The notes under the pieces are model-generated. The model made no database searches. It was not told the DNA's origin and saw only the letters and a list, made by a program, of their open reading frames with translations. 64,000 nucleotides of DNA from Chloroflexota bacterium (lineage in GTDB: Bacteria; Chloroflexota; Anaerolineae; Anaerolineales; Anaerolineaceae), in assembly GCA_023381565.1 (NCBI GenBank), contig JAMCRR010000096.1, forward strand, positions 125,942 to 189,941. Direction: 5' to 3'. Below, piece by piece: positions 1 through 64,000 of the stretch; within the stretch, counting starts at the first letter, position 1; the number at the start of each line of letters is the position of its first letter. Position numbers and translations under genes: made by a program.

Positions 1-1027
1 AAGCGGAGGCGCGCCGCTGTGGTGGGACCATCGGTGCAACTGCAGCGGGGATGATGGATTCGTGCACACCCATCCCCAATCCCCATAGAGCTGCCCCGAC
101 CAATGCCGTCCAGAAACCGCCCAGAAATACCAGGGGCGCGAACAGGGCGGCGATAACCGTGAGGGCGATCAAGACCCAAAAGCCGAAACGATCATACAAG
201 CGCCCGAACACGAGGGAACCCGTACCGCTTACTCCCATGGCTACAGCATAAAATACTGGGATGATATCGGTTGATACGATGGATGCCTGGGCAAAATGAT
301 AGGCGATGAGGGGGAAATCTGCAAAGCCTGCCGCGACCAACACTGCGCCAGTGAGATAAAGCCAAAAGACGCGCGGCAAGCCTCGGGCTTGAACGTCTGG
401 CAGGCTGGTTTCCATCTGCTCAGGATGTGGATAGACCCGATTGGCGATCAAGACTAGAGTCAGGTTGATCACTGCAGGAATAGCCAGGGCGGCAAATGCC
501 AGATGAAAGTCGCCGCGTAGCGCCAGAACGGCTGCGACGATGAGAGGCCCCACCAGGGCGCCAAATTGATCCAGAGCCTCATGGACACCGAACGCCCAGC
601 CGTATCCCATCTGTTTGGCAGCATGGGATAGCATCGTATCCCGTGGGGGGTTGCGCGTAGCTTTTCCCACCCGTTCTAGAATGATCAAGACTGCCGCAGC
701 CGGCCAGCTTCCCGTCAAGGCTAGCAGTGGTACAGAGGTCATTTGAAGGAAATAGCCAAAGATGGTGATGGGCCAAAATTTCTGTGTTCGATCTGCAAAT
801 CGCCCCGATACCAGGCGCAGGCCATAACCCAACAACTCCCCCAAGCCGGTGACCACTCCAACAGCAAATGCGCTTGCCTGGAGAGACTCCAGATAAGGCC
901 CCAGAATACTGCGGGAACCTTCATAGGTGAAATCTGCAAAAAAACTCAAGACTCCTATTAATAACACAAACCGGAGGGCAGTATCCCGAATTTTGGGGCC
1001 ATTAACTGCTCCAGAAATCTTATCCAT
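1..1027 (-). CDS. MFS transporter, cut by the left window edge
   Basis: Major facilitator superfamily permease, about 342 residues visible; the C-terminus lies beyond the window. It starts MDKISGAVNGPKIRDTAL and runs into hydrophobic segments. The cytoplasmic loop 2-3 motif appears as GRFADRTQK, followed by ERVGKATRNPPRDTML and GVHEALDQFGALVGP, conserved stretches of a bacterial MFS subgroup of unknown substrate. A second GRLYDRFGF motif marks the second six-helix half. The ATG at 1027 follows a purine-rich AGAGGGG with short spacing. The gene sits directly behind a fluoride riboswitch with an overlapping terminator, so it is probably made when fluoride is high. A fluoride or drug efflux role is inference; MFS members are not established fluoride exporters. 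Family confident, substrate unknown. Confidence 0.88.
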   Translation of the reverse strand, partial: MDKISGAVNGPKIRDTALRFVLLIGVLSFFADFTYEGSRSILGPYLESLQASAFAVGVVTGLGELLGYGLRLVSGRFADRTQKFWPITIFGYFLQMTSVPLLALTGSWPAAAVLIILERVGKATRNPPRDTMLSHAAKQMGYGWAFGVHEALDQFGALVGPLIVAAVLALRGDFHLAFAALAIPAVINLTLVLIANRVYPHPEQMETSLPDVQARGLPRVFWLYLTGAVLVAAGFADFPLIAYHFAQASIVSTDIIPVFYAVAMGVSGTGSLVFGRLYDRFGFWVLIALTVIAALFAPLVFLGGFWTALVGAALWGLGMGVHESIIPAAVAPMVPPQRRASA

Positions 1028-1055
1028 AACCCCTCTTCAGTAAAATCATCTTCAT

Positions 1056-1093
1056 AAAAAAACCTCTGCCAGCATGTGTCTTTCTGACAGAGG
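1056..1093 (-). terminator. Riboswitch-controlled intrinsic terminator
   Basis: On the minus strand CCTCTGTCAG (1093-1084) pairs with CTGGCAGAGG (1072-1063), with one mismatch, around an 11-nt loop, followed by seven T (1062-1056). The 5' arm is the 3' end of the fluoride aptamer, so aptamer and terminator are mutually exclusive. Confidence 0.88.
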
Positions 1094-1144
1094 CTATCAG
1101 CCATCTCTGGCGGTTTATGCTATCTTGAGCGAGCCTCATCGCTG
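1084..1144 (-). promoter_or_regulatory. Fluoride riboswitch (crcB motif) ahead of the MFS transporter
   Basis: Read on the minus strand, P1 is AGCGATGAGGCTCGCT (1143 to 1128). Its loop GAGGCT can pair with AGCCTC near the 3' end (in GATAGCCTCTGTCAG), giving the pseudoknot typical of the fluoride aptamer. A short P3 hairpin (GCCA/TGGC) precedes the conserved CTGATAGCC. The layout matches the Thermotoga petrophila fluoride aptamer apart from roughly ten extra bases between P1 and P3. The 3' strand is shared with a terminator, so fluoride binding should permit read-through. A 7-bp hairpin (1144-1158) lies just upstream, between the aptamer and the preceding gene's stop. Confidence 0.88.
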
Positions 1145-1173
1145 GCTAGATTCTAGCCGCTTTCGTAAATTCG

Positions 1174-1686
1174 TCAAGGCAATTGGTCAATATCTGGTTT
1201 CTGTAGAAGATATTGAACTGTTTTTGCCAGGCTCCAAACTGAGACCACAGCCAGGAAGAATATCACCGTAAAGCTGAGCTGTAACCTGATTGTGTAATAC
1301 ATGCCGATAAACAACAGGGAAAATCCGTTTATCATGCCAAGAATCCGGAGATGTTGTTTAACAATTTTCGCCGGGTTTCGTATTTCTTGCACATTAATGC
1401 GCTTATAAAATCGGTTTAGATCCCAGGCCAGCAGTAGAGCCATAGTTCCCAGTAATGTCCACAGGATAGTCTCCCCCAGGATAATGCCCGTTACCCCGCC
1501 GCCGACCAAAACGAACAATGCAACAGGTGACAACCACCATTTTCGCTGGAACATATACACCCAAAATCCACCGAGGATAGCTAAACCAAGCGCTGCAGGC
1601 CAATAACCATTCTGGACAAAGCCAAAAATGATCAGGCCGGAGCCCAGGATGATGCTCGCAATCGTGAGAGAATGGATCAGTTTCAT
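1174..1686 (-). CDS. Multi-spanning membrane protein of the MoxR/DUF58 operon
   Basis: About 170 residues, mostly hydrophobic, with five or six likely membrane segments. Two pack near the N-terminus (IASIILGSGLIIFGFV and WPAALGLAILGGFWVYMF). A basic stretch around NRFYKRINVQEIRNPAKIVKQHLR separates them from two C-terminal spans. I do not recognise a family. The ATG at 1686 overlaps the stop of the DUF58 gene in an ATGA arrangement, which argues against the longer reading from 1773 that would overlap by 91 bases. It is the last gene of the DUF4129-MoxR-DUF58 operon and ends about 30 nt before the fluoride aptamer that precedes the MFS gene. The function is unknown; the context suggests an envelope-associated role. 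Confidence 0.7.
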   Translation of the reverse strand: MKLIHSLTIASIILGSGLIIFGFVQNGYWPAALGLAILGGFWVYMFQRKWWLSPVALFVLVGGGVTGIILGETILWTLLGTMALLLAWDLNRFYKRINVQEIRNPAKIVKQHLRILGMINGFSLLFIGMYYTIRLQLSFTVIFFLAVVSVWSLAKTVQYLLQKPDIDQLP

Positions 1687-2972
1687 ACCGGGCTGATTAT
1701 CCGTTGATATGATTCGGGGATGCGCCACAGGGTCCGATCGATGATCTCCTGGAAAGACCGGTCGATGGGCCAATTAATCACCTGGATACCGGTTCTCTGT
1801 AAATTCTGCAGCAGTAGCCTGCGCTCAATTTGTGCGATTCGGACAGCAAGTTTTCCCTTGACGCTCTCACCCATCGCCTTGGCCTCGTAACTTACCGGGT
1901 CAGGGCTGACAACCATCAATGCATAACCCAACGCACGCAGGCGGGTCAGAACGGGGATGTCCCTCGCAACTAATGGACTAATGAGCACGATTTGGGATCG
2001 GGCGGGGAAGAAGCGTGTGGGCAGATAATCCAACTTTTCAAGGGCATAGTTATGCCCAGGGCTGGCTTCAGCCAGCGTCCGTTGGATGCGTTCGAGCTGT
2101 ACTTTCCCATACCCGGGAAAGATCCGATGAATCGATTCCCCGTATACTAACAATGCCACCCGGTTACCCTGGTTGATGAACGCCGCCGCGAGTGACATGG
2201 CAGCCTGTACCGAGTACTCAAAAAAGGAATCCCAGGGTGTTTCTGGATTGCTCTGTTCGCGTGCGTCTAAGATCAATCCAACCGGCGCGATTCGTTCCAG
2301 CTCGAACTCATTGGTGAACAATTCCTGGTCGTGACGGGCGCTCACCCGCCAGTTAATGCGACGGCGTGGATCCCCTACCTGATATTCGCGCAGGGCGAAA
2401 AAATCTGTACCGGTTCCCCCTTCGCGAGAGGGGACAGGGCCGGCAAAACCGATCGTACGCTGAGGCCGGATCATTGGGCTGCGGATCTTTTGCGCCTGCG
2501 GGAGCACGACTAACCTTCCTTCCGTCTCGAAGGTCCGGGTAAAGGTGAAAATACCGAGAGTATCGCAAGCTGTTACCCGGATTAAAGGAAAGGCATAACT
2601 GCCGCGCTGGCAAGTAATGGTATACGAGAATTCTACCTTCTCTCCATGCTTCAACGATGTGAGCAAACGCGTTTCCCCCTCCACATTCTCAACCCGCCTC
2701 GGCAGCACGTCTTCCACAAGCAGTTCATCCAGGTCATCCCCTTCATTTTTAATAGTCAGATGAACTTCTACCGGCGTCCCGACCGGGCTCTGATGATCAC
2801 TTAATCTGCGCGTGACCCGCAAGTGGATCTCTTCTGGACGGCGCAGCCACCCAACGATTGGATAAAGGCAGAATAAAATCGCCAAAATGATCAGGCTACC
2901 GAGGCGTGTGATCACCCCGAGAATAATCAGGGCAAATGCCAATGCAAATAAAAAAAAGGCTTTCTGGCTCAT
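1683..2972 (-). CDS. DUF58 domain-containing protein
   Basis: 429 residues. The N-terminus has two closely spaced membrane helices (residues about 5-40). A beta-rich region follows (RVTRRLSDHQSPVGTPVEVHL, about 50-150) and then the DUF58 core with its signature DFFALREYQVGDP and RRRINWRVSARH. The C-terminal half resembles a von Willebrand A-like fold with LILDAREQ and QIVLISPL. DUF58 proteins are nearly always encoded next to a MoxR AAA+ ATPase, as here, and such pairs are thought to act in assembly or maturation of membrane or metal-containing complexes. Start and stop overlap the neighbours by 4 bp, so translational coupling is likely. The family is clear; the cellular target is unknown. 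Confidence 0.93.
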   Translation of the reverse strand: MSQKAFFLFALAFALIILGVITRLGSLIILAILFCLYPIVGWLRRPEEIHLRVTRRLSDHQSPVGTPVEVHLTIKNEGDDLDELLVEDVLPRRVENVEGETRLLTSLKHGEKVEFSYTITCQRGSYAFPLIRVTACDTLGIFTFTRTFETEGRLVVLPQAQKIRSPMIRPQRTIGFAGPVPSREGGTGTDFFALREYQVGDPRRRINWRVSARHDQELFTNEFELERIAPVGLILDAREQSNPETPWDSFFEYSVQAAMSLAAAFINQGNRVALLVYGESIHRIFPGYGKVQLERIQRTLAEASPGHNYALEKLDYLPTRFFPARSQIVLISPLVARDIPVLTRLRALGYALMVVSPDPVSYEAKAMGESVKGKLAVRIAQIERRLLLQNLQRTGIQVINWPIDRSFQEIIDRTLWRIPESYQRIISPV

Positions 2973-3928
2973 TTCACGACTGGAACTGGGATTGATTCCA
3001 ACACGTCATTAATGATATCCCCTGCTGCCCGGCGATCTGTCCATAGATCAGGGATTAAAACCAGGCGGTGAGCCAAAGAAGGTTTGGCAAACCGTTTAAC
3101 ATCGTCCGGTAAGACATAGCTGCGGTGGTTCATAACCGCCCAGGATCGAGCCAGTTTGAGCAATGCCAGGGTTCCCCGAGGGCTTGCCCCGACGGCAACT
3201 TTACGATGTTTTCGCGTGGCACTCACCAGGTTGACGATGTATGCCTCAATATCCGGGTCTACATAGACATCCTCAACCGCCTCACGCATTGCGAGAAGGT
3301 CGCTCACGGTTATGATGGGCTTGAGGTCGAACGCATCCTGGCGGCGCTCTCGTCTTTGGTGAAGGATTTCTTGCTCATCTTCAGGGGAGGGGTAGCCGAC
3401 AGAAAGCTTCATGATGAACCGGTCTAATTGCGCTTCGGGAAGGGGAAAGGTTCCTTCGTATTCGATTGGATTTTGGGTGGCGATAACGATGAACGGTTCT
3501 GGCAATTTCATCGTCTCCCCTTCTAAAGTCACCTGATGTTCCTGCATGGCTTCTAAGAGAGCTGATTGAGTTCGTGGGGAGGCGCGATTGATCTCGTCTG
3601 CCAATACAATGTTCGCAAAGATAGGGCCTTTCCGAAGTGAGAATTGGGCAGTGTTTCGGTCGAATATGTAGCCTCCGGTAATATCTCCCGGAAGCAGGTC
3701 GGGTGTAAATTGGATACGCTTGAAGGTGAGGCCTAGAACGGTGGCAAAGCAGTTCGCGATCAGTGTTTTGGCCAAACCAGGATAATCTTCCAGGAGGGCA
3801 TTCCCTCCACTGGTTAAAAATACTGACATCAACATATGCAACACTTCGGATTTGCCGATGATGGCGTGTTCTACTTCCGAAATGATCTTATCGGTGAGAT
3901 CGGCGACTTCAAGGGTTTGAACGGGCAT
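2969..3928 (-). CDS. MoxR-family AAA+ ATPase
   Basis: 319 residues. The Walker A region reads LLEDYPGLAKT, the variant usual in MoxR proteins. Walker B is VLADEINRASPRTQ, the sensor region is IATQNPIEYEGTFPLPEAQLDRF, and the C-terminal lid contains RKHRKVAVGASPRGTLALL. MoxR ATPases are chaperone-like and work with DUF58 and VWA proteins on complex assembly; here the DUF58 gene follows with a 4-bp overlap. The ATG at 3928 has GGAG seven bases upstream and overlaps the preceding gene by 20 bp. Length and motifs are complete. The DUF4129 gene upstream is a common third partner of MoxR/DUF58. Confidence 0.95.
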   Translation of the reverse strand: MPVQTLEVADLTDKIISEVEHAIIGKSEVLHMLMSVFLTSGGNALLEDYPGLAKTLIANCFATVLGLTFKRIQFTPDLLPGDITGGYIFDRNTAQFSLRKGPIFANIVLADEINRASPRTQSALLEAMQEHQVTLEGETMKLPEPFIVIATQNPIEYEGTFPLPEAQLDRFIMKLSVGYPSPEDEQEILHQRRERRQDAFDLKPIITVSDLLAMREAVEDVYVDPDIEAYIVNLVSATRKHRKVAVGASPRGTLALLKLARSWAVMNHRSYVLPDDVKRFAKPSLAHRLVLIPDLWTDRRAAGDIINDVLESIPVPVVK

Positions 3929-4619
3929 GATCTATCTCCATTTGATCTTCAAGATACTCAATTAATGCAACCCAATCTTGGGGAATAGACCCCGCAAGCT
4001 CTTTGCCCGGCTCAGGGCGTCCATTTTGCAGTATTCTAAATCTATGTACAATGCGCATGAATCGGTTTTTGAGTGATCCAAATGATGGATTATCCAGTGA
4101 GTCTTTCGTCTGAAGGAACCTGTAGACAGAGGCTGGGACATCCAATTCGCTTTTCTTCAAGAGGTTTTCAACTTCCGAGGGGGTTATGTGGTATTGATTG
4201 GACAAAACATTGAATAAAAGATTGGCCAGCATCGAATGGACATCGCGATTCAAGTAGTCGACGTGGTTTGCCATGGTAAGTTCCCGAAGCCAATAGATCA
4301 CGCGACCGCCCAGGAATTGCTGTTTACGTTGGATGGGAGGTGGTGTAATCTTCACGTTACGCAGTAAAACACGAAAAGCGAGGATAATCACGATAATAAT
4401 CAGGAAGATCCATATAAGGGACTGACCAAGGCTGTTCAGGACAAGGCTGCCTAGCCATCCCAGATATAAAATGGGAACGACAATCGCGCTGCGAACAAAC
4501 CCTCTGAAGAGGAAGGTGAGAATTAGAGCGATGCCTAAGATAATGCCGGCGATCATCCAATAGGTCGTGTTCTTCCATTTGCTTTCCGGAACGGAGGAGG
4601 TGTCATGATCGGTGTTCAT
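3909..4619 (-). CDS. Unknown membrane protein between DUF4129 and MoxR
   Basis: 236 residues. Three hydrophobic segments occupy about residues 20-90 (WMIAGIILGIALILTFLF, AIVVPILYLGWLGSLVL, SLIWIFLIIIVIILAF). A soluble basic C-terminal part follows, containing an REL..NHVDYLNRDVHSMLANLL stretch. I do not recognise a named domain. In similar clusters this position holds a small membrane protein of unknown role beside MoxR and DUF58. The start overlaps the DUF4129 stop (ATGA) and the 3' end overlaps moxR by 20 bp, so all are likely made from one transcript. The coding call rests on these couplings and on length; the function is not assignable. Confidence 0.8.
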   Translation of the reverse strand: MNTDHDTSSVPESKWKNTTYWMIAGIILGIALILTFLFRGFVRSAIVVPILYLGWLGSLVLNSLGQSLIWIFLIIIVIILAFRVLLRNVKITPPPIQRKQQFLGGRVIYWLRELTMANHVDYLNRDVHSMLANLLFNVLSNQYHITPSEVENLLKKSELDVPASVYRFLQTKDSLDNPSFGSLKNRFMRIVHRFRILQNGRPEPGKELAGSIPQDWVALIEYLEDQMEIDHARSNP

Positions 4620-5551
4620 CCAACACCATCCTTTATCCGGCTTTCCCGTGATTTCAATGCAGGTTGGGTATTTTCAAGCGATCCTGCTCCTGGATTTCGA
4701 CAAGCATCCGCGATAGCAGAAAGACTATCCACAGCCATGAGCTCTTCCGCCTTCCCTAACAATTTTGCCCCATACCGGACCTGCTCGAAAAGATGGGTTA
4801 GCTGCCTGACAGGATCGCCGGGCAAACCTTGTTCAATCAAATTGATTTCGAATTCCTGGGGGGTCATTGCCTGGTCGCGTTCGATATTTCGTTCCTCGCG
4901 GACCACGTTTTCCATCGCATAATAGCAGTGCAGGACTGCATTTTCTGTGTCGGCCCCTTCTTGTAAACTGTGCAGCGCAATTTCAGCCTGTTGCGCTATC
5001 CTGTCCAGCACGGTTGGTGCTTGTCTCTGCCGCTGGATCTTCTGAGAAAGAAGTATGATTAAAAATGTAATCAGTATTGCCAGAAGAACGATTGCCACGA
5101 GGTCAACCCAGGGAGGTGGGTTGGCAACGAAAGAAGAGACCGGGATGGCCGTTAAGACTTGCGGCGGGGGTTGTGTTTCTAGAGGGGTGGGGGTAGTTGC
5201 AAGGGGAGGACGGTTATTTGGTGAAATCAGGAGGAGAATGCCGAACAAGATCGCCAGGGCAAGCAAATCCGCAAAGAGACGTTTCCTTCCCTCGCTCGAG
5301 AGCAAATGGATGACGAGGTAGACAACGAGGAGCACGATCATCCCGCTGAAAAAGCCTCGGATGATCGCCACTAAATCAATCCCGCTGGTGATCTCACCGT
5401 TGTTTCCCGCAATGGCAGGGGGTGGATTACCCAATGAGAAGGGTACCCCCGGCAGGAATTTTAGCTGGGAAACGCTGAGCGCCAGGATGAGCAAGCCGAT
5501 CAGACTCAATCCCAAATAAACCAACGCCTGAACTCTCTTGAACCGATTCAA
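4616..5551 (-). CDS. DUF4129 domain-containing membrane protein
   Basis: 311 residues. Helices occur near residues 10-30, 60-85, 95-110 and 150-170 (LVAIVLLAILITFLIILL). The C-terminal soluble region carries the DUF4129 pattern: CYYAMENVVREE, then TPQEFEINLIEQGLP and LTHLFEQVRYG. DUF4129 proteins accompany MoxR-DUF58 pairs and sometimes transglutaminase-like proteins. The start is a TTG with AGGGTG about six bases upstream; no ATG fits better. It is the first large gene of the five-gene minus-strand operon and begins 65 bp after a small ORF that lies behind a fluoride riboswitch, so the whole operon may be under fluoride attenuation. Confidence 0.87.
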   Translation of the reverse strand: MNRFKRVQALVYLGLSLIGLLILALSVSQLKFLPGVPFSLGNPPPAIAGNNGEITSGIDLVAIIRGFFSGMIVLLVVYLVIHLLSSEGRKRLFADLLALAILFGILLLISPNNRPPLATTPTPLETQPPPQVLTAIPVSSFVANPPPWVDLVAIVLLAILITFLIILLSQKIQRQRQAPTVLDRIAQQAEIALHSLQEGADTENAVLHCYYAMENVVREERNIERDQAMTPQEFEINLIEQGLPGDPVRQLTHLFEQVRYGAKLLGKAEELMAVDSLSAIADACRNPGAGSLENTQPALKSRESRIKDGVG

Positions 5552-5615
5552 TCTACACCCTGCTTATTGCTCGTGATCATCTTTCCCATAAAACCTGAAA
5601 TGAAGTTTACCACGC

Positions 5616-5837
5616 TCAGCTTGCAGTGACCCCCCTTTTCTTGAGCGGTAAATATCCTTTCACATAGATTTTCACCAAAACTGGTTTGTAGGGGTTCTCC
5701 CTCAAATACTTTAAATATACGCTCTCTATTGGATTGCCGATCAGCGCGCAGGAAAATGGTGGTTTGCCATTTCCAAACAGGATACTATGGAAAATTGTTT
5801 TATATTCTAGTTCTTTAACTGGCGTTGAGAACACCAC
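5616..5837 (-). CDS. Small ORF behind a fluoride riboswitch, unknown
   Basis: 73 residues. The coding case rests on position. Right after the riboswitch terminator there is a GGAGG (5850-5846), eight bases before a GTG (5837) that opens this frame; a second GTG follows at once. The product is basic and has no clear membrane helix: it includes PPFSCALIGNPIESVYLKYL and ends KKRGVTAS. I recognise no family. It is visibly richer in A and T than its neighbours, which could mean a transferred or decaying gene. It is neither CrcB nor a CLC channel. An upstream ATG at 5885 lies in the terminator loop and has no ribosome site, so I reject that start. It could also be a remnant or a non-coding leader for the operon beginning at 5551. 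Confidence 0.4.
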   Translation of the reverse strand: MVFSTPVKELEYKTIFHSILFGNGKPPFSCALIGNPIESVYLKYLRENPYKPVLVKIYVKGYLPLKKRGVTAS

Positions 5838-5855
5838 TAATTTATCCTCCCAGAT

Positions 5856-5896
5856 AGAAGAAAAGCTTCTACTGACACATTCCATCAGTAGAAGCT
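5856..5896 (-). terminator. Riboswitch-controlled intrinsic terminator
   Basis: On the minus strand AGCTTCTACTGA (5896-5885) and TCAGTAGAAGCT (5875-5864) form a perfect 12-bp stem with a 9-nt loop, followed by TTTTCTTCT. The 5' arm is the 3' end of the fluoride aptamer, so ligand binding should block the terminator. Confidence 0.92.
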
Positions 5897-5934
5897 ATCA
5901 ATCGCATTCACGATTTAGGCGAGCTTCATCGCCT
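5885..5934 (-). promoter_or_regulatory. Fluoride riboswitch (crcB motif)
   Basis: On the minus strand P1 is AGGCGATGAAGCTCGCCT (5934-5917). Its loop GAAGCT pairs with AGCTTC in GATAGCTTCTACTGA to form the pseudoknot. P3 is AATCG/CGATT around TGAATG. This is close to the T. petrophila fluoride aptamer, base for base in the conserved positions. Compared with the copy at 1084-1144, the pseudoknot changes from GAGGCT/AGCCTC to GAAGCT/AGCTTC, a compensatory change that supports a functional RNA. A -10 element lies about 20 bp upstream. Confidence 0.93.
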
Positions 5935-5952
5935 ATCTTTATCGCAATAATG

Positions 5953-5958
5953 ATTATA
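5953..5958 (-). promoter_or_regulatory. -10 element for the riboswitch transcript
   Basis: TATAAT on the minus strand (GAGGTATAATC), placing the start of RNA near 5946, just ahead of the aptamer. No good -35 is seen at 16-18 bp. Confidence 0.5.
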
Positions 5959-5990
5959 CCTCACTTTGAGAATTATCCTTTAAATCATCA

Positions 5991-6019
5991 TTGACTGCCC
6001 CCCCGAGATTTGCTATAAT
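5991..6019 (+). promoter_or_regulatory. Sigma-70-type promoter of the GntR-korAB genes
   Basis: TTGACT (5991-5996), 17-bp spacer, TATAAT (6014-6019). It points at the regulator gene starting at 6082 and is back to back with the riboswitch promoter. Confidence 0.8.
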
Positions 6020-6023
6020 AAGT

Positions 6024-6060
6024 TTATCCGAATCATCAGATTAATTAGATTTATCCGATT
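6024..6060 (+). repeat. Direct repeats, probable operator
   Basis: TTATCCG occurs at 6024-6030 and again at 6051-6057, a 27-bp period, separated by an AT-rich ATCAGATTAATTAGAT. The repeats lie just downstream of a strong -10 and before a GntR regulator gene, a natural place for an autoregulatory operator. The binding protein is inferred. Confidence 0.45.
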
Positions 6061-6081
6061 ATCCCAACCATCCACTAACAG

Positions 6082-6783
6082 ATGCTGCGAGAACGGGTTT
6101 CCCCAGAGAGTTTGTCCGAATTCCTGCGCTACCTTGTGGCTAACGGGAATGCAAACGCCGCAAGGCTCCCTCCATTAACCGAGCTAAGCCAGGGCTTAGG
6201 TATCAGCGTAGCCAGTTTACGCGAGCAACTCGAGGTGGCGCGTGCTCTCGGGCTGGTCGAAGTGCGGCCGCGTACGGGTATCCGCAGGCTGGCCTACACT
6301 TTCCGCCCGGCTGTGATGCAAAGCCTGGCCTACGCTGTTGCCGCTGATCTGGCCACCTTTGATGACTTTGCGGATTTACGCCGCCACATCGAAGCTGCAT
6401 ATTGGGCGCCAGCGGTTAGCGCGCTTACCCCAGAGGACCACGAATATCTCTTTTCTCTGGTATCGCGTGCCTGGGAAAAACTGCGGGGGGTGCCGGTCCA
6501 AATTCCTCACGCGGAGCATCGTGAGTTGCACCTCTCTATCTACCGGCGGCTGGGGAATCCTTTTGTGATCGGTTTGCTGGAAGCCTATTGGGAGATGTAC
6601 GAGGCGGTCGGGTTGGCAGTCTACACGGATTTTTCTTATCTAGAGAAAGTCTGGGAATATCACCAGCGCATGGTTGAAATGATCGCCATGGGAGATATTG
6701 CGTCCGGGTACGCAGCTCTGGACGAACACATGAAACTCTTGTCGCAACGCCCGCAGGTTGTCTCAAAGCAAAGGTTTGAATAA
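6082..6783 (+). CDS. GntR/FadR-type transcriptional regulator
   Basis: 233 residues. The N-terminal winged helix (about 1-75) has RLPPLTELSQGLGISVASLREQL and GLVEVRPRTGIRRL, the GntR pattern with its wing. The C-terminal all-helical part (about 90-225) matches an FCD-like ligand domain with HREL and HQRMVEMIAMGDIASG, where histidines often bind metal or an acid ligand. It lies 71 bp upstream of korA on the same strand, with a strong promoter and repeated TTATCCG boxes before it. A role controlling the 2-oxoacid oxidoreductase genes in response to an organic acid is likely but inferred. The effector is unknown. Confidence 0.88.
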   Translation: MLRERVSPESLSEFLRYLVANGNANAARLPPLTELSQGLGISVASLREQLEVARALGLVEVRPRTGIRRLAYTFRPAVMQSLAYAVAADLATFDDFADLRRHIEAAYWAPAVSALTPEDHEYLFSLVSRAWEKLRGVPVQIPHAEHRELHLSIYRRLGNPFVIGLLEAYWEMYEAVGLAVYTDFSYLEKVWEYHQRMVEMIAMGDIASGYAALDEHMKLLSQRPQVVSKQRFE

Positions 6784-6854
6784 ACTTGAGAGCGGGCATT
6801 CGAATACAACTTGATTGAATTTTTTAAGGCGCATTCCAAGGAGAAATCACCAAC

Positions 6855-8687
6855 ATGGAAAAAATTGAGGTTCAAGCAAGCTCGCTTCTGGCCTCTCAAC
6901 CCATTGTGAACGATTTCAGCATCGCCTTTGGGACCATTAACGGTTCGGGAAGCCAAACAGCTAACACTACTCTGCTTAGGGCATTGTTCCGAATGGGGAT
7001 TCCGGTGTCGGGGAAGAATATCTTCCCCTCGAACATCCAGGGACAGCCAACCTGGTATACGATTCGCCTCAGCAAGGATGGCTTCCTGGCCCGCCGGGAA
7101 ACTACCGAGATTGTCGTCTCAATGAACCAGGCAACCCTTACCCAGGATATGGAACGGCTATTACCCGGTGGAGTATTATTTTATCCCGATGAACTACGTC
7201 AGATCTTAATTCGAGAAGACATCGTGGCATATCCGATGCCGGTGAAAAAGCTTTCCAAGGAATCGGATGTGCCCCCGAACCTGCGCGACTACATCGCCAA
7301 TATGGTTTACGTCGGTGTCGTTGCCGAAATGCTCGGAATCGACCTTGACAAAATCCACGAAGCACTCGTTTTCCATTTCAAAGGCAAGCAAAAACCCGTG
7401 GATTCGAATTTCAATGTGGTCAAAGCTGCCGCGGAGTGGAGCGCGGCTAACCTTGAAAAGCGAGATCCTTACCGGGTGGAGCCGATGGAAGCGACCCAGG
7501 GATGCATCCTGACCGATGGCAATACAGCTGCCGCATTGGGGGCAATCTATGGAGGTATACAATTCGCCGCCTGGTACCCAATCACCCCGGCTTCCAGCCT
7601 GGCGGAAGCCCTGAACGATTATTTGCCTATCTTACGGAAAGACCCGGTTACAGGGAAAGCAACCTATGCGGTCGTGCAGGCTGAGGATGAGCTGGCAGCT
7701 ATCGGTATGGCGATCGGCGCCGGCTGGGCGGGGCTGCGCTCGATGACCTCGACTTCGGGACCCGGGTTGAGTTTGATGACGGAATATGCCGGTCTGGCTT
7801 ATTACGCAGAAGTGCCGCTGGTGATCTGGGACGTGCAGCGGGTAGGACCTTCGACCGGCCTGCCGACACGGACAGCCCAGGGCGACCTGACGGTAGTGAA
7901 ATCGCTTGGTCATGGTGATTCTCAGCATGTGATTCTCTTGCCCGCCACGGTGTCTGAATGCTTCGAATTTGGCTGGAAAGCGTTTGACATCGCTGAACAC
8001 CTTCAGACGCCGGTCTTTGTTCTCAGCGATCTCGACCTGGGAATGAATGAATGGATGTCGCCGCCATTCGATTACCCTGACCGGCCGATGGACCGGGGGA
8101 AAGTCTTGTGGGAAAAGGATATCGAAAAATTGGGGTGCGATTGGGGTCGCTACAAGGACATTGACGGCGATGGCATCCCTTACCGCACCATCCCCGGGAA
8201 CCGCCATCCGAAGAGTGCTTATTTCGCACGCGGAACCGGGCACGACGAGAATGCCCATTATTCGGAAGACCCTGAAATTTGGGAGAAGAACTTAGCTCGC
8301 CTGGTCCAGAAATTCCAGACTGCAAAAAATGTCGTTCCTCCCCCGTATCTGGATTTGGTTCAGGGTGCTGAGGTAGGTATCATCACTTTCGGTTCTGCCG
8401 AGCCTGCCGTTATCGAAGCGCGAGCTCTCCTGGCTAATGCAGGAATTAAGTCGGATTATATGCGCATCCGGGCAATTCCGTTTCCGGATGACGTGGAGGT
8501 TTTTCTGCGTAAACATGATCGTAACTATGTGGTGGAAATGAACCGGGATGGGCAGCTCAACCAGATACTTTGCCAGGAAATCCCCGACAAGGCCGCGAGC
8601 TTGATTTCCATCGCCCACCTTGACGGCTTACCCCTCACGGCGGGTTGGGTGGAGAATGCAATCCGCAGTTATGAAGAGGAGAAATGA
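6855..8687 (+). CDS. korA: 2-oxoacid:ferredoxin oxidoreductase, fused gamma-alpha subunit
   Basis: 610 residues. Residues about 18-190 form the gamma domain (FGTINGSGSQTAN, VSMNQATL, MVYVGVVAEMLGID). From about 215 the pyrimidine-binding alpha domain begins, with GNTAAALGAIYGG, WYPITPASSLAEAL, MTSTSGPGLSLMTEY and VPLVIWDVQRVGPSTGLPT. The C-terminal transketolase-like part has ITFGSAEPAV. Together with KorB it should oxidise a 2-oxoacid, probably 2-oxoglutarate, to the acyl-CoA and reduce ferredoxin. Substrate choice between 2-oxoglutarate, pyruvate and branched acids cannot be fixed from sequence alone. An AAGGAGAA lies close before the ATG. korB follows with an ATGA overlap. No delta (ferredoxin) subunit is adjacent. 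Confidence 0.92.
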   Translation: MEKIEVQASSLLASQPIVNDFSIAFGTINGSGSQTANTTLLRALFRMGIPVSGKNIFPSNIQGQPTWYTIRLSKDGFLARRETTEIVVSMNQATLTQDMERLLPGGVLFYPDELRQILIREDIVAYPMPVKKLSKESDVPPNLRDYIANMVYVGVVAEMLGIDLDKIHEALVFHFKGKQKPVDSNFNVVKAAAEWSAANLEKRDPYRVEPMEATQGCILTDGNTAAALGAIYGGIQFAAWYPITPASSLAEALNDYLPILRKDPVTGKATYAVVQAEDELAAIGMAIGAGWAGLRSMTSTSGPGLSLMTEYAGLAYYAEVPLVIWDVQRVGPSTGLPTRTAQGDLTVVKSLGHGDSQHVILLPATVSECFEFGWKAFDIAEHLQTPVFVLSDLDLGMNEWMSPPFDYPDRPMDRGKVLWEKDIEKLGCDWGRYKDIDGDGIPYRTIPGNRHPKSAYFARGTGHDENAHYSEDPEIWEKNLARLVQKFQTAKNVVPPPYLDLVQGAEVGIITFGSAEPAVIEARALLANAGIKSDYMRIRAIPFPDDVEVFLRKHDRNYVVEMNRDGQLNQILCQEIPDKAASLISIAHLDGLPLTAGWVENAIRSYEEEK

Positions 8688-9742
8688 CCATGGCAGAACC
8701 ATCAATTGCTTCAAACCAGCGGGTGCAGGTCAATGCGATCGGATTGAGCCGGGCAGATTATCGCGGCTCGCCAAGCACTCTATGCCAGGGGTGCGGGCAT
8801 AACTCTATCGCCTCACAAATCGTATCCGCATGTTACGACCTGAACCTGATCCCCGAAAACATCATCAAATTCAGCGGGATTGGCTGCTCCAGCAAGAGCC
8901 CCACCTACTTCTTATCTCGTTCGTTCGGTTTTAACGGGCTGCACGGACGCATGCCGTCTTTGGCTTTAGGCGCGTTGTTTGCAGATACCAGTTTGAAGGG
9001 TATCGGCATCAGCGGAGATGGCGATACAGCCAGCATCGGTATCGGCCAGTTCAAACATCTTGTCCGGCGAAATCTACCCCTGGTCTATATTGTCGAGAAC
9101 AACGGCGTGTATGGTCTGACCAAAGGGCAATTTTCGGCAACCGCCGAGCGAGGCCTATCATTGAAGAAGCAAGGAACCAATCCCTATCTGCCGGTCGATA
9201 TCGCCATGGAAGCGCTTGCCTCGAACGCCACTTTTGTTGCCCGGTCGTTCGCCGGCGACCCCAAGCAGGTTAAGGAGCTGATTAAAGCCGCCTTCAGCCA
9301 CAATGGGATTGCCGTATTGGATATTATCAGCCCATGCGTCACTTTTAACAATCAGGACCGCACGTTACACTCTTACACCTGGGGCAAAGATCACGAGTCC
9401 CCGCTGCACGAGCTCTCATTTATCCCGGCGCGCGACGAGATCATGGTTGAAGATTTCGAAACCGGGACGACGAAAGAAGTCACCCTGCACGATGGATCGA
9501 TGGTGATCTTGAAGAAACTAGCGTCGGATTATGATCCCACCAGCCGGTGGGAAGCCCTTCGTATGCTTGAAGAAGCGCAAGCCAATGACTGGCTGGTTAC
9601 AGGCTTGATTTATGTTGACCCCGTAAAGCCCTCTTTATTCGAATTGTACGATTTGCCTACCACGCCACTCAACCGGATGGGCGAAGAGCAGCTCCGCCCC
9701 AAACGAGAGACGATGGCTGAGATCAACGCTCTGATGTGCTGA
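8684..9742 (+). CDS. korB: 2-oxoacid:ferredoxin oxidoreductase, beta (TPP) subunit
   Basis: 352 residues. LCQGCGHNSIA near residue 37 supplies cysteines typical of the beta subunit. FSGIGCSSK follows, then the thiamine diphosphate site GISGDGDTASIGIGQ with VYIVENNGVYGLTKGQ. PCVTFNNQ is also typical. It binds TPP and a [4Fe-4S] cluster and completes the enzyme begun by the fused gamma-alpha subunit. Its ATG overlaps the korA stop. The C-terminal tail overlaps the end of the convergent pyruvate kinase gene by 20 bp, an unusual tail-to-tail overlap. Length fits the family. Confidence 0.94.
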   Translation: MTMAEPSIASNQRVQVNAIGLSRADYRGSPSTLCQGCGHNSIASQIVSACYDLNLIPENIIKFSGIGCSSKSPTYFLSRSFGFNGLHGRMPSLALGALFADTSLKGIGISGDGDTASIGIGQFKHLVRRNLPLVYIVENNGVYGLTKGQFSATAERGLSLKKQGTNPYLPVDIAMEALASNATFVARSFAGDPKQVKELIKAAFSHNGIAVLDIISPCVTFNNQDRTLHSYTWGKDHESPLHELSFIPARDEIMVEDFETGTTKEVTLHDGSMVILKKLASDYDPTSRWEALRMLEEAQANDWLVTGLIYVDPVKPSLFELYDLPTTPLNRMGEEQLRPKRETMAEINALMC

Positions 9743-11198
9743 CTTGTGCTTTTTCACCAATCGTATGCAGTAACGCAAAGTTCGCCGGGTGGTAGGCGCC
9801 GACCGGAAAGCCGGAGATTAGCACCACTTGCTCTCCGGAGTGGAGCAGCGATGAGGTCAGCATGGCTTTTTCCACATGGTCGATCATCTCCTCCATCGTC
9901 GACGCAAAGGGCACCATCTGCGGCGTTACACCCCAATACCCCTGCAGTTGGTAATAGGTTTCTTCTTCGGGAGTAAAAGCGAGGATCGGAACCTTCGGAC
10001 GCGACTTTGACATTAACAGAGCGGTCCGGCCGGTCTGAGTAAAGACTGCAATAGCAGTCACATTTCGATCGTGCGCCAGCTCGCGCGCCCCGCAAGTGAT
10101 GGCGAGGGCATCATCGCTGGTCTCCTCTTGTTCGAGCCCGAGAGTACCCCATTCACCGTAGTGAGCTTCAGCCTGTTCGATGATTTTTCCCATCATCGCC
10201 ACACTTTCTATAGGATACTTGCCGGCAGCAGTTTCTTCAGAGAGCATGACCGCGTCGGTGCCATCAAAAATCGCGTTTGCCACGTCTGAAGCCTCAGCCC
10301 GGGTTGGGCGTGGGTTTTCGACCATCGACTCGAGCATCTGGGTTGCGGTAATCACATATTTATTGGCGCGATTGGCTGCATGGATGATCCTTTTCTGGGC
10401 GATAGGCACTTCAGCAGGGGAAAGCTCGACCCCCAGGTCGCCGCGGGCGATCATCACGCCGTCGCTGGCAGCCAGAATAGCCTCCAGGTTATCCAACGCT
10501 TCAGGTTTTTCGAGCTTGGCGATCAGGAGCGTGTTCGCCCGTTTAGGAGACAACTCCTGGATGGTCTGGCGAACATGCTCGACATCCTGCGCGGTGCATA
10601 CAAAGGAAATCGCAACGGCATCCACGCCTTGCGAAAGGCCAAATGCCAGGTCCTGGTGGTCTTTTTCGGTAAAACGGTCGATTGGCAGGCTGATACCGGG
10701 GAGATTAACCCCTTTATGAGAGAGCAGCTTTCCGCCCACGACAACTTTTGCCTCTACCCAATCTTCCGCAACAGATTCCACGGTCAGCTCCATTTGCCCA
10801 CTATCGAGCAAAATGCGCGCGCCTTGCTTAACTGATGCCGGAAGCTGGGGAAAATCCATGGGGATGATCGTTTCACCATGGATTTCAAGACGATCTTTTG
10901 ATCGAAAAGGCTTACTCAGTAGGATCACCTTCTGACCGGGCGCAAGTGTGACCGAGCCGGATTCCAGAATCCCAATGCGGATTCTAGGACCTTGTAAGTC
11001 CTGAAGGATAGTAATTGGCTTACCGGCTTTCTGAGAGAGAGATCTGATTTTTTCGATACGCGCCTCATGTTCTTCGTGCGTGCCGTGGGAAAAATTCAAC
11101 CGGGCAACATCCAACCCGGTATCGATCAAACGCTTCAGAACGGCTACATCATCGCTGCTTGGTCCCAGCGTCGCTACGATTTTGGCGCGGTGGTTCAT
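9723..11198 (-). CDS. pyk: Pyruvate kinase
   Basis: 491 residues. It converts phosphoenolpyruvate and ADP to pyruvate and ATP. The N-terminus AKIVATLGPSS and DVARLNFSHGTHEEH carry catalytic Arg and Asn. A B domain covers about 70-170. RGDLGVELSPAEVP gives the metal-binding region, VITATQMLESMVENPRPTRAE the active-site signature, and VMLSEETAAGKYPIE follows. The C-terminal domain (about 360-490) is of normal size, without the extra PEP-utiliser domain of some bacilli. It starts 3 bp after rocD and is likely co-transcribed with argF-rocD. Its 3' end overlaps the convergent korB gene by 20 bp. Confidence 0.97.
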   Translation of the reverse strand: MNHRAKIVATLGPSSDDVAVLKRLIDTGLDVARLNFSHGTHEEHEARIEKIRSLSQKAGKPITILQDLQGPRIRIGILESGSVTLAPGQKVILLSKPFRSKDRLEIHGETIIPMDFPQLPASVKQGARILLDSGQMELTVESVAEDWVEAKVVVGGKLLSHKGVNLPGISLPIDRFTEKDHQDLAFGLSQGVDAVAISFVCTAQDVEHVRQTIQELSPKRANTLLIAKLEKPEALDNLEAILAASDGVMIARGDLGVELSPAEVPIAQKRIIHAANRANKYVITATQMLESMVENPRPTRAEASDVANAIFDGTDAVMLSEETAAGKYPIESVAMMGKIIEQAEAHYGEWGTLGLEQEETSDDALAITCGARELAHDRNVTAIAVFTQTGRTALLMSKSRPKVPILAFTPEEETYYQLQGYWGVTPQMVPFASTMEEMIDHVEKAMLTSSLLHSGEQVVLISGFPVGAYHPANFALLHTIGEKAQVSTSER

Positions 11199-11201
11199 TG
11201 G

Positions 11202-12404
11202 CTACCTCCTGGTAAGGACATCCCTTATACGATCGAGAGCCCAATCGATGGTCTGCCTGTCGATGATCAGGGGCGGCGCAAAGCGGATGACATTTTCGTG
11301 CGTCTCTTTCGCTAAAATACCTTCCTGGAGCATGGCTTCGCAAAAACGGCGCGCCCCGCCTGCCTCAGGTTTCAGCTCGACACCGATCAGCAGCCCTTTA
11401 CCCCGCACCTCACGCACATGTGGGGAAGGGATCTCGGCAAGCTGCTCCATGAAATAATCGCCTTGCGTCACGGCATTCTCGATCATCCCTTCTTCAACCA
11501 GGACGCGTAAGGCCGCCCGCGCAACGGCGGCAGCCAGCGGATTTCCCCCAAATGTTGAGCCGTGCTCTCCCGGACGGAAGAGACCGAGAAGTGATTTATC
11601 GGCAAGTACGGCCGAAACCGGGTAGAAGCCCCCGCTCATGGCTTTACCGATGATGGTGACGTCAGGGCGCACCTCCTCGTGCTGGCAGGCAAACATTTTG
11701 CCGGTTCGTCCCAGCCCAGTCTGGATTTCATCGGCCATGAACAGGATGTGGTGCTGATCGCAAATGGCTCGAATCTGGCGCAGATATCCATCAGGAGGAA
11801 TAATCACGCCGCCTTCACCCTGGATCGGCTCGACCAGGATTGCGCAGGTATTTTCATTAATGGCGGCCTCGATGGCATTTGCATCTCCATAAGGCACGCT
11901 GGCGAAACCGGGTGTAAATGGGCCAAAATCATCCCGGTAAAATGGTTCTGTCGACGTCGAAATGATAGAAATGGTGCGCCCGTGAAAGTTCCCTGCGGCA
12001 GTGATTATTTCGGCCTGGTGCCGTGGGGTTTTTTTGACGGTATACGCCCATTTACGTGCCAGCTTTATCGCCGTTTCGACTGCTTCGGCGCCGCTATTCA
12101 TTAACAATGACATCTCGTAACCGGTTAATTCGACAAGCTCTTTATAGAGCAGGGGAAGCTGGTCGTTGCGAAAGGCGCGTGAAGTCAGCGTGAGCCTGCT
12201 AGCCTGGGCCTGGAAAGCTTCCAGGATGACCGGATGAACGTGGCCTTGATTCAACGCAGAGTAGGCGCTCAGGCAGTCCAGGTACCGCTTCCCGTCGACG
12301 TCGTACACCCAAACACCTTCGCCGCGGGTCAACACAACATCCAGAGGATGGTAATTATGAGCGCCGTAGGTATCTTCTAACGCGATGTATTGTCGGGAGT
12401 TCAT
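11202..12404 (-). CDS. rocD: Ornithine aminotransferase
   Basis: 400 residues, a PLP-dependent class III aminotransferase. [13 protein letters not shown] near the N-terminus is characteristic of ornithine delta-aminotransferase rather than acetylornithine aminotransferase. Other landmarks are [38 protein letters not shown] and the Schiff-base lysine in [14 protein letters not shown]. It should convert ornithine and 2-oxoglutarate to glutamate semialdehyde and glutamate. The start overlaps the argF stop by 4 bp, pairing it with the other enzyme that uses ornithine, and pyruvate kinase follows at once. Whether the set runs toward arginine synthesis or ornithine breakdown is not decided by sequence. 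Confidence 0.92.
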
Positions 12405-13333
12405 GATTGCCGGTTTCCTAGCAATTGTACAAGGATGGCCTTCTGGGCGTGCATCCGGTTGTGCGCTTGATGGAATATGACCGAATGAGGTCCATCAGCA
12501 ACTTCATCGGTGAGTTCCTGTCCGCGATGGGCCGGGAGGCAGTGCATCACGATGGCCTCAGGGGAGGCTTCTCCCAGCAGGGCGCTATTCACCTGGTAAG
12601 GAGGGAAGACATGCATGCGTTTTGCTGTCTCGGCTTCCTGCCCCATACTCGTCCAGGTATCGGTGTAGATCACCTGGGCGTTGCGAACTGCCTGGTGGGG
12701 GTCACGCAGCAGGGTAACCCTGCTGCCCTTTTCGGCGGCGATTTTACGACCGAGTTCGACAGCATCTGGCCTGATCTCATAACCTTCTGGAGAGGCGATG
12801 GTGAAATTTGCGCCCAATTTCGCGCACACGTGCATAAGCGATACAGCCACGTTGTTGCCGTCGCCCACGAAAGCCACATTCAAACCGTTCAAGGAGCCAA
12901 ACCGTTCATAGATGGTTAGAGCATCTGCCATCGCCTGGCAGGGATGGTTGTAATCGCTCAAACCGTTGATCACCGGCACATCTGACCAACGCGCAAGCTC
13001 CAGCACATCGGCATGACCAAACACTCTCGCCATGATGCCATCCACATAGCCCGCCAAAACCCTGGCCACATCGGCGATCGATTCACGTTGTCCCAGGCCA
13101 ATCTCACTCGGCGAGAGATACAGGGCATCTCCACCCAGGTGACGCATAGCCATATCAAAGGAAACCCGAGTCCGTAGGCTGGGTTTTTGAAAGATCATTC
13201 CAAGCACTTTCCCTTCGAGATAAGGGCGATTGGCGCCAGACAGGCGTTCTTTTTTTAGCTCAACGGCGAGGTCGAGTAAGCTCTGGATTTCTTCAGAGGA
13301 ATAATCTGTGATGGCAATGAAATCTTTCTTCAT
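12401..13333 (-). CDS. argF: Ornithine carbamoyltransferase
   Basis: 310 residues. It joins carbamoyl phosphate and ornithine to citrulline. The carbamoyl-phosphate loop reads [16 protein letters not shown] is at NHPCQAMAD, and the ornithine-side motif is [10 protein letters not shown]. The aspartate/SMG segment reads DTWTSMGQE, consistent with OTC rather than aspartate carbamoyltransferase. AAGGAG lies seven bases before the ATG. A TATAAT on the minus strand near 13390 is a possible -10. The gene heads an operon with rocD and pyk. No arcA or carbamate kinase gene is in view, so an anabolic role is more likely, but the rocD linkage leaves room for catabolism. Confidence 0.95.
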
Positions 13334-13491
13334 GAAATACTCCTTGTTAGATTTCGTGAGAGATGATAATCCATGACGTAACTATTATATCGAAAATAGG
13401 CGTATTCGAAGAGTGGTATAGAGGCTGGAGAGGATGCAGAAACCGCTTATCCGCATGTCGAATTAATCGTTGCCATGAACCAATTTTCCGG

Positions 13492-14400
13492 CTAGAGACG
13501 CAGCCACTTAAGCAGGCGAGTATTCCTAGCTGGCGTTGAGCTCGGTTGTTCAAACCCAACCAGCACCAGGCTGGTCGCTAATAGAGCTACCCCAACCCAT
13601 TGGAATAATGTCAGGCGATCACCCAGCCACCAAAACGCAACGATTACTGTCACAACCATCTCTCCCAGGCCTAAAATTGCGGCTTGCAATCCTCCGATGT
13701 GTTTAACGCCCAGAAAGAGGGTGAACCGGGAGAAAAACATCATAGCAGACATCCCTGCGATCGGCCACCATGGGGATGTGGAAGGAGGGATCTGCCGGTC
13801 GATCAAAAAGTAGGTGATCAGCGTCGCTGTGCTCATTGCCAGGAGAGTATATAAGGTGACGGTCGAGGCAGGGAAGGTGGCGAGCATCTCCTGGTTAATC
13901 AGCAAGTGCAGCGCAAAGAGAACGGCGGCGCCGAGCATCAAACCGATCCCTAAGGGATTTACTGTCGTGAATCCTGTGCCCACGAGCAGGTATACTGCAG
14001 GCAGGGACAAAGAAATCCGTAGGATTGTTAGCCGGCCCAGTGGTTGGCGATCGAATACTAGCCAGAGAGCGACAAACAACGGGTACGTGGCGTAGAGGGT
14101 CTGGCCCAGGCTGGCGTCGATATACCCCAACGAGGCATAATACAGCACCGAGCCAAACCCGCTGATCGTACCGGCCAGCAGGCATCCATATAAACCTTTA
14201 GGCGAGATCTGGAAATTTGTTCGTCTGGACAGCCCGATCACCACAATCAGCATTCCGGTGGCGATACAGGTGCGCAGAGTGACCACCAACAGGGGTGAGA
14301 AGCCAAAGAGGATGGCCTGTTTACCAAAGACCGGCGACAGCCCCAGGAATATAGCAGAGGCCAATCCGGCTTGAATACCTTTCGATTTGTGGGTGCTCAT
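13492..14400 (-). CDS. EamA/DMT-superfamily permease
   Basis: 302 residues with about ten hydrophobic segments in two repeats, each an EamA domain. The first starts AGLASAIFLGLSPVFGKQAI. The second contains GIGLMLGAAVLFALHLL and ends VGVALLATSLVLVGFEQPSS. These transporters export or exchange small metabolites such as amino acids; the substrate cannot be read here. It sits between tRNA-Gly and argF on the same strand with a 158-bp gap to argF, so linkage to arginine metabolism is only positional. A second, unrelated EamA protein is encoded at 47.5 kb. Confidence 0.88.
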   Translation of the reverse strand: MSTHKSKGIQAGLASAIFLGLSPVFGKQAILFGFSPLLVVTLRTCIATGMLIVVIGLSRRTNFQISPKGLYGCLLAGTISGFGSVLYYASLGYIDASLGQTLYATYPLFVALWLVFDRQPLGRLTILRISLSLPAVYLLVGTGFTTVNPLGIGLMLGAAVLFALHLLINQEMLATFPASTVTLYTLLAMSTATLITYFLIDRQIPPSTSPWWPIAGMSAMMFFSRFTLFLGVKHIGGLQAAILGLGEMVVTVIVAFWWLGDRLTLFQWVGVALLATSLVLVGFEQPSSTPARNTRLLKWLRL

Positions 14401-14450
14401 CGGGGATTCCGGGTAAGTCGATCCTTACCGGAGCAGAATTGGTTCATTTG

Positions 14451-14522
14451 AGCGGGCGATGGGATTCGAACCCACGATATCGTGCTTGGGAAGCACGCGT
14501 TCTACCACTGAACTACGCCCGC
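14451..14522 (-). tRNA. tRNA-Gly (anticodon CCC)
   Basis: On the minus strand the acceptor GCGGGCG pairs with CGCCCGC. The D arm is TAGTTCAGTGGTAGAAC. The anticodon stem CGTGC/GCACG encloses loop TTCCCAA, with anticodon CCC. The T loop is GGGTTCGAATCCC, and the discriminator base is T. CCA is not encoded. All four arms pair cleanly. Confidence 0.96.
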
Positions 14523-14592
14523 TAAAATTGGCTGATCACTTGTCACCAGGCATGGATTATAGCGAGCCTGACTCCGGATGTCAAGCGAATTG

Positions 14593-15606
14593 CTACATCT
14601 GCCTCATCAACAGCGTATTCGCAAACTCCGACAGGGCATTGGAGGCTTCATTAGCAGGAGAGGCAATCTGCAGTGCTTCAAGTGCCTGACGGTTTAAGCT
14701 TTCGGCAGTGCTTTGCGTATATTCCTGGGCGCCCTCGGTCTTCAATAATTTGGCTATAGACCTGGCGTCCTCTGCAGCGATCGGTCCAGACCACCAGCGT
14801 CGGGCAAACTCGCCATCCCTGCTCAAACCGTAGAGCACAGGCAGGGTTTTCTTACCGGTAACCAGGTCGCTGGCGGTCGATTTACCGGTCAAAGCGGCAT
14901 CGCCCCACAGTCCTAACCAATCGTCCAGGACCTGGAAAGCCAGCCCCAGGTAATGGCCGAACTGGTGGAAAGCGGCTTGAGCGGCAGCGTCTGCTCCGGC
15001 GGCGAGGGCCCCCAGCTCGCAGCAAGCTGCAATAAGGGCGGCGGTCTTGCCTTCAATCATCGGCCAGTAGTCGGCAATTTCCAGGTTCTGGCGAGTTTCA
15101 TAAGCCAGGTCCAGGTATTGGCCTCGCGTCAGTTTGAGGCAAGCTTGATGGAAGATTTCTGAGGATTGCAGCGCAGTCGCCGGGGAGACTGTTTCGCGCA
15201 AACCCGCCAGTGCCGCATAAGCCAGGGTGTACATCACGTCGCCTGCGTTAATCGCCTGAGCCATGCCCCAGCGCGCCCAGACGGTCGGGCGGCCCCGCCG
15301 TACCGTGCTCTGATCCTGGATATCGTCGTGAATCAGCGAGAAATTGTGCAGCAGCTCGACCGCCACTGCAGCAGGGAGTGCGGACTGCCAGGGGCTTTTT
15401 ACAGCTTCGGCGCACAACAGCACCAGAAGCGGGCGAATGCGTTTGCCTTGAGCTTCTTTCCCCGCGCGCTCTCCTTCCCAGCCAAGGTGATAGCAAAGCA
15501 TCGACCGGAGCTCGGCGAAGTCATCAGGAATCATCCGCTGGATCGTCTCTTTTAATCCCGCCTCAACTGCCGGCAGCATTTTTTGGGAATATCGTTCAAG
15601 CGACAT
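14593..15606 (-). CDS. Polyprenyl diphosphate synthase
   Basis: 337 residues, a trans-isoprenyl diphosphate synthase. The first aspartate-rich motif is LIHDDIQDQS (about 90) with RRGRPTVWARWG after it, and the second is FQVLDDWLGLWGD (about 228). GKRIRPLLVLL is the N-terminal substrate lysine/arginine region. The first motif lacks the two-residue insert seen in bacterial farnesyl diphosphate synthases, pointing to a geranylgeranyl or longer product; this is inference. It lies 6 bp behind fni, the enzyme that supplies dimethylallyl diphosphate, so the two form an isoprenoid operon. A C-terminal CxxxD-like tail is absent. Confidence 0.93.
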   Translation of the reverse strand: MSLERYSQKMLPAVEAGLKETIQRMIPDDFAELRSMLCYHLGWEGERAGKEAQGKRIRPLLVLLCAEAVKSPWQSALPAAVAVELLHNFSLIHDDIQDQSTVRRGRPTVWARWGMAQAINAGDVMYTLAYAALAGLRETVSPATALQSSEIFHQACLKLTRGQYLDLAYETRQNLEIADYWPMIEGKTAALIAACCELGALAAGADAAAQAAFHQFGHYLGLAFQVLDDWLGLWGDAALTGKSTASDLVTGKKTLPVLYGLSRDGEFARRWWSGPIAAEDARSIAKLLKTEGAQEYTQSTAESLNRQALEALQIASPANEASNALSEFANTLLMRQM

Positions 15607-15612
15607 GGGAAA

Positions 15613-16662
15613 TTATTCCCGATCTGGATTTGGCGAGATATCTAATAGAGGGGTTTCTTTGAGCTGAGATAAATTTGCCGCGCCGCAAGCAAACATAGCC
15701 ACCCGGAGCTCATCCCGGAGCTCGCCAACGAGCTCAACAGCAGCCTCGCGAGAAACTGAGGCTGCTTTTAAGAACGGCCCGGCCAGGCCACCCAGGCTCG
15801 CGCCCAGAGCGATACATTTAGCAATTTCAACGCCATTCCGGATCCCGCCTGAACCAATGATTGGAATGTGAGGGGCTGCCTTTGTAACCAGGCGGATTGA
15901 ATCGGCTGTGGGGATGCCCCAATCACGGAAAGCGGCGGCGACCTTGCGGTGCACGTCATCGTCCGAGCGGAACATCTCAACCTGCGACCAGGAGGTGCCG
16001 CCTGCGCCGGCTACGTCAATCGCGGCAACCCCGGCAGAGGCAAGCTTACGGGCAGTTTCGTAAGAAATGCCCCAGCCAACTTCCTTAACGATAACAGGAG
16101 CATCCAGACCCCGGCATACTGCTTCGATCTTCTGGAGGAGGCCACCGAAGCGGGTATCTCCTTCAGGCTGAAGGGCTTCTTGAAGAGGATTGAGGTGCAA
16201 GATCAGCCCATCTGCACCAGCTATTTCTACCGCTTTACGGCACTGGTCGAGTGAATAGCCATAATTGAGCTGGATTGCCCCCAGGTTCGCGAACAAGAGA
16301 ATGTCGGGCGCATACTGGCGAACCTGAAAGCTGTATGCCTGTGTAGGATCTTCGATTGCGGCTCGCTGTGACCCAAGACCCAGGGCAATTCCAGTTTCTT
16401 GAGCTGCCTGGGCGAGAGTGCGGTTTATGGCTGCGGCTTCCGGCGTCCCTCCGGTCATCGACGAAACCAGGATAGGTGTGCGGAGTTGTTTGCCGAAGAG
16501 CGTTTGCGTCAAGTCTAGCGCATCCAGGTCGATTTCGGGAAGCGCCTGGTGGATAAAATGCAGATTTTCAAGGCCCGTCGTGCGGCTGGAGCTGACGTCT
16601 TCTTCCAGATTGATACGTAAATGATCTGATTTTCGCGAGCTGGTCTGCATCACTTCTTCCAT
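15613..16662 (-). CDS. fni: Type 2 isopentenyl-diphosphate delta-isomerase
   Basis: 349 residues. This FMN- and NADPH-dependent enzyme interconverts isopentenyl and dimethylallyl diphosphate. Visible hallmarks are [78 protein letters not shown] and [22 protein letters not shown]. The start could be the ATG at 16662 or the in-frame ATG at 16650 ([10 protein letters not shown]). It is transcribed from a clear minus-strand promoter 26 bp upstream and followed by a polyprenyl synthetase. Confidence 0.96.
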
Positions 16663-16687
16663 CGAATGGTGTTATTACGATAGAGTT

Positions 16688-16716
16688 ATCTTACTCTGGC
16701 AGATAGTTCCTGTCAA
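16688..16716 (-). promoter_or_regulatory. Promoter of fni
   Basis: On the minus strand TTGACA (16716-16711), 17-bp spacer, TAAGAT (16693-16688). It is back to back with the acpP promoter. Confidence 0.8.
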
Positions 16717-16727
16717 CCATTACAATC

Positions 16728-16755
16728 TTGACAGATATTGGAGTGAAGTTACAAT
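16728..16755 (+). promoter_or_regulatory. Promoter of the acyl carrier protein gene
   Basis: TTGACA (16728-16733), 16-bp spacer, TACAAT (16750-16755), about 48 bp before the ATG. Confidence 0.75.
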
Positions 16756-16803
16756 TGGACCAATCAATCCCACTACATCCAACCTTGTCTGAGGAGGCGA
16801 TCG

Positions 16804-17040
16804 ATGGCTGGTACGTTAGATGATGTCAAAGCAGTGATCACTGATGTGATGAAAATTGACGCAGCAAATATCTCCCTTGATACTCGATTTATCGAGGATT
16901 TGCGGGCGGATTCTATGGACCAGTTCTTTTTGATCGATGGTTTCTGTGAGAAATTCGGGCTGAACATTTCAGACGAGGATGCGCGCGAGATCAAATCGGT
17001 TGGCGATGCCGTCCGGTACATCGATACGCATAAGAATTAA
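16804..17040 (+). CDS. acpP: Acyl carrier protein
   Basis: 78 residues, acidic and helical. The phosphopantetheine site is RADSMDQFFLI with Ser at about residue 38; most ACPs have DSLD, so the Met and Gln here are slightly unusual. GLNISDEDAREIKSVGDAVRYI matches helices III and IV. A GAGGAGG lies seven bases before the ATG. It stands alone, with its own promoter and terminator, and no fatty-acid synthesis genes nearby. It carries acyl chains for fatty-acid or other acyl transfer; the atypical motif leaves open a specialised ACP. Confidence 0.9.
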   Translation: MAGTLDDVKAVITDVMKIDAANISLDTRFIEDLRADSMDQFFLIDGFCEKFGLNISDEDAREIKSVGDAVRYIDTHKN

Positions 17041-17123
17041 TCTCCCTGGGGAATTCTCCTGAGGGGATGATCTACTTCCCGGTCGAGCGCAAAATGCATT
17101 TCGACCGGCTGGTTTTGATAGAA

Positions 17124-17169
17124 GAGGAAGAAAAAACGTCTTATCGTTATTTCTTCCTCCTCTGTTTTT
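17124..17169 (+). terminator. Terminator of acpP, possibly bidirectional
   Basis: GAGGAAGAAAAAACG (17124-17138) pairs with CGTTATTTCTTCCTC (17145-17159), one mismatch, 6-nt loop, with five T at 17165-17169. The A-rich 5' arm means it may also stop the facing sucD transcript. Confidence 0.85.
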
Positions 17170-17177
17170 GGGCGGTC

Positions 17178-18044
17178 TTATCCTATCAATAGATGGGGAA
17201 TTTCTTCGGGATGTTTTGCCACACGTACGCCGGCTCTCTGCAGGGCTTTGATCTTATCGGCTGCTAATCCTTCACTGCCCTCGATGATCGCTCCGGCGTG
17301 GCCCATCCGCTTGCCGGGTGGGGCAGTTTGACCAGCGATGAATGCAACCACCGGTTTCGTCATCTCATTGGCAATATATTCGGCGGCTTTTTCCTCGTCG
17401 CTTCCGCCAATTTCTCCGATCAGAACGACCTGATCGGTGTGGGGATCAGCCTCAAATAATTCCAGGACTTCGATGAATTCTGTGCCTTTAATTGGATCGC
17501 CACCAATACCTACACAGGTGCTGGAACCAATCCCCGCCAATTTCATCGCGTAAAGCACCTCGTAGGTCAAAGTCCCCGAGCGAGAGACAACCCCAACATT
17601 CCCGGGAATGGCAATATCTCCCTGGATGATGCCAACTTTTGCCTCTCCAGGGGAGAGCAGCCCCGGGCAATTCGGCCCGATCAGGCGCGCACCTTTTTGA
17701 TTAATATAGTTTTTGGCTTGCATCATATCCAGAATTGGAATACCTTCGGTGATGCATACAATTAACCCGATACCTGCATCGGCAGCTTCAAACAATGCAT
17801 CTGGAGCTGCTCTGGCCGGGACGAAGATGATTGAGGTATTCGCTCCGGTGGCTTCGACGGCAATCTTCACTGAATCGAACACAGGAACTTTTCCGTTCAA
17901 GACCCATTCGCCACCTTTCCCGGGGGTGACTCCAGCGACAATATTCGTGCCGTAAGTAAGCATCTGCTGGGTGTGGAACAATCCCTCATGCCCGGTGACA
18001 CCCTGGACGATCAGGCGCGTATTCTTATTGACCAGGATGCTCAT
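17178..18044 (-). CDS. sucD: Succinyl-CoA synthetase, alpha subunit
   Basis: 288 residues. With SucC it interconverts succinyl-CoA and succinate with ATP or GTP formation. [18 protein letters not shown] is the CoA-binding N-terminus, and [14 protein letters not shown] and [10 protein letters not shown] follow. The active-site His lies in [13 protein letters not shown] start at the ATG at 18044 because AAAGGAGG lies five bases upstream; the longer frame from 18089 adds a non-homologous basic stretch. It overlaps the sucC end by 20 bp. Confidence 0.96.
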
Positions 18045-19182
18045 CGCTGCCTCCTTTGGCTGCGTTAACCGCCTTTTGCGCTGCATCAACCAGAGTGCTC
18101 GCGGTGATCATGTGAGCATCATTTAGCAGCCGGCGTCCCTCCTCAGCGTTGGTTCCCACGATGCGGGCGACCATTGGAATGCGAGGTTTGACCTCCGCCA
18201 GAGCGGAAAGAATACCGCGCGCCACCTCATCGCCACGGGTAATTCCCCCGAAAATATTGAACAGTACGGCTTTCACATTGGGATCGGTGAGGATGATGCG
18301 TAAGGCTGCGGCGACTTTCTCAGCGCTCGCGCCTCCTCCAACATCCAGGAAGTTTGCCGGCTGGCCGCCGTATAATTTTATGATGTCCATGGTGGCCATG
18401 GCCAGACCTGCGCCGTTGACCATGCAGCCAATCTCACCATCTAACTTTATATATGATAAGCCGTACTTGCGGGCTTCGATTTCGGATGGATCCTCCACAT
18501 CTAGATCGCGCATCTCGGCCAGGTCGGGGTGGCGGAACAAAGCATTATCGTCCAGGACCATTTTCCCGTCCAGGGCAATCAGGCGTTTATCGGATGTGAT
18601 CACGAGGGGATTGATCTCGGCGAGTGTGGCGTCGCATTGAATATACGCTTCCCAGAGACCGTGAGCAATTCCGCCGAAAGCTCGCCAATATTCGCGGGGC
18701 AAATCGATGCTGGCAGCAATGTCGCGCGCCTGATAATTGCGCAGCCCGAGAAGGGGATCGATATGCACTTTGATGATTTTTTCGGGACTCCGGTGGGCGA
18801 TCTCTTCGATATCAATCCCCCCTTCGGAGGAAGCCATCATCACCGGTTTGGATTCTGCCCGGTCGTTGGTGATGGCGATGTAAATCTCTTTATCGATATT
18901 GGCCGCTTCATCTACCAGGACCTTCCGGACGGGAAGGTTCTTGATTTCCATAGCTAGTATTTGTGTAGCCAGGTCTTCAGCTTCTTTAGGCGATTTTGCC
19001 AGACGAATTCCACCGGCTTTTCCGCGCCCTCCAACCAATACCTGTGATTTAATAACGACGCGGCTACCCAATTCTTCAGCGATTTGTTTCGCTTCGCTTG
19101 CCGTAGCCGCTACACGTCCTTTAGGTATAGTGACACCAAATTTTGAAAAGATTTGTTTTGATTGGTATTCGTGAAGTTTCAT
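18025..19182 (-). CDS. sucC: Succinyl-CoA synthetase, beta subunit
   Basis: 385 residues. An ATP-grasp domain opens with [17 protein letters not shown], with [20 protein letters not shown] in the nucleotide site. LAEINPLVI is the metal-binding motif. The CoA-ligase domain has [24 protein letters not shown] and [13 protein letters not shown]. The beta subunit sets nucleotide choice; I cannot tell ATP from GTP here. A minus-strand TATAAT near 19245 may be its -10. It is first of the sucCD pair. The 256-bp region upstream separates it from the SPFH operon and holds a hairpin. Confidence 0.97.
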
Positions 19183-19354
19183 CCACCCTCCCTAAGGCTT
19201 CGACGCAAGATGCTCCATAACAGGGCCTGTTCTCAAACCTGATAAATTATACCATGTTGTATTTAATCCACTGGTGCCTCTCAATAAATCATAAGGTATA
19301 TCCTAAAGATTTACCGCGGACAGCCCGGCGGCTTATCCAGGTTGATTAATACCA

Positions 19355-19388
19355 ACAGGCATTGCGGGCTTTTGCCAGCAATACCTGT
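19355..19388 (-). terminator. Hairpin after the SPFH gene
   Basis: On the minus strand ACAGGTATTGC pairs with GCAATGCCTGT over 11 bp, one of them G-U, with a 12-nt loop. No T tract follows, so a terminator role is only likely. It lies about 50 bp after the SPFH stop. Confidence 0.45.
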
Positions 19389-19438
19389 AGTCGTAGGATG
19401 AAGCTGTTGGACAGAGATGTGGAAGAGATGTGGATAAG

Positions 19439-20503
19439 TTATCCGTTCAGATAGGCATCCAATGCATCTTTGCTGATGCGGTAAGCGTTCCCAATTTTCC
19501 TGGCCTTCAGATCACCCGAGGTAATGGCAGCCATTACGTCTTCTTCAGAGACCCGCAGATATGCTGCGGCTTCGGTAGGCGTCATGACATCGGATGTTGG
19601 GGGTGGCGTGCCGCCGCCGGAGGATGGACCTTCAGGAGCTTGGGCGTTACCGGTCTTGCCCGTCATTCCCTGGAGCGATTGGGAAATTACGTTGCCAATC
19701 CCCATACCGGCGCCAATACCAGCGGTCAACCCTGCACCGCCGCTGGGGTTTTGGGCAGCCTCTCTTAATGCATCCGCGGCCTGGAGTTGCGTATAGGTGG
19801 GCATATCCAGCATACCCATTGCGCGCAGTTCTTCAGCAGATTTATCGGATGGTTTAAGGTTGCCTATATAGAAGGATTTAAGGGTCAAACCCAGTGCCGC
19901 GAAGTCGTCTTGCGCCTTCGCGCGCACACCTGCTCCAAGCTCTTCAGTTAGACCAATCAATTGAATCACGCTGTTTTTTGCAGCCGTTTCGCCAAGCAGA
20001 TCCTGTAGTTTCGAGAGCAGCATGGTCCGCAGGCGGTTATCTATATCGACCATATTGTAAGTGCCCTGAGCGCCAACCACCTGAGTGACGAACTGCAGCG
20101 GGTCTTTGACCTGGAAGCTGTACGTGCCGAAGCCCTGGAGCAAGGCCACGCCTAGGCCCATTCCAGGGTTGCGCACGATGATAGGCTGCGGTGTGCCCCA
20201 CTTGCGATCTACAAACTCACGCATGGATACATAGTACACTTCAGCAATGAACGGCGTCCGGTCGTTGAATGCTTTCCCAATGAAATCAATGACCTTGGGA
20301 ATGTTGTAAGTAGCAATGGTGTGCCGCCCCGGTCCGAATGTGTCTAATGCGTTGCCATCGCGGACGAAAACAACCCGCTGCGCTTCTCGGACAATTACCT
20401 GAGAGCCGATCCGTAGATCAGCCGGCCCTGTCTCCGGGAACCGGTGGACGATCTCATCCATCATTTCGCTCGGGTATTCGACTACGTCAAATATTCTAGC
20501 CAT
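19439..20503 (-). CDS. SPFH-domain protein with C-terminal excisionase-type HTH
   Basis: 354 residues. Residues about 30-230 form an SPFH (band 7-like) domain of the virion-core or YdjI type: VIVREAQRVVFVRDGNALDTFGPGRHTI, VYYVSMREFVDRKWGTPQPI, and QVVGAQGTYNMVDIDNRLR. A Gly-rich linker (about 250-305) contains GAGMGIGNVISQSLQGM. The last 48 residues are a MerR/excisionase helix-turn-helix: MTPTEAAAYLRVSEEDVMAA then GNAYRISKDALDAYL. Related SPFH proteins often end in a zinc ribbon; an HTH in that place is unusual. It lies behind a coiled protein gene, with one promoter for both. Possible membrane-stress scaffold; DNA or protein binding by the tail is inference. Confidence 0.88.
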   Translation of the reverse strand: MARIFDVVEYPSEMMDEIVHRFPETGPADLRIGSQVIVREAQRVVFVRDGNALDTFGPGRHTIATYNIPKVIDFIGKAFNDRTPFIAEVYYVSMREFVDRKWGTPQPIIVRNPGMGLGVALLQGFGTYSFQVKDPLQFVTQVVGAQGTYNMVDIDNRLRTMLLSKLQDLLGETAAKNSVIQLIGLTEELGAGVRAKAQDDFAALGLTLKSFYIGNLKPSDKSAEELRAMGMLDMPTYTQLQAADALREAAQNPSGGAGLTAGIGAGMGIGNVISQSLQGMTGKTGNAQAPEGPSSGGGTPPPTSDVMTPTEAAAYLRVSEEDVMAAITSGDLKARKIGNAYRISKDALDAYLNG

Positions 20504-20593
20504 GTTTCTATCTCCGTAAGGGATTTATGATATCGGAGTATCTGGTATCCGTCGTTTCTAAGACGCCCGATTGTATCGAAACAATCGGACTGC

Positions 20594-21139
20594 TTATTGC
20601 GAGGGAAGCTGCGCCCCGGTTGTTTCACTGCCCAGAATCACTTCGGAGCGTTTGTCGAATGTTTCGACGCACTGCCGGGCAGAGGTAGTCAGGTTACGGA
20701 TCGAAGCCGGCAAACCATCTGTGCCAATCGATGCCTCGACGTTATCAATTGCGGAGCTTACCTGATCGACCATCTGCAACATCGAATAATCGTATTGGTA
20801 CACTCGGGCTAATTCTGCCTCATTGATTTTTACTGCATCGAAGAAGCCCGAATAGCCATATGACGCGGTTCGTACCCGATCGATAAACTGGCGGAGTTTG
20901 ATTGCGGCTGCTTCCAGATCATCCACATAGGTCAGCGCACCCTGGCTAATCAAATCTCGCTGTAGTGCTGATACTCTCTGCCACAATTCTTCAAAATGGT
21001 TGGCAATTGTCTCGCGCAGGAGTTTGTCAGACGCACGTCGATTTTGTCTTTCAATATAACCGCTGAAACCCGGAACTTTGCTCATGATTTTCTTGAATAT
21101 ATCTTGATCCGCGGTTACCCGGTCAAATAGATCGCTCAT
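20594..21139 (-). CDS. Unknown helical protein, partner of the SPFH protein
   Basis: 181 residues, mostly helical and charged, without membrane segments. It opens MSDLFDRVTADQDIFKKIMSK; the middle stretch ERQNRRASDKLLRETIANHFEEL and the region QLRQFIDRVRTASYGYSGFFDAVKINEAEL look like coiled coils. I do not recognise a domain. It is 90 bp upstream of the SPFH gene on the same strand, behind a strong promoter and with TCCTCC on the plus strand marking its ribosome site (AAAGGAGG). In other bacteria SPFH proteins are paired with small helical partners such as PspA-like proteins; this could be such a partner, but no PspA signature is visible. Confidence 0.8.
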   Translation of the reverse strand: MSDLFDRVTADQDIFKKIMSKVPGFSGYIERQNRRASDKLLRETIANHFEELWQRVSALQRDLISQGALTYVDDLEAAAIKLRQFIDRVRTASYGYSGFFDAVKINEAELARVYQYDYSMLQMVDQVSSAIDNVEASIGTDGLPASIRNLTTSARQCVETFDKRSEVILGSETTGAQLPSQ

Positions 21140-21210
21140 TTTTCCTCCTTTGGGGGGATCAAAGGTTGTTTATCGGGATCGATTTATGGTAAAACCCTCT
21201 ATGCGGTAAC

Positions 21211-21239
21211 ATTATAGCCTGAAACCTTTTGTAGTACAA
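21211..21239 (-). promoter_or_regulatory. Promoter of the SPFH operon
   Basis: On the minus strand TTGTAC (21239-21234), 17-bp spacer, TATAAT (21216-21211). Confidence 0.75.
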
Positions 21240-21608
21240 TAGATTGAGAAGCGGCACATAACTTGCACCCAATTGAGAAATGTGTGTCAGCTCCCAACCG
21301 GGACAAATTTCTTGTAAGGTTATTGTAATCTAACGAGTCGCCTTTTTTTGTATAATAGGGTTTGAAAGATACCTGATTACCAGTAATTACTATACTTTAG
21401 GATTTCATTGAACTGAGCATGGACGCTCATCACCGCCGATAGTAAGACGCCTGAGGATTGAGGCTTTGCATACTCCATACGTAATGGCTCAATTTAGTTT
21501 TCTCATGTAAGGCGGTGAGGGGGTCTTGGGTGAAATCGCCGGCGCAGTCATGCAATTCGCTCATCCTTGAATTTCAAGGAAGTCATCATAACATCGCAGG
21601 AGGGATTT
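21240..21608 (+). other. Non-coding leader before the Tad/Flp genes, possibly structured
   Basis: No ORF fits here. A TATAAT occurs at 21351-21356 without a good -35 at normal spacing. Between about 21434 and 21513 the arms TCACCGCC and GGCGGTGA enclose about 65 bases. These contain ATTGAG/CTCAAT and CCAT/ATGG arms, which together could fold as a branched RNA. A perfect CCTTGAATTTCAAGG lies at 21565-21579, just before the cpaB ribosome site. It does not match the c-di-GMP (GEMM) consensus I know. Regulatory RNA is a hypothesis only. Confidence 0.35.
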
Positions 21609-22724
21609 ATGGCTCAGGGATCCAGAAAAAGGGGTAGGATTTTTATCTACATCGCCCTGATTTTGATATTGGGGTTGGTGTTGGTCTGGGCATTGTTGAA
21701 AAATCCAGCAGGTCTGACCACACCAGGAAGTCCGGCAGCTGTGCCGACCACGGATTTGGTCGACATTGTTGTAACTACACAGCAGGTAGCTCGTGGGACT
21801 GAGTTCAGCGAGGCGGTCCTTACGACCATCCCGTATCCACGGTCCAACGACATACCTGGCACTTTCTTCCACAGCATCAGCGAAGTGGTGGGGAAAAGGG
21901 CTGGCATGGACATCACGCAAGGCGTTCCCTTGACCACGAGCATGGTGGCTGAAACGGCTGTGGGGTCTTCAGCGGCCTTTAAAGTTCCAAAAGGCATGGT
22001 AGCGATTTCCATCCCGATCAGCCAATTAACCAGCGTGTCTTATGCGCCGCAAGCGGGAGATAGCGTCAACATCATTTCCACGATGTTGTTCGTAGACCTG
22101 GATACCAATTACCAGACGGTTTTACCGAACCATATCGAAGCTTTGACCGCTCCGGGAACCGATACCGGCCAGGCTTTGAAACCCGTGACGGTCAGCGGAC
22201 AATATGATCGAGGGGCACCCGCACCCGTAGGGCGGATCGAGATGGATGGCGCGATCAACCAGCCCGTATACGTTGTTCCGTCAGAAAATCAGCGCCCACG
22301 GATGGTGAGCCAGACTTTGCTGCAGGATGTCCTAGTGCTGCAGGTGGGAGATTTCCCCGAGGAAACCACGCCCGTCGCAGCTGTTGCGACGCCACAACCC
22401 ACGGCGGTCCCCGCTAATCAGGGCGATCAAGGCACCCAGGCGCAAGTTCAACCAGCTGCTCCACCAGCGATGATGACCCTGGTTGTGACTCCTCAAGATG
22501 CATTGACGCTGAATTACATGATATACAGCGGAGCTCGGCTTACACTGGCCTTGCGCAGCGCTGGAGACAATCAGCGGGTGCAGACGGAAGCGGTCACCCA
22601 GCAATATCTGATGGACCAGTACAATATCCCCTTGCCCGCCAAACTGCCGTATACTACAGATCCGCGCATCGATGTCTTGCCTAGTTACGGTGTCGATACA
22701 GGATCTAACGTCACACCGCAATAA
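21609..22724 (+). CDS. cpaB: Flp pilus assembly protein CpaB (RcpC-like)
   Basis: 371 residues. A basic start (MAQGSRKRGR) and one membrane helix (IFIYIALILILGLVLVWALL) anchor the protein. A SAF/CpaB domain follows (VDIVVTTQQVARGTEFSEAVLTTIPYP and VGKRAGMDITQGVPLTTSMV, about 45-120). A C-terminal region has SISQLTSVSYAP-like GDSVNIISTMLF and later VVTPQDALTLNYMIYSGARLTLALRS. A Pro/Ala/Gln-rich linker lies near 255-290. CpaB proteins assist secretin and pilus assembly in Tad systems. I use the ATG at 21609, with GGAGGG five bases upstream; the longer reading from 21567 lacks a ribosome site. Confidence 0.87.
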   Translation: MAQGSRKRGRIFIYIALILILGLVLVWALLKNPAGLTTPGSPAAVPTTDLVDIVVTTQQVARGTEFSEAVLTTIPYPRSNDIPGTFFHSISEVVGKRAGMDITQGVPLTTSMVAETAVGSSAAFKVPKGMVAISIPISQLTSVSYAPQAGDSVNIISTMLFVDLDTNYQTVLPNHIEALTAPGTDTGQALKPVTVSGQYDRGAPAPVGRIEMDGAINQPVYVVPSENQRPRMVSQTLLQDVLVLQVGDFPEETTPVAAVATPQPTAVPANQGDQGTQAQVQPAAPPAMMTLVVTPQDALTLNYMIYSGARLTLALRSAGDNQRVQTEAVTQQYLMDQYNIPLPAKLPYTTDPRIDVLPSYGVDTGSNVTPQ

Positions 22725-22808
22725 ATATTATCCATCCCAAACCTGATTTCTGGATTGGAGGAAAGAGATCTGGGTTAATAGATACTGCGATGAATTTGGA
22801 GTAAGGGT

Positions 22809-24047
22809 ATGGCGGCAACCGAAAAAATTCGGGTTTTAATCGTGGATGATGTCCCTGAGACCCGGGAGAATATCCGTAAGCTATTGCAATTCGAAGGGGA
22901 TGTCGAGGTTGTGGGCGCGGCTCGGACAGGTCGTGAGGCTATCTCGATCGCCGAGGAGACCAAACCCGATGTCGTGTTGATGGACATCAACATGCCAGAT
23001 ATGGATGGTATTGAAGCTACTGAGGCCATCCGCCGGAAGGTATCCTTTTCCCAAATCATCATTCTATCGGTACAGGCTGATCCGAGCTATATGCGTAAGG
23101 CAATGCTGGTTGGGGCACGCGATTTCCTGACCAAGCCTCCTGTTATCGACGAGCTCAACTCCGCCATTCGCCGGGCGGGGGTGATGGCCCACGAGGAAAA
23201 AATCAAGGCAATGACGTCTGCATCGCAGATGGCGGGAGGCTCGGTTCAGATCCCTTCTAATGGGGTCGATGCAAATGGGAATGTCATCGTGGTCTACAGC
23301 CCAAAGGGAGGGACGGGCTGTACTACTATTGCAACCAACCTGGCGCTAAGCCTGCGAAGCCCCGAATCGAAAGTTGCTCTAATCGATGGCAACCTCCAGT
23401 TTGGCGACATTGCGGTCTTCTTGAACGTTCAGGGGAAAAATACTATCCTTGACCTGGCGACGCGTGTCGATGACCTGGACCCCGACATCGTTCATGAGGT
23501 GATGGTCGATCATGGCGCGTCAGGAGTTCATATCCTGGCAGCGCCTTCCAGACCCGAGATGGCTGACAAAGTAACCGCAGATCAGTTCAATAAGATCCTG
23601 CAATTCATGCGCCAGCTTTATGACTTTATCGTCGTCGATACATCTTCCTATCTATCAGAAATTGTGTTGGCGGCGATGGACATCGCGGACCTTTTGGTTT
23701 TGGTCACCACTCAAGATATCCCTGCAATCAAGAATACGAAGACTTTTCTAAGCCTGATCGATGGGATGCACATCAATCGCCAGCGGCTGGTTTTTGTCTT
23801 GAACCAGTACGATAAGCGGATTGCGATCACCCCTGAAAAAATCTCGGAAAGCCTGAGGCAGGAAGTGGTCGGGGTTATCCCCCTGGATGAACGGACGGTA
23901 GTCAGCGCGGTCAATCGGGGTGTACCTTTTGTGATGGATAACAAGACTCAACCCGTCTCTCGCAGTGTATTATCGTTAGCCGAGCTGGTGCGAGACCGTG
24001 TGAATAAATTCGAAGTTCCCGAATTGGACAAAGTATTGAAAAGGTAA
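22809..24047 (+). CDS. cpaE: CpaE-like protein: receiver domain plus ParA/MinD ATPase
   Basis: 412 residues. Residues 1-125 form a response-regulator receiver: RVLIVDDVPETRENIRKLL with acidic pocket, VVLMDINMPDMDGIEAT with the phospho-Asp, and the lysine in FLTKPP. A ParA/MinD ATPase follows at about 155-400 with the deviant Walker A SPKGGTGCTTIATNLAL and FIVVDTSSYLSEI. In Tad systems CpaE/TadZ places the pilus apparatus in the cell. The receiver here looks complete, so phosphorylation could control localisation; no kinase gene is nearby. GGAGTAAGGGT precedes the ATG. Confidence 0.92.
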   Translation: MAATEKIRVLIVDDVPETRENIRKLLQFEGDVEVVGAARTGREAISIAEETKPDVVLMDINMPDMDGIEATEAIRRKVSFSQIIILSVQADPSYMRKAMLVGARDFLTKPPVIDELNSAIRRAGVMAHEEKIKAMTSASQMAGGSVQIPSNGVDANGNVIVVYSPKGGTGCTTIATNLALSLRSPESKVALIDGNLQFGDIAVFLNVQGKNTILDLATRVDDLDPDIVHEVMVDHGASGVHILAAPSRPEMADKVTADQFNKILQFMRQLYDFIVVDTSSYLSEIVLAAMDIADLLVLVTTQDIPAIKNTKTFLSLIDGMHINRQRLVFVLNQYDKRIAITPEKISESLRQEVVGVIPLDERTVVSAVNRGVPFVMDNKTQPVSRSVLSLAELVRDRVNKFEVPELDKVLKR

Positions 24048-24068
24048 GCGGGGTAAGGAGAAAATATC

Positions 24069-25472
24069 ATGTCATTGTTAAAAAGATTACAAAATTCCGA
24101 GAGCAACCAGAACCCACCGGCGGGGACCCCTCCTCCTGATGGATCAAAACCCACCCAATTTAACCCAAGGAGAATGGTCGCCCCGGCCACGCCATCGCAG
24201 CAAGATACTTATCAAGACCTTAAGACTCGCGTCCAGAATAAGCTGCTTTCTGGGCTGGATCCAACGATGGATGTCTCCAAGGTGAATGAGGTCCGGCGGA
24301 CAATCCAGGAGCTTTTCGAGCAGATTTTGAATGAGGAGAATATCGTGCTCTCTCGCCCGGAAAGGGCACGCCTTTTCGAGCAAATAGCCGCAGAAATCCT
24401 GGGCTTCGGACCCTTGCAGCCGCTGCTGGAAGATGAGACGATCACAGAAATTATGGTAAACGGCGCCAAGAATATCTATATTGAGCGGGCAGGGAAAATT
24501 ATCCGGGTGCCGGTAACCTTCGAGAGCAACGATCATGTGATGAGGATTATCGACAGAATTGTGGCGCCGATGGGCCGGCGCGTTGACGAGTCCAGTCCAT
24601 ACGTCGATGCTCGCCTTCCAGATGGATCTCGTGTCAATGCGATTATTCCTCCCATTTCATTGGTAGGTCCGGTCCTGACCATCCGTAAATTTTTCCGGAT
24701 CCCGCTTTCCGTCGATCAATTGGTATCTTTTGGATCGATCACTAATGAAGCCATGCAATTCCTGAAGGCGTGCGTCGAATCGCGCATCAACCTGGTGATT
24801 TCTGGTGGCACAGGCTCAGGCAAAACCACCCTGCTGAACGTTCTATCTGGATATATTCCTACTGACGAGCGTATCATTACGATTGAAAACGCGGCAGAGT
24901 TGCAGCTCCGGCAGGAGCACGTCGTCACATTGGAATCTCGCCCCCCGAACATTGAAGGTAAAGGCGAAGTCACAATTCGCCAGCTGGTCATCAATGCTTT
25001 GCGCATGCGCCCCGACCGGATTATCGTAGGAGAGATCCGCGACGAAGCCGCTGTGGACATGCTCCAGGCCATGAACACCGGCCATGATGGCTCAATGACC
25101 ACATGCCACTCGAACAGCCCGCGCGATACCCTGGCACGTATCGAAACCATGACCATGATGGCAGGCATGGAACTCCCTATGCGCGCCATCCGTGAGCAGA
25201 TTGCCTCAGCCATCGATTTGGTCGTCCACCAGGAAAGAATGCGAGACGGCAGCCGTAAAGTGGTCAATATCACCGAGGTGACCGGCATGGAGGGAGAGGT
25301 CATCACGATGACAGATGTGTTTGTCTTTGAGCAGACAGGTTTCGAAAATGGCCGGGTAGTCGGGAGGCTCAGACCCACCGGGTTGCGGCCCAAGTTTATG
25401 GACAAGATCGAGGCCTCCGGGATTCATATCCCGCCATCGATCTTCGGAGTAGGAGAACGCCGGAGATATTAG
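24069..25472 (+). CDS. cpaF: Tad pilus ATPase CpaF/TadA
   Basis: 467 residues. This secretion ATPase (type II/IV GspE family) powers Flp pilus assembly. The N-terminal part has EIMVNGAKNIYIERAGKI and RRVDESSPYVDARLPDGSRVNAI. The nucleotide site is Walker A ISGGTGSGKTTLLNVL, then RIITIENAAELQL (Asp box), Walker B RPDRIIVGEIRDEAAVDML, and the His box GHDGSMTTCHSN. Residues 1-60 are a Pro-rich, low-complexity leader. It lies 21 bp behind cpaE. It should act at the inner membrane with the TadB and TadC proteins encoded next. Confidence 0.96.
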   Translation: MSLLKRLQNSESNQNPPAGTPPPDGSKPTQFNPRRMVAPATPSQQDTYQDLKTRVQNKLLSGLDPTMDVSKVNEVRRTIQELFEQILNEENIVLSRPERARLFEQIAAEILGFGPLQPLLEDETITEIMVNGAKNIYIERAGKIIRVPVTFESNDHVMRIIDRIVAPMGRRVDESSPYVDARLPDGSRVNAIIPPISLVGPVLTIRKFFRIPLSVDQLVSFGSITNEAMQFLKACVESRINLVISGGTGSGKTTLLNVLSGYIPTDERIITIENAAELQLRQEHVVTLESRPPNIEGKGEVTIRQLVINALRMRPDRIIVGEIRDEAAVDMLQAMNTGHDGSMTTCHSNSPRDTLARIETMTMMAGMELPMRAIREQIASAIDLVVHQERMRDGSRKVVNITEVTGMEGEVITMTDVFVFEQTGFENGRVVGRLRPTGLRPKFMDKIEASGIHIPPSIFGVGERRRY

Positions 25473-25550
25473 GATAGGGATGGTAAGCAGTTGAGGATTA
25501 TTGGTTCTGCTTTAACCGGGTAATTCTGTGAGGGTTTTGGAGGACAGGTG

Positions 25551-26522
25551 GTGCATATGGACCTGACACTCATTTTATATATCGGCGGTGGTTTTGCAGT
25601 CCTTCTGTTAGGGATTGGAGTCATCCTCGCCCTGACTACTGATCGGGCATTGGTTGCCGAAAGGCTCGATCGTTACGTCGAAGAAGAAAATTTGGTGGAA
25701 GGGGAAGGGGTGGGTGGCGGCGCGCCGGTTACTGAATGGATCAACCGCCAGGTAGAACGGTCAACCTGGGGCGATAGAATTGCCAAAGACCTGGCGCGCG
25801 CCGACCTGAAAATGAAGCCAGGCGAGTATGTGGCCACCATGATCATCATGGCCTTTGTGGTGGGGCTGGTTGGATGGTATTTTGGGGGACAATCGATCCT
25901 TTTCGCCCTGCTGGGTGCCGTGGTGGGAATGTTTTTGCCCAGCATATACGTTCGCCGCGAGCAGAGCGGGCGCTTGGTTCGGTTTAACGACCAGTTAGGG
26001 GACATGTTAAACTTAATGGTAAATGGTTTGCGGGCCGGGTATTCCACGATGCAGGCTATGGAAGCTGTGAGCCGGGAACTGCCTCCGCCCATTTCAGACG
26101 AATTCCGCCGGGTAGTCCAGGAAATGCAATTAGGCGTCCCGATGAAGACGGCAATGGAAAATTTGCTACGCCGTATCCCCAGCGACGACCTGGATTTGGT
26201 GATCACCGCCATTGACGTACAGCGGGAGGTCGGCGGTAACCTGGCTGAAATCCTGGATACGATTTCATTCACGATCCGTGAGCGTGTCCGTATTAAAGGG
26301 GAAGTGCGTGTTTTAACCTCGCAGGTCATGTATTCGGGTCGTTTCCTCTCCATGCTGCCGTTAATTGTGTTCGCGATTATCTGGCTCCTGAACCGGGATT
26401 ACATGCTGACCTTCTTCAAGCCCGAGTCGGGGATATGCGGTTATATATCGTTATTTATTGCGGCGATCATGATCATCTCCGGTTATTTCGTAATGACTAA
26501 GATTGGTGAGATCGAAGTATAG
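25551..26522 (+). CDS. tadB: Tad pilus membrane protein TadB (GspF family)
   Basis: About 323 residues. There is an N-terminal membrane helix (LILYIGGGFAVLLLGIGVILAL), then a pair at about 95-135, then the GspF-type cytoplasmic core RFNDQLGDMLNLMVNGLRAGYS, PISDEFRRVVQEMQLGVP, and DLDLVITAIDVQREVGGNLAEIL, ending with two helices. It forms the inner-membrane platform for the CpaF ATPase. GGAGG (25539-25543) serves GTG codons at 25548 or 25551; an ATG at 25557 is a further possibility with a longer spacer. I chose 25551. Confidence 0.92.
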   Translation: MHMDLTLILYIGGGFAVLLLGIGVILALTTDRALVAERLDRYVEEENLVEGEGVGGGAPVTEWINRQVERSTWGDRIAKDLARADLKMKPGEYVATMIIMAFVVGLVGWYFGGQSILFALLGAVVGMFLPSIYVRREQSGRLVRFNDQLGDMLNLMVNGLRAGYSTMQAMEAVSRELPPPISDEFRRVVQEMQLGVPMKTAMENLLRRIPSDDLDLVITAIDVQREVGGNLAEILDTISFTIRERVRIKGEVRVLTSQVMYSGRFLSMLPLIVFAIIWLLNRDYMLTFFKPESGICGYISLFIAAIMIISGYFVMTKIGEIEV

Positions 26523-26552
26523 GAAGCTGGCAAGCGTAGAGGAGTAAAGACG

Positions 26553-27500
26553 ATGTTAATAATTTTTATCATCGGTGGGATTATTCTGGCGACCGCCGTT
26601 GCATTGGTCATCATCGGATTAAATGCCCCTCAAAGCGATGAAGAAGCGCTCCAGCGGCGATTGGAAGAGTTCAGCGCCCGCGGTGAAACCGTTAACCTGG
26701 AGGAGATAGAGCTCTCGCAGCCTTTCTCCGAACGCATTATTTACCCAATGGCGCGCAAGATGGGAGAAATTGCCACCAAATTCACTCCCGAGCATGCACT
26801 TCGCACAACCCAACAGAAACTGGAATTGGCCGGAAACCCGGGCAAAATGGATCCGACCATGTTCCTGGCGTTGAGATTCGTTGCGGCAGCTTTCTTTGGT
26901 GGCTTGCTTTTCCTCGTGTTCATGATTTCGCCGTCACGGATGCCTTTTGGTAGAATTTTGCTTATCACGGCGGCTGCGGGAGCACTGGGCTTCTTTTTCC
27001 CTCAGCTATGGTTGCAAAGCAAAATCTCTAAGCGGCAAACGGATATTCGAAAAGCCATGCCTGATGCGTTGGATCTGCTGACGATCTGTGTTGAGGCTGG
27101 TTTGGGGTTCGATGCCGCAATGGCAAAAGTCAGCGAGAAATGGAAAACGGAACTTTCTCTTTCTTTCGGGAGAGTAATCCGCGAGATTCAATTGGGAAAG
27201 TTGCGGCGTGAAGCACTTCGCGATATGGCGGAGCGCATCGGTATCCCAGAGATGACCAGCTTTGTCGCCGCAGTGATCCAAAGCGAACAGTTGGGGGTTA
27301 GCATGGCAAAGGTCCTGCGTATCCAGGCGGATCAGATGCGGATAAAGCGGAGACAGCGTGCCGAAGAAGCCGCCCATAAAGCCCCGATCAAAATGTTGTT
27401 TCCTATGGGGATATTAATCTTCCCCTCGCTAATGATCGTTCTGCTTACTCCTGCTGCGTTGAAACTCATGCACTCCGCATTGGGAGCCATGTTCCGATAA
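26553..27500 (+). CDS. tadC: Tad pilus membrane protein TadC (GspF family)
   Basis: 315 residues with the same architecture as TadB: an N-terminal helix (IIFIIGGIILATAVALVIIGL), a middle pair (FVAAAFFGGLLFLVFMI and ILLITAAAGALGFFFPQLWL), then the GspF core KRQTDIRKAMPDALDLLTICVE, GLGFDAAMAKVSEKW and IQSEQLGVSMAKVLRIQADQM. PIKMLFPMGILIFPSLMIVLL closes the protein. It starts 30 bp after tadB. No flp pilin, prepilin peptidase or secretin gene is in this window, so the rest of the apparatus must be encoded elsewhere. Confidence 0.92.
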   Translation: MLIIFIIGGIILATAVALVIIGLNAPQSDEEALQRRLEEFSARGETVNLEEIELSQPFSERIIYPMARKMGEIATKFTPEHALRTTQQKLELAGNPGKMDPTMFLALRFVAAAFFGGLLFLVFMISPSRMPFGRILLITAAAGALGFFFPQLWLQSKISKRQTDIRKAMPDALDLLTICVEAGLGFDAAMAKVSEKWKTELSLSFGRVIREIQLGKLRREALRDMAERIGIPEMTSFVAAVIQSEQLGVSMAKVLRIQADQMRIKRRQRAEEAAHKAPIKMLFPMGILIFPSLMIVLLTPAALKLMHSALGAMFR

Positions 27501-27515
27501 AGGGGAGGTGGGTTT

Positions 27516-28256
27516 ATGCCTGAGGCGGGCCATCCATTACGCCCAGCCTATTCCCTCTATCGCTGGTATTGGCGCAGCCTGGATTGGCTATTTCCGCCTA
27601 GATGTGGGGGGTGTGACCAGCCTGGCAGGCGGTGGTGCGATGATTGTCGGGTAAAAGTCAGGCGTATTTCTGAACCCATTTGCTCACGTTGCGGTAACCC
27701 AATAAATAATGGATTGACATGCCGGAGCTGCGTTGACATTCCACCAAAATACACTGCCTTGCGGTCTTATGCAGAATTTGAAGGGGTGGTCCGTACTGCT
27801 TTGCACCGGCTTAAATACCGTCGCGATGTAAGTTTGGGTGAAGCATTGGCGGAGCCATTGATCGGTTATTTCGCAAGCTTAGGCTGGGAAATCGGCCTGG
27901 TTGTACCTGTACCGCTGGGAAGGGCACGTTTGAAAGAGAGAGGCTATAACCAGGCGGATTTAATTGCGAAGCCCCTGGCTCTTGCCTCGGGAGCCCGGTA
28001 TTCAAGATCGGGACTTGTTAGGATCCGGGAGACAGAATCGCAGGTTGGTTTGAATATAATCCAGAGGCGAGAAAATGTAGCTGAGGCATTTTATGGAAAC
28101 CGGGCACTCGTGGCATCCAAGAAGGTGTTGGTGATTGATGATGTTACTACAACCGGCGCGACGATCTCTGCATGCGCCGATGCGCTGCAAAATGCAGGTG
28201 CTGCAGCTGTCTACGGACTGACGTTAGCCAGAGCAGTCAGTCGAAAAGAGCCTTGA
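27516..28256 (+). CDS. comF: ComF-family phosphoribosyltransferase-like protein
   Basis: 246 residues. The N-terminal zinc-binding part has CGGCDQPGRRWCDDC (about 29-43) and CSRCGNPINNGLTCRSC (about 51-67), eight cysteines. The C-terminal half is a type I phosphoribosyltransferase fold: LVVPVPLGRARLKERGYNQ and the PRPP loop VLVIDDVTTTGATI. ComF is known for a role in natural DNA uptake in some bacteria, where it works with helicase ComFA; no comFA is nearby. It follows tadC by 15 bp and may be co-transcribed with the pilus genes, which fits a DNA-uptake theme but does not prove it. Confidence 0.93.
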   Translation: MPEAGHPLRPAYSLYRWYWRSLDWLFPPRCGGCDQPGRRWCDDCRVKVRRISEPICSRCGNPINNGLTCRSCVDIPPKYTALRSYAEFEGVVRTALHRLKYRRDVSLGEALAEPLIGYFASLGWEIGLVVPVPLGRARLKERGYNQADLIAKPLALASGARYSRSGLVRIRETESQVGLNIIQRRENVAEAFYGNRALVASKKVLVIDDVTTTGATISACADALQNAGAAAVYGLTLARAVSRKEP

Positions 28257-28284
28257 ACAGCGATGGATTTGCGCACTCAGGGGG

Positions 28285-28314
28285 TTGTTATCAAAATGCA
28301 GGCAGATGTAAAAT
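28285..28314 (+). promoter_or_regulatory. Possible promoter of hpf
   Basis: TTGTTA (28285-28290), 18-bp spacer, TAAAAT (28309-28314), about 30 bp before the hpf ATG. Confidence 0.5.
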
Positions 28315-28344
28315 GATAGTACCTACTTATTACAGGAGGAAATT

Positions 28345-28908
28345 ATGGTAGTAAAAGTGGATCTGTTCGCCAAGAATATGGATATCACAGATCGGATCAA
28401 CGATTACGTCGATAAAAAAGTGTCGAAATTGGATCATTTCATGTCAGGCGTCGAGGAAACCAGGGTCGATTTGGCCTACGAGAAAGCTGCTCGCAGCGCA
28501 TCCGACCGCCAGGTTGCTCAAATCACGGTGCGAGCGAAAGGAGTGATCTTAAGGACAGAAGAGAGGGCGGACGATATCTTCGAAGCCATCGATGCAGCTT
28601 TGGATAAAATGCAACGGAAAATGGAACGCTTCAAAGGAAAAAGGCATCACGGCCGGGGAGATGGAACCTCTGTGGCTGAGCTGACTATTGAGCCAGCTGA
28701 AGTAGAAGAATCGGATGCGCTTCCCACAATCGCACGGCGTAAAAGCTTCCGCCTCGTGCCGATGGATGAATTGGAAGCCTTGCAGCAAATGAGCTTGTTA
28801 GGGCACGAAAATTTTTTTGTATTTTATAATGTCGATACAGATGTCATCAATGTTCTCTACCGGCGCCGTGATGGAACTTATGGCTTGTTGGTGCCCGAAG
28901 TAGGCTGA
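28345..28908 (+). CDS. hpf: Ribosome hibernation promoting factor, long form
   Basis: 187 residues. The N-terminal domain (about 1-105) has KNMDITDRINDYVDKKVSKLDHF and RTEERADDIFEAIDAALDKMQRKMERFK. The C-terminal domain (about 125-185) has RRKSFRLVPMDELEALQQM and HENFFVFYNVDTDVINVLYRR, the dimerisation module of long HPF that joins 70S ribosomes into 100S particles in stationary phase. AGGAGG lies six bases before the ATG. It has its own terminator and probably its own promoter. Confidence 0.96.
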   Translation: MVVKVDLFAKNMDITDRINDYVDKKVSKLDHFMSGVEETRVDLAYEKAARSASDRQVAQITVRAKGVILRTEERADDIFEAIDAALDKMQRKMERFKGKRHHGRGDGTSVAELTIEPAEVEESDALPTIARRKSFRLVPMDELEALQQMSLLGHENFFVFYNVDTDVINVLYRRRDGTYGLLVPEVG

Positions 28909-28925
28909 GATTGAGCTGAGATTAA

Positions 28926-28965
28926 AAGGTGGAAGCAACGGAATATTGCTTCCACCTTATTTTTA
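28926..28965 (+). terminator. Terminator of hpf
   Basis: AAGGTGGAAGCAA (28926-28938) and TTGCTTCCACCTT (28946-28958) form a perfect 13-bp stem with a 7-nt loop, followed by ATTTTTAAT. Confidence 0.95.
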
Positions 28966-29051
28966 ATATTATTTCAACTTCCACAAAATTTAACGAGGCT
29001 GGGCAATGATTTTCAATCTCTCAGGTATTTACTCAAATCGACTTTTTCGTA

Positions 29052-29091
29052 TGATATAATCCCGCAACGGACCCGATTAAATAAACGGGTC
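29052..29091 (+). promoter_or_regulatory. Extended -10 promoter and leader hairpin of folE
   Basis: TGATATAAT (29052-29060) is an extended -10; no -35 is obvious. Just downstream GACCCG (29070-29075) pairs with CGGGTC (29086-29091) around a 10-nt AT-rich loop, within the folE leader. Confidence 0.5.
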
Positions 29092-29124
29092 GATAACAGG
29101 GATGGAAATGATATGGAGCTAAGC

Positions 29125-29784
29125 ATGAAGATTGACGAAAAGGTGTTAGATAAAACCGATCATAACTCTGCTATTTATAACGCGGCAGAATTAATTGATA
29201 AAAAGATGGAAAGCGGGGTAATTGAGGACTCGGTACGAAAAATGCTCGAGGCGTTTGGCGAGAACCCCGACAGGGATGGCCTTAAGAAAACGCCTAAGCG
29301 GATTGCTCGTATGTATGACGAGCTTTTACAAGGGTATCGGACCGATCCTGTCCAGATGGTGAATGGGGCGATTTTCGAGGTCACTTACGACGAGATCGTC
29401 ATCGTGCGAGATATTGAATTCAGCAGCTTATGTGAACACCACATGCTGCCTTTTCTTGGTCGAGCACATGTGGCTTACCTTCCTCATAACCACGTCATTG
29501 GCCTCTCCAAGATCCCCCGAATCGTGGATATGTTCGCTCACCGCCTGCAGGTGCAAGAGCGGATGACGCGACAGATAGCGGATTTCATCATGGAACTTCT
29601 GCACCCGAGCGGGGTTGCTGTGGTGATAGAAGCCATGCACATGTGTTCGATGATGCGCGGAGTGAAAAAACACGACGCCCGCATGACTACTTCCACCATG
29701 CTTGGGGCCTTCCGGAATAGCATGGCGACACGCATGGAGTTTCTGGATAATATTTCACGCGGTTCTTCGCCGCTGCATTTCTAA
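29125..29784 (+). CDS. folE: GTP cyclohydrolase I
   Basis: 219 residues. It makes 7,8-dihydroneopterin triphosphate from GTP, the first step of folate and tetrahydropterin synthesis. Zinc ligands are in [13 protein letters not shown] and [20 protein letters not shown]. The GTP site includes [20 protein letters not shown] and [28 protein letters not shown]. Two starts are possible: 29113 (MELSMKI) and 29125 (MKIDEK). The second has GGAG six bases upstream and is preferred. It converges with folK, folB and a pteridine-reductase-like gene; the stop codons of folE and folK are one base apart. Confidence 0.96.
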
Positions 29785-29785
29785 A

Positions 29786-30271
29786 TCATATAGAAGGAAA
29801 AACTTCCCGATGCAGGATGGCCCGGTTATTCCTGCGGAGGTCACGAGCGACCTCCGCCAGGGTCTTTCCGGATTTGATATCTTGATATTCGGGGATCAGC
29901 TCTGAAATTGGGATAGCCAGATAAGCAAGAGACCATAACCGGTCATCCACTACCTGGCCGTCGAATAAAACAATATCGAGATCGATCGGCCGGGGGGCGT
30001 ATTTGTCAGAAGACCGCACACGGCCCATTTTTTGCTCGATAGGCCTGAGCACACGGGTTTTTAATTCTTGGGGGAAAAGGTCGGTCAAAGAGAGAATGGC
30101 GGAATTATAGAAATTCGCGCCCTTGGTCCCTACAGGGGCAGTCTCCCACACTTGAGCGATCGCTTTCACCTCCATGGTTTCGCGCAGCAAGAGCAACGCC
30201 AGGTGGAGATTATGGTCCGGATCGATATTCGAGCCTAAACTAAGAATTACTTCATGTATGGGTGCTTTCAT
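29786..30271 (-). CDS. folK: HPPK, 6-hydroxymethyl-7,8-dihydropterin pyrophosphokinase
   Basis: 161 residues. It transfers pyrophosphate from ATP to hydroxymethyl-dihydropterin in folate synthesis. VILSLGSNIDPDHNL, VWETAPVGTKGANFYN and the signature RPIDLDIVLFDGQVVDD (acidic ATP/Mg site) are all present. I take the ATG at 30271, which overlaps the folB stop by 20 bp; the longer reading to 30343 adds 24 non-conserved residues. It is directly behind folB, its pathway predecessor. Confidence 0.94.
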   Translation of the reverse strand: MKAPIHEVILSLGSNIDPDHNLHLALLLLRETMEVKAIAQVWETAPVGTKGANFYNSAILSLTDLFPQELKTRVLRPIEQKMGRVRSSDKYAPRPIDLDIVLFDGQVVDDRLWSLAYLAIPISELIPEYQDIKSGKTLAEVARDLRRNNRAILHREVFPSI

Positions 30272-30626
30272 GGTATTTGTGATTCCGTTCAATTTCCACC
30301 CCGACGGACCTGGCGAAACGCACTGCACCGGGCTTTTCGACACGTACGCGGACGCTTACAACGTTTGGTTCTTCTAGGCATAAGCGGGCAATATCGTTGG
30401 CAAGCGCTTCGACAGTGTAGCGGTTAGCCTTTTCGGCGAAAGCAATCACCTTTTTTGCCACAGTGCGGTAATTCACGCAGTCGTCGATGTTGTCTGCTTC
30501 GGCTCCTGTATGGATATCAGTAAAGAGAATAATATTGATGACGATATCTTGAGGCTGCTTGCGTTCTGCATCACCAACACCAATGATGCCCCTGACCAAC
30601 AAATCCTTTATAAAGACCTGATCCAT
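30252..30626 (-). CDS. folB: Dihydroneopterin aldolase
   Basis: 124 residues. It splits dihydroneopterin to hydroxymethyl-dihydropterin and glycolaldehyde. VFIKDLLVRGIIGVGDAERK, CVNYRTVAKKV and the catalytic region YTVEALANDIARLCLE, RVRVEKPGAVRFARSVGVEI fit the FolB/T-fold family. An alternative role as dihydroneopterin triphosphate epimerase (FolX) is less likely given folK next to it. A CAGGAGTAGCA ribosome site precedes the ATG. The SDR gene lies 57 bp upstream. Confidence 0.94.
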   Translation of the reverse strand: MDQVFIKDLLVRGIIGVGDAERKQPQDIVINIILFTDIHTGAEADNIDDCVNYRTVAKKVIAFAEKANRYTVEALANDIARLCLEEPNVVSVRVRVEKPGAVRFARSVGVEIERNHKYHESTHT

Positions 30627-30683
30627 TGCTACTCCTGTAAAACGTGATGTAAAGTAAGCGGCGATCCGATCAGAATGCCCGGT

Positions 30684-31460
30684 TTATACCAGGTGCCGGC
30701 CACCATCCAGATAGAGAATTTGGCCGGTGATGTATTCCGGACCGGTGAGAAGAAAGAGAAGCGCCTGGCCGAGCTCCTCTAAGGTTGCCCACCTTCGAGC
30801 GGGTACTCTGGCGATGATTCTGGCATTTTGTTCCGAAGTCATTGACCCTTCAGGAGGCAAGATGGCGCCTAATGCCAGACCGTTTACCAGGATTGAAGGC
30901 GCGAGCGCTAATGCCAGGCATTCAGTCATCGAAGCCAGTGCAGCTTTCGTGATTGTGTAGGGGAGGTGATCGGCGACGGGTTTGATACCACGAAAATCGA
31001 GGAGATTGACAATGCGCCCCTGGGATCCTTCTGGAAGAAGGGAGGCGAAAGCCTGGCTGAGAAAGAATGGGGCGGTAAGATTGACGTTGAGGTGATGCTG
31101 CCATTGATTAAGAGAGACTTCGGGAAGGGTCAAGGGCTCGTAGATTGCCGCGCTGTTCACCAGAGCATAAAGAGGACCATTTGCGGCTGCTTTGGGAATG
31201 ATTTCGTTGAGTTGCGATGAATGATTCAGGTCAGATTGAAGGAGGCGCGCCTCCACATCATAAGCGCTGATTTCCTGCCGTGTCTTTTCGGCCTCTTCCT
31301 CTGAGGTGCCATAGTGGATGATGACATTCGCGCCGGCCTTCGCTGCCGTCAATGCCAGGACTTTGCCAATCCTTCGGGCTGCGCCGGTAACCAGGACCCA
31401 TTTACCTCTCAGGGGTTTGTTATCCGATGAATTTGTGGGTTGAAAAACAGGATGGTTCAT
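30684..31460 (-). CDS. SDR reductase of the pteridine reductase/FolM type
   Basis: 258 residues, a Rossmann-fold NADPH enzyme. The nucleotide site is VLVTGAARRIGKVLAL; the Arg after TGAAR favours NADPH and is typical of PTR1/FolM. Downstream are LVNSAAIYEP (NSA instead of NNAG) and LLDFRGIKPVADHLPYTITK. In that last stretch the usual catalytic Ser is Asp, 13 residues before Tyr, with Lys four after Tyr: the spacing of the Asp-Tyr-Lys triad in pteridine reductase PTR1. YITGQILYLDGG ends the fold. It lies with folB and folK, so reduction of dihydropterin, dihydromonapterin or dihydrofolate is likely. Confidence 0.88.
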   Translation of the reverse strand: MNHPVFQPTNSSDNKPLRGKWVLVTGAARRIGKVLALTAAKAGANVIIHYGTSEEEAEKTRQEISAYDVEARLLQSDLNHSSQLNEIIPKAAANGPLYALVNSAAIYEPLTLPEVSLNQWQHHLNVNLTAPFFLSQAFASLLPEGSQGRIVNLLDFRGIKPVADHLPYTITKAALASMTECLALALAPSILVNGLALGAILPPEGSMTSEQNARIIARVPARRWATLEELGQALLFLLTGPEYITGQILYLDGGRHLV

Positions 31461-31623
31461 ATTGTTTTAAGTGTAAGGGCGATAATCTCAGAAGTCAAGG
31501 TGAGGTGAATGACGTGGGATGATCAGACCCCAGATCGGCATGAATAGTGACAGGGATATTTACAGTCGCAGGCAATGGTGGCGATTATCTTCAGACAGAT
31601 CGGTCATGAAGAAGCGCGCTATC

Positions 31624-31652
31624 TTGACAAAACAGGCAAGAAAAGGTAAGAT
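31624..31652 (+). promoter_or_regulatory. Promoter of the copper operon
   Basis: TTGACA (31624-31629), 17-bp spacer, TAAGAT (31647-31652). The CsoR-type operator follows at once. Confidence 0.88.
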
Positions 31653-31655
31653 AGT

Positions 31656-31684
31656 AATACCCTACCCCCCTGGGGGGGGGGGAG
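31656..31684 (+). promoter_or_regulatory. CsoR-type operator
   Basis: TAATACCCTACCCCCCTGGG then a run of G: six C (31665-31670), one T, eleven G (31672-31682). C-tract/G-tract inverted repeats of this kind are bound by CsoR/RcnR repressors. It sits between the -10 and the csoR start, where binding would block transcription. Confidence 0.8.
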
Positions 31685-31702
31685 TGAAATGCGAGGATGA
31701 AA

Positions 31703-31972
31703 ATGCATAATCCAGAAGTGTTGGCTCGCCTCAAGACGATTGAAGGACATGTCCGAGGGGTCGAGCGGATGGTTGAAGAGGATGCGTACTGCATCGATAT
31801 CATCCGCCAGATCCAGGCAGTCAATGCTGCTTTGAATAAAGTCAGCGACAGTATCCTGGAGAACCACCTGAACACCTGTTTGATCACGGCTTTGCGAGGG
31901 GAAGATCCCGCCGAGCGAGAACGTGTATTAGGTGAAATCGCTGAGGTATTCAGCGCGGCACAAAAAACTTAG
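31703..31972 (+). CDS. csoR: CsoR-family copper-sensing repressor
   Basis: 89 residues, all helical (DUF156/CsoR). RLKTIEGHVRGVERMVEEDAYC supplies the first Cys, and SILENHLNTC the His and second Cys, the Cu(I) site of CsoR. It should repress its own operon until copper binds. Two ATGs are possible: 31697 (MKMHN) directly abutting GAGG, and 31703, with a normal spacing of six bases, which I prefer. The promoter and C/G-tract operator lie upstream and copZ-copA downstream, a classic copper-resistance layout. Confidence 0.94.
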   Translation: MHNPEVLARLKTIEGHVRGVERMVEEDAYCIDIIRQIQAVNAALNKVSDSILENHLNTCLITALRGEDPAERERVLGEIAEVFSAAQKT

Positions 31973-32002
31973 CAAAAATAATAATTCTTTAAGGAGCGCA
32001 AT

Positions 32003-32212
32003 ATGTCAACAATCACATATACAATTCCAAATATCTCGTGCAGCCATTGCATTCACACCATTAAGAACGAGATTAGTGATTTAACTGGGGTTGAATCGGT
32101 GGAAGCCGAATTGGATACAAAAAAAGTCACGGTTACTTTCGATGCTCCCGCATCTGTGGAAGAAATCGAAGCGACCCTTGAAGAGATCAATTATCCGCCG
32201 TTAAAGGGGTAG
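32003..32212 (+). CDS. copZ: CopZ-like copper chaperone
   Basis: 69 residues, one heavy-metal-associated domain with a ferredoxin-like fold. The metal site is ISCSHCIHTIKNEISDL (CxxC at about residues 12-15) and the C-terminal half reads KVTVTFDAPASVEEIEATL. It carries Cu(I) to the P-type ATPase encoded next. AAGGAG lies eight bases before the ATG. The Met usual in MxCxxC is replaced (NISCSHC), as in some CopZ relatives. Confidence 0.93.
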   Translation: MSTITYTIPNISCSHCIHTIKNEISDLTGVESVEAELDTKKVTVTFDAPASVEEIEATLEEINYPPLKG

Positions 32213-32270
32213 ATCCAGGTATTTGATAGAAGATACGATTAGAGTTAGCGATCTCTTGAGGATATAAGCT

Positions 32271-34688
32271 ATGCCTGACACGAAACAAATCATCTTGCCC
32301 ATCACCGGAATGACCTGCGCGAATTGTGTTTCCACGATCGAACGAAACCTGAAAAAGTTGAATGGAGTCGACCAGGCAGCGGTAAATCTCTCTTCGGAGA
32401 GGGCAACTGTCGAATACAATCCAGAGCTCTTATCTATGGAAGACATTGTTGGGCGGGTCCAAAAAGCAGGCTATGATATCGCTCGAGGAGAAGCCGATCT
32501 ATTGATCCGCCGTATGAGCGACGATAATGATGCTCGCCGGTTGGAAAAAGCGCTCCTCAAGGTGGAGGGTGTTCTCGAGGTGCATGCCAGCATTGCGACC
32601 GAACGAGTCCGGGTGACCTATATCCCGACAATTGTCAGCCAGGCTGAGCTGCGCCGGGTGATCGGTTCGGCTGGATTTGAAGCGGTCGAAATGGGCGGAG
32701 ACGCCCAAGATGCCGAAGCACTGGCCAGACAATCTGAGATCGAGCATCAACGGCGTCTATTGATAACCGGGCTGGTATTCACAATCCCGCTTTTTATCCT
32801 GGCGATGGCTCACGATTTTGGATTACTGCCGGCATCTATACAGGATGCAGCCTGGATCAAGTGGATCATGTTTGCCTTGGCGACCCCTGTACAGTTTTAC
32901 GTTGGCTGGCAGTATTACGTGGGGGGCTTTAAAGCCCTGCGTAGTAAATCGGCGAATATGGATGTATTGATTGCCCTGGGTTCCTCGACCGCTTACCTGT
33001 ATTCCATCCCGGTCATGTTGGGGTGGATTCCGGGGCACGTCTATTTCGAGACGGCAGCCGTGATTATCACTCTAATTCGCCTGGGGAAGTTCCTGGAAGC
33101 CCGAGCGAAAGGGCAGACCAGCGAAGCGATTAAAAAGCTAATGAGCCTGCGCCCGAAAACCGCTCATGTGCTTCGAGATGGGCAGGAGATCGAGATTCCT
33201 GTCGATGATGTGCTCGTGGGAGACTTGGTCATGGTTCGCCCAGGCGAGAAGATCCCGGTGGACGGCGTTGTTGTCGAGGGGCGCTCGTCTGTTGACGAAT
33301 CGATGCTTACCGGCGAATCGCTGCCATTGGAGAAGGGGCCTGGAGACCCGGTGATCGGGGCAACCATCAATAAATTGGGATTGATCCGTTTCGAAGCGAC
33401 GAAGGTCGGCAGAGAAACGGCTCTGGCACAGATCATCCGGCTGGTCGAAGAGGCGCAGGGGAGCAAGGCGCCCATCCAGAAGCTTGCCGACCGCGTTTCA
33501 GCTGTCTTTGTTCCCATCGTGATTGCGATTGCCCTCGCCACCTTCGCAATCTGGATGTTGGTTGTGCCAGCGCCGCAGGCAGGGGCGGCTGTGAATGCTT
33601 TTACGCGGGCCTTGATCACAATGGTGGCGGTTTTGGTGATTGCCTGCCCGTGCGCGATGGGGCTAGCCACGCCGACTGCGGTCATGGTTGGGACCGGCAA
33701 AGGTGCGGGACAAGGGATTTTATTCCGCTCAGGCGAGGCTTTAGAGAGCGCTGGTAAAGTCAGTGTTGTCGTGCTGGATAAAACCGGGACGGTTACCCGT
33801 GGGCAGCCGGCAATCACAGACATCTTCGTCAAGGATGGTGCGGATGGTGGAAATGAGCTGCTGCGGCTGGCGGCCAGCGTCGAAAAAGGGAGCGAACACC
33901 CGTTGGGAGAGGCCATCGTTGCCGAGGCAGGCAACCGCCTGCTGTCTTTGAGCGCTCCAGAAGCGTTTCAAGCGATTGCAGGGCAGGGGGTTAAAGCCGA
34001 AGTAGATGGGCAGCAGGTGGCGGTTGGGAACTTGCGTATGATGTCTGAAAACGGCTATTCTGTAAACGGCCTCGGAGACAAGGTGGTTGACCTGCAGCAA
34101 GAGGGGAAGACAGCCATGTTAATTGCCCTGAACGGTGAGGTCAAAGGGGTTATCGGTGTGGCTGATACGATCAAAGATGGCTCGCGGGAGGCTGTGGATT
34201 TACTGCACCAGATGGGGCTGCGGGTTATTATGCTCACCGGAGATAACCTGAAAACGGCCAAAGCAATTGCCAGCCAGGCAGGAATCGAGGACGTACTGGC
34301 TGAAGTGCTGCCTGACGGTAAAGCCCGAGAAGTGAAGAGGCTTCAAGAGCAGGGTGAAGTGGTTGCCATGGTCGGAGATGGGATCAATGACGCGCCTGCG
34401 CTCGCCCAGGCAGACCTCGGCTTAGCCATCGGCACCGGAACGGATGTGGCTATGGCAGCTGCCCCGGTCACTCTGATCAGCGGGGATCTGGTGGGCGTTC
34501 CCCGTGCAATTGCCCTTTCGCGGCAAACTTTAAAAACGATTCGCCAAAATTTGTTTTGGGCGTTTTTCTACAATATCATTTTGATCCCAGCGGCTGCTGC
34601 CGGCCTGCTCAACCCGATGATCGCCGCTGGTGCGATGGCGTTTAGCAGTATCTTTGTGGTGAGCAATAGCCTTCGTTTGAGGCGCTGA
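32271..34688 (+). CDS. copA: Copper-exporting P1B-type ATPase
   Basis: 805 residues. HMA domain 1 (about 5-72) has [16 protein letters not shown] second HMA fold (about 78-146) has lost its CxxC: the corresponding place reads [16 protein letters not shown]. Eight membrane helices follow, with the P1B motif [15 protein letters not shown] in helix 6. Then come the actuator [15 protein letters not shown], the phosphorylation site [12 protein letters not shown], the N domain SEHPLGEAI, and VIMLTGDN and [17 protein letters not shown] in [16 protein letters not shown] of helix 7 fits Cu(I) pumps. It ends the csoR-copZ-copA operon. Confidence 0.95.
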
Positions 34689-34698
34689 TGGTAAAATA

Positions 34699-34721
34699 CT
34701 CCTAATCCCTGGAATTAGGAG
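34699..34721 (+). promoter_or_regulatory. Hairpin over the tkt ribosome site
   Basis: CTCCTAAT (34699-34706) pairs with ATTAGGAG (34714-34721) around a 7-nt loop. The 3' arm contains GGAG, the only ribosome site for tkt (ATG at 34727), so the stem would hide it. Translation control is possible. Confidence 0.45.
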
Positions 34722-34726
34722 ACATT

Positions 34727-36751
34727 ATGCCATCGACAGACGATCTACAAGCCCGGGCGATTAATACCCTTCGATTTTTAGCTGCGGATGCTATTCAGAA
34801 CGCGCACTCGGGTCATCCCGGGTTGCCGATGGGCGCTGCAGCCCTGGCATATACCTTATGGACACGGCACCTGCGCATCAATCCGAAGCACCCAGAATGG
34901 CCTGGCCGCGATCGCTTTATCTTATCCGGCGGACACGGCTCCATGCTGTTATATGGGTTACTGCATCTGACCGGGTATGACCTCTCGTTGGACGAGATCA
35001 AAAACTTCAGGCAATGGGGCAGTCTGACCCCAGGACACCCCGAGCTCGGCGTGACGCCAGGCGTGGAAGTGACGACCGGGCCGCTCGGCCAGGGTTTTTC
35101 CAACGGTGTGGGCATGGCAATTGTCGAAGCACACCTGGCAAGCCTGTATAACCGTCCTGGTTACCCGGTTGTAGATTATTACATCTATGCTATTGTCACC
35201 GACGGAGATCTCATGGAAGGGGTGGCGTCAGAAGCCGCCTCGCTTGCCGGGCACCTTCGCCTGGGAAGATTGATCTACCTGTATGATGATAACCGCATAT
35301 CGATCGAGGGATCAACGGACCGGGCTTTTACTGAAGAGCGCAGCGCGCGTTTTGAAGCTTACGGCTGGCAGGTGCTGAAAGTAGCAGACGGCAATGATGT
35401 GGAGGCTATCGACCAGGCCATCCAGGCGGCAAAAAAGGATCCTCGCCCTTCACTGATCGTATGCCGAACGCACATCGGTTTCGGGCTGCCAACGCGCCAG
35501 GATACCGAGAAAGCGCACGGAGAACCACCCGGAGATGAGGAGCTGGCAGGAGCTAAACGAAAGCTGGGCTGGCCGGTTGAGCCGCGCTTCTACATCCCCG
35601 AAGACGTGCTTGCTTTTTACCGCAATGTGGGAAAATCCGGAGAAGCTTGCCAGGCTGATTGGAAGCGGCTTTTAGAGTCTTATCGTAAAGTCTTTCCCGA
35701 TCTGGCAACCGAGCTGGCAAGGCGCCTGAAAGGCCGGTTACCAAAAGGTTGGGAGAAAAATCTCCCCGAGTTCAAGGCAGATACCAAGGGTGTAGCCACA
35801 CGCGTTGCCTCAGGGAAGGTGCTCAATGCTGTGGCGGCCGGTTTGCCCGACCTGATGGGCGGTTCCGCAGATCTGGCGCCATCCACTAACACCTGGTTGA
35901 AAGATTATCCCTCATTCCAGCCGGACACTCCTCAAGGCCGCAATCTCCAATTTGGGGTGAGAGAGCATGCAATGGGTGCGATTGTCAACGGCATGGCGAG
36001 CCAAAAGGCGGTTGTGCCTTACGGGGCGACTTTCCTGGTGTTTTCTGATTATATGCGCCCGGCGATCCGTTTATCGGCATTTTCGCACCTGCCGAGCATC
36101 TGGGTATTCACACACGACAGTATAGGGCTGGGGGAAGATGGCCCCACGCACCAACCCGTGGAACAGCTCGCATCCCTGCGGCTGATCCCAGGGTTATCGG
36201 TGATTCGCCCGGCAGATGGCGCCGAGGTCGCAGAAGCCTGGTGTACGGCAATCAACCGGCGCAATGGTCCGACGGCTCTGATCCTTGCGCGCCAGTCAGT
36301 GCCGACCCTGGATCGCTCAATTTTGAGCCCGGCGAAGGGCTTGCAGCGCGGCGCGTATATTCTAGCAGACATCGGCGATCAAGCGCCGGATCTGATATTA
36401 ATGGCATCAGGATCGGAGGTGGCATTGATCGTCGAAGCTGGTTTTCGCCTGGCGGCAGAAGGTAAGAACGTGCGCCTGGTTTCTTTCCCAAGCTGGGATC
36501 TGTTTTTAGCGCAGGAGCAAGCCTATCGCGAGCGCGTTCTGCCACCGAAGGTTCGTGCACGGTTGGCCGTCGAAGCGGGGGTAACCACAGGGTGGGAGAA
36601 ATGGGTAGGCGAAGAAGGCGTGGTAATCGGACTCGACCGGTTTGGCGCTTCAGCGCCAGGTAAAGTATTGATGGACCAATTTGGCTTCACCATTGATCAT
36701 ATCCTGGAGCAAGCCGGCCGGTTGTTGGCGCTGGAAGAAAACAATCCATAG
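34727..36751 (+). CDS. tkt: Transketolase
   Basis: 674 residues. This TPP enzyme of the pentose phosphate and Calvin-type pathways moves two-carbon units. Hallmarks are [48 protein letters not shown], the TPP motif [19 protein letters not shown] with [12 protein letters not shown], and in the second domain [15 protein letters not shown] and [19 protein letters not shown]. The C-terminal domain is complete ([12 protein letters not shown]). rpiB and tal follow, giving the non-oxidative pentose phosphate branch in one run. Its ribosome site lies in a hairpin. Confidence 0.97.
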
Positions 36752-36767
36752 GGAGAAAAGAGCTATT

Positions 36768-37226
36768 ATGCGCGTAGCCATTGCAGTAGACCACGGAGGG
36801 TTTCCAATTAAAGAGATCGTTCTGCAAACCGTGCGGAATGAGGGGCACGAGCCGGTTGATTTGGGTACCTTTTCACCGGAAAGCGTCGACTATCCTGATT
36901 ATGCCGAAAAGCTTGGCCAGGCGATTATCGAAGGGCAGGCTGAGCGCGGTATCCTGGTATGCGGGTCGGGGATTGGAGCTTGTATTGCCGCCAATAAAAT
37001 GCCCGGTATCTATGCCTCGGTGGCCCACGATACCTACTCTGCCGCTCAAGGCGTCCAGCACGATAACATGAACGTTCTTTGCCTGGGAGGCCGGGTAGTC
37101 GGGAGCGAAGTGGTCAAGGAACTGATCAAAGCCTTTCTGAGGGCTCAATTTTCAGCCGAAGAAAGGCATTTACGGCGAACAGGAAAGATCCGTAAGATCG
37201 AAGCAAGGAGCATGAGGAAAGAGTAA
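36768..37226 (+). CDS. rpiB: Ribose-5-phosphate isomerase B
   Basis: 152 residues of the LacA/RpiB family. RVAIAVDHGGFPIKEIVLQ, DYPDYAEKLGQAI, ILVCGSGIGACIAANK (catalytic Cys in CGSG) and HDNMNVLCLGGRVVG are the family marks. It interconverts ribulose- and ribose-5-phosphate. I start at the ATG at 36768, where GGGAGAAAAGAG precedes it; the longer reading from 36681 overlaps tkt by 71 bases and adds unrelated residues. It sits between tkt and tal. Confidence 0.96.
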   Translation: MRVAIAVDHGGFPIKEIVLQTVRNEGHEPVDLGTFSPESVDYPDYAEKLGQAIIEGQAERGILVCGSGIGACIAANKMPGIYASVAHDTYSAAQGVQHDNMNVLCLGGRVVGSEVVKELIKAFLRAQFSAEERHLRRTGKIRKIEARSMRKE

Positions 37227-37230
37227 ACCT

Positions 37231-38370
37231 ATGGATGAAATCGCGAAAATCCATGCTTTAGGGCAGTCAATCTGGTATGACAATATCCAGCGCCGCTTGC
37301 TGCAGAATGGTGAATTTGCCAGGATGATTCAGGCTGGCGATATCAGGGGTGTAACTTCGAACCCTTCGATTTTTCACAACGCGATCGCTAAGAGCAGCGA
37401 TTACGATGCAGCGTTGCTGCCCCTGGCTCGTTCGGGAATGCAACCCGAACAGGTCTTTACGGCATTGGCGGTCGAAGATATCCAAGCAGCCGCCGATCTA
37501 TTTCTGCCTCTCTACACGGAGACGGGCGGCGAGGACGGATTTGTGAGCCTGGAGGTCAGCCCCTATCTGGCCCACGATACTGCGGCGACCCTGGCAGAAG
37601 CCCGGCGGCTATGGGAATTAGTGCACCGGCCGAACTTGATGGTGAAGATCCCTGCGACTCCTGAAGGAATTCCGGCGATCAAAATGGCAATCGCTTCCGG
37701 CATAAACATAAACGTGACCCTGATCTTTTCCCTCAACCGGTATGCAGAGGTCATGGATGCGTATCTTAGCGGATTAGAGCAGCGTTTGGACGAGCACTTT
37801 CCCATCGAACGCATCGCTTCAGTAGCCTCATTTTTTGTCTCTCGGCTGGATACGAAAGTCGACGCACGCTTGAAGGAAATTGGCGAAAAAGATCCATCCC
37901 TTGCCGGAAGAGTAATCCCATTGGCTGGAAAAGCCGCGATAGCCAACGCCAGGCTGGCATACGCTCAATTTCAGAAAATTCTCTCCTCCGAAAGGTTACG
38001 CAAGCTGCAGAAACAAGGCGCCCGACTGCAGCGACCGCTATGGGCTTCAACGAGCACGAAAAACCAGGCATACAGGGACGTAGTTTATGTTGAGGAACTG
38101 ATTGGACCGGATACCGTCAATACGGTTCCTCCTCAGACACTGGATGCATTCCGCGATCACGGTAAGGTGCAGCTCACGCTTACGGAAAATCTTCCAGAGG
38201 CGCGGCAGGTGATGCGTGACCTGGATGAGTTGGGTATATCCATGACGGAAATTACCCAGACTCTCGAGGATGAAGGTGTTAAAGCCTTCGCCGATGCGAT
38301 GACCGCACTGCTGGAAGCGATCGCAGAGCGCAAGGCGCAGGCGGTCGCAGAAGGTGGCAATCACCTTTGA
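37231..38370 (+). CDS. tal: Transaldolase
   Basis: 379 residues, the longer bacterial form. SIWYDNIQRRLLQNGE and GVTSNPSIFHNAIAKS open the barrel. LMVKIPATPEGIPAI carries the Schiff-base lysine region, then NINVTLIFSLNRYAEV, VASFFVSRLDTKVD, LQRPLWASTSTKN and TVNTVPPQTLDAF. It exchanges dihydroxyacetone units between sugar phosphates. It starts 4 bp after rpiB and ends the tkt-rpiB-tal set, convergent with the UspA gene. Confidence 0.96.
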   Translation: MDEIAKIHALGQSIWYDNIQRRLLQNGEFARMIQAGDIRGVTSNPSIFHNAIAKSSDYDAALLPLARSGMQPEQVFTALAVEDIQAAADLFLPLYTETGGEDGFVSLEVSPYLAHDTAATLAEARRLWELVHRPNLMVKIPATPEGIPAIKMAIASGININVTLIFSLNRYAEVMDAYLSGLEQRLDEHFPIERIASVASFFVSRLDTKVDARLKEIGEKDPSLAGRVIPLAGKAAIANARLAYAQFQKILSSERLRKLQKQGARLQRPLWASTSTKNQAYRDVVYVEELIGPDTVNTVPPQTLDAFRDHGKVQLTLTENLPEARQVMRDLDELGISMTEITQTLEDEGVKAFADAMTALLEAIAERKAQAVAEGGNHL

Positions 38371-38405
38371 TGACTCGCCAGACGGGATAGACCTGTTAAA
38401 CCTGT

Positions 38406-39329
38406 TTAGCCGGACGTGCCAGGATTATCGCCGGTCTGGATCGGGATGAACAGCAAAGGGATTCCGGTCATACCGGGAAGCTTGGGTCCCACGCTGCCTT
38501 CCCAAAAGGCGCCGGCGCCGGCTCGACCGTGAGTTCCTAAAACGATCATGTCTGCATTTATCCGATTAGCAACGGCGACGATCTCCGAAGGGACATCGCC
38601 GCGTTGGACTTCTGCGGTAATCGGTACATTAGAGGAATGAAGCTGATCCAGCTTGTCCCGCAGATAATCCTGAGCGGATTCTTCGGTAATATTTAACAAC
38701 GCCATCATGGTGGCCGGAAGGAGTTTCCCGGTTGCCGCCCTATCTGGTTTGAGCGTGCTAAGAGTTGGCACCACCACCAACAGGTGCAGGCGGGTGTGAC
38801 AAGCTTGAGCCAACATGAGTGCCACGGGAAGGCTTTGTTCGTGTTCCGCGTTTCCGTCCATTGGCACCAGGATTTGCCGGCAGGTGAAGCTGTCTTGCGG
38901 CTTCTCGGGGGGGTGGATGAGCAAGACTGGGGTGGATCCCATGCCGATCACCTGCTGGGCGATGCTGCCAATCAGCATCCCCTTGACCCCGCTGCTACCA
39001 TGCGTGCATAACAGGATTAAGTCTGGCTCAAGCTCATCGGCATGTTCGACGATACTACGGGCAACGTTGTTCACCTCAGCCGTGTGCACATGCCTTTCGA
39101 CTGCTACTCCAGCGGGAAGGCTTTGTTCCGAAAGCTGTTCAAGGTAAGCATAAGCTTCCTCAGGATCGGTAAGATGGCGTTCGCCATGGACTTCTTGGGG
39201 GGCGTTATGTTCGATGACATGGATCAATGTGATGGACGCTCCCAATTTTACGGCTAAAAAACCAGCCAATGGTAAGACAGACTCAGCCAGATGCGATCCA
39301 TCAAGTGGGACGAGCAGATGCTTGAACAC
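38406..39329 (-). CDS. Tandem universal stress protein (UspA x2)
   Basis: 307 residues with two UspA domains. The first (1-145) begins FKHLLVPLDGSHLAESVLPL and has the ATP loop CTHGSSGVKGMLIGSIAQQV. The second (about 155-300) begins QILVPMDGNAEHEQSLPVAL and has GTHGRAGAGAFWEGSVG. Both keep G-x2-G-x9-G, so ATP binding is likely. The start is a GTG with GGAGG seven bases upstream. It follows the Nramp transporter by 3 bp. UspA proteins act in stress survival, with the partner pathway unknown. Confidence 0.92.
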   Translation of the reverse strand: MFKHLLVPLDGSHLAESVLPLAGFLAVKLGASITLIHVIEHNAPQEVHGERHLTDPEEAYAYLEQLSEQSLPAGVAVERHVHTAEVNNVARSIVEHADELEPDLILLCTHGSSGVKGMLIGSIAQQVIGMGSTPVLLIHPPEKPQDSFTCRQILVPMDGNAEHEQSLPVALMLAQACHTRLHLLVVVPTLSTLKPDRAATGKLLPATMMALLNITEESAQDYLRDKLDQLHSSNVPITAEVQRGDVPSEIVAVANRINADMIVLGTHGRAGAGAFWEGSVGPKLPGMTGIPLLFIPIQTGDNPGTSG

Positions 39330-39332
39330 AGG

Positions 39333-40640
39333 CTAACCTCCCGCGAAGGTTTGTACCAACAAGAAAATATTCAAGGCCACAATCAAAATTGCGATCAGAA
39401 TGGCGACGCCCGTGGTTAATTTCCGGTTCGTCAGTACCCCCATCAGATCTCGCCGTTGGGTGAAAAGGATCAGGGGAATAATCGCAAACGGCAGCCCGAA
39501 ACTCAAGACTACCTGGCTGATGACTAAGGTATGCGTTGGGTCTAACCCGATGCTGATGACCACCAGAGAAGGGACCAGGGTGATTAAACGGCGAATCCAG
39601 ACCGGAATGTGCCGGTGCAAGAACCCCTGCATGATAATTTGCCCAGCCATGGTGCCCACGGAGGATGAAGAAAGGCCCGAAGCTAACAGCGAGATCGCAA
39701 ATACCCAGCTCGCAGCCTTGCCCAACAGAGGGGTGAGTGTCTGGTGTGCCTCCTGGAGGGTGCCTACATTGGTTAAACCCTGGTGGAAAAAGGTGGAGGC
39801 TGCCATGATAAGCATGGCCATGTTGATCAGGCTGGCCAGGCCCATAGCAATTGATACGTCGATCAGCTCAAAATGGAACAGGCGCCGCATTTGTTTGTCA
39901 TCTTTTGCCACGATCCGATCCTGAGTCAGCGCGGAATGCAAGAAGATGGCGTGCGGCATGACTGTCGCTCCCAGTATTCCTGTGGCTAGCAGAATGCTGT
40001 TCGGACCAGCAAGCTGCGGCACGAAGGCGTGGTAGGCTACCTGGCCCCAGGCGGGGCGGTCCAGGATGGTTTCGATTAGATAGCTTACTGCAACCACGCT
40101 CACCAGTGCGGTAATTATCGCCTCCAGTGGCCTGAATCCATAGCGCTCGAGTCCCAGGATCAGAAAAGTGGCGATGGCGGTCAGAATGCCTGCCGACCAC
40201 AGGGGGATGCCTAGAAGTAAGTTAAATCCTACTGCTGCGCCCAAGAATTCCGCCAGGTCGGTTGCCATGGCAACCAATTCCATGAGGAACCACATCACCA
40301 GAACAACCGGCCTGGAGAAATTATTGCGGCAGTGCTCGGCCAGATTTTTACCGGTCGCGATGCCTAATTTGGCTGAGAGCGTTTGGATGAGCATGGCGAA
40401 GAGATTGCTCAATAAGATGACCCAAAGCAGCAAATACCCAAATTGAGCGCCGCCCTGGATATTGGTAGCAAAATTACCCGGGTCCATATAAGCAACGCTG
40501 GCAATAAATGCCGGACCCATGAAGGGCAGCAGGCGGGAAAGAACCCCTTTCTTGCTCTCCCCGGTTAGAACCTGGCCTGCCTCTCTCACAGTGTGCACGT
40601 CTCCTGACCGGATACTGTTCTTCGGTGGGGTGTCGGCCAT
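39333..40640 (-). CDS. mntH: Nramp-family divalent metal transporter
   Basis: 435 residues, about 11 membrane helices. The metal site is AYMDPGNFATNIQGG in helix 1 and GATVMPHAIFLHSAL in helix 6 (DPGN and MPH). It should bring Mn(II) or Fe(II) into the cell with protons. GGAGG lies eight bases before the ATG, overlapping the end of the ROK gene. No Mn riboswitch or MntR site is visible because the gene is inside an operon (methyltransferase, ROK kinase, mntH, uspA). Confidence 0.94.
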   Translation of the reverse strand: MADTPPKNSIRSGDVHTVREAGQVLTGESKKGVLSRLLPFMGPAFIASVAYMDPGNFATNIQGGAQFGYLLLWVILLSNLFAMLIQTLSAKLGIATGKNLAEHCRNNFSRPVVLVMWFLMELVAMATDLAEFLGAAVGFNLLLGIPLWSAGILTAIATFLILGLERYGFRPLEAIITALVSVVAVSYLIETILDRPAWGQVAYHAFVPQLAGPNSILLATGILGATVMPHAIFLHSALTQDRIVAKDDKQMRRLFHFELIDVSIAMGLASLINMAMLIMAASTFFHQGLTNVGTLQEAHQTLTPLLGKAASWVFAISLLASGLSSSSVGTMAGQIIMQGFLHRHIPVWIRRLITLVPSLVVISIGLDPTHTLVISQVVLSFGLPFAIIPLILFTQRRDLMGVLTNRKLTTGVAILIAILIVALNIFLLVQTFAGG

Positions 40641-40643
40641 TTA

Positions 40644-41543
40644 TTATTCCTCCGGGTAACTGCGCATGGCGAGCACCAATGCTCCCAATACCCCAGACCG
40701 GTTTCCAAGGCCGGGAGGGACGATAAAATCTTCTCTATGCGCGGTAAGCAACGGCGTCTGGATATACCCATTTACCAGATTATGCACCTCCTGACGGACC
40801 ATGGGGAAAAGGAAACGATTCTCCATGACACCGCCTCCCAGAATCACCCGCTGCGGTGAAAAGTCACACACTAGGTTATGGACGGCCAGAGCTATATAAT
40901 GAGCTTCTAGCTGCCAGCAGGGATGATTCTCGGGTAATGTTTCGGCTGGATGCCCCCCCCACCTGTGCTGTAAAGCAGGTCCGGAGGCTAACCCCTCAAA
41001 ACAATCCCCGTGGAATGGACAGATGCCGGGGAAGGGGTCTGCCTCGAAGTCGTGGGGAAGGCGGATGTGCCCCATTTCGGGGTGGATCAGTCCATGCAAA
41101 AGCTGGTTATTGATCAATGCCCCGCCGCCAATGCCAGTGCCGATGGTGACATAGAGAAAATCGTGCATTCCTTGAGCTGCTCCCCATTCTTGCTCCCCAA
41201 GTGCTGCTGTATTGACATCGGTATCGAATGTTACCGGGAGAGAGAGAGCTTCTTGGATCGCACCCAGGAGGTTGGTATTCATCCAACCCGGCTTGGGGGT
41301 GGTCGTAATATACCCGTAAGTGGGAGATAGGGTATCCAGGTCGACAGGACCGAAAGACCCCACACCAACCGATCTTAATGGGTGGTCGGTGGAATTTTCT
41401 TTAAAAAACCGGATGACATGTTGAATGGTCTCATCGGGTGTAGTGGTAGGCACACGCGTTTCCGCCAGAATTTCATCCGGTCCGCTGCCAATCACACAGA
41501 TAAATTTCGTGCCTCCTGCCTCAATCCCGCCATAAATGGTCAT
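40644..41543 (-). CDS. ROK-family sugar kinase, probable fructokinase
   Basis: 299 residues. YGGIEAGGTKFICVIG is the phosphate loop of the fructokinase branch of ROK. GSFGPVDLD, FDTDVNTAALGEQEWG and YVTIGTGIGGGALIN (catalytic Asp in DTDVN) follow. HPEMGHIRLPHD and CPFHGDCFEGLASGPAL give the ROK zinc site CxxHxxCxxG. Related enzymes phosphorylate fructose or other hexoses with ATP. It overlaps the methyltransferase gene by 4 bp and precedes mntH by 3 bp. Sugar specificity is inferred; a general hexokinase role remains possible. Confidence 0.88.
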   Translation of the reverse strand: MTIYGGIEAGGTKFICVIGSGPDEILAETRVPTTTPDETIQHVIRFFKENSTDHPLRSVGVGSFGPVDLDTLSPTYGYITTTPKPGWMNTNLLGAIQEALSLPVTFDTDVNTAALGEQEWGAAQGMHDFLYVTIGTGIGGGALINNQLLHGLIHPEMGHIRLPHDFEADPFPGICPFHGDCFEGLASGPALQHRWGGHPAETLPENHPCWQLEAHYIALAVHNLVCDFSPQRVILGGGVMENRFLFPMVRQEVHNLVNGYIQTPLLTAHREDFIVPPGLGNRSGVLGALVLAMRSYPEE

Positions 41544-42262
41544 GCAGCCTCGCCCGATAGCAGCCCATCTCCTCTTTTACTCCACACGCCTGTCCATTCC
41601 GGCAATCGAGACCAACCGTTATTCCGAATTGCCGCTGCCAGATCAGGGCCGAAGAAGAATTCTGTCCTGGCTGCCGCTTCATCGATATCTGAAAACTGGT
41701 AATCCGTAGGGATTACCTTTCGAGAGAATCCCCAATCCTGTTCCAACCAGGAGTAGTACTCAGCCAGCTCCGGGTTGGGTGGGGCGGGGGTCAGGCTGCC
41801 GGTGGTCATCGTTTCGAGAATGATCATCCACCCCCCGGGCGCCACGAGACGGTGCATCTCGCCCAAAGCGCGGCCCATCTGGGCCTGCCAGTCTGATGGG
41901 TACCAGGCGCGCATGTGACCAATGGCCCATCCGGCGGTAACCACGTCTGCCCAATGCGATTGGAGAGGCACATCACGCACGTCGCCTTGAACTAGATCCC
42001 AATTACCCTTGACCCGATTGCATTCTAAGCGGTTTTGAGCCAGCATTGCCCGATGAAGGTCGAAGGCGATCATCTGGCGCGGCTGGTCAGTGAACATCAA
42101 CGGGATTCGCCCTGTGCCGCTCCCCAGGTCGAGGACACGCTTGCCGGAGAAAGGCGTGATCTCCTGCAGGGCAGATCTCACATTTTCATCCCGGTCTTCT
42201 GCGGCGATCATTTGATGGTAATCAGCTGCTCTATGTGAATAAATCGCGTGAAAATGATCCAT
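41540..42262 (-). CDS. SAM-dependent methyltransferase
   Basis: 240 residues, class I Rossmann methyltransferase. The SAM site is VLDLGSGTGRIPLMF, with IAFDLHRAML as the second strand acidic turn, VQGDVRDVPLQ, and APGGWMIILETM late. The substrate is unknown; it is not one of the rRNA or ubiquinone methylases that I can recognise. It is first in the operon with the ROK kinase, mntH and uspA, behind a near-consensus promoter. The ribosome site is weak. Confidence 0.85.
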   Translation of the reverse strand: MDHFHAIYSHRAADYHQMIAAEDRDENVRSALQEITPFSGKRVLDLGSGTGRIPLMFTDQPRQMIAFDLHRAMLAQNRLECNRVKGNWDLVQGDVRDVPLQSHWADVVTAGWAIGHMRAWYPSDWQAQMGRALGEMHRLVAPGGWMIILETMTTGSLTPAPPNPELAEYYSWLEQDWGFSRKVIPTDYQFSDIDEAAARTEFFFGPDLAAAIRNNGWSRLPEWTGVWSKRGDGLLSGEAA

Positions 42263-42295
42263 ATTATTACCCCAATGACGTTTTTATTTAGATAG

Positions 42296-42324
42296 AATAT
42301 AAGGGATTTTCGGTTAATTGTCAA
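42296..42324 (-). promoter_or_regulatory. Promoter of the methyltransferase-ROK-mntH-uspA operon
   Basis: On the minus strand TTGACA (42324-42319), 17-bp spacer, TATATT (42301-42296). A plus-strand TGTATAAT near 42332 may serve ruvX. Confidence 0.82.
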
Positions 42325-42349
42325 AGAAGATAATGTATAATTTACTCCG

Positions 42350-42784
42350 ATGCGCATTCTTGCCGTCGATCCGGGAGAAAAACGAATTGGGATAGCGTTA
42401 AGCGATCCCACGGCGACCATCGCCAGCCGCCTGACTGTCATCGATCACATTTCCAGGGCGATCGATGCTGCTGTGATCGCCGGTATGGCTGCCGAGCACC
42501 AGGCCGGCATGATCGTAGTTGGCCAGGCATTCGACGATGATGGGAACCCGAGCTCTCAGGGCAGGCGCGCCGCCAGGTTGGCAGAGGCGATTCGCTGCCA
42601 AACCAGCCTCTCTGTGCAACTGTGGGATGAGAGCAGCACTACCCAAACCGCCCACCTCGCCCGGCAAGAAATGGGCTTATCACGACGGGCGAAACGGCAG
42701 CCTGTGGATGATCTGGCGGCGGTCGTGCTGCTGCAATCTTACCTGGAAGCCCACCGCAAGAGTCCTGAAGAACAAGCCACATGA
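42350..42784 (+). CDS. ruvX: RuvX/YqgF Holliday-junction resolvase-like nuclease
   Basis: 144 residues, RNase H-like fold. ILAVDPGEKRIGIALSD holds the first catalytic Asp, VVGQAFDDDGNPSSQGRRA follows, and LWDESSTTQTAHLA and VDDLAAVVLLQSYLE provide Glu and Asp. The family is linked to 16S rRNA 5' end processing in E. coli and to junction cleavage. It lies 64 bp upstream of mltG, a common neighbour. A promoter -10 near 42332 serves it. Confidence 0.95.
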   Translation: MRILAVDPGEKRIGIALSDPTATIASRLTVIDHISRAIDAAVIAGMAAEHQAGMIVVGQAFDDDGNPSSQGRRAARLAEAIRCQTSLSVQLWDESSTTQTAHLARQEMGLSRRAKRQPVDDLAAVVLLQSYLEAHRKSPEEQAT

Positions 42785-42848
42785 GCCATCTTATTTCCAG
42801 AGTAGCATAACCAATTCTATGTAATTGCCAGACCAAAGTGCCACAATT

Positions 42849-43991
42849 ATGCGCCGTCGACGTTCTTTCTTTGCCACATGTTTATTGGGGTTGGTCGCAG
42901 TACTCCTTATTGCAGCTGCAGGAGCTGCGATCTGGCTGGCTTATTTCCTTCCTCTGCAGGTGGAAAAAGATTTTGGGCCACCTGCAGCAAAACTCTCTCT
43001 TCTACAGCTGATCGGCTACGACCTGCAGCTTATGTCCGTGAAAGACCGGCTGCTCAAGCCCCTTAACTCATCGGGTAGCACCCGGCCTTTCACAATCGAC
43101 CTCGGAGAGGAGGTTCCTTCGATCTCAAGGAGGCTGACCGAGGAGGGGTTTATCCCCGATGGGGACGCTTTTCAAATTTATTTGATATACACAGGATTAG
43201 ATACAAAGATTCAGGCTGGAGAATATTCACTCAGCGCAGCCATGCCGGCGGTGCAGATTGCTGCCCGGCTGCAAGATGCCACCCCGGAAGAGGTTAAGTT
43301 TGGGGTCTTAGCGGGGTGGAGACTGGAGGAGATCGCCGCGGCGCTGCCTACTTCAGGCCTCAACATCACCCCAGATGAATTCCTGCAAGCCGCGGGTAAC
43401 CCCCAAATCGCCCCATCATTGACCCAGGTGTTACCCAGCGCCGGGTCACTCGAAGGTTTTCTCTTTCCAGGGACATACCGTTTTAAGCGTGATATAACCG
43501 CTGGAGAGATGATTCTGGCCATGGTGCAGAATTTTACAGGTGAGATTACACCTGAAATGAAACAAGGGTTTGCCAAACAGGGGCTTGACCTTTACCAGGC
43601 GACCATTTTAGCCTCAATCGTCCAGAAAGAAGCCGTTGTCGAAGACGAGCAACCTGCGATTGCCTCGGTCTTCCTCAATCGCCTTGCGGCCGGGATGAAG
43701 CTGGACAGCGATCCGACCGTCCAATATGCACTTGGGTTTAACACTCTGCAAAACTCCTGGTGGACAAACCCGTTAACCACGACAGATCTGCAAACGGATT
43801 CTCCCTATAATACATATATCTATCCGGAGCTGCCACCGGGTCCGATATCGAACCCGGGATTATCTGCGTTGAAGGCAGTCGCATTTCCGGAACAAACTCC
43901 TTATTACTATTTCCGCGCTCGTTGCGATGGATCAGGAAGGCATTCTTTTGCCGAGACGTTTGAGCAGCACGTGAATAACGCCTGCCAGTGA
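42849..43991 (+). CDS. mltG: Endolytic murein transglycosylase MltG
   Basis: 380 residues. A basic start MRRRRSFF and one membrane helix (FATCLLGLVAVLLIAAAGAAIWLAYF) anchor it. The YceG/MltG domain has SLEGFLFPGTYRF, ILASIVQKEAVVEDEQP (catalytic Glu in QKEA), VFLNRLAAGMKLDSDPTVQYALG, and TDSPYNTYIYPELPPGPISNPG. It cuts growing glycan strands in the periplasm or at the outer face of the membrane. I chose the ATG at 42849; an upstream TTG at 42825 would add eight residues, and no clear ribosome site settles it. Confidence 0.95.
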   Translation: MRRRRSFFATCLLGLVAVLLIAAAGAAIWLAYFLPLQVEKDFGPPAAKLSLLQLIGYDLQLMSVKDRLLKPLNSSGSTRPFTIDLGEEVPSISRRLTEEGFIPDGDAFQIYLIYTGLDTKIQAGEYSLSAAMPAVQIAARLQDATPEEVKFGVLAGWRLEEIAAALPTSGLNITPDEFLQAAGNPQIAPSLTQVLPSAGSLEGFLFPGTYRFKRDITAGEMILAMVQNFTGEITPEMKQGFAKQGLDLYQATILASIVQKEAVVEDEQPAIASVFLNRLAAGMKLDSDPTVQYALGFNTLQNSWWTNPLTTTDLQTDSPYNTYIYPELPPGPISNPGLSALKAVAFPEQTPYYYFRARCDGSGRHSFAETFEQHVNNACQ

Positions 43992-44039
43992 GCCACGCCT
44001 TCTGGCATTATTTACTCAATCGGGAGAAATGGAGGAATT

Positions 44040-44776
44040 ATGGCCGTCTTAGGGATCGATATCGGGGGATCAGGGATCAAAGGAGCGCCGGTCGATTTGC
44101 AAACCGGTGAAATAATTGCCGAGAGGTTCCGGTTACCGACCCCCGACCCGGCAAAACCGAAGGCGGTCGCTACTGTGGTAGGTGAGATCGCTCGTCATTT
44201 TAAATGGGAAGGAGCGATAGGCTCCGGTTTCCCCGCTGTGGTGAGCAATGGGGTAGTTTATACGGCAGCGAATATTTCTGATAAATGGATCGGAGTGGAT
44301 GCAGCCCACGAATTCTCCACGGCGACCGGATGCCCGGTGAAGGTGATTAACGATGCGGACGCAGCCGGCCTGGCAGAAATGCGCTACGGCGCCGGAAAGG
44401 ATCACCAAAAAGGGGTCGTCCTTCTGGTCACCCTGGGAACTGGAATCGGCTCGGCAATTTTTACTGACGGCACCCTTTTGCCCAATACTGAATTCGGTCA
44501 CATGCGTATTCGCGGCAAGGATGCGGAGCACCGCGCTTCAGATGCGGCACGGAAAAATCACCATCTTGGGTGGAAGCCTTACGGGAAAAAGCTCAACGAG
44601 TTCTTGCAGGAGATGGAGCGGCTAATCTGGCCCGACCTGATTATCGTGGGCGGAGGGATCAGTAAGAGCTCAGACAAGTTCTTCCCTTATTTATCATTAC
44701 ACGCCAAGGTTGTGGCGGCTCAGCTGCTGAATAACGCCGGTATTGTTGGAGCGGCACTCGGCGCAGAGGATCTTAC

Positions 44777-44780
<4 letters not shown>
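44040..44780 (+). CDS. ppgK: Polyphosphate glucokinase
   Basis: 246 residues, ROK family. [44 protein letters not shown] and [13 protein letters not shown] with [10 protein letters not shown] match polyphosphate glucokinases, which use polyphosphate or ATP to make glucose-6-phosphate. It has no CxxHxxCxxG zinc site, unlike the ROK protein at 40644. GGAGG lies four bases before the ATG. It follows mltG by 48 bp and its end overlaps the convergent aspartase by 4 bp. Glycogen genes nearby fit a sugar-storage role. Confidence 0.94.
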
Positions 44781-46237
<1,457 letters not shown>

Positions 46238-46264
46238 ATTCGACTCCTGTGATTTAGAAATCAA

Positions 46265-46295
46265 GGATCACCCCGATAAACACGCGGGGTGATCC
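46265..46295 (-). terminator. Hairpin between ferredoxin and aspartase genes
   Basis: GGATCACCCCG (46265-46275) and CGGGGTGATCC (46285-46295) form a perfect 11-bp stem, 9-nt loop. On the minus strand it is followed by TTGATTTCT, so partial termination after ferredoxin is likely. Confidence 0.6.
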
Positions 46296-46322
46296 CTGTT
46301 TTGCAACTGATCTACCTGCAGG

Positions 46323-46733
46323 CTAACCTGCCGCGCTATAACCAGGGCCACTCTTATAGTAGTCGTAATTCGGCTGGATATCTTTTCGGAGATCGACAAT
46401 TTCACCGGCTGCCAGGGTTTTAGTTCCGTCCAAATGCACTGGGTTCCCTTCGTGGTCGGTGCCATCGAATGGCTCGGTAAACCCAGGAGTCCCAATGGGC
46501 ATGGATATTCTTTCTCCCCCCTTGGCTTTGTAAGCAGAAGGCACCTCGTCTTCAGGGAAGATGGCTGAATACGGGCATTCTGGGATACAAGCGCCGCAAT
46601 CGATGCAGGTATCCGGGTCGATATAGAACCAGGGATACTTATCTTCGGGTTTTCCGGGAATTATGCACTCGACCGGGCATACAGTAACACAGCCACCATC
46701 ACGCAGGCAAAGGCTGGTAATAATGTGGGTCAT
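46323..46733 (-). CDS. Ferredoxin with two iron-sulfur clusters
   Basis: 136 residues. The first cluster ligands are in CLRDGGCVTVCPVEC and the second in CIDCGACIPECPY, the 7Fe or 8Fe ferredoxin layout. The C-terminal half (about 60-136) is longer than usual, with GGERISMPIGTPGFTEP and YDYYKSGPG, and looks like an added segment. I start at the ATG at 46733, with GGAGG five bases upstream. It lies 40 bp behind the superoxide dismutase gene. It is a likely electron carrier for enzymes such as KorAB, though linkage is not shown. Confidence 0.92.
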   Translation of the reverse strand: MTHIITSLCLRDGGCVTVCPVECIIPGKPEDKYPWFYIDPDTCIDCGACIPECPYSAIFPEDEVPSAYKAKGGERISMPIGTPGFTEPFDGTDHEGNPVHLDGTKTLAAGEIVDLRKDIQPNYDYYKSGPGYSAAG

Positions 46734-46773
46734 TGCTACCTCCAAAAGTAGATAAGATAAACCTCAGAGCCGG

Positions 46774-47385
46774 CTAACGACTGGTTTCGTACCGTTTTTC
46801 CACCTCTTCCCAATTCACTACGTTCCACCAGTTAGTCAGGTATTCGGCCCGTCGGTTTTGATATTTAAGATAATATGAGTGTTCCCAAACGTCTACGACA
46901 AGCAGTGGAGTGAGGCCTTCGGTGAGAGGAGAATCCTGATTGGGTGTGGAATGGATGATCAGTTTGCCCTCGTGATTCCGGCTAAGCCAGGCGTAGCCGC
47001 TGCCAAACCGATTTACACCGGCTTTCTCGAATTCCTCTTTGAACGCTGCCAGGCTGCCAAATGTATCAGGGATCGCCTTTGCCAGTTCTCCGCGCGGCTC
47101 CCTACCACCATTTGCATGCATGCATGCCCAGTATAGGTTGTGATTAACAAACCCACCTCCGTTGTTACGCACAGCGGTACGGATATCCTCTGGGATCAGG
47201 CGCAAGTCCCGTAATATTTCCTCTGGTGCATGAGCAAATAGCTCAGGGTGTTTTTCGAGGGCGGTGTTAAAATTTTTAAGATAGGTAGCATGATGCTTGG
47301 TATAATGGACTTCCACGGTGCGTGCATCGATCGCGGGTTCTAAGGCATCAAAAGAATAAGGAAGGGGAGGCATTTCGAACGGCAT
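46774..47385 (-). CDS. sodA: Superoxide dismutase (Fe/Mn type)
   Basis: 203 residues. MPFEMPPLPYSFDALEPAIDA opens it, with metal ligands in VHYTKHHATYL (His), NNGGGFVNHNLYW (His), and the DVWEHSYYLKYQN pair (Asp, His). Several Gly/Gln positions used to tell Mn from Fe forms are not decisive by eye. It has a strong minus-strand promoter upstream and is followed by ferredoxin. Confidence 0.95.
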   Translation of the reverse strand: MPFEMPPLPYSFDALEPAIDARTVEVHYTKHHATYLKNFNTALEKHPELFAHAPEEILRDLRLIPEDIRTAVRNNGGGFVNHNLYWACMHANGGREPRGELAKAIPDTFGSLAAFKEEFEKAGVNRFGSGYAWLSRNHEGKLIIHSTPNQDSPLTEGLTPLLVVDVWEHSYYLKYQNRRAEYLTNWWNVVNWEEVEKRYETSR

Positions 47386-47469
47386 ATTGGACTCCTTTCA
47401 CCTGGTTACATGGGTAGACGACGCGAACCGAACCCAATTAAATCGGAAAGAACAAGTAATCTTATAAAA

Positions 47470-47498
47470 ATTGTAGCCTTCAATAAAACCTTTGTCAA
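47470..47498 (-). promoter_or_regulatory. Promoter of sodA
   Basis: On the minus strand TTGACA (47498-47493), 17-bp spacer, TACAAT (47475-47470). Confidence 0.85.
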
Positions 47499-47514
47499 GC
47501 TAAATAGATCAGGA

Positions 47515-48450
47515 ATGTCATTAAAACATATCTCCCGGCCTCTTATTTCTCCGCCGATCGCTCTTTTATTCGCAGTATTAGCCGTATCTACCGCAAGTAT
47601 ATTCATTCGCTTTGCTCAAGAAAGCACCCCCTCCCTGGTCATCGCGGCTTACCGCCTCTCCCTGGCAACCTTAATACTTGCGCCGGTTGCCTTGTGGCGC
47701 AATTCGGCTGAAATTCGCGCCATTGCCCGAAAGAAGCAAATCGCCCTCGCGGTGATTTCGGGGATTTTCCTGGCGCTTCATTTTGCCACCTGGATTACCT
47801 CGCTGGCTTATACAACAGTTGCCAGCTCAGTCGTCCTGGTAGCTACCACACCTCTGTGGGTGGCTCTATTTTCCCCACTTTTTTTACACGAATCATTGAA
47901 CCGCATCATTGTCATCGGTTTATTTATCGCCCTACTCGGCAGTGTGGTGGTAGGGTTGAGCGATGCCTGCCGCTTTACTCCATCCGGGATGAGCTGCGTG
48001 GACCTGGCACAATTTTCATCCGGGGAGGGATTTTGGGGAGATATGCTGGCGCTTCTGGGCGCAATTTTCGCCGCCGGATACCTTATGATCGGCAGAAATC
48101 TACGCCCAGCGATGTCGATTCTATCCTACACCTTCCTGGTGTATGGAGCCGGAGCAATCGCTCTCCTCGTGTTCATGGGATTAACCGGCTTGAGATTAAC
48201 GGGATATCCCCCGATCAACTACGTTTGGTTCGTGGCACTGGCTTTGATCCCTCAATTGATCGGGCATTCAACCTATAACTGGTCGCTTCGCTATCTGCCG
48301 GCGGCATTTGTCTCGGTATTTTTGCTAGGCGAGCCGATCGGTTCGACGGTCCTGGCTTATTTCATCCTGAACGAAATTCCGAACGCCCTGAAAATTGCCG
48401 GTGGGGTGATGATCCTGGCAGGGATCCTGGTGGCATCAAGATCGAGGTAA
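47515..48450 (+). CDS. EamA/DMT-superfamily permease
   Basis: 311 residues, about ten hydrophobic segments. It begins with a short basic leader and ALLFAVLAVSTASIFIRFAQE. The first EamA repeat ends about 165 (LFIALLGSVVVGLSDACRF). A loop with two cysteines (DACRFTPSGMSCVD) follows. The second repeat ends IAGGVMILAGILVASRSR. Substrate unknown. I use the ATG at 47515, because a longer frame back to 47410 runs into the sodA promoter region. It is divergent from sodA and converges with malQ. Confidence 0.86.
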   Translation: MSLKHISRPLISPPIALLFAVLAVSTASIFIRFAQESTPSLVIAAYRLSLATLILAPVALWRNSAEIRAIARKKQIALAVISGIFLALHFATWITSLAYTTVASSVVLVATTPLWVALFSPLFLHESLNRIIVIGLFIALLGSVVVGLSDACRFTPSGMSCVDLAQFSSGEGFWGDMLALLGAIFAAGYLMIGRNLRPAMSILSYTFLVYGAGAIALLVFMGLTGLRLTGYPPINYVWFVALALIPQLIGHSTYNWSLRYLPAAFVSVFLLGEPIGSTVLAYFILNEIPNALKIAGGVMILAGILVASRSR

Positions 48451-48457
48451 GTTGATC

Positions 48458-49981
48458 TTACGACTGGGATCTTCCCACGGGCATTTCAGGGAGGCGGGAA
48501 TACAGGTAGTTCATTTCGTAGAGACGTCTCTGGAGCGTATCGCTCAACGCATCCGCCGGCATCCGCCAGCTCCAGTTTCCACTGGGTTTGCCGGGGAAGT
48601 TCATGCGCGCCTCAGTTCCCAGGCCCAGAACATCCTGCATGGTGGTCACAGCCCAGCATGCTACTGAACTCCAAACCCCGCGGATCAAATCCCATGCAAT
48701 ATCTTCGCCAGAGCGCGCCAGATAGCGTCGGCAAAAGTCTCGTTCGCTCTCTGTGGAGCTGTGGTTATACCACCCAACGCTGGTATCATTATCGTGGGTG
48801 CCGGTATAGGCAACGCACCTTTCCGGGTAATTATGGGGGAGGAAGGGATCATCCGGGTCTGTGCTGAAGCCGAATTGCAGGATTTTCATCCCCGGTAGGC
48901 TGAATTCCTCCCGCAGGGTTACCACATCTGGGGTGATCTCTCCCAAATCTTCAGCGATGATCGGGAGAGATAGGAATGCTTTCTGGACGGTTCTGAAGAA
49001 GTCCGCCGCAGGTCCAGGAGCCCAACGCCCGATTTCAGCAGTCGGCATCCCAGCGGGCACTTCCCAGTAACCCGCAAATCCCCGAAAATGGTCCAGGCGG
49101 ATGGCATCGATCGAGCGCAGGGAAGCCTGCAGGCGTTCGATCCACCAGGCGTAACCCGATTTGGCGTGCACTTCCCAACGGTAGAGAGGGTTTCCCCAGA
49201 GCTGCCCGGTAGGTGAAAAATAATCCGGTGGAACCCCGGCAACGAAAGTGGGTAAACCGGAAGAATCGAGGTAGAACAGCTCTGGATGCGCCCAAACCTC
49301 TGCGCTATCGTAGGCAACGAAAATTGGCACATCACCTACAATTTGGATGCCTCGTTCAAGTGCGAATTTGTGCACTCGATCCCACTGGCGAAAGAACAGG
49401 AACTGGCGATAGGAATGTCTTTGCAGATTTTCCTCGTTCTCGATTTTGAATTTCTGGAGGGTGTCTGGATCGCGCTGGCGAAGAGGCTCAGGCCAGCTAT
49501 CCCAGGAAACACCCCCATGCAGCTCTTTAATCGCCATGAAGAGCGAAAAATCAGCAAGCCAGCTTTCATTTTCTTTCTGAAAGCGGTTGAATTCATCATG
49601 TAGCGGTGAGGCTTTCGCGCGCTTGAAGCGTTTGAAGGCGCGATCGAGAAGGGAGATTTTCCATTCAATTACCGGGCCGTAATCCACACGGTCAGGTGGG
49701 AATTCGGGCCGTTTGGATAGGTCCTCCTCGGTCAGTAATTCTTCATCCAGCAGAACTGTAGGGCTGATCAGATATGGGTTGCCGGCAAAAGCTGAGAAGC
49801 ACTGGTAAGGCGAATCTCCATAGCCTGTTGGACCTAAAGGGAGGATTTGCCAGAGTGTAAAGCCCGACCTGGCGAGGAAGTTGATCCACCGGTAGGCTTC
49901 GGGCCCTAAATCACCAATGCCGTCTGGACCCGGCAGGCTGGAAGGATGTAGAATGACCCCTCCGGAACGCTCAAACTTCAT
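48458..49981 (-). CDS. malQ: 4-alpha-glucanotransferase
   Basis: 507 residues, glycoside hydrolase family 77. GGVILHPSSLPGPDGIGDLG, PLGPTGYGDSPYQCFSAFAGN, DVPIFVAYDSAEVWAHP, AIRLDHFRGFAGYWEVPAG (nucleophile Asp), IIAEDLGEITPDV and AYTGTHDNDTSVGWY are all seen. It rearranges maltodextrins, often with glycogen metabolism. I use the ATG at 49981 with GGAGG seven bases upstream; a longer frame to 50218 overlaps glgC deeply and lacks homology. It is the last of glgA-glgC-malQ. Confidence 0.96.
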   Translation of the reverse strand: MKFERSGGVILHPSSLPGPDGIGDLGPEAYRWINFLARSGFTLWQILPLGPTGYGDSPYQCFSAFAGNPYLISPTVLLDEELLTEEDLSKRPEFPPDRVDYGPVIEWKISLLDRAFKRFKRAKASPLHDEFNRFQKENESWLADFSLFMAIKELHGGVSWDSWPEPLRQRDPDTLQKFKIENEENLQRHSYRQFLFFRQWDRVHKFALERGIQIVGDVPIFVAYDSAEVWAHPELFYLDSSGLPTFVAGVPPDYFSPTGQLWGNPLYRWEVHAKSGYAWWIERLQASLRSIDAIRLDHFRGFAGYWEVPAGMPTAEIGRWAPGPAADFFRTVQKAFLSLPIIAEDLGEITPDVVTLREEFSLPGMKILQFGFSTDPDDPFLPHNYPERCVAYTGTHDNDTSVGWYNHSSTESERDFCRRYLARSGEDIAWDLIRGVWSSVACWAVTTMQDVLGLGTEARMNFPGKPSGNWSWRMPADALSDTLQRRLYEMNYLYSRLPEMPVGRSQS

Positions 49982-51233
49982 ACGGCAACCTCCGTGTTTG
50001 CACATATTGCCCGGGACGGACGACCATTTCAGGAAAATCAGCTGGAATGACATCGGGTCCGATGGCCGAGCCGGGTTCGATGACAATACCCGGAGGCAGC
50101 GAGGAAGACTTCCCCACCATCGCCAGAACGGGTTCAGGCCCTGACCCCAGACTCCCAATGCGTGCCCCTTCGCCCACGACGACCCTTTTATCCAGGACGG
50201 CATGTTGGATAATCGCACCGCTCTTGACTTCGGTTCCTGTAAAAATAATGGATTCGTTAATCACTGCCCCAGCACGGACGATCACGCCCGGGGAGAGAAC
50301 ACTGCGCACAATGACCGCTCCCCTTTCGATTAAACATCCATCGGCAATCATGCAATCTGAGATGTTGGCGCCACGCTGGATGAGCGCCGGAGGGCGTTCT
50401 TCGGTGCGGGTGTGTATAATCCAATCGCGCCGGTTCAAGTCGAATGACGGGGGATCGCGCAGCAGGTCCATGTGCGCCTGCCAGTAGGTGGTTACGGTAC
50501 CAACGTCGACCCAATACCCGTTGAAGGGGAACCCGAAGACGCGCGCCCCCTCAGCAACCAACTTAGGCAGCACATCTTTTCCGAAATCGTGTGTCGAACC
50601 CTCGCGCAGGTGATCTTCCCATAATGCCTGGTCGAGCACATCCAGGTTGAACAAATAAACCCCCATGTTCGCCATATCTCCCGGAGGATGAGCCGGTTTC
50701 TCTACGAAGGAAGTCACCCGGTAAGTTGGGTCCACGCCGACGATGCCGAATCGAGAGGCTTCAACGATGGGAACGCGGATGGTTGCCATGGTCACATCTG
50801 CCTGATGATCGGCATGGAAGGTCAGCATAGCTTCAAAATCCATAGCGTAGATATGATCGCCCGAGAGGATGATTAACTGATCCGGATGGCCGCCCTTAAT
50901 AAATGAGAAATTCTGCTGGATGGCATCCGCCGTGCCTGTATACCAATCCGAAGGGCGCCTGGCCTTGTAAGGCGTGTAGATACGCACACCTCCCGTAAAA
51001 TCCCGGTTGAGATCCCAAGGGCCTCCCGCGCCGATATGTTCGATCAGGGATTGGGGCCGGTATTGAGCCATGACCATGATATCGAATATTCCAGAGTTGA
51101 CGCAATTAGAGAGAGTGAAATCGATGATGCGATACTTGCCTGCAAAAGGGACGGCGGGTTTTGCTCTCTTTGCAGTTAAAATCCCCAGCCTCGACCCCTC
51201 TCCGCCTGCCAGTATAATCGCGCGTGTTTTCAT
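49971..51233 (-). CDS. glgC: Glucose-1-phosphate adenylyltransferase
   Basis: 420 residues. The nucleotide loop is AIILAGGEGSRLGILTAKRAKPAVPFAGKYR, seen in pieces AGGEGSRLG and KRAKPAVPF. WYTGTADAIQQNF, ILSGDHIYAMDFEAM and DVGTVTTYWQAHMDLL follow. A left-handed beta-helix tail is present (IADGCLIERGAVIVRS). It makes ADP-glucose for glycogen. It starts 6 bp after glgA ends and overlaps malQ by 11 bp. Confidence 0.96.
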   Translation of the reverse strand: MKTRAIILAGGEGSRLGILTAKRAKPAVPFAGKYRIIDFTLSNCVNSGIFDIMVMAQYRPQSLIEHIGAGGPWDLNRDFTGGVRIYTPYKARRPSDWYTGTADAIQQNFSFIKGGHPDQLIILSGDHIYAMDFEAMLTFHADHQADVTMATIRVPIVEASRFGIVGVDPTYRVTSFVEKPAHPPGDMANMGVYLFNLDVLDQALWEDHLREGSTHDFGKDVLPKLVAEGARVFGFPFNGYWVDVGTVTTYWQAHMDLLRDPPSFDLNRRDWIIHTRTEERPPALIQRGANISDCMIADGCLIERGAVIVRSVLSPGVIVRAGAVINESIIFTGTEVKSGAIIQHAVLDKRVVVGEGARIGSLGSGPEPVLAMVGKSSSLPPGIVIEPGSAIGPDVIPADFPEMVVRPGQYVQTRRLPYEV

Positions 51234-51239
51234 GATGGG

Positions 51240-52718
51240 TCATTCTCCCAAAGAATGATATAGCTCAACGTACGCCATTGCCGAGCGTTCCCATGAAAAA
51301 TCTCGTGACATGCCTCTCCGTTGGAGGGCCTCCCATGCCGCTTTGTTAGCGCGCACTGCCAGGCATTTCTGGATGGCGGTGTTCAAAGCCTGGGCCTGAG
51401 GAGATTCGAACAAGAAACCGGTGCTGTCTTTCGTCTGGTAATAATCCTGGATGGTGTCTTTTAAGCCGCCGGTTGCCCTGGCAACCGGCACGCAGCCATA
51501 GTGCATGGCAATCATCTGCGACAATCCGCAGGGTTCGTAGCGCGAAGGCATCAATAAAATATCAGCGGAGGCATAGAGCTGGTGAGCCAAGCGGTCGTCG
51601 TAACGGATGATTGCCCGACATCGCTCGGGGTGGTCGTTTTCGAGGAGGCGCGCTTTTTCTTCCAGGGCGGGTATGCCCGAGCCCAAAATGATCGCCTCCC
51701 AGGTTTCGTCAGGCATCTGGCTCAAACAATCCAGGATCAGGTCGATACCCTTCTGGGGATCCATACGGCCTATAAAGACCAACAAAGGCACATCCGGGTC
51801 TTGTGGCAGTGAGAAACGATTTTGCAAGGCGAGCTTGTTCATAGTCCGGATGGAGAGATTATCTTCTGAATAGTGGATGATCCCGTTGGGATCTCGTTCT
51901 GGATCCCAAGAAGCCACATCCAGGCCGTTTAAAATACCCGAGATGACATTGGAGCGAGATTTCAAAAAATCTTCTAATCCGCACCCAAATTCTTGGGTGA
52001 GAATTTCTTTGGCGTAAGCAGGCGAAACCGCCACAATCCGATCCGCTGCCAGCAAACCCAGGGGAAGAGGCACCCGGCTGGCCCATTCTGGCAGGCGGTC
52101 GTCATCTGCGGGAGGCAGCTTGAATTCTGCCAGCGCAGCCTCGGCGCCTACACCCATAAACGGGAGATTGTGGACGGTCAAGACGGAATATGTATGGCTG
52201 AAGAATGGATCGTTGGGTTTCCGCAGGGAGAGGGCATATACGGCAAGCGCGGTATGCCAATCGTTGGCATGAACCACATCCGGTCGCCAATTCAATGAGC
52301 GAACCAGCTCTAGAGCAGCCAGCGAGAAAAATGTGAATTTCGATCCGTCTTTGCGCGTATCGATCGAATACACCGGCGATTTTGCCGGAATTGGGGTGCC
52401 GGCAATCAGGTATACTTTAAGACCTTTGATGTCTGTTTCGAAAGCCTGGGCGGGGATCGGTTCAGGAGTATGATCGACGAGAAAAGAGCTCACCGGGCGC
52501 AAGTTGAACGCCGCAGGGTCGATCACGCCGTGAAAGGGGATGACCAGGCGCACATTCAGCGTTTTTCCAAATGTCTGATCTGCCGTGAGGGAAAGCAACG
52601 CATGGGGTAGGGTACCGGCGACGTCTCCTAATCCTCCCACTTTCACCAAAGGTTCGGCCTCGGCGGCGAGGAATAATACACGCATAACCTCGCCAGGAGT
52701 ACGAGATGCATTTTCCAT
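51240..52718 (-). CDS. glgA: Glycogen synthase (GT5)
   Basis: 492 residues. The ADP-glucose loop is EPLVKVGGLGDVAGTLPHAL near the N-terminus. DVVHANDWHTALAVYAL, NGLDVASWDPERD, VFIGRMDPQKGIDLIL and ILLMPSRYEPCGLSQMIAM (acid/nucleotide binding) show a bacterial glycogen synthase. I keep the ATG at 52718 with GGGAGG nine bases upstream; an in-frame ATG at 52685 (MRVLFLAAEAEP) is also possible. It is first in glgA-glgC-malQ, with a deaminase-CYTH gene 94 bp upstream. Confidence 0.95.
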   Translation of the reverse strand: MENASRTPGEVMRVLFLAAEAEPLVKVGGLGDVAGTLPHALLSLTADQTFGKTLNVRLVIPFHGVIDPAAFNLRPVSSFLVDHTPEPIPAQAFETDIKGLKVYLIAGTPIPAKSPVYSIDTRKDGSKFTFFSLAALELVRSLNWRPDVVHANDWHTALAVYALSLRKPNDPFFSHTYSVLTVHNLPFMGVGAEAALAEFKLPPADDDRLPEWASRVPLPLGLLAADRIVAVSPAYAKEILTQEFGCGLEDFLKSRSNVISGILNGLDVASWDPERDPNGIIHYSEDNLSIRTMNKLALQNRFSLPQDPDVPLLVFIGRMDPQKGIDLILDCLSQMPDETWEAIILGSGIPALEEKARLLENDHPERCRAIIRYDDRLAHQLYASADILLMPSRYEPCGLSQMIAMHYGCVPVARATGGLKDTIQDYYQTKDSTGFLFESPQAQALNTAIQKCLAVRANKAAWEALQRRGMSRDFSWERSAMAYVELYHSLGE

Positions 52719-52812
52719 GGCGATTTACCTCCCTTGAGCTCGATGCTGGGTGCGGTAGAATGAACGGTGGAGTTGAGTAGTGATGATTAATATTTTAGTC
52801 CAATATTCATTT

Positions 52813-54798
52813 TCACGCACCTGCTACGGGAGTGATAGTCTCGATGTAATCCTGTGCCACGGCTTCTTTTGGAGAGGCGCCCAACACAGAAATCAGCTCG
52901 GCAACCATTTCTGATTTTTGCTCCGCATCCTGGCGACTCCAGGTGCGGCTCTTGATCTCCATGAAGTTGCCAGAAGCTGGGTGACGCAAATAATCTACGT
53001 TAATAAAGAACTCTATGCCTTTATATTTAATGAGGTAGCGGCGGCGGTCCTTTTCGATCTCTATCTCGCTGGTGGGCTTGAAATATTCTCGGTAGAATCG
53101 TAAACCATGGGTTGCCGGCGCATAATAACGGCTACGCGAGAGTAAGATTTCCTTGGGGAATTTACGCTCTCGGGCGGGGCCAAGCAGGGTCAGGCGAGAA
53201 CGAACATTGGTCACCTGCCCTTTATCATCGATAAACTCATCGTCCCGGTAGCGAACCCTTCCTTGCGAGCCATCTTCGAATGAGAAATAGGTATCATACT
53301 GGTGATAGTGCCGGGTGCGGATGATCTCAATTTCTGGATTGTCTAGCGCCTGAATGATGGCTTCTGGGTCATCGACGCGCACCTTCACCTGGACCTCAAA
53401 GCTTTCCTCCTCCATAGCGCCGCCGATCGCGACCAGTTTAGAGAGCACGGAATGCTCCCGCTCGATCAAGAAGGTGTCGATACGCCTGGCGTAATCCTTA
53501 GCCTGGGCCATCAGATCAGCCTCGTGCAGGGTCAAGAGCTGGCGGTCGCGCATCAGTAAGCGGCCGTCGACCATAACATCTGTTACGTCGGTAGCTTTGG
53601 CGGCGTAAACCAATTGCGCATAGGTGTTATTAGGATCACGCTGAAAGTGCGGGGTGTTGTGGATGGTGGCGATATTCACCAGGATCAGGTCAGCACGCTT
53701 GCCCGGCTCGAGCGATCCGGTGATTGAGCCTATGTGTAGAGCTTCGGCGCCCAGTCGGGTGGCCATATTCAATACGGTACGTGCCGGCAAGGCGGTAGGG
53801 TCATTGTTGAAGCCTTTTGCCAGGAAAGCCGCCAAACGGACTTCTTCGAACATATCCAGGTCGTTATTGGATGCGGGGCCATCTGTTCCAATCCCGACAT
53901 TTAACCCGAGATCGATCATATTCTTGACCGGCGCCACACCAGAGCCCAGCTTCAGATTCGAGGATGGATTGTGCGCAACGCCGGCTCCTGCATGGAGCAA
54001 AGTACGAATTTCGCCCTCATCGATATGCACGCAGTGAGCAGCCAAAACTTTTGCCTCGAGCAGGTTTTGCTTTTTGACATAGGGAACGACCGGCATGCCA
54101 TGTTCGGCGCGCATATTCTCGACCTCCAATGCAGTCTCAGAGATATGCGTGTGCAGGGGAACGTCGAACTCAACAGCCAGTGCGGCGGTTGCTCGCAGGA
54201 TGTCTGGGGTGCAGGTGTAAGGAGCATGCGGCGCAACTGAAGGAACGATCAGGGGGTGGCCTTTCCAGCGGAGGATAAAATCGCGCGCCTCAGCAAGAGA
54301 TTCTTCATACGAGTGCGCGTCCGGTGTCGGGAATTTCATTACGGTTTGGGAGCATAGGGCGCGCATCCCTGCCTCAGCCGTTGCTCGGGCGACGTGTTCC
54401 TCGAAATAATACATATCAGCGAAAGTGGTCACCCCACTGCGGATCATTTCAGCGCATCCCAGCAAAGTCCCCAGATGCACAAAATCGGGGGAGACGAATT
54501 CACGTTCCACGGGCATCATATATCCCATCAGCCATACATCCAGGCGCAAGTCGTCTGCCAAACCCCGCAATAAGGTCATAGGGACGTGCGTATGGGCGTT
54601 GATTAAACCCGGCATAAGGATTTTCCCGCCGCAGTCGATGGTTTGGTCGGCTTCGACCTGCTGGCGCACCTCTGCCTCAGGTCCGGCGAGGAGGATACTG
54701 TTGCCCTTGATAGCGACTGCTCCTGGATAATATTGGTGGAAATCCTTATCCATGGTGAGCACGATAGCGTTCGTAAAGATAAAGTCTGCTTTGTCCAT
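52813..54798 (-). CDS. Amidohydrolase (nucleoside deaminase type) fused to a CYTH domain
   Basis: 661 residues. Residues 1-455 form a metal-dependent amidohydrolase of the MtaD/SsnA type (5'-methylthioadenosine/S-adenosylhomocysteine deaminase-like). Metal and substrate motifs are LINAHTHVPMTLLRGLADDL, APHAPYTC, HTHISET, HCVHIDEGE and IGTDGPASNNDLDMFEEV. From about 466 a CYTH-type domain begins: FEVQVKVRVDD, QYDTYFSFEDGSQGRVRYRDD, REYFKPTSEIEIEKDRRRY, INVDYLRHPASGNFMEIKS. The usual ExExK is ExQxK here. The combination is not one I know. I use the ATG at 54798; the ATG at 54834 has no ribosome site. Confidence 0.85.
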   Translation of the reverse strand: MDKADFIFTNAIVLTMDKDFHQYYPGAVAIKGNSILLAGPEAEVRQQVEADQTIDCGGKILMPGLINAHTHVPMTLLRGLADDLRLDVWLMGYMMPVEREFVSPDFVHLGTLLGCAEMIRSGVTTFADMYYFEEHVARATAEAGMRALCSQTVMKFPTPDAHSYEESLAEARDFILRWKGHPLIVPSVAPHAPYTCTPDILRATAALAVEFDVPLHTHISETALEVENMRAEHGMPVVPYVKKQNLLEAKVLAAHCVHIDEGEIRTLLHAGAGVAHNPSSNLKLGSGVAPVKNMIDLGLNVGIGTDGPASNNDLDMFEEVRLAAFLAKGFNNDPTALPARTVLNMATRLGAEALHIGSITGSLEPGKRADLILVNIATIHNTPHFQRDPNNTYAQLVYAAKATDVTDVMVDGRLLMRDRQLLTLHEADLMAQAKDYARRIDTFLIEREHSVLSKLVAIGGAMEEESFEVQVKVRVDDPEAIIQALDNPEIEIIRTRHYHQYDTYFSFEDGSQGRVRYRDDEFIDDKGQVTNVRSRLTLLGPARERKFPKEILLSRSRYYAPATHGLRFYREYFKPTSEIEIEKDRRRYLIKYKGIEFFINVDYLRHPASGNFMEIKSRTWSRQDAEQKSEMVAELISVLGASPKEAVAQDYIETITPVAGA

Positions 54799-54853
54799 AT
54801 TTTGTCCCCAGTGATTATTTTTCTTTTCTGACATAAGGAAAGAACCTGATCAT

Positions 54854-56008
54854 CTAAAATTTTAGCGGTTTATTTCGGATAAAATCCAAAGCGGCGTTGA
54901 TTGCCCAATCCAGCGTCATCTGAGGTGGGCCTCCATATGAACGGGTTTGATTTATTAGCCGGTCTGGGTCAACCAAAACCAGGTACAGAGTTTGAGATCC
55001 AGAACCGTGATGGAGAGAAGCCCCCAGGCCGATATCCGCGCGGTACTCGAGGCGCGTCTTCTGCACAAGATCTTTGAGAGTATCTGGACCAGCGTTGTCA
55101 GCAAATTCCACGCCACCCCGGAAGGCCTGTCCTGCAGATCCCAACCGCCGCAGCAGCTCTCCCTGAAGACCTGATTCTACTACGGCGAGGGATCTCGATT
55201 CCAGGGCGAGCGCCTGGAATGCAGCCTGTTCCAGAGTGGTTCCATCTTCCCCATAGATCCGGTCGCCTAAACGAGCGCGGATGAGTTCTGCAACCTCTCC
55301 AATCATGCGATTGGCCTCTTCGGCAGATCCAGCTTTGGCTGTGATGCGGATATCGGTTTGGCCGGGATGAGCAAGGAGACCAACGGTAGGATTGCCCAGG
55401 GTTTCCAGATCTCCGATGAGCTCATCCACCTGGGATTCGCCAATCGAGGCGGTATGCAGCACCCGCGCCGAGATCACCTCATGAAGGTCGAATTTCGATC
55501 TCAAGTACGGGAGAACAGAATTCTGAAAAATTTGCTCCATTTCACGCGGCACCCCGGGGAGGGAAATCACAGTCGACCCATGGATCCCGATGAGAAATGC
55601 TGGTGCGGTCCCTACGGGGTTTTCAATGGCGGTGGCACCAAAGGGGATATATGCCTGGCGCCGGTTATTTTCAGTTGCCGGACGCCCATAGCGTTTGAAG
55701 CGGTCCACGATCTGTTCCCAGAGCTCTGGGCGGAACTCAAGTGCGACTCCGGCTGCCTCAGCGATTGCCTGGCGTGTAGGGTCGTCGACAGTTGGTCCGA
55801 GGCCGCCTGTGGTAATAACGATCTCTGCTCGGTGAATGGCTTCGCGGACGGTTTGGGCGATCCGGGAGGCATTGTCGCCAACGGTCATCGTGCGATATAA
55901 GTCAATGCCCGCATCTCGGAGCGCTCTCGCCAGATAACGAGTATTCGTATCGACTATCTCGCCGAGGAGCAGTTCGGTCCCGATCGTGATGATCTCTGCA
56001 ACTGGCAT
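54854..56008 (-). CDS. cinA: CinA-like protein with a degenerate amidase domain
   Basis: 384 residues. Residues 1-170 form the MoaB/Mog-like CinA domain: AEIITIGTELLLGEIVDTN, VITTGGLGPTVDDPTR and SLPGVPREMEQIF. A middle KH-like region follows. Residues about 259-384 align with the nicotinamide-nucleotide amidase (PncC) domain, but the catalytic AESCTGG is VESGLQG and later signatures are eroded, so amidase activity is doubtful. Full-length CinA proteins work in NMN deamidation and ADP-ribose hydrolysis. I use the ATG at 56008; a longer frame to 56095 adds 29 residues unlike the family. Confidence 0.87.
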   Translation of the reverse strand: MPVAEIITIGTELLLGEIVDTNTRYLARALRDAGIDLYRTMTVGDNASRIAQTVREAIHRAEIVITTGGLGPTVDDPTRQAIAEAAGVALEFRPELWEQIVDRFKRYGRPATENNRRQAYIPFGATAIENPVGTAPAFLIGIHGSTVISLPGVPREMEQIFQNSVLPYLRSKFDLHEVISARVLHTASIGESQVDELIGDLETLGNPTVGLLAHPGQTDIRITAKAGSAEEANRMIGEVAELIRARLGDRIYGEDGTTLEQAAFQALALESRSLAVVESGLQGELLRRLGSAGQAFRGGVEFADNAGPDTLKDLVQKTRLEYRADIGLGASLHHGSGSQTLYLVLVDPDRLINQTRSYGGPPQMTLDWAINAALDFIRNKPLKF

Positions 56009-56212
56009 TATAACTACCCTTGGTATGAATATGGAAACCCTGGTAAGGGTTTCCACCTTATTGGACAAGTTTAACATGATTTCGATAAAAGTCAAACGAG
56101 AATGAAGCCGCAGGTAGGGATGGAGAAAGTGAAATTGGGGTAAAATCTATTCGAAAGTAACCAGGTCCACTCGTCGATCCCCACAGTCATCTAAAGGCGG
56201 AATGGTCGGATT

Positions 56213-57382
56213 ATGCGTATCGGTATGCTGGCGGACACCTATAAGCCTCACATCAGCGGTGTCACTAACTATATCTCGCTCAATAAGAAGCGCCTGGAGG
56301 CTCTGGGGCATCAGGTATATGTCTTCACGTTCGGCGATCCTGAAACCGTCGATGACGAGCCAAACATCATCCGGGCTCCGGGAGTCCCCCTCATTCAAAC
56401 AGGTTACTACTTCAGTTTCGGATATCCCCGGGCAGTAAGCCGCAAATTACAAAGCATGGATATTATTCATATCCACCATCCATTCCTGAGCGGAAGGCTG
56501 GCGCTGCACTATTGTAAGCACCGCAATATCCCGTTGGTATTCACCAATCATACGCGGTACGACCTGTATATCCAGGCTTACCTGCCGGTGCTGCCCGAGG
56601 GGATGGGAGAGACATTCTTGAAGGCTTATTTGCCTGCCTTCTGCCGCTCGGTGGACCTGGTCATCTCCCCTTCGGATGGGATGAAAGCCGTCCTCCGGAA
56701 TCTGGGTGTAGATGCACCCATCGAGGTTATCCCCAATGGGGTGGATCTGGCATCTTTACAAAGAGATCTCCATCCAATTCCAAGAGAAGAGCTCGGTTTT
56801 TCTAGGGAGGATATTGTTTTAATCAATGTTGGCCGACTCGCTCCTGAAAAGAACCTGCCATTTTTAATCCGGTCTTTTACAAAAATATTCGCTACTCATC
56901 CGCAGACAAAATTGTTATTAATCGGAGACGGACCGGACCGCCGAGAGCTGGAAGGATTGGTTTCGGACTTCGGGCTGCAAAAATCGATCTGTTTTACCGG
57001 TTCGCTTCCATATTCCCAGATCCCGCGATATCTGGCGGCTGCAGATGCGTTCGTAACCGCATCTGTGACGGAAGTCCACCCCCTGTCGATCATCGAAGCG
57101 ATGGCGCTAGGTTTACCTGTCCTGGGGATCGATTCTCCGGGGGTAGGAGATACCATCCAGGATGGATTTAACGGGCTTCTTTCTAAATCTGATATGGGGG
57201 AATTTTCAGGCAAGATGACCCATCTGGTGGAGGATGCACGTCTGCGGCTTCGTTTAGGAGCGGGGGCGCGCCAATCGGCGGAGAGTTATGCGATAGAAAA
57301 GACATCCCAGATGGTCGCCAGCCAGTATCAGATACTGGTAGAACGAAAAATGAAAGCAGCAAACCTCGGGCAACAGCGATGA
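56213..57382 (+). CDS. Family 4 glycosyltransferase
   Basis: 389 residues, GT-B fold. RIGMLADTYKPHISGVTNYI, IIHIHHPFLSGRLAL and VFTNHTRYDLYIQAYLP resemble glucosyl-diacylglycerol synthases. The sugar-nucleotide half has VGRLAPEKNLPFLIRSF, LLIGDGPDRRELEGL and TEVHPLSIIEAMALGLPVLG (the E-x7-E region). Likely transfers a sugar from a nucleotide donor to a lipid or glycan at the membrane; acceptor unknown. yraN follows with a 4-bp overlap, starting a run of yraN, miaA and an acyl-CoA synthetase. Confidence 0.87.
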   Translation: MRIGMLADTYKPHISGVTNYISLNKKRLEALGHQVYVFTFGDPETVDDEPNIIRAPGVPLIQTGYYFSFGYPRAVSRKLQSMDIIHIHHPFLSGRLALHYCKHRNIPLVFTNHTRYDLYIQAYLPVLPEGMGETFLKAYLPAFCRSVDLVISPSDGMKAVLRNLGVDAPIEVIPNGVDLASLQRDLHPIPREELGFSREDIVLINVGRLAPEKNLPFLIRSFTKIFATHPQTKLLLIGDGPDRRELEGLVSDFGLQKSICFTGSLPYSQIPRYLAAADAFVTASVTEVHPLSIIEAMALGLPVLGIDSPGVGDTIQDGFNGLLSKSDMGEFSGKMTHLVEDARLRLRLGAGARQSAESYAIEKTSQMVASQYQILVERKMKAANLGQQR

Positions 57383-57744
57383 AAACGAGGCGACAGTACG
57401 TGGGAAAATGGGGCGAGGCCCTGGCAGCTGATTATCTGATCGCACGGGGCTGCCAGATCGTCGGGCGCAATATCCGCACCCCTTATGGAGAGATCGATTT
57501 GCTGGCGATAGATGGCGATCAGACGGTATTTGTTGAAGTGAAGACCCGCACGACCGGAACGTTCGGCGCGCCAGAAGTATCGGTTACACCACGCAAACAA
57601 GCGCACATGCAGGCTGCTGCCGAAGCTTACCTGGTGGACCATCCTGAAATGGAAACCAGCTGGCGGATTGATGTCATTGCGATCTATGGAAGACCAGGTG
57701 ACCCAGCGCCCGAAATCGTGTGTTTCGAAAATGCAATTTCTTGA
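57379..57744 (+). CDS. yraN: YraN/UPF0102 endonuclease-fold protein
   Basis: 121 residues. GKWGEALAADYLIARGCQIVGRNIR, then TPYGEIDLLAIDGDQTVFVEVKTRT, gives the PD-(D/E)XK-like pattern E, GEID, VEVK. This family resembles Holliday-junction resolvases but its role is not settled. Its ATG overlaps the glycosyltransferase stop, and its end overlaps miaA by 14 bp. Confidence 0.93.
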   Translation: MKTRRQYVGKWGEALAADYLIARGCQIVGRNIRTPYGEIDLLAIDGDQTVFVEVKTRTTGTFGAPEVSVTPRKQAHMQAAAEAYLVDHPEMETSWRIDVIAIYGRPGDPAPEIVCFENAIS

Positions 57745-58684
57745 ATGCCCATCTCCCCTCGTAATTCTTCTGGGTCCTACGGCGGTCGGCAAAACCGAGG
57801 TTGCCATCCAGCTTGCGCTCCGCTTGGATGGGGAGATTGTGTCGGCAGATTCGCGCCTTTTTTACAGGGGAATGGACATTGGTACGGCGAAACCGACTCC
57901 TGCACAAAGGAATGTTGTCCCTCACCACCTGATCGACCTGGTCAATCCTGATGAGGGGTTGAGCCTGGCGGTTTTCCAGAAGCTGGCGCAAGAAGCCATC
58001 GGTGAAATTCATGCTCGAGGGAAGCTGCCCATCCTGGTTGGCGGAACTGGCCAGTATATCCGGGCTGTAACCGAAGCCTGGGAACCGCCGGCATTACCAC
58101 CCGATCTGGTGCTTCGCAGGGTGCTGGAGGGTTGGGCGACCGAGATTGGCCCGAATGAGCTCCACGCCCGGTTAATGCGGTTGGACCCGGAAGCCGCGCA
58201 GCGCATCGATGCGCGTAATCTGCGCCGCACGCTGCGCGCCTGGGAAGTGATCCTGCGCAGCGGAAGAAGATTCTCAGAGCAGCGTATCAGGTCCAAGTCT
58301 GATGATCAGATCTTACAGATCGGTTTATCCAGACCGCGAGCGGAGCTTTTTGAGCGAGCTGATGAGCGCATCGACACGATGATCGGGGATGGTTTTGTAG
58401 ATGAGGTGCGCGGATTGCTTGCGCAGGGATATTCGCCTGAATTACCCCCCCTGTCGGCGATTGGTTACCGCGAGATAGTCGAATATCTGATGGGGAATAT
58501 AACTTTGGAGATGGCAGTAAATGAAATGAAACGTTTGACGCACAAGTTCATCCGACGCCAGGCAACCTGGTTCAAGGCGAGCGACCCCGCAATTCACTGG
58601 TTCGAGATGGGACCGAAAACGGTTGATACAATTGTGACGTTCATCTGTACGTTTCAGTATGATCTGCAAGAGGAGCACTTATGA
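57731..58684 (+). CDS. miaA: tRNA dimethylallyltransferase
   Basis: 317 residues. It adds dimethylallyl to A37 of tRNAs reading codons that start with U, using the product of the isoprenoid pathway (see fni). ILLGPTAVGKTEVAIQLAL is the P-loop, with GEIVSADSRLFYRGMDIGTAKP, HHLIDLVNPDE, LVGGTGQYIRAV and YREIVEYLMG downstream. The MQFLEC start at 57731 is preferred over 57668, because a P-loop normally lies near the N-terminus. It overlaps yraN and the next gene (ATGA). Confidence 0.95.
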   Translation: MQFLECPSPLVILLGPTAVGKTEVAIQLALRLDGEIVSADSRLFYRGMDIGTAKPTPAQRNVVPHHLIDLVNPDEGLSLAVFQKLAQEAIGEIHARGKLPILVGGTGQYIRAVTEAWEPPALPPDLVLRRVLEGWATEIGPNELHARLMRLDPEAAQRIDARNLRRTLRAWEVILRSGRRFSEQRIRSKSDDQILQIGLSRPRAELFERADERIDTMIGDGFVDEVRGLLAQGYSPELPPLSAIGYREIVEYLMGNITLEMAVNEMKRLTHKFIRRQATWFKASDPAIHWFEMGPKTVDTIVTFICTFQYDLQEEHL

Positions 58685-60357
58685 GGGCACGGCCGTGGCT
58701 ACAACATTATGACCAGGATGTGCCTGCGACCATTGACTATCCGGCAGTGCCACTGCACAGCTTTCTGGAACGGGCCGCGCAACTCTACCCGCAACGCCCG
58801 TGCACGATCTTTCATGGAGCCGAGCTTACCTACTCCCAGATGAATGCATTAGTCGAGCGCCTGGCAAGGGGTCTGGCCCAAACAGGAATTCACATAGGGG
58901 ATAGGGTTGGCGTGATGCTCCCAAACATCCCGCAATTTGTGGCGGCGTTCTATGCCATTCTGAAGGCTGGGGCAATCGTCGTAGCCATCAACCCCCAATA
59001 CAAAGCTCCCGAAGTCGAGCGCCAGGTGAACGATGCGGGGGTGACATGGCTGATTGCACTCGATTCGGCGTATCAACTGCTGCGCTCGATTCAACCCCAT
59101 ACAGAAGTTAAGCGACTGCTTATTACCTCTATGGACGAGAGCGTGGTGGGCGGGGAGCATTTCTTAAACTATGATCTTCCGGCCCAGGCTTACCCCGATC
59201 TTGCGCTGGCAGAGCAGGATAGGTGGCTGGCAAGTCTTACCCAAACAGGTCATCATGCGATGGTCGAGCTGCCGGATGTCGGACCGGACGACGTAGCGAT
59301 TTTCCAATATACCGGCGGCACTACCGGCATTCCCAAAGCAGCAATTGGGCTGCACCGCAACCTGGTGGCGAACACACTCCAGTTCCGCCGGTGGCTGGTG
59401 AATATGGAGGATGGAAAAGAGACCCTGCTCGCGGCGATCCCCATGTTCCACGTCTATGGGATGGTCCTCGCGATGAGCCTGGGAGTGGCGGCAGGGGCGT
59501 CGCTGGTTATCATCCACAATCCACGCGACCTGGAGGATTTGCTTTCGTCGATTGAGAAGTACAAAGCCACGATATTTCCTGGCGTGCCGACGATGTACAA
59601 TGCCATCAACCATTTTCCTGGAGCGCAACAGGGAAAATATCAACTCCGATCTATAAAAGCCTGTATCTCAGGGTCTTCACCGTTATTGAGAGAGACTAAA
59701 GATCAATTCGAGGCATTAACCGGCGGTAAATTGGTCGAGGGATATGGGCTTTCGGAAGCTCCAACGGCCACGCACTGCAACCCAATCCTGGGTGAAAATC
59801 GCCCCGGTTCGATCGGCCTGCCTCTGAGCGATGTGGATGCCCAAATCGTCGATCTAGAAGATGGCAACACAGTGCTGGTGCCAGGAGAAACCGGAGAGCT
59901 GGTGGTGCGCGGCCCGCAGGTGATGAGCGGATATCATCATATGGCCGAGGAAACAGCGCATGTGCTTCAGGATAGCTGGCTGCACACCGGCGACATTGGC
60001 AGGATGGACGTGGATGGCTATTTCTACATTGTCGATCGGAAGAAAGATTTAATCAAAGTTGGTGGGTTGCAGGTTTGGCCGCGTGAAGTGGAGGAGGTCA
60101 TTGCGGCGCATCCAGCGGTTCAGGAAGTGGGCGTAGCCGGCATACCAGATACCTATCATGGGGAAATTGTGAAGGCATGGGTGGTGTTGAAATCCGGAAA
60201 GACAATTTCAGCCGACGAAATTTTGGCGTGGTGCGAAGCGAGCCTGTCACGATATAAGATCCCCAGACAGGTCGAATTTCGAGATGAGCTCCCCAAGACA
60301 ACGGTTGGAAAAATCCTTCGCCGCGAATTGGTGAGGCAGCATCTGGCAAAAGCTTAA
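58681..60357 (+). CDS. Long-chain acyl-CoA synthetase
   Basis: 558 residues, ANL superfamily. The ATP loop is FQYTGGTTGIPKAAIG. EGYGLSEAPTATHCN, TGELVVRGPQVMSGY and LHTGDIGRMDVDGYF lie in the adenylation domain, and the C-terminal lid ends with DELPKTTVGKILRRELVR including the catalytic Lys. It activates fatty acids with ATP and CoA. It starts in the miaA stop (ATGA) and closes the operon; a perfect hairpin follows. Confidence 0.93.
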   Translation: MRARPWLQHYDQDVPATIDYPAVPLHSFLERAAQLYPQRPCTIFHGAELTYSQMNALVERLARGLAQTGIHIGDRVGVMLPNIPQFVAAFYAILKAGAIVVAINPQYKAPEVERQVNDAGVTWLIALDSAYQLLRSIQPHTEVKRLLITSMDESVVGGEHFLNYDLPAQAYPDLALAEQDRWLASLTQTGHHAMVELPDVGPDDVAIFQYTGGTTGIPKAAIGLHRNLVANTLQFRRWLVNMEDGKETLLAAIPMFHVYGMVLAMSLGVAAGASLVIIHNPRDLEDLLSSIEKYKATIFPGVPTMYNAINHFPGAQQGKYQLRSIKACISGSSPLLRETKDQFEALTGGKLVEGYGLSEAPTATHCNPILGENRPGSIGLPLSDVDAQIVDLEDGNTVLVPGETGELVVRGPQVMSGYHHMAEETAHVLQDSWLHTGDIGRMDVDGYFYIVDRKKDLIKVGGLQVWPREVEEVIAAHPAVQEVGVAGIPDTYHGEIVKAWVVLKSGKTISADEILAWCEASLSRYKIPRQVEFRDELPKTTVGKILRRELVRQHLAKA

Positions 60358-60367
60358 CCACAACAAA

Positions 60368-60392
60368 CCGGCGGGTCTCATGGACCCGCCGG
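60368..60392 (-). terminator. Hairpin between the convergent acyl-CoA synthetase and ftsH genes
   Basis: CCGGCGGGTC (60368-60377) and GACCCGCCGG (60383-60392), perfect 10-bp stem with a 5-nt loop. The minus side is followed by TTTGTTGT, so it mainly suits ftsH but may stop both. Confidence 0.75.
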
Positions 60393-60415
60393 ATGTCGAT
60401 CATAATTAAGCGTTC

Positions 60416-62284
60416 CTAATTGGCTTTATTGGCAACCAGCACAGGAGTCGGGCTCTTTTTCTCATATGGAGGCGGGAAGATCTTTTCGAACTCCTCGCGT
60501 GAGATCGTCTCGACCTCGAGCAAGCGAGAGGCGACTTCGTCGAGTTTATCGCGATATTCCACCAGGATGTCGCGCGCTCTATCATAAGCGTCATTCACCA
60601 GCCGGCGAACTTCGTGATCGATCTTTTCGGCAACTGCTTCGCTGTAGTCTCTTTGTTCTGAGATTTCGCGGCCGAGGAAGATCAGCTCTTCTTTCTGACC
60701 GTAGACCATGGGGCCGAGCTCACTGCTCATGCCCAGGCGAGTGACCATATTGCGCGCTACCTGTGTAACGCGTTCGATATCATTCGATGCGCCAGAGGTG
60801 ATGTCGTCGAAGACGATCTCTTCCGCGGCGCGACCGCCAAGCAAGCCGATCATATCGGCTACCAATTTCTTGCGGGCCATCAGGGTGCGGTCTTCTTCAG
60901 GCAGCGACATAGTAAAGCCGCCGGCCATTCCGCGGGCAATAATGGAAACCTTCTGCACCGGATCAGCTTCGGGTAGGGTATTGATCACGACGGCATGCCC
61001 GGCCTCGTGGTAGGCGACAATGCGCTTTTCGGCTTCGCTGATCAGGCGGCTCTTGCGTTCGGGACCGGCAATAACGCGCTCGATGGCTTCTTCCAGCTCG
61101 AGCTGAGAAATGGAGCGTTTGTTCGCCCGTGCGGAAAGAATAGCGGCCTCATTTACCAGGTTCTCGAGGTCTGCGCCCACAAAGCCAGGCGTTGCCCGAG
61201 CAATGACGCCGAGATCCACTCCTGGGCCAAGCGGTTTGCCTTTCGCGTGGACCTTTAGGATGGCCTCTCTTCCGCGCATATCGGGACGGTCAAGGACTAC
61301 CCGGCGGTCAAACCGTCCGGGACGGAGCAAGGCAGGATCGAGAATATCAGGACGGTTGGTGGCTGCCATAATAATGACATTAGTGTCAGTATCAAACCCG
61401 TCCATTTCGACCAGCATCTGGTTCAGGGTCTGCTCGCGTTCGTCGTGGCTACCGCCGAGACCAGCGCCGCGCTGCCGCCCAACAGCATCGATTTCATCGA
61501 CGAAAACGATGCAGGGTGAGTGGCGTTTAGCCTGGTCAAACAAGTCGCGCACCCGGCTGGCGCCAACACCTACGAACATCTCGACAAATTCCGAACCGGA
61601 GATCGAGAAGAAGGGGACCCCGGCCTCGCCCGAGACCGCTTTTGCCAGCAGGGTTTTTCCGGTGCCGGGTGGGCCTACAAGCAGCACGCCTTTGGGAATG
61701 CGCGCTCCCAGAGAGATAAATTTCTGCGGTTCTCGCAGGAACTCTACAACTTCTTTGAGCTCCTCCTTAGCCTCTTCCACCCCGGCGACATCTTCAAAGG
61801 TGACCGTAGGTTGATCCCCTGTGAACATACGCGCCCGAGACTTTCCGAACGACATCGCTGCATTATTGCTTCCCTGAGCTTGCCGGAATATGAACCAGAA
61901 TAAGCCTGCCAGGAAGATAAAGGGCAATATGTACCCTAATGCAGTGATTACACCTAACCATGCGCTCGGAGGTTGAACCTCGATTTGGATTTTATTTGCA
62001 GCTAACTCGGCAGGGGTGACCCCAAGCTGTGTTAATTGATCGATCAAGCTGGTATTGGTTTCCTGATGGGATATCTTCTGGCTCCCATCGGATAAGTACA
62101 CCTGAATCTGACTATCTTGTTCGACAATGCGCTGGACTTTACCTTGTTGTATATCGGATGCCACCTGGTTTATCGGTATAACGTCCTGGCTGGTGCTCTG
62201 CTGTCTAAAATTATAGACAACCATCGCAATGATGGCTACGAACAACAGCAGGTAGATGACATACGATTGGTTACGTGAACTCAC
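60416..62284 (-). CDS. ftsH: ATP-dependent zinc metalloprotease FtsH
   Basis: 622 residues. Two N-terminal membrane helices ([19 protein letters not shown] and about 110-130) flank a small outer domain. The AAA module has [41 protein letters not shown] and [19 protein letters not shown]. The protease site is [10 protein letters not shown] (HExxH), with a C-terminal Asp-containing region. It degrades damaged membrane proteins and some soluble regulators. A TATAAT on the minus strand near 62350 is a possible -10. Its gene neighbours do not explain a special role. Confidence 0.97.
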
Positions 62285-62408
62285 AGATACCTCCGCTACA
62301 CATACGCAACTCCAGAAAAGGAGTCTTTTCTTTGATATTGATTATACCAATTATCTGCATTAATATTGTAAGAATTAAGCCATTTATTGTTTGAATTATT
62401 CATGATCG

Positions 62409-63620
62409 TCAATGCATCGCCCGATTGACCGTAAGCAAAGTTTTATACGCCTGCTGAAGATGATCCCGGTCGTGGGTGACGATGAAACCAACCAGTTCGC
62501 CCAATCGGGTAGGTCCGAAGATGGCATGCCGGGCAGGGAGGTTCCACTCCTCTGGTCGCAGCTGGTTTAGGATCGAAAGGGTTCCCTTGCGGCAGTTCAG
62601 AAAATCAGCCAGTGCTGCAGGACCTTTTTGATGAAAGTAATCTCGCTCCTCTGCCCATGAGTCGGTATCCATTCCAGGAAGAAATGGATTTACTTCAGTA
62701 ATCAGCTTGTGCAGGCGCGGCAGATCCACTTCACGCTCGACATCCCGCAGGTGACAGAGAATTTCTGTAAAACTCCATTCCCCGGGTAGAGGGCGCACGT
62801 ACCACCTGTCCGGACTGGTCTTCTGTCCCAGGGTATTGAGGGCTGCGGGAGTGGATTTCAGGATCGGGAGCATTGCGGTGACATCGGTGTAATCTGGCAG
62901 ACCAGAGCTCTCATCGATTGCGTCAAACCATTCAAAGATATGGTCCAGGTCACCCTCGTATCTCTGTGAAGTAGATTCTGGGGCGAGGTGGTCTTCATTC
63001 AGCCAGGCTGTTGTAAGCCCCAAATGCATGGCGGGGGTAATATCGTCGGATTTGCTGTCGCCGATCATTACCACAGGTCCTGTAGGGCATCCCATCTGGG
63101 CTAAGATTTCGGCAAAATAAGCCGGGTTTGGCTTGGTAAAGTGAAATGTTTCATAGCTGGACACGACTGAAAACGCTCGGTCCGAAACGGGCAGCTGCGC
63201 CCAAGCGAGGCGTTGTTTGATGGCTGTATAAGGAAAAAGCGGATTGGTAGCAATTGCAACCTGGTATCCCTTCTCAAAAGCCCGATCGACCAGCTCGATC
63301 GCTTTCCGCCGCGGCCTGGTGAGCGATTCTAGGGTTGGGAATACTTCCTGGTAGAATGCATCGATTTCGGGTTTTAGGGCTTCTTTATCGACGTGAAGCG
63401 CCGGGTAGAATGCACTGTCAAAAACCTGCTCGAGTGTTTGTCCAGGGTCGTCATTTGTCACCATTTTTTGGGTCGCATTCAAGAGGTTTTGGATAAAATT
63501 GGCGGGGTTGAAGCGACTTTTGAAATGGTTCCCGATAGCCTTGAAGTATGCGTTTAGAAACACATCGATGTGGTTATCTAATAATGTGCCGTCGAGATCA
63601 ATGAGCAGAGTCGGGGCCAT
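62409..63620 (-). CDS. HAD-family hydrolase fused to a DinB-like domain
   Basis: 403 residues. Residues 1-235 are a HAD phosphatase: LLIDLDGTLLDNHID (nucleophile Asp), VAIATNPLFPYTA, and KPNPAYFAEIL with VMIGDSKSDDITPAMHLG. Residues about 265-403 resemble the DinB/YfiT four-helix metal-binding family: WSFTEILCHLRDVEREVD (His) and FIVTHDRDHLQQAYKTL (two His). DinB proteins often act in thiol-linked detoxification. The two-domain combination is uncommon. I use the ATG at 63620, with AGGA eight bases upstream, overlapping the next gene by 23 bp. Confidence 0.88.
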   Translation of the reverse strand: MAPTLLIDLDGTLLDNHIDVFLNAYFKAIGNHFKSRFNPANFIQNLLNATQKMVTNDDPGQTLEQVFDSAFYPALHVDKEALKPEIDAFYQEVFPTLESLTRPRRKAIELVDRAFEKGYQVAIATNPLFPYTAIKQRLAWAQLPVSDRAFSVVSSYETFHFTKPNPAYFAEILAQMGCPTGPVVMIGDSKSDDITPAMHLGLTTAWLNEDHLAPESTSQRYEGDLDHIFEWFDAIDESSGLPDYTDVTAMLPILKSTPAALNTLGQKTSPDRWYVRPLPGEWSFTEILCHLRDVEREVDLPRLHKLITEVNPFLPGMDTDSWAEERDYFHQKGPAALADFLNCRKGTLSILNQLRPEEWNLPARHAIFGPTRLGELVGFIVTHDRDHLQQAYKTLLTVNRAMH

Positions 63621-63951
63621 GTTCGGAATCCTGAAAGGCGGGTGGAAGGGGATGGCAGAGTCCGCAGCCGACATACGGCTCGGCCACCGCCGTCTTGCTT
63701 AAGGTGCAATATGCCGAAACCTGGACCCGTTTGCGCAAGCCCAACATATCGCGCTTCACTTCGCCCTGGAGAATGAGGTTTGGGCAGGCATTGGCGCGTA
63801 GAATCCCCGGGACAGGGCAGGTACGGCAAAGGTCAGGCGTCCAGTGCTGTGGTGTGGGAGAATCTTCAAGCAGGCGGCACTCTTCCTGGTGACGTCCGCG
63901 ACTATAATCTCCGTAGAAATAACGGCATTCAAATCCAGCCGGTGTTCGCAT
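63598..63951 (-). CDS. Cysteine-rich protein, unknown
   Basis: 117 residues with eleven cysteines. They occur as FECRYFYGDY, EECRLLED, LCRTCPVPGILRANACPN, SAYCTLSK and GCGLCHPLP. The layout suggests zinc or Fe-S binding. The sequence MRTPAGFECRYFYGDY looks like a proper start, at 63951; the frame itself stays open further upstream to 63999, but without support. I have a faint recollection of similar Chloroflexi proteins but cannot name a family. It is coupled to the HAD-DinB gene by a 23-bp overlap. Function unknown. Confidence 0.7.
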   Translation of the reverse strand: MRTPAGFECRYFYGDYSRGRHQEECRLLEDSPTPQHWTPDLCRTCPVPGILRANACPNLILQGEVKRDMLGLRKRVQVSAYCTLSKTAVAEPYVGCGLCHPLPPAFQDSEHGPDSAH

Positions 63952-64000
63952 CTTGGTTAATTGGCAAACCTTAAATCCCCATGAGCAACCCAGTATCACA

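Follow-up and report, generated by a model that had tools for sequence, protein, structure and literature searches.

A fluoride riboswitch ahead of an MFS transporter gene whose family recurs in fluoride-resistance loci

The Riboswitch and the First Gene behind It

The stretch of DNA analysed here, called the window in the following, comprises 64,000 nucleotides from an Anaerolineaceae bacterium of the phylum Chloroflexota. At its left end a fluoride riboswitch precedes an operon which starts with the gene of an MFS transporter and leaves the window on that side.

1-1027, minus strand: MFS transporter, first gene of the operon (start at 1027; 342 of 403 amino acids inside the window; whole gene at 5758-6969 of L004, on the same contig)
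1056-1095, minus strand: intrinsic terminator, hairpin at 1063-1095 followed by seven U at 1056-1062 (folding)
1081-1152, minus strand: fluoride riboswitch aptamer, RF01734 (cmscan with Rfam, covariation)
1090-1095, minus strand: 3' strand of the pseudoknot, AGCCUC, common to the 5' arm of the terminator
1132-1137, minus strand: 5' strand of the pseudoknot, GAGGCU (alignment and covariation)
1140-1143/1128-1131, minus strand: stem P1
1150-1177, minus strand: promoter-like site, sigma-70-like, TTGACG-16-TAGAAT (10 of 12 consensus positions)

A fluoride riboswitch with a pseudoknot and an overlapping terminator had been proposed for this site, and the Rfam covariance model bore this out. The match of RF01734 at 1081-1152 on the minus strand spans the whole model and scores 34.7 bits (E = 7e-6 for the 64-kb window), just above the gathering score of 34 bits. 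The originally proposed span of 1056-1144 agrees with aptamer plus terminator, the Rfam span beginning eight bases farther upstream. The P1-P3 linker exceeds the Rfam consensus by nine bases, and the low score is probably due to this. A lineage model (R1) built from 30 aligned aptamers of the same taxonomic family, Anaerolineaceae, yielded 54.5 bits (E = 2e-13), a value reached partly by construction as the window aptamer itself belongs to these 30. In the aligned aptamers, pairing is seen in 95.4% of the cells of P1, P3, and pseudoknot, and in 67 cells both partners have changed. The covariation score is 0.495 as compared to at most 0.14 in a control with the partner slid. The conserved positions, P1, P3, and the six pairs of the pseudoknot (1132-1137/1090-1095) are all intact in the window.

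The terminator hairpin takes up the 3' strand of the pseudoknot, and this expression platform is thus exclusive with the pseudoknot. Nothing was listed at 1056-1095 by a simple terminator scan because it takes loops of 3-8 bases and the loop of this hairpin has 11; the hairpin is revealed by folding. The promoter-like site would put the RNA start at the 5' end of the aptamer; as 0.5 such sites are expected per shuffle, it is weak alone. As a switch it is an ordinary representative of a known riboswitch class, and from what is established for this class it is taken to be an ON switch, where fluoride locks the pseudoknot and blocks termination. Judged from its sequence, the window aptamer should bind fluoride and switch transcription.

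The protein encoded by the first gene matches Pfam MFS_1 (E = 4e-25, 88.8 bits, cut-off 33.4) and neither the Fluc/CrcB profile (PF02537) nor the CLC profile (PF00654). With the H+ antiporter subfamily TIGR00900 (2A0121) of NCBIfam it scores 25.8 bits, below the cut-off of 319.6. The operon, mostly outside the window, runs from the MFS gene over a gene for a 193-amino-acid protein (L004 5202-5783, minus strand) and an enolase gene, in overlapping reading frames, to a gene for a zinc-ribbon/HEAT protein (L004 3440-3856, minus strand). The 193-amino-acid protein (cluster c1) belongs to a family of 150-190 amino acids without a clear Pfam match; proteins of this family and zinc-ribbon/HEAT proteins recur in fluoride operons of Anaerolineaceae. 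The original prediction had stressed that the switch is followed by an MFS permease and not by crcB or a CLC-F gene. The first gene is indeed an MFS gene, but "not crcB" overstates the oddity, as enolase and other classical fluoride genes are found in the operon and around it.

An AlphaFold model of a relative with 81% identity (pLDDT 93.2) is an MFS protein of the 12-helix type. All top matches of a fold search were MFS proteins, among them OxlT and the monocarboxylate carrier SfMCT (Z 37-38, 12-16% identity), which are tied with many unrelated MFS proteins. Searches of PDB sequences with the MFS protein gave no match. The attempt to read the substrate from structure was therefore given up, the fold searches reflecting the general MFS fold with tied top rows. 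The family has invariant charged residues within its helices and, in helix 5, an invariant pattern G156-x3-G160-P161, which we take to resemble antiporter motif C of MFS exporters. Both features would fit a proton-coupled exporter and are not diagnostic of one.

Further Riboswitches and Exporter Genes in the Source Genome

Besides the switch originally proposed, the source genome has three more fluoride riboswitches, four in all. Two of the three share the contig with it, no further than 6 kb away, and one of these two is inside the window.

5882-5942, minus strand: second fluoride riboswitch, again overlapped by a terminator (Rfam 32.5 bits, R1 50.1 bits)
1174-5551, minus strand: genes between both riboswitches of the window (open reading frames and Pfam), namely
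4616-5551, minus strand: DUF4129 protein
3909-4619, minus strand: 236-amino-acid protein
2969-3928, minus strand: MoxR ATPase
1683-2972, minus strand: DUF58 protein
1174-1773, minus strand: 199-amino-acid open reading frame
L004 1381-1440 (contig C59, 121380-121439), plus strand: third fluoride riboswitch, 5.6 kb further on and beyond the operon (R1 31.6 bits)

The second riboswitch precedes a reading frame of 73 amino acids and then the DUF4129, MoxR, and DUF58 genes, which reach down to the first riboswitch. In a genome of another Chloroflexota family (G261) a riboswitch at L233 10800-10861 is followed by MoxR, DUF58, and DUF4129 genes and then by this MFS gene. Possibly the MoxR-DUF58 unit is a new system under fluoride control. 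The third riboswitch faces a DUF6062 gene and a gene for a phosphoglycerate-mutase-like protein, and DUF6062 genes come after riboswitches in several relatives. The fourth lies on another contig (C154, 4.1 kb; locus L005) next to a second enolase, present as a fragment, and homologues of the 193-amino-acid and HEAT proteins; this contig is either a paralogous locus or an assembly contamination.

In the source genome no gene for CrcB (PF02537) and none for CLC (PF00654) was found by searches which, applied to 14 control genomes, detected CrcB in 10 and CLC in 12. As the assembly is a draft of 93% completeness in 204 contigs, this absence is not final.

The MFS Family in Anaerolineaceae and the Phylum

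Among 147 genomes of the family Anaerolineaceae, 12 have relatives of the MFS protein with at least 42% identity. The riboswitch is located directly 5' of the MFS gene in three of them (G005, G112, and G113). In G014 it is followed by a protein of the 193-amino-acid type, HEAT, and MFS, in G007 a HEAT protein is the gene called between riboswitch and MFS, and in G012 the riboswitch match is weak (18.5 bits). Other riboswitches in these MFS-bearing genomes precede enolase, MutS-like pairs, and CrcB. Of the riboswitch-bearing genomes of the family, 40 are without the MFS gene, and 32 of these have CrcB; of the 8 with the MFS gene, which represent six genera, one has CrcB (p = 6e-4).

For the phylum a sample of 350 Chloroflexota genomes was used, 60 of which have the MFS gene and 103 a riboswitch; the association tests in this sample carry no correction for shared ancestry. 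Both elements occur together in 38 of the 350 genomes (odds ratio 6.0, p = 1.7e-9), and in 22 of the 60 MFS-bearing genomes no riboswitch was detected. Eight further cases of a riboswitch directly ahead of the MFS gene were found. The MFS gene is also positively associated with CrcB (odds ratio 2.4, p = 0.003), and CrcB often adjoins it, the order being riboswitch, CrcB, MFS in G303 and G464. A cultured example is a plasmid of Chroococcidiopsis PCC 7203 with the order riboswitch, crcB, DUF190, MFS. The idea that MFS replaces CrcB as a general rule was rejected due to this positive association and adjacency; it holds in the riboswitch-bearing genomes of Anaerolineaceae.

Ten Chloroflexota genomes, including the source genome, contain riboswitch and MFS gene but neither CrcB nor CLC (G000, G014, G033, G036, G112, G113, G227, G333, G350, and G455). 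One of them, G350, is a single contig. In G033, G036, G333, and G455 riboswitch and MFS gene lie apart, so these four support co-occurrence and not direct control.

The MFS Family across Phyla

For a wider view 80 loci were selected by the MFS protein alone (54-81% identity), with one genome per species from many phyla. Riboswitches were detected with R1 in 49 of the 80, in 14 directly ahead of the MFS gene, three of these scoring just 14-17 bits, and in 35 elsewhere in the flanks; upon collapsing two duplicate or near-identical pairs the count is 47 of 78. The loci contain 111 matches of at least 20 bits per Mb, whereas the phylum sample of 350 genomes yielded, under stricter filters, at least about 150 matches in some 1.4 billion bases. 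Among the matches listed, and with filters which differ, this is a several hundredfold contrast, to be read as approximate.

The neighbours in these loci, where clusters outside the Pfam scans are named from representative sequences and plasmid annotation, are a MutS-like pair, enolase, a dynamin-like GTPase, CrcB, DUF190, pyrophosphatase (PPase), formate-hydrogenlyase-like subunits, a Na+/H+ antiporter, UspA, and phosphoglycerate mutase (PGAM), which is the classical fluoride gene set. Several loci without a riboswitch nonetheless contain classical fluoride genes. Cultured carriers of the MFS gene include Labrys and Mesorhizobium composti besides Chroococcidiopsis PCC 7203. In a tree of 100 MFS proteins those with a riboswitch group together (21 changes of the label as compared to 33 when shuffled). 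The tree places the family in Acidobacteriota, Actinomycetota, Bacillota, Bacteroidota, Chloroflexota, Myxococcota, Nitrospirota, Planctomycetota, Pseudomonadota, and Verrucomicrobiota, where single phylum placements may be wrong because many genomes are metagenome bins. More distant relatives, with 35-39% identity (genus g10, G100) or less than 32%, were left outside the family, as no riboswitch was near in 18 such loci with 1.5-kb flanks. Across phyla the MFS family keeps recurring in fluoride-resistance loci, and its association with them is not local chance.

Some of these loci have features of their own. The dynamin-like GTPase, of about 570 amino acids and with a weakly DUF6062-like C-terminus, is found at L133 8960-10696 (minus strand) and in 20 other MFS loci; it recurs across phyla in fluoride loci, several times right behind a riboswitch. 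Four loci (L145, L155, L231, and L232) have arrays of four to nine fluoride riboswitches in 9 to 20 kb, with divergent pairs among them. A plasmid of Rhodococcus qingshengii (NZ_CP054209.1, L242) contains MFS, eno, two crcB, UspA genes, MFS, PAP2, and a histidine phosphatase adjoining TniB/TniQ/Mu-type transposition genes, which suggests that this fluoride island is mobile.

Proposed Mechanism and Alternatives

When fluoride is absent, the terminator hairpin would form and break the pseudoknot. When it is present, as a Mg-fluoride complex, the pseudoknot would lock and the terminator be blocked, so that the genes for MFS, 193-amino-acid protein, enolase, and HEAT protein would then be transcribed. 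The MFS protein would most likely clear fluoride from the cell, by F-/H+ antiport or by efflux of HF/F-. It would act alongside CrcB in many bacteria and replace CrcB or CLC-F in some, the source organism included. We hold the entire explanation, with a fluoride ON switch and an MFS family which is a standard component of fluoride resistance and exports fluoride, to be about as probable as its opposite (roughly 0.5). The aptamer, the overlap with the terminator, the operon, the recurrent association, and the absence of CrcB and CLC from the assembly are observed; the fluoride response as well as substrate and direction of transport are inferred.

Fluoride export is put first since some of the genomes are devoid of any other known exporter, and the original prediction of a candidate fluoride transporter appears stronger than could be seen from the window, since the source genome and nine others seem to lack both known types. 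An auxiliary role, the main rival, may also apply due to the positive association and frequent adjacency of the MFS gene with CrcB in the phylum at large. The protein may be a fluoride-stress transporter with another cargo, for example protons, weak acids, or divalent cations, or else phosphate or glycolytic intermediates which accumulate when enolase is inhibited. Ancillary functions are encoded in the neighbourhood, namely Na+/H+ antiporter, UspA, PPase, and enolase, and Na+/H+ antiporters are the next commonest riboswitch-linked class after the exporters (PMC11139923). The organic-anion and monocarboxylate carriers OxlT and SfMCT among the best fold matches point the same way, though they are tied with unrelated MFS proteins. 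Such a role would leave the ten genomes with riboswitch and MFS gene devoid of any exporter; we consider it a serious possibility, with the odds somewhat against it.

That the MFS gene is a passenger with an unrelated job, the switch serving enolase and the other downstream genes, is improbable. Enolase, a known fluoride target and riboswitch-controlled gene (PMC11139923, PMC5533749), is in the same operon, but the MFS gene comes first there, and the association recurs across phyla with varied partners and gene orders, including riboswitches directly ahead of MFS alone. A decayed aptamer, or one which no longer responds to fluoride in the source organism, might be suspected from the Rfam score barely above the cut-off and is very improbable: the low score goes with the longer linker, conserved positions, stems, and pseudoknot are preserved, the lineage model scores high, and terminator and promoter-like site are present. 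Returning to fluoride export, the further step of seeing in this family a third class of bacterial fluoride exporters, unrelated to the other two, riboswitch-controlled, found in many phyla, and sole exporter in some genomes devoid of CrcB and CLC-F, is put forward tentatively, as an idea that falls a little short of even odds.

A riboswitch-tagged MFS family that extends over several phyla and is present where Fluc and CLC-F are both missing is a concrete candidate for another exporter type. If the proposal is true, it accounts for the fluoride survival of genomes without CrcB and CLC-F, and it would be relevant to the engineering of organofluorine degradation, which is limited by fluoride toxicity.

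Comparison with Known Systems

To our knowledge no MFS protein has been shown to carry fluoride. Bacteria typically encode one of two fluoride exporter types, Fluc or CLC-F, according to a 2024 review, in which the genes linked to the riboswitch include Na+/H+ antiporters, pyrophosphatase, enolase, and formate hydrogen lyase and from which the term MFS is absent (PMC11139923). In the 2010 paper on the discovery of the riboswitch (PMC2864571) mutS and formate hydrogen lyase are named, together with K+ or Cl- transport. No link between MFS and fluoride was found in the literature covered, outside of which is the full gene list of the 2012 Science paper on fluoride riboswitches (Baker et al.), which may name MFS genes. 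The MFS protein is thus an unusual but recurrent target, not described as a part of fluoride resistance in the literature searched.

MFS anion carriers of the OxlT/SfMCT type have the closest solved folds to the MFS model and differ in being tied with many unrelated MFS proteins and in having no PDB sequence match. With the F-/H+ antiporter CLC-F (PF00654) the MFS protein may share an active, proton-coupled export of fluoride, but fold and family are unrelated and no CLC gene was found in the source genome. Like Fluc/CrcB (PF02537), which elsewhere often adjoins it, it is a membrane protein heading riboswitch-led fluoride operons; it is, however, an unrelated 12-helix protein, and CrcB was not found in the source genome. 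The FRM operon of Enterobacter cloacae (ppaC-uspA-eno-gpmA-crcB; PMC5533749) is likewise riboswitch-led and island-like with enolase and stress genes, but its transporter is CrcB and the published six-gene operon has no MFS gene (PMC5533749). The crcB motif RF01734 itself is matched in sequence, P1, P3, pseudoknot, overlapping terminator, and position ahead of fluoride-stress genes; the window differs in the P1-P3 linker, nine bases longer than the consensus, and in the first gene under control, which is here an MFS transporter.
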